DNA from: a virus
IMG/VR virus record: IMGVR_UViG_3300030389_001910
Coordinates: 1-36,241 of that record
Length of the DNA stretch: 36,241 nt
Strand: one strand, 5' to 3'
The notes beneath the pieces were generated by a model that did not search any database, was not told the DNA's origin, and was given only the letters and a program-made list of their open reading frames with translations. A program made the translations under genes and the position numbers. Shown one piece after another: positions 1 to 36,241 of the stretch (its first letter is position 1; each line of letters starts with the position of its first letter).

Positions 1-1174
1 CTATTAAGTTAAGCTCTGCAGCTGTTGATGTAACATTTGTTCCACCAATATCTAATGTTGTTACTGATAATTCACCTGCCACAGTTGCGATACCATCTGC
101 AAAGGTAATTAAATCAGTGTCATCTGTATGACCAATAGTCGTTTCATTGATTATTATGTTGTCAACTGTGAGAGTTGTAAGTGTGCCAACTGATGTAATA
201 TTTGACTGAGCTGCACCTGTGACTGTAGCAGCTGTGCCACTTACATTACCTGTCACATTACCTGTCACGTTTCCTTCTACGTTTGCAACTAATGTGCCAG
301 TTGTCACTGTTAGATCGCCAGTAGATGAACCTGTGAACGAACCTGTTCCAACTATAAATTTATCAGCAGATTCATCAAATCCTATAAACGCATTATCAGA
401 ACTTCCTCTTTCCATGACAAGACCAATGTCACCTGATGGTGTGCCTGTTTGTCCGTTTGCAAGTTCAAATAATTTATCAGAGACTACGGTATTAGTTGTA
501 GATACAGTTGTCGTTGATCCGTTAACAGTAAGGTTACCTGTTATTGTAAGATTACCACCTATGGCATCTATCTCTGATTCCATAAGTGTAACTAATCTTG
601 ATAATGCAGCTTTTCTGTTTGTACCACCTGCACCGTCATCAACAACTATTAAATCTGATGTTGTTAAAGCTGCACCTATGTCTGTTCCACCATCTATCTC
701 TAAAGCAGATAATGATACTTTACCTGCTGTAGATATCGTATCAAGTTTACTATCAGCGATAGCCGCACTTGAGTTTATGTCTGCGTTAACGATAACACCA
801 GATCCAATGGCTGCAGTTCCACCTGATATTGTTATATCACCACTTATGGTTCCTTGAACATAAGTAGAAATCTGAGATGCGTTGACTTTCTTTTCAGTTC
901 CAGCATCAGATATCGCAAAGTCGTCACCATCAGCAATAGTAATACCTGATCCGTCTGTTAGTCCGTCAATGTTTAGTATTGCCTCGACATTACCAAATTC
1001 TAGAGCAGACGCACCAGAGTTTACTTTTAAAACTTGACCTGCTGATCCAATAGATAATGATGCACCAATACCACCTGCTGATAAAGGTATGAACTCGCCT
1101 GACTGAAACTCAGCCAAACCTGTTGCATTATTACTTCCGTCAAAGACGACTCTTACTGGTGTTTTACTACTCAT
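1..1174 (-). CDS. Repeat-containing phage structural (fibre-like) protein, C-terminus cut by window edge
   Basis: An open frame of 391 codons starts at ATG 1174 (MSSKTPVRVVFDGSNNATGL) and runs off the left edge, so the C-terminus is missing. The protein is rich in Gly, Thr, Ser, Ala, Asp and Ile and almost lacks Cys and aromatics, as is typical of beta-rich phage fibres. Near the window edge it carries ETTIGHTDDTDLITFADG and TNVTSTAAELNLI; TAAELN-type repeats recur in tail-fibre and other virion proteins of marine T4-like phages. AGGA lies about 12 bases upstream. It is the last gene visible of the late block that begins at 7447. Which virion part it forms cannot be told. High confidence that it is a structural protein, low for the exact role. 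Confidence 0.8.
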   Translation of the reverse strand, partial: MSSKTPVRVVFDGSNNATGLAEFQSGEFIPLSAGGIGASLSIGSAGQVLKVNSGASALEFGNVEAILNIDGLTDGSGITIADGDDFAISDAGTEKKVNASQISTYVQGTISGDITISGGTAAIGSGVIVNADINSSAAIADSKLDTISTAGKVSLSALEIDGGTDIGAALTTSDLIVVDDGAGGTNRKAALSRLVTLMESEIDAIGGNLTITGNLTVNGSTTTVSTTNTVVSDKLFELANGQTGTPSGDIGLVMERGSSDNAFIGFDESADKFIVGTGSFTGSSTGDLTVTTGTLVANVEGNVTGNVTGNVSGTAATVTGAAQSNITSVGTLTTLTVDNIIINETTIGHTDDTDLITFADGIATVAGELSVTTLDIGGTNVTSTAAELNLI

Positions 1175-1188
1175 ATTTTTATTTATTC

Positions 1189-1740
1189 CTAGAACTCAAA
1201 AAGTTGTGTTTGTTGAGTTGCTGATAAACTGTCTCCATTTGCTAGTGTTAAACCATTAAATACTCTTGTTCTTGATGCTGATGCCTTCATAGTCAAAGTC
1301 ACTGCCGCAGAACTCAATCCACCTGATGCAGTAAACACTGGTACTTTTCTTACTGGTGTTCCCTCTGTATCAGATATTGCAATTTTATTTCCGTCTGCAT
1401 CTTTTGAGTCATTAGGTATTGTAATAACTGTTCCGTCTGAACTTATTGTTGCACCACCTAAATTCAAAGTATCACCAGACAAAAATAAATCGCCAAATCT
1501 TTTAGACGCACTTCCTAAATTTCTTGTGCCGTTTCCGTCAGGTATAATGTCTTGATCAACTGCTGATAAATCAATTGATCCACCACCACCGCCTCCACCA
1601 CTTCCACCGACGGTGTGTATTGTATCACCGATTCTAACATGAAGTGTATTTGCACTTGTATTATGTGCTATCTCACCATCCTCTAAATTAGAAGTTGTTG
1701 GAGTGCCTGCGATTCTTTTTAATTTTATTTTAAGAGCCAT
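1189..1740 (-). CDS. Small fibre-like virion protein with glycine hinge
   Basis: 183 residues. The N-terminus (KRIAGTPTTSNLEDGEIAHN, then a short beta segment to IGDTIHTV) resembles the N-terminal module seen at the start of many phage fibre and adhesin proteins (PTTSNLxxGEIAxN). A run of glycines at residues 45-55 forms a flexible hinge before a second beta-rich part (NLGSASKRFGDLFLSG). No Cys, no signal peptide. The ATG overlaps the stop of the upstream gene (TAATG), so translation is probably coupled. Its neighbours on both sides are structural, suggesting a virion appendage component. The family-level role is inferred; no specific T4 counterpart is recognised. Confidence 0.7.
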   Translation of the reverse strand: MALKIKLKRIAGTPTTSNLEDGEIAHNTSANTLHVRIGDTIHTVGGSGGGGGGGSIDLSAVDQDIIPDGNGTRNLGSASKRFGDLFLSGDTLNLGGATISSDGTVITIPNDSKDADGNKIAISDTEGTPVRKVPVFTASGGLSSAAVTLTMKASASRTRVFNGLTLANGDSLSATQQTQLFEF

Positions 1741-2627
1741 TAATTACCATCCACTTGATCTGTAAATTCTAGTTTACCTGAAGAGGAATTAAATACTAAA
1801 AATTTTCCATTACCAAGTGATGATGTATCAACATCGTCCAAGTCTTGCAGTCTTACTGCTCCACCGCCTCCTATTGTTGCCATTTGTTGTGATATGATAT
1901 TTTTAAATTGTCTAAAATCTTCTTTTAATTTTGTTAGTTCATTCTGTTCTGGTTGTTCTGGTAAATAACTTTTCATTTTATGAGCCAGTTCTCTTTTCTC
2001 TAGATTTTGTTCAAAACTGTCTAATCTCTCAAAAAATGTTTTAAGCACATCAACTCTATGTGCATTATCTTCTTTTGTGATTTCTTGTTTTCTCTCAACT
2101 GGCACTTCTCTTACAATCTCTCTAGTAAAATGCTTCTCAATAATCTTTGGTTCATCTTCTTCTTTTCTCATCTCTTTAGTTTTCTTTTTCATTTTCTCAA
2201 TGTATCTACGATATACTGCAGCCTCTGCCGTCTTACCCATGACTCTTGCTCTTTGTTCCATGGCAATGGCAGCTTGTATTTTATGTGCGTGAGTTTTACC
2301 AGAATTGATAATTTTTTTTACAGATGCCCTTGCCGTTTCAACATCTTTGAATCCTAAACCATGTATAGTTCCTTTAGGATTTTCATCTGTATATAAATCT
2401 GAATGTTTATCAGAACCTGCAGGTTGTCCTTTTTTTCTAGGTATTCTAGGTGCCTCAGATATTAGATTAAAAAAATCTGATAGTGACTGTCCTACAGACA
2501 CACGAGGTTTAAATCTTCTATCTTTTTCTTCTTGTATCTTTTGAACTTTATCTTTTTCCTCTGATACAAGAGACATGAATTGACCTAGATCTTGCATTAG
2601 TTGTCTACCTTTGCCCCTGCTCTCCAT
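1740..2627 (-). CDS. Coiled-coil virion-associated protein, hypothetical
   Basis: About 295 residues from ATG 2627, which has a good Shine-Dalgarno (GGAG, 9 bases upstream). An ATG at 2597 that overlaps the upstream stop as TAATG (AAAGG upstream) is a real alternative giving 285 residues. The longer reading from 2642 needs a TTG. The middle third is strongly charged and predicted helical or coiled coil, rich in Lys and Glu. The tail changes to a short Gly-rich linker followed by LQDLDDVDTSSLGNGKFLVF, a module common at the ends of structural proteins in marine T4-like phages. It overlaps the nucleotidyltransferase gene upstream and touches the fibre-like gene downstream. Probably a virion component; function unknown. 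Confidence 0.65.
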   Translation of the reverse strand: MESRGKGRQLMQDLGQFMSLVSEEKDKVQKIQEEKDRRFKPRVSVGQSLSDFFNLISEAPRIPRKKGQPAGSDKHSDLYTDENPKGTIHGLGFKDVETARASVKKIINSGKTHAHKIQAAIAMEQRARVMGKTAEAAVYRRYIEKMKKKTKEMRKEEDEPKIIEKHFTREIVREVPVERKQEITKEDNAHRVDVLKTFFERLDSFEQNLEKRELAHKMKSYLPEQPEQNELTKLKEDFRQFKNIISQQMATIGGGGAVRLQDLDDVDTSSLGNGKFLVFNSSSGKLEFTDQVDGN

Positions 2628-4237
2628 TGTTGACAACTCCAATATCTCGCCTTTGTTTTTGGCCCTGGGTTATCACAATTATGTCTTGCTCTAAATGACT
2701 TTCTTCTCGCAGGGTCATCTCTTTTTATTTCTAAGTTTGGATCACCAAAACGAACAACAACCACTTTACCTTTTTCATTTTTTACATAAACTTTAAATTT
2801 TTTATTTGGATTTTCGCTTGTTCGAATAGGATCATTTAATTTTACTTTTTTCCCTTGATACTCTGCGGCTTCTGTAATTTGACCCCACTCATTTCTCAGT
2901 ATGAATGTGCCAAACCTATCTAATGGTTCTTTCTTTTGTTCAGTAATATTTGCATCAGCACACTGACCACAACAATCTGGTGTGCCACATTTATCATGAA
3001 CAACTTCAACTTTTTCAAGAAGTTTATTATATGTCTCTGTTAGTTTGATATACCAATCATCTCCATATTTTAGTTCATACTTTTCATGTATCTCTTCTTT
3101 TTTATACCACTCTTCTATATCTTCTTTTGTTAACTTTTTATTTTCGCCTGGTGTTATAGACTTTGTATGATCAGCATATGATTTTCCAATATCATATGAG
3201 TCACCAAACATTTGTTTAAACTTCTTTGTATATTGAGAAGGTTTTGTTTTACCTTTAGAATCACCTGGTGCTGGTTTGTATGCAGCTGGATTATCGTCAT
3301 CCATTTTTGCACCCTTTCTAAAATGGGCGGCTCTTGCATCTTTAGTTTTCTTTTTGACACCAGAATAATATTTTGCAGGTTGTGTGCCTGGTTTATCTTT
3401 TACGTCTTTATCTTGTTTGACGGGTGTTATTTCTTTTTGCTCTACTTTTATCTCATGTAACCATGCTTTGTGAACTTTACCTTGACTGTCATTAAAAGTA
3501 ATATAGTTTGTTCCTCTTTGAATAATTTTTCCTTCGATACCTTTTGCCTCCACTAAATCACCAATCTTCCATATCTCGCCAGTAAGATATCTATCTCTTA
3601 GTTGTTCGTATTCATTCATGACACCCATATCTTTCTGTTCTCTGATGCCCATGTATTTTCTAACATCTCTGAACAATTTTCTTCCGTCTTTAAATCCTCT
3701 AGGTAAACCATCAGCAAAATCATCGTACTCACCTTTGTTTGCATGATACCTCATTTTAGATGCTGACATACCTGATACACCCTCTGCATCTGGGTCTCTC
3801 TCTCCAGCAGATACGACATCAATGTTATCAAACTTGTAAAATCCATGTCTTTTTCCTTCGACACCATTATACTTTTTTAACAATGTCTCAAACTCTTTTA
3901 CTCGATCAGAGCCTGCAACCATTTTTAGATTTCTATATCCTTGCTTGTAAAGTTTTGTTGCAATGTCAATCGCAGTGATGGCACTCTTATCAGCAATGAT
4001 ACTTCTTTTATGTCTTGGAAACATTTTTCTCATATATGCCACTGTAAGTGCATGTGGTAATGGATCTTTATTTTGATTTTGTGAGAAACTAGGATATATT
4101 CTGTATTCGTCAGAACCTGCAACTTGTTTTGTTTTATTGATTAATTTTTCATGACCAGTTGTCGGTGGATTAAATCTACCGAATGCAAACACAACAGATT
4201 TGCCCGGTTGTTCATATGCATTAAATTTTTTAATCAT
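2597..4237 (-). CDS. Cytidylyltransferase-like (HIGH-superfamily) nucleotidyltransferase with long C-terminal extension
   Basis: 546 residues. Residues 15-190 look like a nucleotidyltransferase of the cytidylyltransferase/NMN adenylyltransferase superfamily: FGRFNPPTTGHEKLI at 19-33 carries the T-x-G-H nucleotide-binding motif (26-29), and GMSASKMR further on stands for the ISSTxxR motif. Enzymes of this fold transfer a nucleotidyl group to a phosphorylated substrate; the substrate here is unknown. The rest is Lys-rich and unlike that family, with a Cys cluster (CGTPDCCGQC) and a conserved-looking tail containing RHNCDNPGPKTKARYWSC. ATG 4237 overlaps the upstream stop by 8 bases. Its place among late structural genes suggests a virion-associated or late maturation role rather than bulk metabolism. 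Domain assignment confident, biological role not. Confidence 0.75.
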   Translation of the reverse strand: MIKKFNAYEQPGKSVVFAFGRFNPPTTGHEKLINKTKQVAGSDEYRIYPSFSQNQNKDPLPHALTVAYMRKMFPRHKRSIIADKSAITAIDIATKLYKQGYRNLKMVAGSDRVKEFETLLKKYNGVEGKRHGFYKFDNIDVVSAGERDPDAEGVSGMSASKMRYHANKGEYDDFADGLPRGFKDGRKLFRDVRKYMGIREQKDMGVMNEYEQLRDRYLTGEIWKIGDLVEAKGIEGKIIQRGTNYITFNDSQGKVHKAWLHEIKVEQKEITPVKQDKDVKDKPGTQPAKYYSGVKKKTKDARAAHFRKGAKMDDDNPAAYKPAPGDSKGKTKPSQYTKKFKQMFGDSYDIGKSYADHTKSITPGENKKLTKEDIEEWYKKEEIHEKYELKYGDDWYIKLTETYNKLLEKVEVVHDKCGTPDCCGQCADANITEQKKEPLDRFGTFILRNEWGQITEAAEYQGKKVKLNDPIRTSENPNKKFKVYVKNEKGKVVVVRFGDPNLEIKRDDPARRKSFRARHNCDNPGPKTKARYWSCQQWRAGAKVDN

Positions 4238-4526
4238 CTTCTTTCTCTGGTCTCTTTGGATGAAAATTTAACTTAATAATCTTGGCATCTTTTTTCACTG
4301 ACTTTCCGTCAAGTAAAACTTCTATTGGATAAGGAACAAGTTCATTGGCCCAATATGCGATTGAATAACTACCATCTTTGTTTAATCTTACAAGTAAACC
4401 TCTATCATAATCATCTTTATCTTGTTTCAAAACATTAAGTTTACCAGTCTGTAACATCAAGTCAGCTCGACTATCAGGCACATTTTCTTTTAATGTTTCG
4501 ATAAATTTAGTAAATTTTTTAATCAT
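4230..4526 (-). CDS. Conserved-looking small hypothetical protein in late operon
   Basis: 98 residues, start MIKKFTKFIETLKENV, ending in the acidic-basic tail PKRPEKEDD. A central stretch (GLLVRLNKDGSYSIAYWANE) looks like a small beta-sheet fold. I do not recognise the family. The ATG is embedded with the upstream stop as ATGATTAA, and the gene's own stop is arranged in the same way with the next gene, so it sits in a translationally coupled chain of late genes. Size, coding-like composition and exact packing make it a real gene. Confidence 0.6.
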   Translation of the reverse strand: MIKKFTKFIETLKENVPDSRADLMLQTGKLNVLKQDKDDYDRGLLVRLNKDGSYSIAYWANELVPYPIEVLLDGKSVKKDAKIIKLNFHPKRPEKEDD

Positions 4527-4896
4527 CCTTTTTCTGTCTTGCCCTTTTTACTTTTTCAATCTCTGCTTTTTTTACTTTGATTAGACTTCTTTTTGCAATC
4601 TTATCAATAGCACCTCCATATTTTGCATTTACTTGTTGATCTATTTTCATTTTCTGCATGGGTGACATTTGATCATATTTTGGATAGAATTTTTTACGGA
4701 TAAGTTTTCTTGCCATCTTAGTTGCCTTAACACGTTGTTTCATAGGCGAAGCAATCTTTTTCATTGCTCTTTCTCTTTTGGCTTTAAATGCTGATGTTTT
4801 TGCGAGGCGAGCCATTCTTCTACCAATCTTTCTTCTTTGTGCGACTGATACGACTCGTTCTTTGAGTTCTTCTAGTAAATCTTTTATTGTTTTCAT
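4519..4896 (-). CDS. Highly basic small late protein
   Basis: 125 residues with an extremely high share of Lys and Arg (for example RRKIGRRMARLAKTSAFKAK) and an isoelectric point that must be above 10. The N-terminus (MKTIKDLLEELKERV) is a short amphipathic helix. Such proteins in late phage blocks are often prohead-core, internal or nucleic-acid-binding proteins, but I cannot assign it to a family. The ATG overlaps the upstream stop as ATGA and the stop overlaps the next ATG by 8 bases. Role inferred only from charge and position. Confidence 0.6.
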   Translation of the reverse strand: MKTIKDLLEELKERVVSVAQRRKIGRRMARLAKTSAFKAKRERAMKKIASPMKQRVKATKMARKLIRKKFYPKYDQMSPMQKMKIDQQVNAKYGGAIDKIAKRSLIKVKKAEIEKVKRARQKKDD

Positions 4897-6125
4897 CTAT
4901 CCCATGCCTTTATCGCAGTGAAATTATTAAACGAAAATTCCATTCTATCGACTAATTTCACAGCATTACCTGACACTCTATCTATTGCAACATAACCCTC
5001 TGGGTTAACCACTTTATATCCATTATCAGTTCGTATAAAAGTGCCTGTTAATTGTTTAACACTATTTAGTTTTCTAACAATTTGCATTTTCGCATCTATC
5101 ATAAAGTTTTGAAACTTAACAACTTCAGTCAAGTTTCTTACATGTTTTTTTACTTCTATAGTGTATTGTTTAGAAATATTCTCGTATTTTTTCTTTCCAG
5201 CAGGTGTTTTTACTTTATCAATCTGTTTTTTTACTGAGTCTTGTATCCAATTTACATACTCTGCGGCATGTCTATTTGCATTCTTAACTTTTTGTCCTCT
5301 TCTAACTTTACTATTCGTATATGTCTTATATGATGCACCTGCCAATGCACCAGTCATTGACTCTTGTAATCTTAAAAACTTTTTCAACATTGTTGCATCT
5401 ATTCTTTGAAATGTCTTACCAACATCTGATAAAGTTTTAGTTACCATTGCAGTTTCTTTGGCATTGAATGTTGCTTTACCTGATACATCTTTATACGTTG
5501 CATCATCCATCCAAACCGAGGCAGACTTGTTTAAATTACTAATATTTGCACCAAAAGATGCTTTCATATCAGGTAATGATTTGCCAGAATATGTTGTATG
5601 CCATACAACTCCTATCTTTGCTTTTTTCATAACCTTTCCTAAATCAGAATCTACTGGTACAGCGTAAACTATAGTATTTGGTTGAAACGTATAAACTTTC
5701 TCACCATCAATCGTATCAGTTTCAAGATCATTGGTAAACATAAGATCACCTTGAAGAACCCCTTTGATACCTAACTTTGAAAACTCTTTTAGTGCGACTT
5801 TAAATTTTGCATTTAGTTCACCAGATAAATCTGCATCAATCTCTGCGTTTGTCTTATATAACTTTGGGTTAACATTAAATACTGATTTCTTTGCAACAAA
5901 AAACTTTCCGTCCTCTGGGTCTATACCTGCGAATATCGCTGGAGCACCATCCCATTTGACTGTCATGTTTACAGATGATCTACTTGCACCTGCTAACATG
6001 TCTCTTAAACTTCTTAAAAAGTTTATTGCAGCTCTTCCACCTGGCACACCAAAGTTTATTATTTCATCCTCGATATGTTCAAGATGTAAATTTTTACCTG
6101 CTTGTTCTTCTAAAAATTTTATCAT
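4893..6125 (-). CDS. KxDG-motif, ligase/nucleotidyltransferase-like phage protein
   Basis: 410 residues. The N-terminal third contains LEHIEDEIINFGVPGG followed by VKWDGAPAIFAG at 56-67; Lys57-Trp-Asp59-Gly60 matches motif I (KxDG) of covalent nucleotidyltransferases (DNA and RNA ligases, capping enzymes), where the Lys takes the AMP. VLQGDLMF at 123-130 fits motif III, FFVAKKSVFN follows motif I by about 17 residues, and IGVVWHTTY (171-179) may be motif IV. Related proteins with the same HxEDxI and KxDG pattern occur in many large phages, usually annotated as unknown. The C-terminal half is helical and basic. ATG 6125 overlaps the upstream stop (ATGA). Ligase-type chemistry is an inference from motifs. 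Confidence 0.65.
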   Translation of the reverse strand: MIKFLEEQAGKNLHLEHIEDEIINFGVPGGRAAINFLRSLRDMLAGASRSSVNMTVKWDGAPAIFAGIDPEDGKFFVAKKSVFNVNPKLYKTNAEIDADLSGELNAKFKVALKEFSKLGIKGVLQGDLMFTNDLETDTIDGEKVYTFQPNTIVYAVPVDSDLGKVMKKAKIGVVWHTTYSGKSLPDMKASFGANISNLNKSASVWMDDATYKDVSGKATFNAKETAMVTKTLSDVGKTFQRIDATMLKKFLRLQESMTGALAGASYKTYTNSKVRRGQKVKNANRHAAEYVNWIQDSVKKQIDKVKTPAGKKKYENISKQYTIEVKKHVRNLTEVVKFQNFMIDAKMQIVRKLNSVKQLTGTFIRTDNGYKVVNPEGYVAIDRVSGNAVKLVDRMEFSFNNFTAIKAWDR

Positions 6126-7447
6126 TTCTTTGACAATCCGTTATATTTTACTGAAAGACTAAACTGTCCTAGTTTTTTTAATCCAGCATGACCTGATTTA
6201 TTTGTTCGTATAGTCATTTTCATTTTTAAAGTATCTGGGCCAGATGTCAACTCAATAAACCAATTTTGTTTTGATGATGTAGATGCTGTTGCTTTGATAA
6301 ATTTTACTTGTGGTAAAAATACACCAAGTTCATCCTTATCAGTTACTTCCTCATAATCACTACCTATTGCCTTAATAACAATTGTAGGAACATCTGGTGC
6401 ATCTCTTAATATATTTGTTTTGATATACTTTATTGTATTATCTTTGTTTTTATTAAATAATTTTATTATACCTTGTCTCATAATTTCAAGATATTCATCA
6501 TAAAACTTTTCGTATTGTGCGTTATTTGTAGAATTAAATTTTCTTAATATATCTTTTGTTTTTCTGTCTCTAACAAATGACTTCTCAGGTGCCAAACCTG
6601 GTATTTTAGAATATACTTTTTTGTATGCTTGTGACATCAATTTAGGATAATCTCTGTCTTTAAATTCACGAAATATTTTTCCTATGTAAGTATTCAGTTG
6701 TGGCTCTGATGTTTTCTTTCCACCTGCTTTTAAACTAACACCTAAAATTTTATTATCATTATATGTGATATATAAATCACCTGGGTGTTTTTCAGGCACA
6801 CCTGCAGGTTTACCTCTATATCCCCACATCAAACCTTTAATCTTTTTATTTCTATCTTCTTGTTTAATATATTTAAGAACACCAATTGCATTTGCCATTT
6901 TATCATTAAACTTTGTTGATGTATCTGCTTTGTTAATGGTTTCCTCTGCAGCTTTGATATCTTTTGGTGATACGCATTTAAGTTTTTTTACATCTTGATC
7001 AATTAAGAATTGATGAAATGCTGTGATATCTCTTGGATTATATTTCTTTTCAAATGCGATTAAGGGAAATAATTCTGTGATACTTGAATTCAAAGTAGTC
7101 TCACCCATACCACCAGATAGTGGTTTTACAAAGATTCTAAAATTTCTGTTTTGATATGTGCCATCAATCGGATCAACTGACGATGAACTCGTGCCTAAAG
7201 ATGCTTTGATATCTGCTTGATTAAGATTTCTTAGTATCTCATCTCTATCAGTTTCTCTATCTGATGAACGAACAACATAAACATCTCTTTTAGATGATGA
7301 TAATTTATCAGACTTCTCATAACTTAACCCCCTCATAATATCTTTAGGAAGTTCCTCTTCTGCAAGAAGTTCTTCAACAATAATTAGTTTGGGTTTATAT
7401 GATTGTTCTCTAGGTCTTACTTGTTGTACAAATTTTCTAATAGACAT
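6122..7447 (-). CDS. Large hypothetical late protein with possible PD-(D/E)XK-like core
   Basis: 441 residues, the first gene of the late block, starting about 20-30 bases downstream of a late-promoter-like element; GGGGGAG lies directly before ATG 7447. Residues 222-260 (PGDLYITYND, then ILGVSLKAGGKKTSEPQLNT) show an Asp, a short beta hairpin and an S-x-K strand, a layout like that of some type II restriction enzymes and other PD-(D/E)XK folds; the acidic residue before Lys240 is replaced by Ser. Upstream, KPLSGGMGETTLNSSITELF may supply an acidic residue. The C-terminal 100 residues look beta-rich. No clear family match from memory. The nuclease reading is tentative; a head- or tail-associated role is equally possible. 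Confidence 0.55.
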   Translation of the reverse strand: MSIRKFVQQVRPREQSYKPKLIIVEELLAEEELPKDIMRGLSYEKSDKLSSSKRDVYVVRSSDRETDRDEILRNLNQADIKASLGTSSSSVDPIDGTYQNRNFRIFVKPLSGGMGETTLNSSITELFPLIAFEKKYNPRDITAFHQFLIDQDVKKLKCVSPKDIKAAEETINKADTSTKFNDKMANAIGVLKYIKQEDRNKKIKGLMWGYRGKPAGVPEKHPGDLYITYNDNKILGVSLKAGGKKTSEPQLNTYIGKIFREFKDRDYPKLMSQAYKKVYSKIPGLAPEKSFVRDRKTKDILRKFNSTNNAQYEKFYDEYLEIMRQGIIKLFNKNKDNTIKYIKTNILRDAPDVPTIVIKAIGSDYEEVTDKDELGVFLPQVKFIKATASTSSKQNWFIELTSGPDTLKMKMTIRTNKSGHAGLKKLGQFSLSVKYNGLSKK

Positions 7448-7470
7448 CGCTCCCCCATTTAATACTCATA

Positions 7471-7478
7471 TATTTATG
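7471..7478 (-). promoter_or_regulatory. T4-type late promoter (CATAAATA)
   Basis: The minus strand reads CATAAATATATGAG, one base off the T4 late -10 element TATAAATA. No TTGACA-like -35 lies 17-18 bases upstream, as expected for a gp55-dependent late promoter. Predicted transcript start is near 7465, just ahead of the late gene block that begins at 7447. It overlaps the stop of the preceding gene. Confidence 0.6.
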
Positions 7479-7689
7479 TTTTATACATCCTCATATGTGG
7501 AGGTATTCTATCCTTACCAAATGTTGGTTTTTTATTTTGTCTTCGACACCACTCTAATGCATCATCTTCAAACTCAAAGTTCCATACAACCTCATTTGTT
7601 TTTACATCAACACAATTATATGGATAATTTAAATTAGAATCGTCCATATCAACATAATATCTAGACTTTAATTTCTTGGAACTTGGCAT
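7474..7689 (-). CDS. Small hypothetical protein downstream of gp41 helicase
   Basis: 71 residues from ATG 7689 (MPSSKKLKSRYYVDMDD). I chose this start over ATG 7701 because GGAGAGAGG sits just upstream of it, whereas the longer start has no ribosome site. The sequence (CVDVKTNEVVWNFEFEDDALEWCRRQNKKP) looks like a small alpha-beta fold. No family recognised. The start overlaps the gp41 end by about 29 bases, so it is probably translated with the replication operon; it is the last gene before the late promoter. Confidence 0.6.
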   Translation of the reverse strand: MPSSKKLKSRYYVDMDDSNLNYPYNCVDVKTNEVVWNFEFEDDALEWCRRQNKKPTFGKDRIPPHMRMYKT

Positions 7690-9049
7690 ACCTCTCTCCA
7701 CTGGTAGACTTATCTAGTACAGGTATCTCGTCCTCTTGCCCACTATCTACAAGATCAGATTGTGCATTTAGTTCAACATCATACAGTTTCATTCTTGATC
7801 TGTCTATTCCTAAAACAAATCTTTTGTTTACAGTAGGATCATTGTATCTATTTTTTAGTTGTTTGACTGTAATTTGTTGTAATTCTTCCATTTCTTCAGT
7901 TGATATCAATGCAAACATAAAGTCTGCTGTCGCAGGTAATCCAAATGACTCTGATGTGTCCTCAAGTCCTATATCAGTTGACACATATCCACCTCTAGTA
8001 GTCTGTGTAGCAGACACGATAGGCACGTTATTTTCGACTGCTAGACCCCTTAATTCCTCTGCGATAGATTTTATAAGTGTGTATGAATTTATGTTTGAGC
8101 CCCCTTTAAATCGACTTGAAGCACATATATTTAAGTAATCTACAAAGATTATCTCTGGTTTAAAACTTTTCTTTATTGATAGTTCTTGTAATAATGATCT
8201 AAAATGATTTGTATGTGCTGATGCAGTTGGATATTCTTTGATAATAAGTTTACCTTTTACTTTGTTCATAATCTTTTCAATCTTATCATCATACATGGGT
8301 TTAGGTAAATCTTGCAATGCATCCATACTTACGTTCATAAGATTTGCATCTATTCTTTCTGCGATTCTTTCCTCTGCCATCTCTAAAGTAATGTATAATA
8401 CATTTCGTCCTTGATTGATACAGTTCGCAGCCATGTGACACATAAACAAAGACTTACCGACACCTGTACCTGCAAGTGCAATGTTTAGTGTTTTTTGTGG
8501 AAGTCCACCCTTTGTAATTTTATTAAAGTATTCTAAATCAAATGGAATGCGTTCTTCTTTTCGATGTAAATAATCAAATCTATCTGATGCATCTTCTATG
8601 TAATCATGTCCTACTCTATTATCAAATGATACTGATAGTGCGTCTGTCAATAGACTAGGAAGTGCGTCAGGCTTTCGTGTGGAATCTCTACCTTCAATAA
8701 TAGAGATTCCGTCCACGACGGCATTATAGATTGCCCTATCTTTACAGAACTTTTCGGTAGTGTCAGTCAACCACTCTATATCAACTGCGTCCTCTGTAAA
8801 GTTGCTAACAAGATTTGTTATATCTTTATATTGTTGTTCCGTTAAATCTTTTCGATTATCAAGTTCAACTTCTAGAGATGTCTTTGTTGGAAGTTTAGAA
8901 TACTTTAGTGCAAAAGAACTTATCTCTTTGAATACAATTCTTTGATTTTTGTTCTCGAAGTATTCTTCTTTTAAAAACGGTAAAACTTTTCTAGCATATT
9001 CTTCATTTGCTATCAGGTTCTCTAGTATCGTTAAGGTTATATTTTTCAT
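7661..9049 (-). CDS. 41: Replicative DNA helicase gp41 (DnaB family)
   Basis: 462 residues from ATG 9049 (GGAA 8 bases upstream); T4 gp41 is 475. This RecA-fold hexameric helicase unwinds DNA ahead of the leading-strand polymerase and works with a primase. The N-terminal domain is helical, and the ATPase domain begins about residue 170 with FDLEYFNKITKGGLPQKTL, Walker A GTGVGKS at about 194-200, and a Walker B region near IIFVDYLNICASS. RSRMKLYD near the C-terminus fits the DnaB arginine-finger region. It follows uvsX and the 97-residue gene, overlapping the latter by 47 bases, as in other T4-like phages. Assignment is firm. Confidence 0.95.
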   Translation of the reverse strand: MKNITLTILENLIANEEYARKVLPFLKEEYFENKNQRIVFKEISSFALKYSKLPTKTSLEVELDNRKDLTEQQYKDITNLVSNFTEDAVDIEWLTDTTEKFCKDRAIYNAVVDGISIIEGRDSTRKPDALPSLLTDALSVSFDNRVGHDYIEDASDRFDYLHRKEERIPFDLEYFNKITKGGLPQKTLNIALAGTGVGKSLFMCHMAANCINQGRNVLYITLEMAEERIAERIDANLMNVSMDALQDLPKPMYDDKIEKIMNKVKGKLIIKEYPTASAHTNHFRSLLQELSIKKSFKPEIIFVDYLNICASSRFKGGSNINSYTLIKSIAEELRGLAVENNVPIVSATQTTRGGYVSTDIGLEDTSESFGLPATADFMFALISTEEMEELQQITVKQLKNRYNDPTVNKRFVLGIDRSRMKLYDVELNAQSDLVDSGQEDEIPVLDKSTSGERYAKFQEIKV

Positions 9050-9296
9050 CAAGTATTTCCATTAGTATATCACCAATATATTTAAAAAAAGTTTTATCAA
9101 ACTTTTCTTTTGGTATTGCATTGTTTTCTATTATATCATATTCAAACTGCATAATCAAACTTCCGTCTTTTACAACAGGTGAAACTTTTCCATATTTATA
9201 TATGACTCCAGCGTAGTCACCTTCATTAATACCTATGCAAGTTTGGTCTGGGTATTTTGCTGACTCAATATAACTATATCGCTTTTTCTTCTCCAT
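9003..9296 (-). CDS. Small hypothetical protein between uvsX and gene 41
   Basis: 97 residues ([20 protein letters not shown]). It reads as a small beta-rich protein with an amphipathic helix at about 70-85 ([16 protein letters not shown]). A small gene in this exact slot occurs in many marine T4-like genomes. It overlaps uvsX upstream by 23 bases and gp41 downstream by 47 bases. Function unknown; the position suggests a role in replication or recombination. Its coding sequence contains a chance TATAAATA that I did not call as a promoter. Confidence 0.65.
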
Positions 9297-10314
9297 AAGA
9301 ATATTCTATCTTTGCAGCCTCCTCTAACTTTTGCATGATCTCATCTGTAAAATATGATTGTGGATCATCATTTATAGTTTTGCCAAACACTTTACGACCA
9401 TCTGGTAGTTCATATTTTGTAGATACCTTTTTAAATATGTCATGTTTTTCTGCAAGTTGAAGAAGTCCATAATATTTGTCAAGACCTTTATTATATGTCA
9501 ATCTAACTTCACACTCTGAGTTTTCTTTTGTTAATCTTGACTTTTGATTTTTTGCTTTGATAATATTACCGATAACTTGAGTTCCGTCTTTTTCTTTCTT
9601 CTTACTTAGATATACAATACTACTTGCGGCATATTTAAGTCCACTGCCACCACCCATTTCTTTCATTGGAACATATGATCCAACAACATCATAAGTGTGA
9701 TTTGTTACAACCATTGGTACTTTTGCTTTACCTAATTTAAGTGTAAGTATTCTAAATGCAGCCTTTAGAACTTGAGCCCTTGTCATATCTCTTGTTTCTT
9801 TTCCCTCTGCTGTATCCTCAACTTCTTTTGTTGTTGACAACATACCCAGAGAATCAAGACACATAAACATAGGTCTTCTAATATCAACATCTTGTTGCAT
9901 GTATCTATCAAGAACTTTAATTGCCTGTGTTCTGAACTCTTGCACAGTTGAGACAGGTAAGACTACCATTCTTGATGCATCAATGCCTCTATCAACAATC
10001 ATTTTTTTAGTCACTGCTGACTCTGACTCAAAGTAAACAACACCACCATCTGGGTTTGCATCTAAAAAGTGTTTACACATTCCCATAAGAAAAAATGTTT
10101 TACCAGTTGCAGATTCACCTGCAAGTGCTGTTATTTTATTTTGTGGAAGTCCACCATAAAGTGAACCACTTAACATTCCGTTTAAAATATAAGAACCAGT
10201 GTCGATAAAGTTTTCAACATCACCTGATTCAACTCCGTCTTCTACTAGATTAGCATATTCATTGCCAGTTGTTTTTATGATCTCTTTTAAAAAATCATTT
10301 GCATCTGTTCCCAT
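9274..10314 (-). CDS. uvsX: UvsX recombinase (RecA family)
   Basis: 346 residues; T4 UvsX is 391. It forms filaments on single-stranded DNA and drives strand invasion for recombination-dependent replication and repair. Walker A is GESATGKT at 66-73, preceded by [13 protein letters not shown]. Walker B is [12 protein letters not shown], and [20 protein letters not shown] covers the RecA-like L2 and following strand. ATG 10314 has an excellent ribosome site (AAGGAG, 5 bases). It is separated from gp43 by the modification cassette and a 78-residue gene. Firm assignment. Confidence 0.95.
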
Positions 10315-10323
10315 AATTACTCC

Positions 10324-10560
10324 TTATAAATTTTTATTTAATAATTCTGGTCTGTATATTGTATAGTTCTCTATTAAGTCTGAGGGTATACATTGAAGTT
10401 GAAGACCAGGTAAGTCACTTAACTCAGAATATATTTCTCTTCTTGCGATTAGACAATTTTCCATATCAAGATATAAATATTTTGACGCTATGTTTGTACA
10501 TACTTCATCGCCAGGCATACCTAAACACAAAAACCCAATCAAAAATACTGCTGTGCTCAT
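10324..10560 (-). CDS. Small protein with hydrophobic N-terminus, hypothetical
   Basis: 78 residues. The first 14 (MSTAVFLIGFLCLG) are hydrophobic and could be a signal peptide or a single membrane anchor, although no basic residue precedes them. The remainder has Cys at 21, 35 and 57 and looks compact (KYLYLDMENCLIARREIY). The start overlaps the stop of the CmoA-like gene as ATGA, and the stop is 9 bases before uvsX. I cannot name a family; an export or membrane location is inferred from the N-terminus only. Confidence 0.55.
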   Translation of the reverse strand: MSTAVFLIGFLCLGMPGDEVCTNIASKYLYLDMENCLIARREIYSELSDLPGLQLQCIPSDLIENYTIYRPELLNKNL

Positions 10561-11270
10561 TTGATTACTATTGCTCCTAAAAAATTATGATTACGCCAAA
10601 ATACTTGTATATCTTTAAAACCTGCCTTCGTCAAGAACTCATTTATTTCTGGCCAAGTATTTGGTTTCAACATGTGTCGTAGTGTGTTTTCTTTATCTAA
10701 AATGTCTTTATCTTCGAAATGTTTTCTTTTGTAATCATAATACATAAATGTTAACATATCTTGAATATGAGCATTCTGTGAATAAACTTTTTCTGCAAAG
10801 ACAAATGCGCCACCAGGTATTAAACTTGTATAAATGTCTCGTATCAATTTTTCTCTGTCTGTTTTAGGCATGAACTGTAAAGTAAATATTGATGTAATAT
10901 AAGAATATTTATTGTAACCTAACGAATATTCTCTTATATCCTTTTCACTAAAATTAATAAATGATCTATTTTTACTTTCCTCAACCATTTTCCATAATTC
11001 ATCAGACCTTTTATGAAGGTCTTCTTGAAAACCTTTTGCGTATTCAACACCTTCGTATGTGACACGATTCTTATGTTCATGATTTTCTAAAAATATTTCT
11101 TTTGTTAGTTTGCCAGTTGAACATCCAATATCTAGAACATGTGTTTTTTCTTCTACAAAATATCTAGAAAATGATACAACATCATTCAATAATTCTTTAT
11201 AACCTCTGATAGATTTGTCAATGTGATTATCAAATCCCTCTTCTCTGTGTGCAAATGTAAAATCGTTCAT
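10557..11270 (-). CDS. CmoA-like carboxy-SAM synthase homologue
   Basis: 237 residues; E. coli CmoA is 247. CmoA converts SAM and prephenate to carboxy-S-adenosyl-methionine (Cx-SAM), normally used by CmoB on tRNA wobble uridine. Similarity runs the full length: FTF at 4-6, HIDKSIRGY (16-24), SAM motif I DIGCSTG (47-53), FTLQFMPKTDRE (129-140), IPGG (151-154), EK (160-161) and FLTKAGF (212-218). The Arg that binds the new carboxylate (E. coli Arg199) aligns with Glu194, while Arg198 appears one helical turn later, where E. coli has Glu. Cx-SAM production is therefore likely but not assured. ATG 11270 overlaps the methyltransferase stop (TAATG) with AAGGA 7 bases upstream. An ordinary methyltransferase derived from CmoA is the alternative. 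Confidence 0.8.
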   Translation of the reverse strand: MNDFTFAHREEGFDNHIDKSIRGYKELLNDVVSFSRYFVEEKTHVLDIGCSTGKLTKEIFLENHEHKNRVTYEGVEYAKGFQEDLHKRSDELWKMVEESKNRSFINFSEKDIREYSLGYNKYSYITSIFTLQFMPKTDREKLIRDIYTSLIPGGAFVFAEKVYSQNAHIQDMLTFMYYDYKRKHFEDKDILDKENTLRHMLKPNTWPEINEFLTKAGFKDIQVFWRNHNFLGAIVIK

Positions 11271-12406
11271 TATATATTCCTTAAAACATTATCATACATG
11301 GAACTCGCAAGTGCTTTCATCATTAACGATGGCACCATTCTTCCACATCTCTCTGATTTTTGAGCCCACTTACCTGTCAATATAAAATCGTCTGGTAGTG
11401 ATGTTACTCTTTTTAATTCACCTAAAGTAAACTTTCTGTCTTCTTCCCAATGACAAACTCCAGCAGTTTTTTCTGTTGCACCCATGGCAGTAATAGTAGG
11501 TGACGGATGAAACTCTGATGCAATCTTTAAATTAAAATGCCAACCTTTTGGATGATAGTCTGTGCCTGTAATTACTTTGTCTGGGTTGCGTGGCATCAAT
11601 ACACAAGTTTGTTTGTAGTATGCTGTTTCTTTCCACATTCTGGTTAACATTTCCACTTCATCATTATCATATTCTAAACCATCAAAGGCACCTTGTAAAG
11701 TGGTAATTGTTTCATTCTCTTTTGGAAATATTGATGATAGTGTCATAAAATTTAAACCAACTTGATCCATAATATCATCTCTAACTGCCATGAAGAAAAC
11801 TCTTCGTCTTCTTTGTGGAACTCCAAACTGTGAACAATCATGCACTTTTGCAACTACTTGATATCCAATGTCTTCAAATGTATTTTGTATTTTATTAAAA
11901 TATTGTTTTGCCTCTCCGACTGTAAGACCTTCAACATTTTCTGCGATAATAGTCTTTGGTCTAATCTTATCTGCAACTCTTAAAAACTCAAAGAATAAAT
12001 CTTCAATGTTTGTAACTATCTTTCCGTCTGAGTAAGATTTAGTTTTACCAAATCCGTCACTATGAACTGTTCCTTCTCTTGCAAGTGTTCCACACATACT
12101 AAACGCTGAACATGGAGGTGATCCGTCTAACAATTCAAGTTCACCTTCTTTTATATTTGCAATCTCTAAAAAATCTTTTCCTTCTAGTTCTTTGATATCA
12201 CCATCAAGAATAGGTGTGTTTGGATAATTATCTCTGTAAGTATTTCTTGCTTCCTCAACAAACTCATTTATTGCAAGTATCTTTCCACCTGCAAGACGAT
12301 AACCTGTGGAACTTCCACCACCACCTGCGAAAGTAGATATGACACGAAACTTTTCTTGTGCCTCTCCGTCTAATACGTCTTTCATTAAGTAAGGTTTGTA
12401 TTTCAT
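11270..12406 (-). CDS. Cytosine-C5 DNA methyltransferase-family enzyme, Asn-to-Arg in motif X
   Basis: 378 residues with the full set of C5-methyltransferase motifs: I (FAGGGGSSTGY, 26-36), IV (GSPPCSAF, 95-102, catalytic Cys99), VI (ENV, 156-158), VIII (QRRRR, 198-202), a target-recognition region at about 215-320, IX (LGELKRVTSLPDDF, 328-341) and X. In motif X the near-invariant GN-x-V-P is CGRMVP (354-359), so Arg356 replaces the Asn that lies beside the SAM donor. In M.MpeI, basic substitutions at this Asn permit Cx-SAM use. It lies between an AsnB-like gene (ATGA overlap) and a CmoA homologue (TAATG overlap). No restriction partner is adjacent. I infer cytosine carboxymethylation in phage or host DNA; plain methylation is the alternative. 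Confidence 0.9.
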   Translation of the reverse strand: MKYKPYLMKDVLDGEAQEKFRVISTFAGGGGSSTGYRLAGGKILAINEFVEEARNTYRDNYPNTPILDGDIKELEGKDFLEIANIKEGELELLDGSPPCSAFSMCGTLAREGTVHSDGFGKTKSYSDGKIVTNIEDLFFEFLRVADKIRPKTIIAENVEGLTVGEAKQYFNKIQNTFEDIGYQVVAKVHDCSQFGVPQRRRRVFFMAVRDDIMDQVGLNFMTLSSIFPKENETITTLQGAFDGLEYDNDEVEMLTRMWKETAYYKQTCVLMPRNPDKVITGTDYHPKGWHFNLKIASEFHPSPTITAMGATEKTAGVCHWEEDRKFTLGELKRVTSLPDDFILTGKWAQKSERCGRMVPSLMMKALASSMYDNVLRNI

Positions 12407-13224
12407 ATAAAGTTTTCCAAAGTGCCTTTACTGTCAACTATTTTTGACCAGTCACGACACACATCCATAATTCTTTTCCTATCATATATGTTTATCTCTT
12501 TATTGTCAAGAAGTTTCTCAAATATAGTTGGTATCTCTGCGACAAGTTGTAAATTAAGATGTTTTTTAAGTTTAAGTTCATCAAACTCATGAAAATGTTG
12601 TCTAATTAAATGCTTTTCATATGGTTTATTAATCTGATCCCAATCAAATTGTATGAAATAATTAAATACATCTTTATTTAAATAAGGTGCAATCAGAATC
12701 TTATTATGTTCTTTACTTAACATTTCTAATTGTCTAACACCTGCTGGATTATCTGATGAAAAATAGTCTGTTCTAAATTTATCAAACTTTTGTTTGGTAT
12801 GTTTAAAATGTATCATGGCCTTTTTACTTAGACCATAGTGTCCGTCTGCGGCAACACCAGATATAATAACTTTCTCTTTTATCTTAGGATACATGTACAT
12901 GAATGGCCAAGTGCATTCAAATTGAACTTTCTTTTTGCAACTGTATGTGTATGCCAACTTTTTAAAGTCTTCAACTAAATTTTCAGTTGGCACTTCAATG
13001 CTTGTAAAATTAAATCCAAACTTTTCACATACCTCTTGTGCTTTTAGTGAGTCGTAAGTAGGATTATCTTTTATATGAAAAGAATATCCATGTACTTTTA
13101 AACCGAGACGGTTAGAAGTAAAAAGGCAAGTGTTGCTGTCAACGCCGCCAGATAAGAGAATAGCAACTTCAGTTTCATTTTGTCTCTCCTTTGTTATTAT
13201 TGTTTCTAGTAATTTGTGTATCAT
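12403..13224 (-). CDS. Asparagine-synthetase-like PP-loop ATPase without glutaminase domain
   Basis: 273 residues corresponding to the synthetase half of AsnB. PP-loop SGGVDS at 25-30 follows AILL; SGVAADGHYGL (122-132) matches the AsnB SGEGADELFGG segment; LIAPYLNKDVFNYF and Lys204 fit the later core. Enzymes of this type adenylate a carboxylate and pass it to ammonia or an amine. The N-terminal glutaminase is absent, so ammonia or another amine would be the nucleophile. ATG 13224 overlaps the gp43 stop (ATGA) with GAGGA 9 bases upstream. The last residues (GTLENFI) resemble the gp43 tail (GTLEDFFA), a likely clamp-binding peptide. Context suggests it amidates the product of the neighbouring DNA-modifying enzyme; free asparagine synthesis is less likely. 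Confidence 0.8.
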   Translation of the reverse strand: MIHKLLETIITKERQNETEVAILLSGGVDSNTCLFTSNRLGLKVHGYSFHIKDNPTYDSLKAQEVCEKFGFNFTSIEVPTENLVEDFKKLAYTYSCKKKVQFECTWPFMYMYPKIKEKVIISGVAADGHYGLSKKAMIHFKHTKQKFDKFRTDYFSSDNPAGVRQLEMLSKEHNKILIAPYLNKDVFNYFIQFDWDQINKPYEKHLIRQHFHEFDELKLKKHLNLQLVAEIPTIFEKLLDNKEINIYDRKRIMDVCRDWSKIVDSKGTLENFI

Positions 13225-15695
13225 GCAAAAAAGTCCTCTAATGTTCCTTGTGTACCATAAGTTCTATCAACATGCCATCCAATTTTTTCGATAATAAAGT
13301 TAAGTGGTTCAATGAATGATTTCTCAAACTGTAATTCATAATCAACTTTAAAATCAAGTTGTTTAGGAAGACTTGTAATAAATGATATAGACGATGATTG
13401 ATATATGTTTGGAAGTTTTAAATATAAGAATTTAATCTTGTCACCTTCTTGTATTAGAGGGTAGTACCTACTTAGTTTATTTTTATTTATTAGATGATTG
13501 TAAAGTATTCCACCTTTGACGTGTATCGGAGCACCTTTCTTAAAAAGTGTATGAGACTCAGACCATTTACTCAAACCATTGACACTTCTAGGATATGCGA
13601 TCTCCTCTGGTGGAAGTGTAAGAAACTCCTCACGAAAATTTTGTATAAATGTATTCAAATCTTTTTCATTGCCAGACATCATAATTCTTAATGCCTCTTT
13701 AATTTTCTTACGACAAGGTGCAGGTGTTGATGACTTAACTGCTTCTATTCCCATGATCTTTAATGTTGGTTCTTTGTATCTAACACCTTCAATATCATGT
13801 GCATTTAAAATATATCTCTTCTTTGCAGTCCAAATACCTTTATCTGCAATCACCTCTCTTTTCATTTGCATCTTTTGTTCAAACGCATTTAGATAGTCTG
13901 CAAGTTCTTGATAAGACTTGTCAATAAAAGGTTCAATTTTTTCTTTTGCAATCTTATCTAAAAAGTCAATAGGATTTTTTGGTTTTAGTTTTTTAATTAA
14001 TTCATCAAATGTTATGTAAACTGAATCAGTGTCAGACGCAAGAACATAATCTTTATCTTTAGTTTTTAATAAATTGTTCATGTATTCGTTTATCTTTTTT
14101 TCAATCCAACGAATAGATAGTTGACCAGAAGTAGTTATTGCCTCTGCCATAGTGTGTGAGTAATATCTAAACCAATTGTTTCCTATGGCACCATATGCTG
14201 AGTTCAGTGCAATCTTTTTTGCCATCTGTATATTATTAAATTTAGAAACTAACTTTTCATACTTTTTATCTCTAGTGTTTTCTAGAGTTTGTTTTGCATC
14301 AAGTAAAGCCTTTTTGTATCTTACTCTGTCGTCATACATCTTTTGCATCATCTCAGGTAAGAAACCTTTCTTATCAGTTCTAAACAAAGCACCATTAGGT
14401 GTCATCGTTGTATTTTTCAAAACAGATGTATCAACTTTTTTATCTAATAGTTTATCAACTGACATGTTAGGAACTGTCTTTTCACTTTTCATAGTTTCTG
14501 GTGATATATTATATTGCATAATCAAGTGTGGATACAATGAGTTTAGATCAAATGAAAGAACCCATTCATGCATACCCGTTTGTGGATCTTTTACATATGC
14601 ACCTTCATACTTCTCAGATTTTTCTCTGTCAATCTTTTGTGGCACAACTATACCTTTATCCATAAGATAATTGTGTATTAAAATATCCCAATACTTAACT
14701 GAACCTAAAACATCAGTGTAGTTTACTTTGGCCTCATATGCCATAGTCAAACACAAATCAATCAGTTTCATTTTCTCTTCAAGTTTATCAACTATCTCAA
14801 CGTCTGTAATATTGTAATCAATAAAAGATTGAAAATCATTTGTGTACCAATCTCTAAATGTGTCATAAGGATTTCCGTCTTTTCTTTCACCAAGTTCAAC
14901 AAATGCAATATGATCTAAACGATATGACTCTTGATTTGTGTATGTAAACTTTCTATACAAATCAAAGTAATCTAAGGCAGCGATACCTTGTATATCATAA
15001 ACTTGATGTGTGCGACCCATAGAGTAGATTGTCTTTGATGATACAGAACCCCAAGGTGATAATTTTTTTAGATCATCCTCACCACAAAGTTTTTTTATAC
15101 GATTGCAAAGATAAGGTATGTCAAAAAATTCTGTATTCCAACCAGTGATAACATCTGGTTGATTCATTTGCCAAAACTTTAAAAATTCAAAAATTAATTC
15201 TTTTTCATTATCACACTTTACATATGCCACATCATTCCTATGCGTTTTGTAATCGCCAACACCCCAAACAAATATTTGTTTGTTTGAATGATTTTTTACT
15301 GTGATAGAAAGTAAAGGTTCAATTGCATCTTGTGGATTTGGAAAACCATTTTCACATGCAACCTCTATATCGATTGTTGCAATTAGAATACTTTCTAATG
15401 ACCAATCTAAGTTAGGATAGTTTTCATACAAAAAAGAATATGCATACTGTGTATTACCATATAATAAATGTGGTTGTTCTTTGTATTGTTCAACCCACTC
15501 TTTCGCATCTTTTATTGTTTGATGTTTTATAGGTGTAACGTATTTACCTTCAAGAGTTTTGAAGTTTGTTTGACGCATCACTGGGCAATAAAGAGTTGGC
15601 GAATACTTTACTTTTCGATTTACTCTTTTGCCGTCTATGACTTCTCTAAGTAATAAGTTGTTTCCCCATTGAGAAACATTTGTATAAAACCTCAT
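13221..15695 (-). CDS. 43: DNA polymerase gp43 (family B)
   Basis: 824 residues; T4 gp43 is 898. Proofreading motifs are Exo I DIE (109-111), Exo II NTEFFD (187-192) and Exo III YNITD (294-298). Polymerase motif A is DLNSLYP (383-389), motif B is KKIALNSAYGAIGNN (493-507) and motif C is DTDS (555-558). All catalytic acids are present. The C-terminus GTLEDFFA matches the short hydrophobic clamp-binding tails of T4-type polymerases. The start ATG 15695 has no Shine-Dalgarno, but a strong promoter ends 6 bases before it, so the first message may be leaderless. It heads the operon that carries the modification cassette, uvsX and gp41. Confidence 0.97.
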   Translation of the reverse strand: MRFYTNVSQWGNNLLLREVIDGKRVNRKVKYSPTLYCPVMRQTNFKTLEGKYVTPIKHQTIKDAKEWVEQYKEQPHLLYGNTQYAYSFLYENYPNLDWSLESILIATIDIEVACENGFPNPQDAIEPLLSITVKNHSNKQIFVWGVGDYKTHRNDVAYVKCDNEKELIFEFLKFWQMNQPDVITGWNTEFFDIPYLCNRIKKLCGEDDLKKLSPWGSVSSKTIYSMGRTHQVYDIQGIAALDYFDLYRKFTYTNQESYRLDHIAFVELGERKDGNPYDTFRDWYTNDFQSFIDYNITDVEIVDKLEEKMKLIDLCLTMAYEAKVNYTDVLGSVKYWDILIHNYLMDKGIVVPQKIDREKSEKYEGAYVKDPQTGMHEWVLSFDLNSLYPHLIMQYNISPETMKSEKTVPNMSVDKLLDKKVDTSVLKNTTMTPNGALFRTDKKGFLPEMMQKMYDDRVRYKKALLDAKQTLENTRDKKYEKLVSKFNNIQMAKKIALNSAYGAIGNNWFRYYSHTMAEAITTSGQLSIRWIEKKINEYMNNLLKTKDKDYVLASDTDSVYITFDELIKKLKPKNPIDFLDKIAKEKIEPFIDKSYQELADYLNAFEQKMQMKREVIADKGIWTAKKRYILNAHDIEGVRYKEPTLKIMGIEAVKSSTPAPCRKKIKEALRIMMSGNEKDLNTFIQNFREEFLTLPPEEIAYPRSVNGLSKWSESHTLFKKGAPIHVKGGILYNHLINKNKLSRYYPLIQEGDKIKFLYLKLPNIYQSSSISFITSLPKQLDFKVDYELQFEKSFIEPLNFIIEKIGWHVDRTYGTQGTLEDFFA

Positions 15696-15701
15696 GTAAT
15701 C

Positions 15702-15730
15702 ACTATACCATAATTATGAAAAATAGTCAA
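15702..15730 (-). promoter_or_regulatory. Sigma70-like promoter of gene 43
   Basis: TTGACT (15725-15730), a 17-base spacer, and TATAGT (15702-15707) on the minus strand. The predicted start is at about 15695, the A of the gp43 ATG. The -35 lies inside the 3' end of the amidinotransferase gene. Confidence 0.75.
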
Positions 15731-16949
15731 CCAGTTTCCCTTCTCTTTCTAAATCAACTGAACAACAATGGGCACCACCAGAGAATAATACATTCCAACG
15801 ATTAACCCATGGTATCATTTCAATATTATATTTTTTTAATTTGTCTGCAAGATTTTTATCATAACCTGATGTAATAATTGTATTTTCATCTAAAGATAAT
15901 ACGTTACAATCAAATCTAGTTTCTTGTGATAAACCAAACAAATGTTCTAAAGGATATTTTTTATTTAATCCTCTTTCTTCACATAACTCTTTAATTGTTT
16001 TACCGTCAAAGTTTGCTGATTCTTCCATTAGTATTATATCCCAATTATGATCTTTCATAATTTGTGGAACATATCTCTCTGCCCACGTTAAAACTAAACC
16101 AGGTCTTAGTATTGCAAACTTACCGTCAACATGACCGTACGCATTTAATGATACAAACTCATGTTGTGGAAACTCTCTTCTATACCAATCTATACCATTT
16201 GTCGTTATACACATTCTAGAGTGTTCTACAATATCTAATTTTTGTTGTGGATTTGCATGTGTGTGAAATATATGTTTACCACACTTATAGATACCAGCAG
16301 TGTCGCCGATAATCTGTCTTTGATCATCTAAATGCACTATTTCTTTATGTGCCATTGTATTGTTTGTAAGTAAATCCTCTTGATGTTCATATTTTTTATC
16401 AATGTGATCTGCATATTCATACATAGGATAAGGCATTGATATAACTCTTGATCCCTCTTCAAACTCGTCTAACATCACATTTCTATAGTGAAAATTCTCA
16501 AATCTCCTATTTGGGGAGGCCGCAAATGCCTCAATGATCGTATTTCCAACTTTTCCAAATACATCTCGACACTGTAACGGATGTTCTAATAAACTTTCAA
16601 TTCCATATTGAAGTTTTGGTCTGACAACTTCAGCGCCATATGCCTCACAAATTTTTGCTAATGCATCAGTGTCTTCATTAGTTTCGTCATGAATTTTTTT
16701 AAGTGAGTCAATGGTTGGGGCATCGAATATATCAAATAAACTTTGAATAGTATTTTTTATATGTCTTATACGAAAAGCATGTTGTTGATTATCTTTAAAT
16801 ACACCGAACTTTTTATGTCTGTGTTCTAAATCTTCTTCATATGCGAATAGAAGTTTTCTCTTTGATTCTTCATCAATGTCTTCTATCTTAAATGTGCTTC
16901 CAACTAAAACTTTTTTAAGTGGTGACCATTCATCATAAACTGTTTTCAT
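15714..16949 (-). CDS. Arginine:glycine amidinotransferase / DDAH-superfamily enzyme
   Basis: 411 residues from ATG 16949 (GGAAAG upstream; the longer frame to 16964 needs TTG). The N-terminus EWSPLKKVLVGS is typical of amidinotransferases. GHVDG (His273) and GGAHCCSVDLER (His394, Cys395) are the catalytic His and Cys motifs, and GDTAG probably supplies an acidic residue. Human glycine amidinotransferase is of similar length (423). The family either moves the amidino group of arginine to an amine or hydrolyses guanidines. The acceptor is unknown. Placed between regA and gp43, inside the replication core, it could affect host arginine/guanidino metabolism or add a group to a modified molecule. 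Family assignment firm, reaction not. Confidence 0.85.
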   Translation of the reverse strand: MKTVYDEWSPLKKVLVGSTFKIEDIDEESKRKLLFAYEEDLEHRHKKFGVFKDNQQHAFRIRHIKNTIQSLFDIFDAPTIDSLKKIHDETNEDTDALAKICEAYGAEVVRPKLQYGIESLLEHPLQCRDVFGKVGNTIIEAFAASPNRRFENFHYRNVMLDEFEEGSRVISMPYPMYEYADHIDKKYEHQEDLLTNNTMAHKEIVHLDDQRQIIGDTAGIYKCGKHIFHTHANPQQKLDIVEHSRMCITTNGIDWYRREFPQHEFVSLNAYGHVDGKFAILRPGLVLTWAERYVPQIMKDHNWDIILMEESANFDGKTIKELCEERGLNKKYPLEHLFGLSQETRFDCNVLSLDENTIITSGYDKNLADKLKKYNIEMIPWVNRWNVLFSGGAHCCSVDLEREGKLVDYFS

Positions 16950-17346
16950 CTTTAGTCTTTCCAATATTATATTTTGTTTCTAAAGTCCATTCAGACTTTT
17001 CTTTGAAACTAATAATTTTGATTTGACTAAGTGGTGACATGTTTTGTACCTCACCATTTATATTAATCAAACCCCAATCTTTCAATAGACTAGCGATTCT
17101 GTTTCTTCTACCAATATCATTCTCTGTTAGATTTGTTTCTTTACCATCAAGTGCAAATAGTTCTTTGAAATGAACTATGTAATACTTACCTTGTTTGTGA
17201 AGAATATGACAAGACTGATATAATTTTTTTTCTTTTCTTGAAGCCACACCAATTCTAGATAATGTTTCTCTGACTTTCAAAAAATCATCAGGCTCTTTTA
17301 GAGTCACTTCAAGCATGTCGTCTTTACTAAAACTAATGTTTTCCAT
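16933..17346 (-). CDS. regA: RegA translational repressor
   Basis: 137 residues. From residue 11 the protein matches T4 RegA (122 residues) closely: MLEVTLKEPDDFLKVRETLS, YQSCHILHKQGKYYIVHFKE and WGLININ are diagnostic. RegA binds start regions of early phage mRNAs and blocks their translation. ATG 17346 has a good ribosome site (AAAGGCGGA) and overlaps the gp62 stop by 14 bases; the homology would also allow ATG 17316, which lacks a clear ribosome site. It lies after gp62, as in T4, but an amidinotransferase gene separates it from gp43. Confidence 0.95.
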   Translation of the reverse strand: MENISFSKDDMLEVTLKEPDDFLKVRETLSRIGVASRKEKKLYQSCHILHKQGKYYIVHFKELFALDGKETNLTENDIGRRNRIASLLKDWGLININGEVQNMSPLSQIKIISFKEKSEWTLETKYNIGKTKDENSL

Positions 17347-17728
17347 ATTGTCCGCCTTTATTCAATTTTTCCTTTATCGTTTTTATTTGTTCATCGTTAA
17401 GTATGCTTAGAGCAGACTTGGATTTCTCATTACTAAAACCATAATACTCCTTTACATACTCGATATTTTTAGATTTGCTTGACTTCATCCACGGTGCAAA
17501 TCTTTTTCGAGTCCTCACACTATTTAGTAAAAAATCATATTGTAATTTGTTATCTAAATGATGTAATCTATTCATTTCATTTACTAACATGATTGTATCA
17601 CCAAAAGGTGCCAAACACTTATTAACAACATATGCAGGGTACTTTTTTTCCCACATATTATCATCTGTTTCCATTAAATTATTTTTTTGATAATTTATGG
17701 AATTTAAATATTCTTTTAATTCATACAT
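17333..17728 (-). CDS. 62: Clamp-loader small subunit gp62
   Basis: 131 residues, shorter than T4 gp62 (187) but similar to gp62 of marine T4-like phages: PAYVVNKCLAPFGDTIMLVN, LDNKLQYDFLLNSVR and RKRFAPWMK are the recognisable segments. gp62 pairs with four gp44 subunits to load the gp45 clamp at primer ends. Its order (44, insert, 62, regA) follows the T4 order except for two inserted genes. ATG 17728 overlaps the upstream glycosyltransferase stop by 8 bases. Confidence 0.9.
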   Translation of the reverse strand: MYELKEYLNSINYQKNNLMETDDNMWEKKYPAYVVNKCLAPFGDTIMLVNEMNRLHHLDNKLQYDFLLNSVRTRKRFAPWMKSSKSKNIEYVKEYYGFSNEKSKSALSILNDEQIKTIKEKLNKGGQYGKH

Positions 17729-18293
17729 TGTTTTCTTTCATAATATATTTTTTGCACCAAGTTTCTTGGAGCATCTCATCGTGTCTTTGATTAAACAAAA
17801 CTATAGAGTATTCTGATAAATCTCTTTGTTCAGTTTGATAAGAACAATATCCTTCTTGGTATGTCATAGGTTTTATGTCCTCATAAAAATATTGATCAAT
17901 GCCTTTGTGATATTTTGTCATGTAATATTCTGGGTCTTGATTCCACTTATCAAATACATGTGAATAATCACCACACCAAGATATAATACTTGAATTTAAA
18001 GGTGTGTGCCAAGCATCTCTCCACCATGCACGACATACTGTTAACTCATCAGTTAGAAATTTATTACAATCACCTTTGATTACCATATCTAAATCAAAAT
18101 AAATATTTTGACCACTACGATATTTGTCAAACATAATTAATTTATTTGCAACTTGTAGTTCATACAAATTATCTTTTATGACAACAAACTCATCATATTT
18201 TAAACCAGAGTATTTGTCTATCATATGTTTTAGATTATGTTCCCACCATGAGTCATATTTCGTGCCAGTTCTTACACAAATTATTCTCATCAT
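17721..18293 (-). CDS. Glycosyltransferase-like protein (DxD type)
   Basis: 190 residues. The N-terminus IICVRTGTKYDSWWEHNL, the long alpha/beta layout and NIYFDLDMVIKGD (DLD at about 67-69) fit a small GT-A fold glycosyltransferase, in which the DxD binds the metal and sugar nucleotide. ISWCGDYSHVF and QRHDEM further on may form the acceptor side. Donor and acceptor are unknown. It is inserted between the clamp-loader genes, where T4 has none. ATG 18293 (ATGATG) overlaps the preceding stop. It might act on modified DNA, but with a UDP-sugar dehydrogenase and possible glycosyltransferases elsewhere in the window a surface-glycan role is at least as likely. Confidence 0.7.
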   Translation of the reverse strand: MMRIICVRTGTKYDSWWEHNLKHMIDKYSGLKYDEFVVIKDNLYELQVANKLIMFDKYRSGQNIYFDLDMVIKGDCNKFLTDELTVCRAWWRDAWHTPLNSSIISWCGDYSHVFDKWNQDPEYYMTKYHKGIDQYFYEDIKPMTYQEGYCSYQTEQRDLSEYSIVLFNQRHDEMLQETWCKKYIMKENNV

Positions 18294-18475
18294 AATTTTT
18301 TCCTAACTTTGTTTAGTGTTGTAAAATAATAGTCCGTTAATTTTACATCAAACTCTGTGCCATGTCTGTGTGTTGAATTTCTACTGTCTTCTAATGTGTA
18401 AGATACAAAGATACCTAAAAATGTATTCTTAAATATTCTATAGTCTTTGCCTGTCTCTACACATTTGTATTTCAT
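18290..18475 (-). CDS. Small hypothetical protein
   Basis: 61 residues (MKYKCVETGKDYRIFKNTFL). No motif recognised. ATG 18475 overlaps the gp44 stop as ATGA, and its own stop overlaps the next start, so it fits exactly into the operon with no slack, which is the main support for it being a gene. It travels with the glycosyltransferase as a two-gene insert between gp44 and gp62. Confidence 0.5.
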   Translation of the reverse strand: MKYKCVETGKDYRIFKNTFLGIFVSYTLEDSRNSTHRHGTEFDVKLTDYYFTTLNKVRKKL

Positions 18476-19407
18476 TTAAATTTTACCTGTGACATCAACT
18501 CAGTCATACATGCCAAAAGATTTATCTCTTGATCAGCAACAAACGCTGACTTATATTGATAGTCACCAAGTATCACAACTGCGTGTGGTATTGTTGAGTG
18601 ATCAATAGTTTCATATAGTGAATCATAGATAGTTCTGAATATTCTATTTGAGTCATTATCAAGATTATTGACAATCCATTTTCGAACATTTGTAAACTCT
18701 TTATTTTTTACAAATGACATAAGTTCTTTAATATTTTCATTACTAATATTAATTAATATACCTGCATCTATTTGACCAGACGCAGAATATCTTTGTAACT
18801 CATTCAAAACTCTACGCCAATCGGGAAAATGAGCAGTGATTAACTCTGCAACAGCAGGTGGATTGAACTGTATCTTTTCATCCTTTAGAATATCAAGAAC
18901 TCTTTTATAAAACTTATCTGCAAGTTTTACTCTTTCACCATTTCTAATTGTAAAATCTATATTAGAACATCTTGATTGTAAGGGATCAATCAGTCTATTT
19001 TTATAATTACATGTGAGAATAAAACCACAGTTCTTGTGAAACTCTTCCATGAAACCACGAAGAGCAGGTTGTGTTGATTGTGGATTTAGATAATCTGCCT
19101 CATCTAATATGATATATTTTCTTCCACCCTCTAATGAAACAGTTGATGCAAAGTTTTTTATCTTAGTTCTAAGAACATCGATACCAGATTCTTCTGATCC
19201 GTTTATCATCATCCAAGTAGAACCAATCTGTTCAACCATTGCTTTTGCAATAGTCGTTTTGCCAGTTCCAGCAGAGCCAGATAAAATTAAATTAGGAATA
19301 TGTTTGTCTTTGACAAACTCTTGAAATGTATCCTTTAATTTTTTAGGTAAGATACAATCTTTTACAGTTTTAGGTCGATACTTCTCAACCCACAGAAATG
19401 TATCCAT
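18472..19407 (-). CDS. 44: Clamp-loader large subunit gp44 (AAA+)
   Basis: 311 residues; T4 gp44 is 319. AAA+ ATPase that opens and places the gp45 ring. Start FLWVEKYRPKTVKDCILP is typical of RFC-like subunits. Walker A GSAGTGKT lies at 44-51, Walker B is IILDEADYL, and the SRC motif with the arginine finger is LQSRCSNIDF. ATG 19407 follows the gp45 stop by three bases, with GAGG 8 bases upstream. Firm. Confidence 0.95.
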   Translation of the reverse strand: MDTFLWVEKYRPKTVKDCILPKKLKDTFQEFVKDKHIPNLILSGSAGTGKTTIAKAMVEQIGSTWMMINGSEESGIDVLRTKIKNFASTVSLEGGRKYIILDEADYLNPQSTQPALRGFMEEFHKNCGFILTCNYKNRLIDPLQSRCSNIDFTIRNGERVKLADKFYKRVLDILKDEKIQFNPPAVAELITAHFPDWRRVLNELQRYSASGQIDAGILINISNENIKELMSFVKNKEFTNVRKWIVNNLDNDSNRIFRTIYDSLYETIDHSTIPHAVVILGDYQYKSAFVADQEINLLACMTELMSQVKFK

Positions 19408-19410
19408 GAC

Positions 19411-20088
19411 TTAAACCTCATAAGTTGATTCAGGTTCAAGTGCAATCCAATACTCTACATTATCTGTTTTAGATTTGAAGTGACTGATATTTTTTGATGA
19501 AATAGACACATCGTATGAACCAGGTAATAATTTTAAGTTTTCTACTTTGAAAAAGAATTGAAACTTTGCACCTTGCGAAGATTGATTTACTTCTAATGAA
19601 AAGTTATTTGCAGTATCATTTTTCTTATCTTTGACAGTAAGAAAACTACCTTCATCATTCTTTTCAAATACTAAGTCGGGTGCTTGTATTACAGACGCAG
19701 CCTTTTTAAGTTGATTTAGATCATCACTTGTCAATTCAAATGTGACATCAACTGAAGGCATAGTTATCATTTTACTTGGTGTTGTAATTACTGAAGGATC
19801 AGAGTAAAAGTATTTTAACTTTTGACCTTTACTATTCTCTTCTTTAATTGTTAGATGTTGATCATCAAAATCTATAACAGGTTGTTTGAATAAACTTGTA
19901 GATGATAAAAATTCATTCAAATCATATATTGCTATTTGTTTAGGAAATGTTTCTTCAACATTTACTTTTGCCACAATGTTTTTCATTGCAGACATTGTTG
20001 TTATTGTACTACCTTCTTTAATCATTAAGTTCTGATTAATTGTTGCGAAGTTTTTTAGTACATTCAAAGTTCCACTATTCAGTTTCAT
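19411..20088 (-). CDS. 45: Sliding clamp gp45
   Basis: 225 residues; T4 gp45 is 228. Trimeric processivity ring for gp43 and, in T4, the activator of late transcription through gp55 and gp33. Recognisable start (LNSGTLNVLKNFATINQNLM) and segments AIYDLNEFLSS and FELTSDDLNQLKKAASVIQA. ATG 20088 overlaps the DUF3310-like gene by 14 bases. It is the likely docking partner for the C-terminal tails of gp43, gp55 and the PP-loop enzyme in this window. Confidence 0.95.
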   Translation of the reverse strand: MKLNSGTLNVLKNFATINQNLMIKEGSTITTMSAMKNIVAKVNVEETFPKQIAIYDLNEFLSSTSLFKQPVIDFDDQHLTIKEENSKGQKLKYFYSDPSVITTPSKMITMPSVDVTFELTSDDLNQLKKAASVIQAPDLVFEKNDEGSFLTVKDKKNDTANNFSLEVNQSSQGAKFQFFFKVENLKLLPGSYDVSISSKNISHFKSKTDNVEYWIALEPESTYEV

Positions 20089-20359
20089 TATTTAACTCCA
20101 TATCAAGATTGTATAGTGCAATCATACTATAATGCAAGATTTTTAGTAAGTCATTTCTGTTCTTACCATTTTTCTTTCCAAACCTTTGAGCGTATTTCAT
20201 AATGTTTCCAATACAAAATCCCTCACCATGCCCACTGTCTAAAATAAATTGTGTTGATTGAAACTTACTTTTCGAATAGTGTTGTTTGTAAGTATCTAAA
20301 ATATAATCTTGCAATTCTTTTAAATACTTGTCTTCATTGTAAATATTTACATCACTCAT
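20075..20359 (-). CDS. DUF3310-like small protein
   Basis: 94 residues. GNIMKYAQRFGKKNGKNRND followed by LLKILHYSMIAL matches the GnxxKYxxRxxxK...DLxKxxxY pattern of DUF3310, a phage family sometimes annotated as nucleotide kinase but of unproven function. The N-terminal half is helical. Start overlaps the upstream stop by 8 bases; the stop overlaps gp45. Co-transcription with gp45 suggests an early role. Confidence 0.7.
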   Translation of the reverse strand: MSDVNIYNEDKYLKELQDYILDTYKQHYSKSKFQSTQFILDSGHGEGFCIGNIMKYAQRFGKKNGKNRNDLLKILHYSMIALYNLDMELNNETE

Positions 20360-20972
20360 TGTCTTGTGCGATATACTTTCCGTTTACTTCCATATAATTT
20401 TTTACATTTTTTTCTTCAATTACTTTTACATAATTTGGATATATTAATAACATACCTCTTTCACTTTTTACTGTTTCAAAAGTGTCAGGTCTTAATGGAT
20501 GTTCATCATACTTATCACCCCATTGAAATACTGTTTCACCTTCATCATCAAAAGTCATTCTCATTTGAAATACTGAACCGTCTGTGATTGTAATATCTTG
20601 TAGTGGTGTATTGTTCTCATATAAATTAAAATCTATGATTGGTATTGCATCATGATTATAATTATGTTTGATAAATGATTTTGCTATCGTATGTAATACA
20701 TTTCCTAAATTTGTTTTAATGTCTTCATTGCCAGGTTGAAACATGACACCTCTGTTCTCCCATATCTCGTTAGTAATGGGTTCAGGTATTTCTACACGCA
20801 TGAAATGTGCGGCAATCTTATTTCTTTGTGCTATTTTTAAACCTGCATTAGTATCATCATGTTCTTTATTTGTTTCTGAAATTTTTGTAAGTTTATTGGA
20901 TTCTTCTTCGTTTAAAGTTGCTTGACCACCGTCCTTTAAACCACCAGGTTGTAAATCAAATACTTTTGCCAT
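20352..20972 (-). CDS. Hypothetical early protein, first gene of the clamp operon
   Basis: 206 residues. No family recognised. The first 60 residues are polar and probably flexible (MAKVFDLQPGGLKDGGQATL), followed by a folded part rich in beta strands (FQMRMTFDDEGETVFQWGDK, ERGMLLIYPNYVKVIEEK). No Cys, no signal peptide. It has a strong ribosome site (AAGGAG, 7 bases before ATG 20972) and a clear promoter, so it should be well expressed early as the leader gene of the operon with gp45, gp44, gp62 and RegA. Confidence 0.65.
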   Translation of the reverse strand: MAKVFDLQPGGLKDGGQATLNEEESNKLTKISETNKEHDDTNAGLKIAQRNKIAAHFMRVEIPEPITNEIWENRGVMFQPGNEDIKTNLGNVLHTIAKSFIKHNYNHDAIPIIDFNLYENNTPLQDITITDGSVFQMRMTFDDEGETVFQWGDKYDEHPLRPDTFETVKSERGMLLIYPNYVKVIEEKNVKNYMEVNGKYIAQDNE

Positions 20973-20991
20973 AATAAATCTCCTTGTACAT

Positions 20992-21021
20992 AATATAAAC
21001 TAAAAAGGGGGTTATTGTCAA
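20992..21021 (-). promoter_or_regulatory. Sigma70-like promoter of the clamp operon
   Basis: TTGACA (21016-21021) with TTATAT or TATATT 17-18 bases downstream (20992-20998). The predicted start at about 20986 lies at the AAGGAG ribosome site, giving a leader of about 13 bases. The -35 is inside the terminator hairpin of Hsp20. Confidence 0.7.
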
Positions 21022-21026
21022 CCCCC
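21001..21026 (-). terminator. Rho-independent terminator after hsp20
   Basis: On the minus strand, GGGGGTT, loop GACAAT, AACCCCC, then TTTTTA: a perfect 7-bp stem with a T-run, 14 bases after the Hsp20 stop. It is the only strong intrinsic terminator I see in the window. Its loop and left arm supply the TTGACA of the next promoter. Confidence 0.85.
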
Positions 21027-21039
21027 TTTATTAAAAAAA

Positions 21040-21462
21040 CTATTTAATTTCAATAGTCTTAGGCTTTTTACCCTCTGGCAATATCTTTTCTAATTCAATA
21101 GTCAAGAGTCCGTCTTTGAGTTCGGCACCATTTACTACCACATCATCTGCGATTGTAAATGATCTCTTGAAGTATCTCTTAGATATACCTTTGTGGATAA
21201 ATTTGTCTTCTTCCTCTTTGGTTTCTTTTTTGCTTTCGATTGTGAGAGTATTATCTGCATAATCGACTTTTATGTCACCTTTGCTAAATCCAGCAACAGC
21301 CAACTCCACATTGTATTTGTAGTCATCTACTTTTACAATATCGTATGGTGGATATGTGCTACTGAAAGTGTTTGATGTTGAAAGAGTTTCGAAGGTATCA
21401 AATACATCATCGAAACCAATTGTGAAAGGCCTTAGCCTATTAAAGAATGTAATGTCATTCAT
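21040..21462 (-). CDS. hsp20: Small heat-shock protein Hsp20
   Basis: 140 residues from ATG 21462, which has AAGGAG 7 bases upstream (the longer frame needs TTG). The alpha-crystallin domain spans about 40-135: YNVELAVAGFSKGDIKVDY, NTLTIESKKE, then ISKRYFKRSFTIADDV and NGAELKDGLLTIELEK, ending KKPKTIEIK (an I-x-I-like tail). It prevents aggregation of unfolded proteins. Hsp20 is a hallmark of T4-like phages of marine bacteria and is absent from T4. It stands alone, with its own promoters and terminator. Confidence 0.95.
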   Translation of the reverse strand: MNDITFFNRLRPFTIGFDDVFDTFETLSTSNTFSSTYPPYDIVKVDDYKYNVELAVAGFSKGDIKVDYADNTLTIESKKETKEEEDKFIHKGISKRYFKRSFTIADDVVVNGAELKDGLLTIELEKILPEGKKPKTIEIK

Positions 21463-21516
21463 AGTTTTCTCCTTTTTAAGCAAGTTAATTTGAACACCCT
21501 TTCGGCATGTTCCGTA

Positions 21517-21548
21517 TATTTATATGGGAATTAACTTTCAAAAGTCAA
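21517..21548 (-). promoter_or_regulatory. Overlapping sigma70-like and T4 late promoter of hsp20
   Basis: TATAAATA (21517-21524), the exact T4 late -10 element, is preceded at 18 bases by TTGACT (21543-21548). The same site can thus be read as an early sigma70 promoter and as a gp55 late promoter. The transcript would start near 21511, about 50 bases before the Hsp20 ATG. Confidence 0.7.
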
Positions 21549-21567
21549 CCCCCATACAAAACTTTTT

Positions 21568-22731
21568 TTATTCATACGGATCGACCACTTCGTCTTGTTC
21601 GACTTCATTCTCTACGGCAGGAGCAGATACATCCACCCCAGCATCAATCTTTGAATAAAGATTTAAGAATGACTCTTTGGTGTCATCATCAAATCTTGCA
21701 ACACAAAGGTCAATCGCTTTCACTTTGTCTTTGAAGATTGAATATGCCTTGACAACGTGATCAAGTCTTCTGGTAGAGATGATCTCATCAACTCCACCTT
21801 CGTAAAAGGTTTTTCTAATAACCTCTGCCCAAGTCACTAAGTTTTCTGCAAACTTCTCATCGACTTTGCCATACTTGTTCATAGAACCGATGACAATCTT
21901 ACTTTCAACTTTCTTGTCTGCATAAGGTTGCTCGATAGTGATTGCAAATCTTTCTAGAAATGCTTCGTTAAGAACATTAGTTCCGATAAATCTACCGTCT
22001 TCAGAACCTTTACCTTTAGTGTTGGCAGTCGCCATCACATTGAATCCTTGTTTTGGTGTCACCCACTTGTTTACTTTTTTAAGATAAACACCCTTGCCTT
22101 CTAAGACAGGTTGTAAACACATAAGTTTATTTGAACCTAAGTCACACTCATCAAGTAAAAGAGTACAACCTCTTTCCATTGCATCGATAACAGGCCCAGG
22201 TACAAACTTTGTTTCACCGTTAACAAGTCTGAAACCACCGAGTAAATCGTCCTCGTCTGTTTCGATTGTGATGTTAACTCTGATAAGTTCTTTCTTTAAC
22301 TCAGCGTGAATCTGTTCGATCATCAAAGTTTTACCGTTACCAGATAGACCAGTAACAAATACTGGGTAGAACATACCAGATTTAGAAATCTGTTTGATAG
22401 TATTGTAATGACCCCAAGGAACAAAACCTTCGAACTTTGAAGGAACTAAGTTTTGAACTTCGAATGCATTAGCAATTAAATTTACTGAAGTCTGTTCAGG
22501 TGTCTGAACAGGTTGAATAGGTTTACTTACAACTTGAGTAACCTCTGATTCTTCGGTAGGTAACTGATACTTACCGTGACCACATTTGTATTGTGGTTTC
22601 TTTAACCAAGAAGGATTGTTAAATCCATTCTTAGATGCGAACTCATTAATCTCAAATCTAGAAACTACGGCACCTTCGCCATATTCTTTAGACATCGCAT
22701 TAACGAACTCTTGTTTTTTAGGTGTTAACAT
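21568..22731 (-). CDS. cobS: CobS/MoxR-like AAA+ ATPase
   Basis: 387 residues. Residues 105-360 form an AAA+ module of the MoxR/CobS type: Walker A GLSGNGKT (128-135), Walker B CTLLLDECDL (about 190), NVMATANTKGKG as sensor region and FLERFAITIEQP with the arginine finger. The N-terminal 60 residues include a small Cys/His segment (QYKCGHGKY). Found in nearly all marine T4-like phages, where it is annotated as cobaltochelatase subunit CobS. MoxR-type ATPases act with VWA-domain partners to remodel complexes or insert metals, and the partner is the next gene upstream. Cobalamin work is not shown by the sequence. AGAGAGG precedes ATG 22731. Confidence 0.85.
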   Translation of the reverse strand: MLTPKKQEFVNAMSKEYGEGAVVSRFEINEFASKNGFNNPSWLKKPQYKCGHGKYQLPTEESEVTQVVSKPIQPVQTPEQTSVNLIANAFEVQNLVPSKFEGFVPWGHYNTIKQISKSGMFYPVFVTGLSGNGKTLMIEQIHAELKKELIRVNITIETDEDDLLGGFRLVNGETKFVPGPVIDAMERGCTLLLDECDLGSNKLMCLQPVLEGKGVYLKKVNKWVTPKQGFNVMATANTKGKGSEDGRFIGTNVLNEAFLERFAITIEQPYADKKVESKIVIGSMNKYGKVDEKFAENLVTWAEVIRKTFYEGGVDEIISTRRLDHVVKAYSIFKDKVKAIDLCVARFDDDTKESFLNLYSKIDAGVDVSAPAVENEVEQDEVVDPYE

Positions 22732-22753
22732 AATATATACCTCTCTTTTTCAA

Positions 22754-22769
22754 CATCTAATTATATAAT
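22754..22769. repeat. 16-bp direct repeat, copy 1 (promoter/initiation region)
   Basis: On the minus strand ATTATATAATTAGATG, identical to 25005-25020. It overlaps the -10 and initial transcribed region of the cobS-like gene. Here its ATG begins a 12-codon open frame that ends just inside the cobS-like gene. Confidence 0.7.
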
Positions 22770-22794
22770 ATCAGGTAATCTGATATATTGTCAA
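22765..22794 (-). promoter_or_regulatory. Sigma70-like promoter of the cobS-like gene
   Basis: TTGACA (22789-22794), an 18-base spacer and TATTAT (22765-22770). The spacer is largely an inverted repeat (see the separate entry). The leader before ATG 22731 is about 30 bases and contains a Shine-Dalgarno. Confidence 0.7.
22768..22786. repeat. Operator-like inverted repeat inside promoter spacer
   Basis: ATATCAG, 5 bases, CTGATAT: perfect 7-bp arms lying between the -35 and -10 of the cobS-like gene promoter. Position and symmetry suit a dimeric repressor site; no other copy was noticed at the other promoters. Confidence 0.5.
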
Positions 22795-22802
22795 GGCCTA
22801 AT

Positions 22803-25007
22803 TTAGGCAACTTTTTCAATGAATTTATTCAATAATTGTCTATTCAAAGTCTTTTTCTGAGCAAATTTTAAGAACTCTCTTGCCATTCCAGCCGCTCTTG
22901 CACCTTTTTTGAATGTCAATTCTTGTTCTTCATCGGTCTCTCTTGGACCTCTTGGTAATATGTAATACTCATCAAATCCAGCGACTTTTGATATCGCAAC
23001 TTTCTTCTCTCTTAATTCTTTTTGTATCGCAACAATCTTTTCTTTATCACTATACTCACTTAATCCAAATTTTCTACAAATATCTCTAAGAGGTACTCTA
23101 CCTTGTTTACCAGTACCTGATACATAGAAACCTGTTATTGAAATATCAGGTAACTGAAGTTTTACAAAATTTAAGAAAGACTCAGTCTTATAGAATTGAA
23201 GTTGAGCTTGAACTTTAGTATCTGAACACTGAATAAATATGTCTTTACTAAAATCACTATGAGTCAATTGTTTACTGAGTTCTTTGACACCATTATTCCA
23301 AAAATTTGATCTTTCTGTAAATACATTTTCATGATGATGACTCTCACCATCAGTTAAGATAACCATATTTAATTTTTGTACTTTGTGTTTCTCTTGAAAT
23401 CTTTTAACGACTCTGTATGTAGTTAGTAAAGCAGCGTTCAATGGTGTACCACCAAGATTAAATTTTCTAGGAATATAAGTAGGCCATACATAGTCTTCGC
23501 CATATCTTGGACGATCATTTGACCAGTCTCTAGCGAAACCTAATAAATTAGTCATCATTAATTGAGTCTCTTGTTTTGTTTGATCACTTGAAAAGAATTC
23601 AAGTAAACGTAAATATTGAAAGTTATGATCACCAATAACTTCGTCTTGTATCTCATCAAGTGTACTTGTATGAATACGATCTGTAAACGCAAGAACTTGA
23701 TAAGGTATTTTTACTCTCTGACAAAACCAAATAAGATTGAATAACTGTATCAAAGTAAATCTCATATTATCTGCCATTGAACCTGACCAGTCAAGATACA
23801 TAATCATACCATGATTAGTCGCTCCAGGCAAAGTAGTCATTTTTGCAAATAAGTCTTCGTCAAATTTATAGTTGTGTAATTTAGTCATATCAAGAGAACC
23901 AGTCTTGGAGGTAGATGCTCTTTTGTATTGATCAGCAGACTTTTTCATTTCAAACTCTTTGACCATATATTGAACAACTTTTTTGTTATCATTAAAAACT
24001 TTTTTATAGTCTTCATGTATGTAAGTATCAAATGCCTCACTATGTTTATTTGTATATGATTCTACCAAATCGTCAGCAATCTCTTTGTGAGAATAGATTA
24101 ATTTATTTAAGTTTAATTTTTTAGGTGTTTGAGTATAGATTCTATCTTTTGCATCAGTATCATTGTTTTTGTTCATGGCATCTTGATATGCTTTATCAGT
24201 AGATGATTTTAAGTCACCATCATTTCCTAGACCTGCACCTTGTGATCCTACATCACCTGAATTATCTTTTGACTCTTCCTCACCACTATCAGACTCAGAT
24301 GCACCCTCATCAATTTTTTCTTCAGACTCTTCTGAACCCTCTGAACTTTGAACTTGTTCTTGACCTTCACTTGACTCTGACTGATCTGACTGAGATTGAC
24401 TATCAGTTTTTTCTTGTTCTTGATTGCCTGATTGATCTTGTTGACCATCACCATCTTGATCTTTTTGTTGTTCTTTGTGATACTGACACAATCTTGCGGC
24501 AAGTGATATTACGTCTTCAACACTTTTTAAAGTATCAACTTCGTCAATAAATTTTTGTTCTTCTTCATTTACATTACCAATAAGACCAGTTTTGTAAAAG
24601 ATATTAATCTTATCAATAATATTTAATTTAGATAAATCTTTATCTTTTAATTTGAAGAAGTCACCTTCTACTAATTCTTTGTAACCTTGTTTGAAGTTTT
24701 TTACTGAACCAGGGTATTTCTTTTGAAACATTTTCTCAATACGAGCATCCTCTAAAACATTGATGACAGAATGATTAATACCTTGAGCAACACCTCTCTC
24801 TAATAAATCCATAGGTGTATATAATGCATGACCAACTTCATGACAAACAAACATGTCATAAACATCATTACTAATTTCTTCTTTGAATATAGGTAAAACT
24901 AACTCTCTTGTTTCAACATTAAATGAAGCAGTATCTGCTTTTTTATGTCTAACAATAATATTCTCTTCAGAGAGAAGTTTCGCAATAGTGGATTTTTTAG
25001 TCATCAT
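22803..25007 (-). CDS. cobT: CobT-like VWA-domain protein with N-terminal zincin motif
   Basis: 734 residues. HEVGH at 56-60 in a helix followed by NVLEDARIEKMF (83-94) looks like a metal-binding peptidase-like (zincin) region. Residues 180-280 are a low-complexity Gln/Ser/Glu/Asp linker. The C-terminal part is a VWA domain with the MIDAS motif DWSGSM (406-411), NLGGTPLNAAL and VILTDGESHH. This layout matches the CobT-like partners of CobS/MoxR ATPases, whose gene follows. It is probably the substrate-binding half of a chelatase-like or remodelling complex. The start is ATGATG (25007 or 25004) with no ribosome site, and the promoter -10 lies about 9 bases upstream, so the message is nearly leaderless. 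Confidence 0.85.
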   Translation of the reverse strand: MMTKKSTIAKLLSEENIIVRHKKADTASFNVETRELVLPIFKEEISNDVYDMFVCHEVGHALYTPMDLLERGVAQGINHSVINVLEDARIEKMFQKKYPGSVKNFKQGYKELVEGDFFKLKDKDLSKLNIIDKINIFYKTGLIGNVNEEEQKFIDEVDTLKSVEDVISLAARLCQYHKEQQKDQDGDGQQDQSGNQEQEKTDSQSQSDQSESSEGQEQVQSSEGSEESEEKIDEGASESDSGEEESKDNSGDVGSQGAGLGNDGDLKSSTDKAYQDAMNKNNDTDAKDRIYTQTPKKLNLNKLIYSHKEIADDLVESYTNKHSEAFDTYIHEDYKKVFNDNKKVVQYMVKEFEMKKSADQYKRASTSKTGSLDMTKLHNYKFDEDLFAKMTTLPGATNHGMIMYLDWSGSMADNMRFTLIQLFNLIWFCQRVKIPYQVLAFTDRIHTSTLDEIQDEVIGDHNFQYLRLLEFFSSDQTKQETQLMMTNLLGFARDWSNDRPRYGEDYVWPTYIPRKFNLGGTPLNAALLTTYRVVKRFQEKHKVQKLNMVILTDGESHHHENVFTERSNFWNNGVKELSKQLTHSDFSKDIFIQCSDTKVQAQLQFYKTESFLNFVKLQLPDISITGFYVSGTGKQGRVPLRDICRKFGLSEYSDKEKIVAIQKELREKKVAISKVAGFDEYYILPRGPRETDEEQELTFKKGARAAGMAREFLKFAQKKTLNRQLLNKFIEKVA

Positions 25008-25020
25008 CTAATTATATAAT
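25005..25020. repeat. 16-bp direct repeat, copy 2
   Basis: Identical to 22754-22769. In this copy the terminal ATG is the first start codon of the VWA-protein gene. Confidence 0.7.
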
Positions 25021-25044
25021 GACAGGTTGGGGGTTTATTGTCAA
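25016..25044 (-). promoter_or_regulatory. Sigma70-like promoter of the cobT-like gene
   Basis: TTGACA (25039-25044), 17-base spacer, CATTAT (25016-25021). Predicted start is near 25009, two to five bases before the ATGs. The -35 overlaps the stop of the sugar dehydrogenase gene. Confidence 0.7.
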
Positions 25045-26198
25045 GGGTTAATTTTATCGTTTATTCTCTCATTCCCATAATTTTCCCATACATTGAAAAC
25101 GTCAATGTTTTCGGGCGTTTTATCACTTGGCCACGATTGGAACAAAATGTCGCAGTCTTCAATATCCACGATTTCGCCACCATTTTCCTTGATATAATGT
25201 TGAACTAATAGAATGTAACTTCCGTCTTCGTTATCTACACCCTCTTTGAAACCTGTGCTTGTAAATGCTACTTTTTTCTCAACTACTCTACCTGTTGCAT
25301 CTTCCAATACTCTTTTTGCAAGAGTCTCTGCTTGTTTTTCTCTTGTCAACATGGTTTGTCCAAATAGATCATAATCTAAACTTAATTGTTTTGACAACCA
25401 TCTTAGTGCAATGTTGTCTCTTGGATGACAACTTCCACCATCGCCCAAACCAGGTTTCCAATACTTAGAACTGACAAGTCTCTTAGTTGATTTCGATAAG
25501 ACATCACAGATAAAGTTTGCATCTGTATTTTTCATCTTATCTGCAACGTCTTGTATCATGTTTACAAAATTAATTTTTTGAGTTATGTAAGTATTGTAAA
25601 AAATTTTAATACACTCTGCTTCTTTTAGATTACAACTTTGTATTTTTATATTTGTACCTTCATATATTGATTTGTAATACTCAATCAATTTTTTTGGTCT
25701 GTATGCTTCTTGATCCACTGATAATTTTTCTTGCACACCAATAAGATACATTTCTGCATCCATGAAATCTTGAGCCACTGTTCCTTGTGCGATAAACTGT
25801 GGACTATAAACAAAATTAGTATTAGGAACTAAATCTATTAATTTTTTTTCACATGTGGTTGGTAACACTGTTGACATGACAACTATCATTTGATCTTTTG
25901 TCATGAACTCATTTAGTTCAGAAAGTGTTTCAGTTAAAATGGTGTAATCAAAATCTTTTGGTTCTAAATGACTTGTAGGTTTGTCTCCACCATATTCTTC
26001 ATCGTGTGGTGTTGGAACACAAACAAATACTATCTCTCTATCGTTCATAGATTCTTTTAGTGAACCATGAACTATTTCTCTAGGTTGATTACGGTTGGTT
26101 ACATTGGGATCAAAACCCGTAACATCGTGACCTTTTTCGTATGATACATCACTAAGAGGTCTACCTAACTTACCTAAACCAACAAATCCTACTTTCAT
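25041..26198 (-). CDS. UDP-glucose/GDP-mannose 6-dehydrogenase family protein
   Basis: 385 residues. N-terminal NAD-binding Rossmann motif GLGKLGRP (7-14); VCVPTPHDEE and MSTVLPTTCEKKL are characteristic; PQFIAQGTVAQDF parallels EFLREGTAxxDF; EAECIKIFYNTY carries the structural Lys/Asn; GDGGSCHPRD at 252-261 has the catalytic Cys257. The family oxidises a UDP- or GDP-hexose to the uronic acid in two NAD-dependent steps. Substrate cannot be decided. It ends the accessory block that includes three possible glycosyltransferases (ATGA overlap with the nearest), so it probably supplies a uronic-acid donor or acts on a host sugar nucleotide. Confidence 0.88.
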   Translation of the reverse strand: MKVGFVGLGKLGRPLSDVSYEKGHDVTGFDPNVTNRNQPREIVHGSLKESMNDREIVFVCVPTPHDEEYGGDKPTSHLEPKDFDYTILTETLSELNEFMTKDQMIVVMSTVLPTTCEKKLIDLVPNTNFVYSPQFIAQGTVAQDFMDAEMYLIGVQEKLSVDQEAYRPKKLIEYYKSIYEGTNIKIQSCNLKEAECIKIFYNTYITQKINFVNMIQDVADKMKNTDANFICDVLSKSTKRLVSSKYWKPGLGDGGSCHPRDNIALRWLSKQLSLDYDLFGQTMLTREKQAETLAKRVLEDATGRVVEKKVAFTSTGFKEGVDNEDGSYILLVQHYIKENGGEIVDIEDCDILFQSWPSDKTPENIDVFNVWENYGNERINDKINP

Positions 26199-27202
26199 TT
26201 TAAACTCCTTATAGTGTCAAACAATTCTTTCTCTGGTTGTCTTGTTATTAAATTATTATAATTATATTCAAGAATGTCATAATTGTCAACAACTAATTTC
26301 TTTAAATCTTTTTTTGATAAATTTAAAATTAATTCTTTTATGTTATTTAGTCTTTCTGACGGCTCGATTATCGTATCATATTGTTCATTCCACATATGAT
26401 TAAATGTTTTATATCCTAAACTTCTTAAATGTCTAAGTGAATATGGTGGGCCAATCATTATGAAAGGCATCTTTAATAACATTGCTTTGTATGTCTTTTC
26501 ACTTAAATGATACCTATCAGTTTCCCTTTCAAACAAACATTCTGTAATAATGTATATACTATTTTGATATGAAAACTCCTCATCGAATATTAGATTTACA
26601 TTCTGATTTGTTTTTTTAAAAGTGTCTTTCATATTTAAAGGATCATTATTATTATCATAATACATGTTCTTAAATTTTTCATCATAAACTATAGAGTAAT
26701 CTTTATCATTGTATGAATAACTAGATACATCTAGTAAATTATTATCAACAAAAAACTCAGTTATATCTCTTCTATGTCTTACAGGTTTCCCATTCAAACA
26801 TAAAAACTTCTTTTCGTGTCTTTTTTTATTTACATCTATATTGATATTATATCGTTGCATTGCATATTCAAAATACTCAAAATGTATCGTTTTTAAATGT
26901 GAGTCTTTTGCATAACCAGGGTTATTTGTTATTACATAACACTTATCAAGATCAATGTCCTTTTTAAACAATTCATTAATAATTTGTTGATCGGCGTCCT
27001 TTGCACTATGCATTTCAAATCCAATATGAATAAAAATATACTCATCATTATATTTAAAGTCTTTAAATAATTCACTTATATGTTTTGTTTTTATCCTAGT
27101 CGATGTATTAAATAATGTTATATTCTTATCTTTGAAATCTTTAAGAAAATCTTTGAAGTCGATATAATATATTAGACTATCGTATTGTGATAATATTTTC
27201 AT
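26195..27202 (-). CDS. Glycosyltransferase-like protein, tandem paralogue 1
   Basis: 335 residues. The N-terminal half has a strand-turn pattern (YVITNNPGYAKDSHLKTIHF) and KKFLCLNGKPVRHRRD; the C-terminal half has NLIFDEEFSYQNSIYIITE, then SEKTYKAMLLKMPFIMIGPP (234-253) and LRSLGYKTFNHMW. The SEKTYKA...PFIIIG...LGYKTF segment resembles the donor-binding part of GT-B enzymes such as fucosyltransferases and exostosin-like proteins, but the family is not certain. It is clearly homologous to the two genes upstream (27199-28245 and 28242-29273). Overlaps its neighbours by ATGA on both sides. Confidence 0.65.
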   Translation of the reverse strand: MKILSQYDSLIYYIDFKDFLKDFKDKNITLFNTSTRIKTKHISELFKDFKYNDEYIFIHIGFEMHSAKDADQQIINELFKKDIDLDKCYVITNNPGYAKDSHLKTIHFEYFEYAMQRYNINIDVNKKRHEKKFLCLNGKPVRHRRDITEFFVDNNLLDVSSYSYNDKDYSIVYDEKFKNMYYDNNNDPLNMKDTFKKTNQNVNLIFDEEFSYQNSIYIITECLFERETDRYHLSEKTYKAMLLKMPFIMIGPPYSLRHLRSLGYKTFNHMWNEQYDTIIEPSERLNNIKELILNLSKKDLKKLVVDNYDILEYNYNNLITRQPEKELFDTIRSLK

Positions 27203-28245
27203 GACAAACTTCTCATCGTATCTAGTAATTCTTTCTCTGGTCTTCTAGACATTAAGTTATTATAATTGTGTTCAAGTATCTCGTAGTTTTCACTAATTAA
27301 TTTTTTTAAGTCTCTTTTAGATAGATTTAAAATAAGTTGTTGTATTTTTCTCATTCTATCGTGAGGATTAATAATAGAGTCATAATCTTCATCCCACATA
27401 TGATTAAATGTTTTGTATCCTAATTTTTTTAGGACTTTTAAAATATGTGGTTGACCAACTATAATGAATGGCATTTTCCACAACATAGCCTTATATGTTT
27501 TCTCAGTAATATAACAGTTTTCTAAATCATCATCAAAGTAACACTCTGTTACAACATAGATACTATTTTCATATGAAAACTCGTTGTCAAAAACTAAATT
27601 AACATTTAAGTCTTTTGTTTTCCATTTTTTCATTGATACTTGATCGTCATCATAATAGTAATCATTAAACTTATTATCATATGTTAACGTAATGTCTTTA
27701 TCTCTAAATGAATAACTTGAGTCTTTAATTAAATCATTATCAATAAAAAAATCTGTAAGTGTTCTTCTAAAATATTTTGGTCTACCATTCAAACATAGAA
27801 ATTTTTTATCATGTCTTTTTTTATTAACATCGACAATAATATTATTTTTACATTTATCATAATGTGGTTGTTCAAGATTACATTGTTGTATTGCATATTC
27901 AAAAAATTCAAAGTGTATATGTTTTAAATGAGAGTTTTTAGCAAACGTATGATTGTTTGTTATAACATATACTTTATCTAGGTCTATATCCTTTTTAAAC
28001 ATTTGTTCTATTATTTGTGGATCAGATTTACTTGCGACATGCATTTCAAACGCAAGCATTATAAAAATATATTCACCATTGTACTCATAATCTTTAAACA
28101 AATCACTAATATGTTTTTGATTTTGTATAAAAAATGCGTGAGCATTAGTGTTAAAAAATGTAAAGTTTTTATTATCAAATTCTTTCAGTAGTTTTTTAAA
28201 ATCAATATAGTGAACAAAATTATCATAATGTGTTAGATACTTCAT
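27199..28245 (-). CDS. Glycosyltransferase-like protein, tandem paralogue 2
   Basis: 348 residues from ATG 28245 (GGAG, 6 bases upstream; the longer frame starts with TTG). Same architecture as its neighbours: MKYLTHYDNFVHYIDFKKLL at the start, DKKFLCLNGRPKYFRR, VYVVTECYFDDD, ITEKTYKAMLWKMPFIIVGQ and LGYKTFNHMWDEDYDSI. It carries an extra insert near residues 115-125 relative to paralogue 1. Divergence is spread through the middle while the C-terminal motif is kept, which suggests selection for different acceptors on one fold. Function inferred only. Confidence 0.65.
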   Translation of the reverse strand: MKYLTHYDNFVHYIDFKKLLKEFDNKNFTFFNTNAHAFFIQNQKHISDLFKDYEYNGEYIFIMLAFEMHVASKSDPQIIEQMFKKDIDLDKVYVITNNHTFAKNSHLKHIHFEFFEYAIQQCNLEQPHYDKCKNNIIVDVNKKRHDKKFLCLNGRPKYFRRTLTDFFIDNDLIKDSSYSFRDKDITLTYDNKFNDYYYDDDQVSMKKWKTKDLNVNLVFDNEFSYENSIYVVTECYFDDDLENCYITEKTYKAMLWKMPFIIVGQPHILKVLKKLGYKTFNHMWDEDYDSIINPHDRMRKIQQLILNLSKRDLKKLISENYEILEHNYNNLMSRRPEKELLDTMRSLS

Positions 28246-29273
28246 GGTAATCTCCAAAGGGTATCAAGTAATGGTTTCTCTGGTCTTCTTGATAATAACT
28301 TTCTATAGTTGTATTCTAGTGTATCATAATTATCTGATATTATTGTTTTTAAATCTACTTTAGATAAATTTAAAATAAGTTCTTTTATTTTATTCATTCT
28401 TGTTAATGGATCAGTTATATCATCATACTGTTCACTCCACATATGATTAAATGTTTTATATCCTAAACTTTTCAAAAATTTTAAACTGCCAGGTTGACCG
28501 ATGATAATAAACGGCATCTTTAATAACATTGCCTTATATGTTTTTTCAGTGATTGCCATCATTTGTGGATTATCATTAAAACAAGATTCTGTTATAACGT
28601 AAACACTATTTTCATAAGAGAACTCCTCATCTAATAATAAATTACAACTGGTATCATATGCAAGTATGCGATTTTCTTCTATAGTATTATTATTGTGGTA
28701 TATCTTATCAAACTTTTCATCATAAACTAAGTGAATGTCTTTATCTTTATATGAGTAACTAGACTGTTCAATTAGATTATTATTAATAAAAAAGTTAGTT
28801 ATATCTTTACGATGATTATGTGGAAATCCATTTAAACACAAGAATTTTTTATCATGTCGTTTATTTACAACATCCACATCTAAACTTATATCCCACCTTT
28901 TAAAGTTTCCGTTTTTAAAAACTATTTGTTGCATTGCGTATTCGTAATATTCAAAGTGTATATGTTTGATATGTGAGTCTCTATAATTATAGTTTGATGT
29001 GATAACATAAACTTTATCAAGATCAATATCTTTTTCAAAGAGTAAATTAAGTAATGTTGGATCAGTTTCTTGTGGTATATGTGGTTCATAACCAAGATGT
29101 ATAAAAACGTGTTCACCATTATAGTCATAATTTTTAAACAGTTTACTAATATGTTTATCACTATCCTCAACCGATGTGTTGAAAAATGAAAAATTTTTAT
29201 CTTTATAATCTCTTAAAAAATTATTAAAGTCTATGAAAAATATATGATCATCATAATTAGAAAATATTTTCAT
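28242..29273 (-). CDS. Glycosyltransferase-like protein, tandem paralogue 3
   Basis: 343 residues from ATG 29273 (GGAG, 7 bases upstream), chosen because the two paralogues begin with the same MKxL/F..YD pattern; the frame is open further upstream. Carries KKFLCLNGFPHNHRKD, VYVITESCFNDN, ITEKTYKAMLLKMPFIIIGQ and LGYKTFNHMWSEQYDDI. It overlaps the SGNH-type gene by 17 bases. It is the most upstream of the three copies. Confidence 0.65.
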   Translation of the reverse strand: MKIFSNYDDHIFFIDFNNFLRDYKDKNFSFFNTSVEDSDKHISKLFKNYDYNGEHVFIHLGYEPHIPQETDPTLLNLLFEKDIDLDKVYVITSNYNYRDSHIKHIHFEYYEYAMQQIVFKNGNFKRWDISLDVDVVNKRHDKKFLCLNGFPHNHRKDITNFFINNNLIEQSSYSYKDKDIHLVYDEKFDKIYHNNNTIEENRILAYDTSCNLLLDEEFSYENSVYVITESCFNDNPQMMAITEKTYKAMLLKMPFIIIGQPGSLKFLKSLGYKTFNHMWSEQYDDITDPLTRMNKIKELILNLSKVDLKTIISDNYDTLEYNYRKLLSRRPEKPLLDTLWRLP

Positions 29274-30018
29274 AGATAAACTCCATAATATTTTTCTGTG
29301 TCTCTTCATTAGGGTGATGATCTACATCACTGATGGCATGATACTTGTTATTCCTATCTAAATGTCTCACAAGTTCTATGCCTCCTAGTTTACCAAACAC
29401 AGGCCAACCCCAAAACATATCTTCATTTATTTCAGTTGATATCGGATTACTAATCATACTTTTCTGTGCAATCTTAATATCATGTTCATAGTCATTATCT
29501 TTTATTTGATAACGATTAAATGCGTTAATCATTTGAAACATTTTTAATTCTATATCTCTTGATTTACATATTGCATACAAAGAGTAAAATAAATTTATAT
29601 TTTTGTTAACAATATTTTCAGGTGTCGGATAACTAGAACCAAATGCATTATTGTACCAATTTTGTAATTCATGTAAATCATATACACCATACTTTGGTTT
29701 ACATGTTGCAGAAACTTTTAAATTAGGTTTAAGTGTTACCCAATTATTATTTACTAAGAAATCTTGTCTAGTCCATTCTGTCCAAGCGACAATAACTCGT
29801 TCAATATTTTCATTATTAAATATTTCTGTTATTACACTATGAAATATTCTTTCATTTCCTATCCCACACTTTGCAGTATTAATTACTTCAATATTAGTTT
29901 TGTCACTAAGTAATTCTGGCCACATTTTAAAAGTATGTGGTAAAGGTTTTGTAGTATATGGATAAAACTTATCTGTAAAACTACAACCACCAACTATAAT
30001 TTTAGAAGACTTTGACAT
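29257..30018 (-). CDS. SGNH/GDSL-type hydrolase-like protein
   Basis: 253 residues. Block I is IIVGGCSFTD with candidate nucleophile Ser13; block II is NTAKCGIGNERIF with the oxyanion Gly; the C-terminal ISDVDHHPNEETQKNI supplies the Asp and His of a D-x-H-P motif. This fold removes or transfers acyl groups, often acetyl on sugars. The block III Asn is not obvious (VIVAWTEWTRQD), as in many divergent phage members. Placed between the carbamoyltransferase and the glycosyltransferase-like genes, it may trim or modify the same glycan. Confidence 0.7.
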   Translation of the reverse strand: MSKSSKIIVGGCSFTDKFYPYTTKPLPHTFKMWPELLSDKTNIEVINTAKCGIGNERIFHSVITEIFNNENIERVIVAWTEWTRQDFLVNNNWVTLKPNLKVSATCKPKYGVYDLHELQNWYNNAFGSSYPTPENIVNKNINLFYSLYAICKSRDIELKMFQMINAFNRYQIKDNDYEHDIKIAQKSMISNPISTEINEDMFWGWPVFGKLGGIELVRHLDRNNKYHAISDVDHHPNEETQKNIMEFIYENIF

Positions 30019-31318
30019 TATATTTTCTCATAAAATCAACTGCATCATCCCATGTATTCACAATAGGTTGACCTTTGATATTCAAAGAAGTGTTTAATAA
30101 CATAGGACACCCAGTTTTTTCATGCCATTCTTCCAATATAAGGCGGGCTACAGACGGATTTGACTTCTCTACGACTTGTACACGGGCAGTGCCATCAATA
30201 TGTGTGACAGACTTATAATCGTGGAGTGCTTTTGATACGAACTGCATATAACGATTCTTTCTACCATAAAAGTATTCTTCAAAATATTCCTCTAGTATCA
30301 TTGGTGCAAATGGTCTATATTTCTGTCTTTTTTTAATTTGATTAATCGTATCTTTTAAATTTGTTCTAGGATCAGCGATAAGAGAACGATTACCCAGAGC
30401 CCTTGGTCCAAACTCTGCTCTTCCGTTTGCAATACCACAATACTTGTGTTCTAATAAATGATTTACTACTTGTTTTGGATTGACACTTCTTACAATATTA
30501 TAACCTAGATATGGATGTTTCCAATTTAATCTTGCACCATTGATTAATGCGGCCGCTCCTAGTGATGAACCTGCATCGCCAGGTGACGGCATAATCCAAA
30601 CATGATAGTCTTTAGGTATCTTACTATTTGCAACACAGTTTAAAGCACATCCACCCATAATGATTAGATTTTTTTTAGTTGTATATTTTAATAATTCTAA
30701 AAATTTTTTCTCATACAATTGTTGCACTGATGCTGCCAGATCATAGATGTGTGCGTTAGGATATATGTTTCCAACTCCTCTATGATTATTTTGATATAGT
30801 AAGTTTTCTAAATCATGTATCGGTTCACCATATGCGGCCATACCCATTGTAATATACTCATCTTCATTTGGTTTTAATCCTATTCTTTTAGTTATTGCAG
30901 AGTATAATAACCCTAATGAGTATGGATACTTCCATGACTTTATTTTTTTCATGTTGTGCCAAATTGATATCGTATCCCATTCTCCTATCGCATCAACTAC
31001 TATTATATTACAATCATGGAAAGGTGCAGTGTAATAACCTGCGGCAGCATGTGTCTGATGATGTTTAAAGTAATAATCATATTTACTTTTTGGTGATATC
31101 CATTTTTGTCCAGCATATAATCTTCTTGTATTTTTTAAAAATGGTGATTCATAAAATGCAGAACAACGATAACTTATTGGTATTTGTTTTTTCGATATCC
31201 ACTTATCGTTTTTTATACGACTATATCTTTCACTATGAGATGCATGAACAATCTCTTGACCATTTAGAACAGTAACACCTGCATCATGAAAACCCTCTGA
31301 TATTCCTATGTTATACAT
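30002..31318 (-). CDS. Carbamoyltransferase (NodU/TobZ family)
   Basis: 438 residues, shorter than many NodU/TobZ-type enzymes. Signature segments: FHDAGVTVL and SERYSRIKND near the start, KHHQTHAAAGYY (metal/Kae1-like domain), MGGCALNCVANSKI, PSPGDAGSSLGAAA, then the YrdC-like part GRAEFGPRALGNRSLIADPR and CPMLLNTSLNIKGQP. The family uses carbamoyl phosphate and ATP to carbamoylate a hydroxyl on a sugar, antibiotic or, in some phages, a hydroxymethylated base. The acceptor here is unknown; sugar genes surround it. Overlaps its neighbours by 8 and 17 bases. Confidence 0.9.
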   Translation of the reverse strand: MYNIGISEGFHDAGVTVLNGQEIVHASHSERYSRIKNDKWISKKQIPISYRCSAFYESPFLKNTRRLYAGQKWISPKSKYDYYFKHHQTHAAAGYYTAPFHDCNIIVVDAIGEWDTISIWHNMKKIKSWKYPYSLGLLYSAITKRIGLKPNEDEYITMGMAAYGEPIHDLENLLYQNNHRGVGNIYPNAHIYDLAASVQQLYEKKFLELLKYTTKKNLIIMGGCALNCVANSKIPKDYHVWIMPSPGDAGSSLGAAALINGARLNWKHPYLGYNIVRSVNPKQVVNHLLEHKYCGIANGRAEFGPRALGNRSLIADPRTNLKDTINQIKKRQKYRPFAPMILEEYFEEYFYGRKNRYMQFVSKALHDYKSVTHIDGTARVQVVEKSNPSVARLILEEWHEKTGCPMLLNTSLNIKGQPIVNTWDDAVDFMRKYNVKVF

Positions 31319-31646
31319 TTTTTTTCACTGTACAAAATCTTTTACATTTATAATATGCATCATCATAATTTTTCCATGAGTTAGGTAATGTATCACTGAA
31401 CCATTTTGACTCTAGTATCTTATCCAAAGGTTTTTTGAATATATTATATTCATCTTTGTGTTCCATGTATTCTCTCATGATATGTTTGTTCTTTCCGTCA
31501 TTTTCAGTTTTGTACAATCTATCATCATCATTAATATCATATTTGTAAGCAAGATTACTTAAATAACAACACGGCCATACTTGACCATCTGGGTTTACTA
31601 TAACTCTGTTGTTATTCTTCCATTCACACTCAATACAATTTGTCAT
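31311..31646 (-). CDS. Stand-alone SPASM-like Fe-S domain protein
   Basis: 111 residues with seven Cys: CIECEW at the start, VNPDGQVWPCCYLSN, and CKRFC near the end. This is the auxiliary-cluster (SPASM-like) half normally fused to the C-terminus of a radical SAM enzyme. Here it is a separate frame that begins as ATGA at the stop of the radical SAM gene. It may pair with that enzyme, be fused to it by a -1 slip at AAAA just before the stop, or be the product of a mutation that split the gene. Confidence 0.7.
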   Translation of the reverse strand: MTNCIECEWKNNNRVIVNPDGQVWPCCYLSNLAYKYDINDDDRLYKTENDGKNKHIMREYMEHKDEYNIFKKPLDKILESKWFSDTLPNSWKNYDDAYYKCKRFCTVKKNV

Positions 31647-32302
31647 TTTCTTAGTGTTTGTTCTTTACCATTTTCATCTATGAAGTTAAATGTGTCACCA
31701 TATTCAAATCTATTTGAGTCAAAGTGTTTATAGTGAACTGCACCATAACTTCTTGCAAGTTCCTCTATTTGTTTTAAATAAGGTCTATTGTGTTCAAACA
31801 CTACTGTTTGTGCCATAGGTATTGCAAGTGTTCTTGATAACATTTCCATATTGTTTAAAGTTTTTTGTAAATTAGTTTTTCTACGATAATGACTATGCAT
31901 GTCTTGATCTATACCATCTACATCAAAGTGCATTTTTAATCTATTACCACAAAGTGCCCCTAACTCCCAATAAAAAGTATCTTCCCTTATTGAACCATTT
32001 GTGGTTATTTCTATATTACAATCACTCTCAGTAATAATATATTCACATATTGAGTAAATATCTTTTAACATCATTGGATCACCCCAAGTACCACAGAATT
32101 GTAGTTCTCCTAATTGATTTAATGAATCTTTGGGAAATGCTTTTTTAAAATCTTGTAACGTCCATTGTGTAAGTGGCAACCAATCATCTACTCCACAACC
32201 GTTTGGATTTGTCCTATCACATTGTGGGCAACCTGCATTACAAAAGTTTGTAATAGATAAATCAATCTTTGTGATTTTTGAATTGTTCCATGTCAATGTC
32301 AT
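31643..32302 (-). CDS. Radical SAM core protein
   Basis: 219 residues from ATG 32302 (GAGGACCCAG upstream); ATG 32329 is possible but has no clear ribosome site. TNFCNAGCPQCDRT carries the CxxxCxxC iron-sulphur motif (Cys21, 25, 28). LQFCGTWGDPMM stands for the GGEP SAM-binding motif, and EITTNGSI for the next strand. The partial TIM barrel ends without a C-terminal cluster domain; that domain follows as a separate gene. Substrate unknown; could modify a sugar, peptide or base. The start overlaps the 51-residue gene by 41 bases. Confidence 0.85.
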   Translation of the reverse strand: MTLTWNNSKITKIDLSITNFCNAGCPQCDRTNPNGCGVDDWLPLTQWTLQDFKKAFPKDSLNQLGELQFCGTWGDPMMLKDIYSICEYIITESDCNIEITTNGSIREDTFYWELGALCGNRLKMHFDVDGIDQDMHSHYRRKTNLQKTLNNMEMLSRTLAIPMAQTVVFEHNRPYLKQIEELARSYGAVHYKHFDSNRFEYGDTFNFIDENGKEQTLRK

Positions 32303-32417
32303 CTGGGTCCTCGTAAATAAAGTCATCATATTTTTCGTCTTTTTTGAAACGACTTAAAAAAGTATTCCAATATAATAAGATGTATAATTTTATTTTTTTA
32401 ATTTTTTTATATATCAT
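32262..32417 (-). CDS. 51-residue small protein after gp46
   Basis: ATG 32417 overlaps the gp46 stop as ATGA and the frame runs 51 codons to TGA at 32262. Residues 1-10 are basic (MIYKKIKKIK), 11-21 hydrophobic (LYILLYWNTFL), and 33-43 acidic (FIYEDPDDIDM): a likely small membrane-associated protein with the basic end inside. It fills an otherwise empty 84-base gap and overlaps the radical SAM start. Support comes from the exact coupling and ordered charge pattern, not homology. Confidence 0.5.
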   Translation of the reverse strand: MIYKKIKKIKLYILLYWNTFLSRFKKDEKYDDFIYEDPDDIDMEQFKNHKD

Positions 32418-34123
32418 GATGCTATCCTACTAAAGTTTTGTGTCTTTTCAAACTTAATACTATTTCTAAATTTATCTACAAGTTGATCACCTTTGTGACT
32501 TATCACAAATACATTTTCATTATCAAGTGTATTTAATATTCGTAAAAACTCATCTGTTCCTTGACCGTCAAGAGAGCTGTCAAATATTTCGTCAAGTATT
32601 AAAAGATTTGTATTAGTTGAATTCTTCATCTTTGCAATCGCCCTCCATGTAAAAAGTAGTGCAAGATCAATACGCATTTTTTCACCTTCACTAAATGACG
32701 CATAATTAAACGCATCTCTAAATCTTGATCTAATCGTTTCATTAAAGTTTTCATCTAAATTAAAGTTTACATAAAATTCCATTGACATTAAATACTTGTT
32801 TATTAGTTGATTCATAATAGGCAGATATTGTTTGATAATTTTTGTTTTGATACCTGCATCATCTAACATGTCTCTGGCTGCATGTACATAAGTTCTCTCT
32901 TCTTTCTTTGTGCTTCTAGTATTCTCGATACCTTTACATTCATCTTTCATATTTGATAGTTTATCAATATCTGTCTCTGATACTGAACCTGCTTCAAATG
33001 ATGCGATCTCATCTTCTAGTTTTTTATTATATTTTTCTAATTCTGTAATCGATGATGACAACTCTGCTCTTCTAACTTCATTATCACGAACTTTAGTCAT
33101 AATATTATTTATTTCATTTAATCTATTTTCAACATCTATTAACTCATCTTTAAGTTTAGTCGCACCATCTACTATTTCTTTTATTTTATTTTCTTTATCT
33201 GATAACATTGATTGTTTGTGTGATGATTCTATATCTTGTAAACACACTGGGCAGTTATCATTATTCTTAAAAAACTCTGCATCTTTTGTTAACTGTTTGT
33301 GTTTTTCAATCAGTGTTGCTCTAAGATTACTAAACTTTTGTAGTTTATTTTTTACAACATCTTGATCATCTACTTGTTTCATCAAGTCAATACTTTCATC
33401 ACCAATAAAATCAAACTCCTCAGTTCTTTCATCTAAAACAGTTTTGTTATTTTTATGTGTGACTTGTTTGTCTGATATGATTTGTTCTTTGTTTGCTTTC
33501 ATATCATCAATGTAATTTTGTTGCATCGCAATCTTTTCTACTGCAAGTTCAAACTGATAATCTAATTCTTTTATTTCATCTGCAATATCTTTTATCTTTT
33601 GTTTAAGTAACATACCCATAATAGAGAATATTTTGATGTCAAGTATTTCCTCAACAACTTCTCTACGATGAGATGCTTTGAGTTGCATGAAAGGAACAAA
33701 TGTGGATGATCCTAAAATTACAACTTGTGTAAATGATCTATAGTTTAATCTTAAAACATTTTGTTCTAAAAACTTTTGATAGTCTCTTGAGTTTGCATCT
33801 TGATTTACTAAAATATTATCACAGTATATTTCAAAAGTATTTGGTCTAATACCTCTTACAATCTTCCATTCTTTAGTTCCTATACTAAACTCAACTTCAA
33901 CAATTGTTTCTCTATCGTTAATAGAATTAACTAATTGTGATTTACTAATTACACGAAAAGGTTTTCCAAACAATGAAAAACATAATGCATCTAGTATCGT
34001 TGATTTGCCTGCTCCGTTTTCGCCAACGATAAGTGTTGTTGCGTTTTTATCTAAAGGTATCTCAGTAAAGTTATTACCTGTTGATAAAAAGTTTTTCCAA
34101 CGAACATACTTAAAATTAATCAT
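32414..34123 (-). CDS. 46: Recombination endonuclease subunit gp46 (Rad50/SbcC-like)
   Basis: 569 residues; T4 gp46 is 560. SMC-type ATPase: Walker A GENGAGKS (34-41), coiled coil from about 170 to 470 interrupted by a zinc hook CPVC (291-294), ABC signature FSEGEKMRIDLAL, Walker B LLILDEIFDSSLDGQG and a His-loop VISHKG. With gp47 it degrades DNA ends for recombination-dependent replication and breaks down host DNA. ATG 34123 overlaps the gp47 stop (ATGA). Firm. Confidence 0.96.
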   Translation of the reverse strand: MINFKYVRWKNFLSTGNNFTEIPLDKNATTLIVGENGAGKSTILDALCFSLFGKPFRVISKSQLVNSINDRETIVEVEFSIGTKEWKIVRGIRPNTFEIYCDNILVNQDANSRDYQKFLEQNVLRLNYRSFTQVVILGSSTFVPFMQLKASHRREVVEEILDIKIFSIMGMLLKQKIKDIADEIKELDYQFELAVEKIAMQQNYIDDMKANKEQIISDKQVTHKNNKTVLDERTEEFDFIGDESIDLMKQVDDQDVVKNKLQKFSNLRATLIEKHKQLTKDAEFFKNNDNCPVCLQDIESSHKQSMLSDKENKIKEIVDGATKLKDELIDVENRLNEINNIMTKVRDNEVRRAELSSSITELEKYNKKLEDEIASFEAGSVSETDIDKLSNMKDECKGIENTRSTKKEERTYVHAARDMLDDAGIKTKIIKQYLPIMNQLINKYLMSMEFYVNFNLDENFNETIRSRFRDAFNYASFSEGEKMRIDLALLFTWRAIAKMKNSTNTNLLILDEIFDSSLDGQGTDEFLRILNTLDNENVFVISHKGDQLVDKFRNSIKFEKTQNFSRIAS

Positions 34124-35181
34124 ATCTCTAAATCTTGAGCCTCGTTATACAAACCTCTCATAATTCTTTTAATTCTATCTTTATCTAATTCTATTTCAAG
34201 TTCATCAACGTATTTGTTTATTAATGTTGTTGTGTCCTCTGCGTATTGAACTATATCATCTGATACTGAGTCAGCAGATAAATCAGAAAAGTCTTCAATT
34301 ACTTTGACATCATGACAGTTTGCTTTCATTAGTCTTTCCATAAATCTATCAAACTGGTAAAGATCTTTTTTATTTACGACTACTACCTTTACAAATTTAT
34401 TTGTATATTGTGTAACATCATGATTTTCATATGCAGTTTGAGTATCATCATAGAATATTTTTTCATGCATTCTAAAAGGATTTAAAATTCTTGTTAGTTC
34501 TAAAGTTTCTGTGTCAAATATGTGAAATCCTTTTGGATCATTATAATCATTCCAATAGATCTCATAAGGTGCTCCAAGATAATATATTTGACCGTCATCT
34601 GACTTGTGATGATAGTGACCTGAGAACACTGATTGAAACTTTGAGAATAAACTTTTATCAATACCGTGATCACTTTGTATTCCCTTATACATTTGAAAAC
34701 CTTTTATTTCAAGATGGCCCATTGCGATAGAAGCGTTTGTAGAATCTATCATACCTTCAGTGTATATTTGATTCTGTGGTGTGATCCAAGGTAAGAATAA
34801 AATATCTAATCCACCGATATTAACATCAGTTGGATCTTCATATATTTTAATTTTTTCTGATTTGCCGTCAATTAGTTCTCTTAAAGAATTGACATCATTT
34901 GTATTTTTAAAAAAGATATCATGATTACCAACAAGACAATGAAAGTCTAACTTCAAATGATTTATGGGTAACATAAACCTTTCTCTAAATTCTTTTGCAG
35001 TTTTTATAGATACATATTTTCTTCTATCCATTAAGTCACCTAAATGAATTACAGTTTTAATATTGTGTTGTTGTAAATAAGGAAAGAACACTCCCTCATA
35101 GAATTGTAACATATATTCTAGAAAAAAAGAATTATCGTTTCTTGCACCAAAGTGCGAATCACATAATATAGCAACTTTCAT
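34120..35181 (-). CDS. 47: Recombination endonuclease subunit gp47 (Mre11/SbcD-like)
   Basis: 353 residues; T4 gp47 is 339. Metallophosphoesterase motifs in order: DSHFGARND (Asp8, His10), HLGDLMDRRK, LVGNHDIFFK, MGHLEIKG and SGHYHHKS. These bind two metal ions for nuclease action. Partner of gp46. The ATG overlaps the gp55 stop by one base (TAATG). Firm. Confidence 0.96.
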   Translation of the reverse strand: MKVAILCDSHFGARNDNSFFLEYMLQFYEGVFFPYLQQHNIKTVIHLGDLMDRRKYVSIKTAKEFRERFMLPINHLKLDFHCLVGNHDIFFKNTNDVNSLRELIDGKSEKIKIYEDPTDVNIGGLDILFLPWITPQNQIYTEGMIDSTNASIAMGHLEIKGFQMYKGIQSDHGIDKSLFSKFQSVFSGHYHHKSDDGQIYYLGAPYEIYWNDYNDPKGFHIFDTETLELTRILNPFRMHEKIFYDDTQTAYENHDVTQYTNKFVKVVVVNKKDLYQFDRFMERLMKANCHDVKVIEDFSDLSADSVSDDIVQYAEDTTTLINKYVDELEIELDKDRIKRIMRGLYNEAQDLEI

Positions 35182-35720
35182 TAATCTTCCATAAACTCCT
35201 CAAGGCCTGATTGTCCTTGTTTCTTTTCTTTCTCTTTTGTTTTGTAAACTGGTTCATCAGGTAATATCATTGTAGGATCAAAACCATGAATACTATAGTT
35301 TGTAGAATCCATTGGTAAAGTATCGTGTGTTCGATACTCTTCTTTTTCTATGATCTTATGTTTTATGTGTGTTTGTTTTTTTTCTTTTTGTATTCTTCTT
35401 ACAAATGCAAAATATATTATTTGTGTAAAATAGGCAAATGGATTTTTAGATTTATTAGGATCAAAATTATAAACATACTGTAAACAATTTTCTATTCCGT
35501 CTGAAATCATTTCATCTCGATAAGTATAATTTATGAAGTTAGGTCTGAATGACAAACCATTAGCGATCTTTAAAAAACACTCACCAACATAATGTGGAAC
35601 TGGTGGCATGTTATCACCAACTGCTTCTGCATCCTTACACATCTTCTTAAACTTTTTCATTTCTTCTAAAAGTTTTTTATTATCTACATAATGTTGAGGA
35701 TTTTTCTTACTTTTTGCCAT
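35181..35720 (-). CDS. 55: Late transcription sigma factor gp55
   Basis: 179 residues from ATG 35720; T4 gp55 is 185. YVDNKKLLEEMKKFK, FINYTYRDEMISDGIENCLQ and NFDPNKSKNPFAYFTQIIYF followed by AFVRRIQKEKKQ match T4 gp55 (sigma region 2). It directs host RNA polymerase to TATAAATA late promoters, and such a site lies upstream of Hsp20, with a near-match before the late block. The C-terminus GLEEFMED parallels the clamp-binding SLDFLY tail of T4 gp55. No ribosome site; a promoter ends 5 bases before the ATG, so the message may be leaderless. The longer frame to 35735 would need GTG. Confidence 0.93.
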   Translation of the reverse strand: MAKSKKNPQHYVDNKKLLEEMKKFKKMCKDAEAVGDNMPPVPHYVGECFLKIANGLSFRPNFINYTYRDEMISDGIENCLQYVYNFDPNKSKNPFAYFTQIIYFAFVRRIQKEKKQTHIKHKIIEKEEYRTHDTLPMDSTNYSIHGFDPTMILPDEPVYKTKEKEKKQGQSGLEEFMED

Positions 35721-35725
35721 GTAAT

Positions 35726-35754
35726 AATCTATCACTTTATGGGATAAAAGTCAA
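35726..35754 (-). promoter_or_regulatory. Sigma70-like promoter of gene 55
   Basis: TTGACT (35749-35754), 17-base spacer, TAGATT (35726-35731). Predicted start at about 35720-35719, the gp55 ATG itself. Confidence 0.65.
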
Positions 35755-35768
35755 CGAAAAAAAGATGT

Positions 35769-36176
35769 TTAGTGTAGAATTTTTTTCTTAACAGACTTCG
35801 ATGGTTCTAAAGCTTCTAAAACTTTTTTTACTTCATCTTCATCAAAATCTTCGTTATAGTCTTTTGCTTCCCAATCATGAATTTTTAGTTCTTGTTTTTC
35901 ACCTTGTTCAAGTTGTCTGTGATAAAAAGTTCTTAGACCTTCAGACGCAGACATGATTGTTGTTATAGAGTCTTTTCTCACTTTACATATTTTTTGTTCA
36001 GTGTACGGATACATCCACCTTGATAGTGTTAGAGATTCAACGATTCCTTTTTTTGTTGCTCGAGGCACGGTATACATTTTCATTGGATTTTCTATCGATA
36101 AGTATTCACCCGAATCTTTAATAACATTACAAATTACCTCATCGCCTGAATTGAATTTAATTATTTGTTGTGTCAT
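35769..36176 (-). CDS. Small LSm-like hypothetical protein
   Basis: 135 residues. IIKFNSGDEVICNVIKDSGE followed by YLSIENPMKMYTVP has the strand pattern and Gly-Asp of an Sm/LSm-like barrel, the fold of Hfq and of several small phage RNA-binding proteins. The C-terminus is acidic then basic (DEDEVKKVLEALEPSKSVKK). Proteins of this type are common near gp55 in marine T4-like phages; an RNA or regulatory role is inferred. The stop is 15 bases before the gp55 promoter. Upstream, to the window edge, I see only a weak AATAAATA at 36223-36230. Confidence 0.6.
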   Translation of the reverse strand: MTQQIIKFNSGDEVICNVIKDSGEYLSIENPMKMYTVPRATKKGIVESLTLSRWMYPYTEQKICKVRKDSITTIMSASEGLRTFYHRQLEQGEKQELKIHDWEAKDYNEDFDEDEVKKVLEALEPSKSVKKKILH

Positions 36177-36241
36177 ATGTTTACCGTGTTTATTTTGTAT
36201 GAGAAACTTTCCTCATTGTATATATTTATTCTTTCTTCAAA

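Follow-up and report, generated by a model that had tools for sequence, protein, structure and literature searches.

A pathway that places 5-carboxymethylcytosine in DNA was demonstrated in December 2025 in Synechococcus phage S-B43 (PMC12783734). There S-B43 CmoA makes Cx-SAM, CmoX forms 5-carboxymethylcytosine in DNA with its Arg350 binding the carboxylate, and CmoY ligates glycine to the 5-carboxymethylcytosine in DNA, a reaction observed in E. coli as well as in vitro for which an adenylation step is the authors' proposal (PMC12783734). The substrate demonstrated for S-B43 CmoY is DNA and not the mononucleotide, and the phage DNA contained 5gcxmdC and not 5cxmdC. In the paper, ammonia from glutamine is left to a separate cluster that retains a glutaminase domain; clusters are also reported that differ in their active-site residues and whose amines are unknown, and ParBc is named as a partner (PMC12783734). 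A search for literature on phage carboxymethylcytosine found nothing beyond this paper among the titles listed.

In this study we looked at an ORF of a marine virus, a T4-like phage, within a window of 36,241 nucleotides, the whole stretch of DNA that was analysed (Table 1). Beta-lactam and carbapenam synthetases, whose fold the ORF is predicted to share, ligate by way of an acyl-AMP, retain an N-terminal domain and form their amide within one molecule, and glutamine-dependent members of the Asn_synthase family use ammonia. This kind of enzyme has been known since December 2025 and the ORF adds to the CmoY family a member from a phage group other than the tested one. We consider it probable, on sequence grounds, that it is CmoY, which completes a DNA hypermodification pathway of three genes, and that it most likely attaches an amino acid to a carboxyl already placed on the viral DNA.

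Table 1 Features of the putative CmoY locus in the window
Feature	Coordinates	Strand	Evidence
CmoY homologue, stand-alone AsnB/beta-lactam-synthetase-type ATP-dependent amide ligase (predicted), 273 aa	12403..13224	-	Pfam, PHROG, identity to S-B43 CmoY, model and fold search
SGGVDS pyrophosphate loop, residues 25-30	13135..13152	-	G27 and D29 in 67/67 distinct sequences
SGVAADG loop, residues 122-128	12841..12861	-	Profile alignments
Lys204 of CmoY homologue	12613..12615	-	Aligns with Lys of ASNS KhLLRE; 67/67 distinct CmoY
CmoX homologue, C5-cytosine transferase expected to use Cx-SAM, 378 aa	11270..12406	-	8yf3 match, SPPC Cys99, Arg356
CmoX Arg356 (GRMVP), position of carboxylate-binding Arg350 in S-B43 CmoX	11339..11341	-	Alignment; role from PMC12783734
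CmoA homologue, putative Cx-SAM synthase, 237 aa	10557..11270	-	54.9% identity to S-B43 CmoA
gp43 DNA polymerase, upstream neighbour of the ORF	13221..15695	-	PHROG 262 DNA polymerase, 1078.6 bits
Amidinotransferase homologue, probable ATG at 16949	15714..16964	-	phmmer to HsvA 2.2e-12, human AGAT 9.5e-11

The CmoY homologue and its predicted fold

The ORF starts with ATG and is not a chance reading frame, since the longest stop-free stretch in 30 mononucleotide shuffles of the window reached 193 codons against its 273 aa, and relatives are encoded at 32 viral contig loci. Pfam PF00733 (Asn_synthase) matches residues 4-130 (E 3.2e-13) and PHROG 26038 matches both this protein (3.7e-32) and S-B43 CmoY; the score on TIGR01536 (asparagine synthetase), 48.5 bits, lies below the cut-off of 267.1. 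The first-pass annotation had described the SGGVDS and SGVAADG motifs in a protein without an N-terminal Ntn domain, and this was borne out, with no glutaminase (Ntn) family matched in the ORF in the Pfam search and no such domain possible ahead of SGGVDS as this begins already at residue 25. The ATGA overlaps that it had placed at both ends of the gene can be read directly at the junctions with gp43 (GCATGATACAC) and with the methyltransferase (ATATGAAAT).

An AlphaFold model of the ORF (mean pLDDT 92.1, 31-row alignment) resembles the C-terminal synthetase domains of human ASNS (VIA Z 23.4, rmsd 2.7, 257 aligned), beta-lactam synthetase (VIA Z 22.5, rmsd 3.1, 258 aligned) and E. coli AsnB (VIA Z 20.4, rmsd 2.9, 261 aligned), with matches spanning nearly the entire ORF, whereas PP-loop enzymes outside this family (LarE, NadE and TilS types) reach a Z of about 10-12 or less. 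The AsnB-like, beta-lactam-synthetase-like fold suggested earlier is thus supported by the PF00733 match and by the model, and the predicted AMP-forming PP-loop synthetase fold is accompanied by the ATP-site residues. Nearly the entire ORF corresponds to the C-terminal synthetase fold of beta-lactam synthetase (1mc1, 1jgt) and carbapenam synthetase (1q15), but identity to these is 12-16% and the beta-lactam synthetase loop residue Tyr348 is Val124 here. AsnB and ASNS have the fold, SGGxDS and the Lys of KhLLRE in common with the ORF but differ in possessing a glutaminase domain and the Glu of SGEGSD, the former being absent from the ORF and the latter replaced.

A search of a phage record collection with the ORF matched 58 of 50,697 records, and its nearest relatives there were in S-B43 and two other phages of the same host (46.3%). 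The S-B43 CmoY (MN018232.1, product 'putative asparagine synthase') aligns with 99% of the query (46.3% identity, E 7e-74), has the same length and fold family, likewise no glutaminase domain, and the same invariant ATP-site and basic residues. In S-B43 as in the window CmoY is joined to CmoX by ATGA-type coupling with CmoA in the same gene run; the order there is CmoA-CmoY-CmoX, adjacent and with 4-base overlaps, in contrast to gp43-CmoY-CmoX-CmoA in the window. The amine acceptor was tested in S-B43 only and, at 46% identity, we infer from that protein that the window enzyme would catalyse the same reaction with the same amine.

In the mechanism that we propose the CmoA homologue would make carboxy-SAM from SAM and prephenate and the CmoX homologue would place a carboxymethyl group on C5 of DNA cytosines. 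The CmoY homologue would then use ATP to adenylate that carboxyl, with release of pyrophosphate, and attack of an amine on the acyl-AMP would give an amide on the modified DNA cytosine. The first-pass annotation had foreseen a modified DNA base whose carboxyl is activated, which homology to S-B43 CmoY favours, but also a neutral amide that would mask the negative charge. This second part has to be corrected because glycine brings a new carboxylate, and the tested homologue (PMC12783734) therefore preserves the negative charge; a neutral amide was for this reason rejected as the default product.

Partner genes and the gp43-uvsX interval

On the minus strand the genes run regA, amidinotransferase homologue, gp43, the ORF, C5-methyltransferase, CmoA homologue, a small ORF and uvsX, the CmoA and amidinotransferase homologues being additions to what had been annotated around the ORF. 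The closest PDB match of the methyltransferase is 8yf3, which is S-B43 CmoX (phmmer 3.8e-141, 60% identity), and both the SPPC cysteine and the arginine at the Arg350 position are present. The CmoA homologue is so named on its identity to S-B43 CmoA. On TIGR00740 it scores 104.6 bits (6.3e-30) against a cut-off of 193.3, but the biochemically tested S-B43 CmoA at 115.6 also falls short so that the cut-off does not discriminate here. ParBc (PF02195) gave no match at E 0.001 in 20 further window proteins and none at 0.1 in ten others, a scan that covered the larger ORFs. GpC depletion was considered as a sign of modification and discarded as uninformative, GpC standing at 0.86 and CpG at 0.56 of expectation.

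The nearest isolates by gp43 are the Methylophilales phages Melnitz (63.9%), and these carry a C5-methyltransferase and a Tet/JBP oxygenase (Tet_JBP 3.6e-11) after gp43 and before uvsX, which is the slot of the base-modification genes in the window. The Melnitz-type methyltransferase has Leu instead of the Arg of the window CmoX, and Methylophilales were not seen among the organisms of the CmoA matches listed. The gp43-uvsX gap thus holds alternative base-modification genes, and a pathway with biochemistry from one cyanophage now extends to marine T4-like phages whose nearest gp43 isolates infect Methylophilales. Melnitz-2 (L058, 82-6194) also has a RimK-like ATP-grasp gene in the regA-gp43 slot, followed after gp43 by the Leu-type C5-methyltransferase and then the Tet/JBP oxygenase.

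Residues conserved across the CmoY family

Conservation was assessed over 67 distinct CmoY sequences. R151, K204 and H222 are invariant (67/67) and K99 is found in 66/67; all four are also present in S-B43 CmoY and may bind DNA phosphate or the carboxylate of the amino acid. By profile alignment Val124 of the SGVAADG loop corresponds to beta-lactam synthetase Tyr348 and to the Glu of the ASNS SGEGSD loop, both of which we take to act in catalysis. Residue 124 is V in 37 sequences, W in 13, I in 9, L in 6, F in 1 and Q in 1, and never Glu, Asp or Tyr. If the Tyr and Glu are indeed catalytic, CmoY has to activate its amine in some other way, as fits a substrate that is not ammonia. Around the synthetase loop the window protein has W106, V124 and A125 where S-B43 has F, I and G, and its amine acceptor could consequently differ from that of S-B43.

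Linkage of CmoY, CmoX and CmoA across viral loci

Linkage was counted over 199 viral-contig loci, overlapping loci of one contig included and identical proteins counted once. Among 115 CmoY loci a CmoX-like ORF was found on 84, CmoA on 73 and both on 73, CmoX or CmoA being absent from the stretch read in 42. CmoX-like ORFs of at least 330 aa were scored for the arginine at the S-B43 Arg350 position, which is present in all 40 distinct ORFs on CmoY loci and in 4/4 on loci with CmoA but without CmoY, in contrast to 1/9 on loci with neither, where the other 8/9 have Leu as in the Melnitz type. At the position of SpCmoX Cys98 the alignment of L216 read YLCC, probably from a large insert, and it was left out.

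Thirteen records were searched whole, 11 of them with CmoY only in the stretch read. Neither CmoX nor CmoA was found in 10 of these 11, all below 20 kb, while the eleventh, L099 (80 kb), has both CmoX with the Arg and CmoA elsewhere on the record. We had considered whether loci with CmoY but no CmoX point to a different substrate, and this was dropped given that the sole long record has both genes elsewhere. Two Erwinia phages have CmoA near CmoY and a CmoX-like protein of 723-725 aa elsewhere, with the Arg in both. In one of them, pEa_SNUABM_7 (L035, 10941-12017), a DUF1611 protein directly precedes the CmoY homologue with CmoA nearby, and the CmoX-like domain lies within the 725-aa protein with a large insert.

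A scan of a cellular collection (84,980 species, one genome each) found 1 relative, with contig neighbours that read as T4-like phage genes; this contig (L212, PAAV01000055.1) is apparently a T4-like phage contig binned into a Chloroflexi MAG. A further CmoY group (L102-L124), several members of which have a GGGxDS loop, lies on contigs too short for CmoX or CmoA, and in two of these (L114, L117) we read the upstream ORF as glutaredoxin-like and the downstream one as nuclease-like. The CmoY reading frame of L030 (5989-6845) is broken, possibly by an assembly error. Two tandem CmoX-like genes with the Arg in both occur in L130 (8779-11011) and L148 (3980-6245); L148 has CmoA and an ATP-grasp gene ahead of gp43 with no CmoY match, and there the ATP-grasp ligase might replace CmoY.

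Exchange of CmoY between related phages

In a comparison of 15 hand-picked loci, not all of which have every gene, phages with CmoX 89-99% identical carry three types of CmoY, represented by the window, by L043/L045 and by L072-L083, that are 43-57% identical to one another, with gp43 76-81% identical between those types. A conflict is seen in L072, which compared with L043 is 95% identical in CmoX, 92% in CmoA and 95% in uvsX but 46% in CmoY, its CmoY being instead 92% identical to that of L076. The CmoY tree rejects L072 with L043 and L045 (p-AU 1e-49), and the CmoA and uvsX trees reject L072 with L074, L076 and L079 (p-AU 9e-71 and 8e-80), for groups that were named after the identities had been seen and for a 5.8-kb metagenomic contig that is possibly chimeric; the CmoX tree decides neither grouping (p-AU 0.16, 0.52). 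The three types do not depend on L072 alone. Judged from these genes the pattern points to cassette exchange, in which closely related phages appear to swap CmoY and keep the rest of the pathway, and this is new here relative to the published pathway. The exchange of CmoY and its amine is the part of the locus worth attention, the rest being ordinary in kind. If exchange tracks a change of amine it would offer a ready set of ligases for attaching different amines to DNA, of use in restriction studies and DNA labelling.

Alternative acceptors and functions

The same ligase could act on 5-carboxymethylcytosine DNA with an acceptor other than glycine, the CmoY types having diverged in acceptor choice, possibly aided by the amidinotransferase. 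The divergence of CmoY types beside CmoX of around 90% identity, the tree conflict for L072, residues specific to type at positions 106, 124, 125, 128 and 131, and the clusters with distinct active sites and unknown amines in PMC12783734 all speak for such a difference. However, a switch of substrate does not follow from divergence or exchange of CmoY by itself, the basic residues common to the family stay the same, and the amidinotransferase occurs with two CmoY types and is linked to neither one in particular, and we regard a different amine as rather unlikely in the window protein. Ammonia as the acceptor, giving the neutral 5-carbamoylmethylcytosine of the first-pass annotation, would suit a member of the Asn_synthase family, but it is very unlikely in a protein that has no glutaminase domain and in a family whose residue 124 is in no case the Glu of the ASNS loop, and the nearest tested homologue uses glycine.

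That the ORF is a metabolic gene, coding for a free-standing asparagine synthetase or for a PP-loop enzyme that modifies tRNA, might be suggested by weak family matches to QueC, MnmA and NadE. These are partial, and all lie below cut-off except Pfam QueC (25 vs 22 bits), against a fold similarity of Z 20-23 to AsnB and beta-lactam synthetase compared with about 10-12 for LarE, NadE and TilS types. As the family is moreover linked to CmoX and CmoA and its single relative in the cellular collection sits on a T4-phage-like contig, we give this explanation hardly any credence, and ligation of an amino acid to the carboxymethylated DNA cytosine is the reading that we prefer.

The amidinotransferase homologue ahead of gp43

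Between regA and gp43 the window carries an amidinotransferase homologue that is a possible accessory decoration enzyme. Its Asp221, His278 and Cys400 align with the catalytic residues of AGAT. A first scan placed relatives on 27 contigs, and a repeat that used an alignment gave 25 loci without adding any. Of these contigs 8 end before the CmoY slot and 19 extend into it, and CmoY is present in 19/19 (18 by tblastn, L042 by its last 48 bases). The gene was nevertheless rejected as an obligate part, as there are CmoY contigs without it: in seven (L076-L079, L081-L083) regA runs into gp43, and L073 has a gap before gp43 with no amidinotransferase in it. In L126, L130, L131 and L158 an ATP-grasp gene is found ahead of gp43 instead.

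The amidinotransferase is far more divergent than its neighbour genes: in several phages that share 85-94% gp43 identity with the window, its own identity to the window copy is only 55-71%. In the isolate collection 15 records match, all below 60% and at 23-27% among the matches listed, 12 of them Campylobacter phages. Our search found no literature tying an amidinotransferase to 5-carboxymethylcytosine modification among the titles listed, and the terms amidino, guanidin, horizontal and ATP-grasp are absent from the main text of PMC12783734. The enzyme would need a free primary amine and the ligated glycine offers none, so that for it to act in the pathway either the amine or the order of steps would have to be different. 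It is a speculative and improbable scheme that CmoX provides a constant carboxyl handle and CmoY an exchangeable cassette, with the fast-diverging amidinotransferase joining in, in the lineage of the window, to give a guanidino-bearing, positively charged base decoration instead of plain glycine.

Elsewhere in the window the minus strand encodes a carbamoyltransferase (30002-31318, PF16861 1.2e-48) and a radical SAM protein (31643-32329, 4e-9), and a UDP-sugar dehydrogenase lies at 25041-26198 of the same record.
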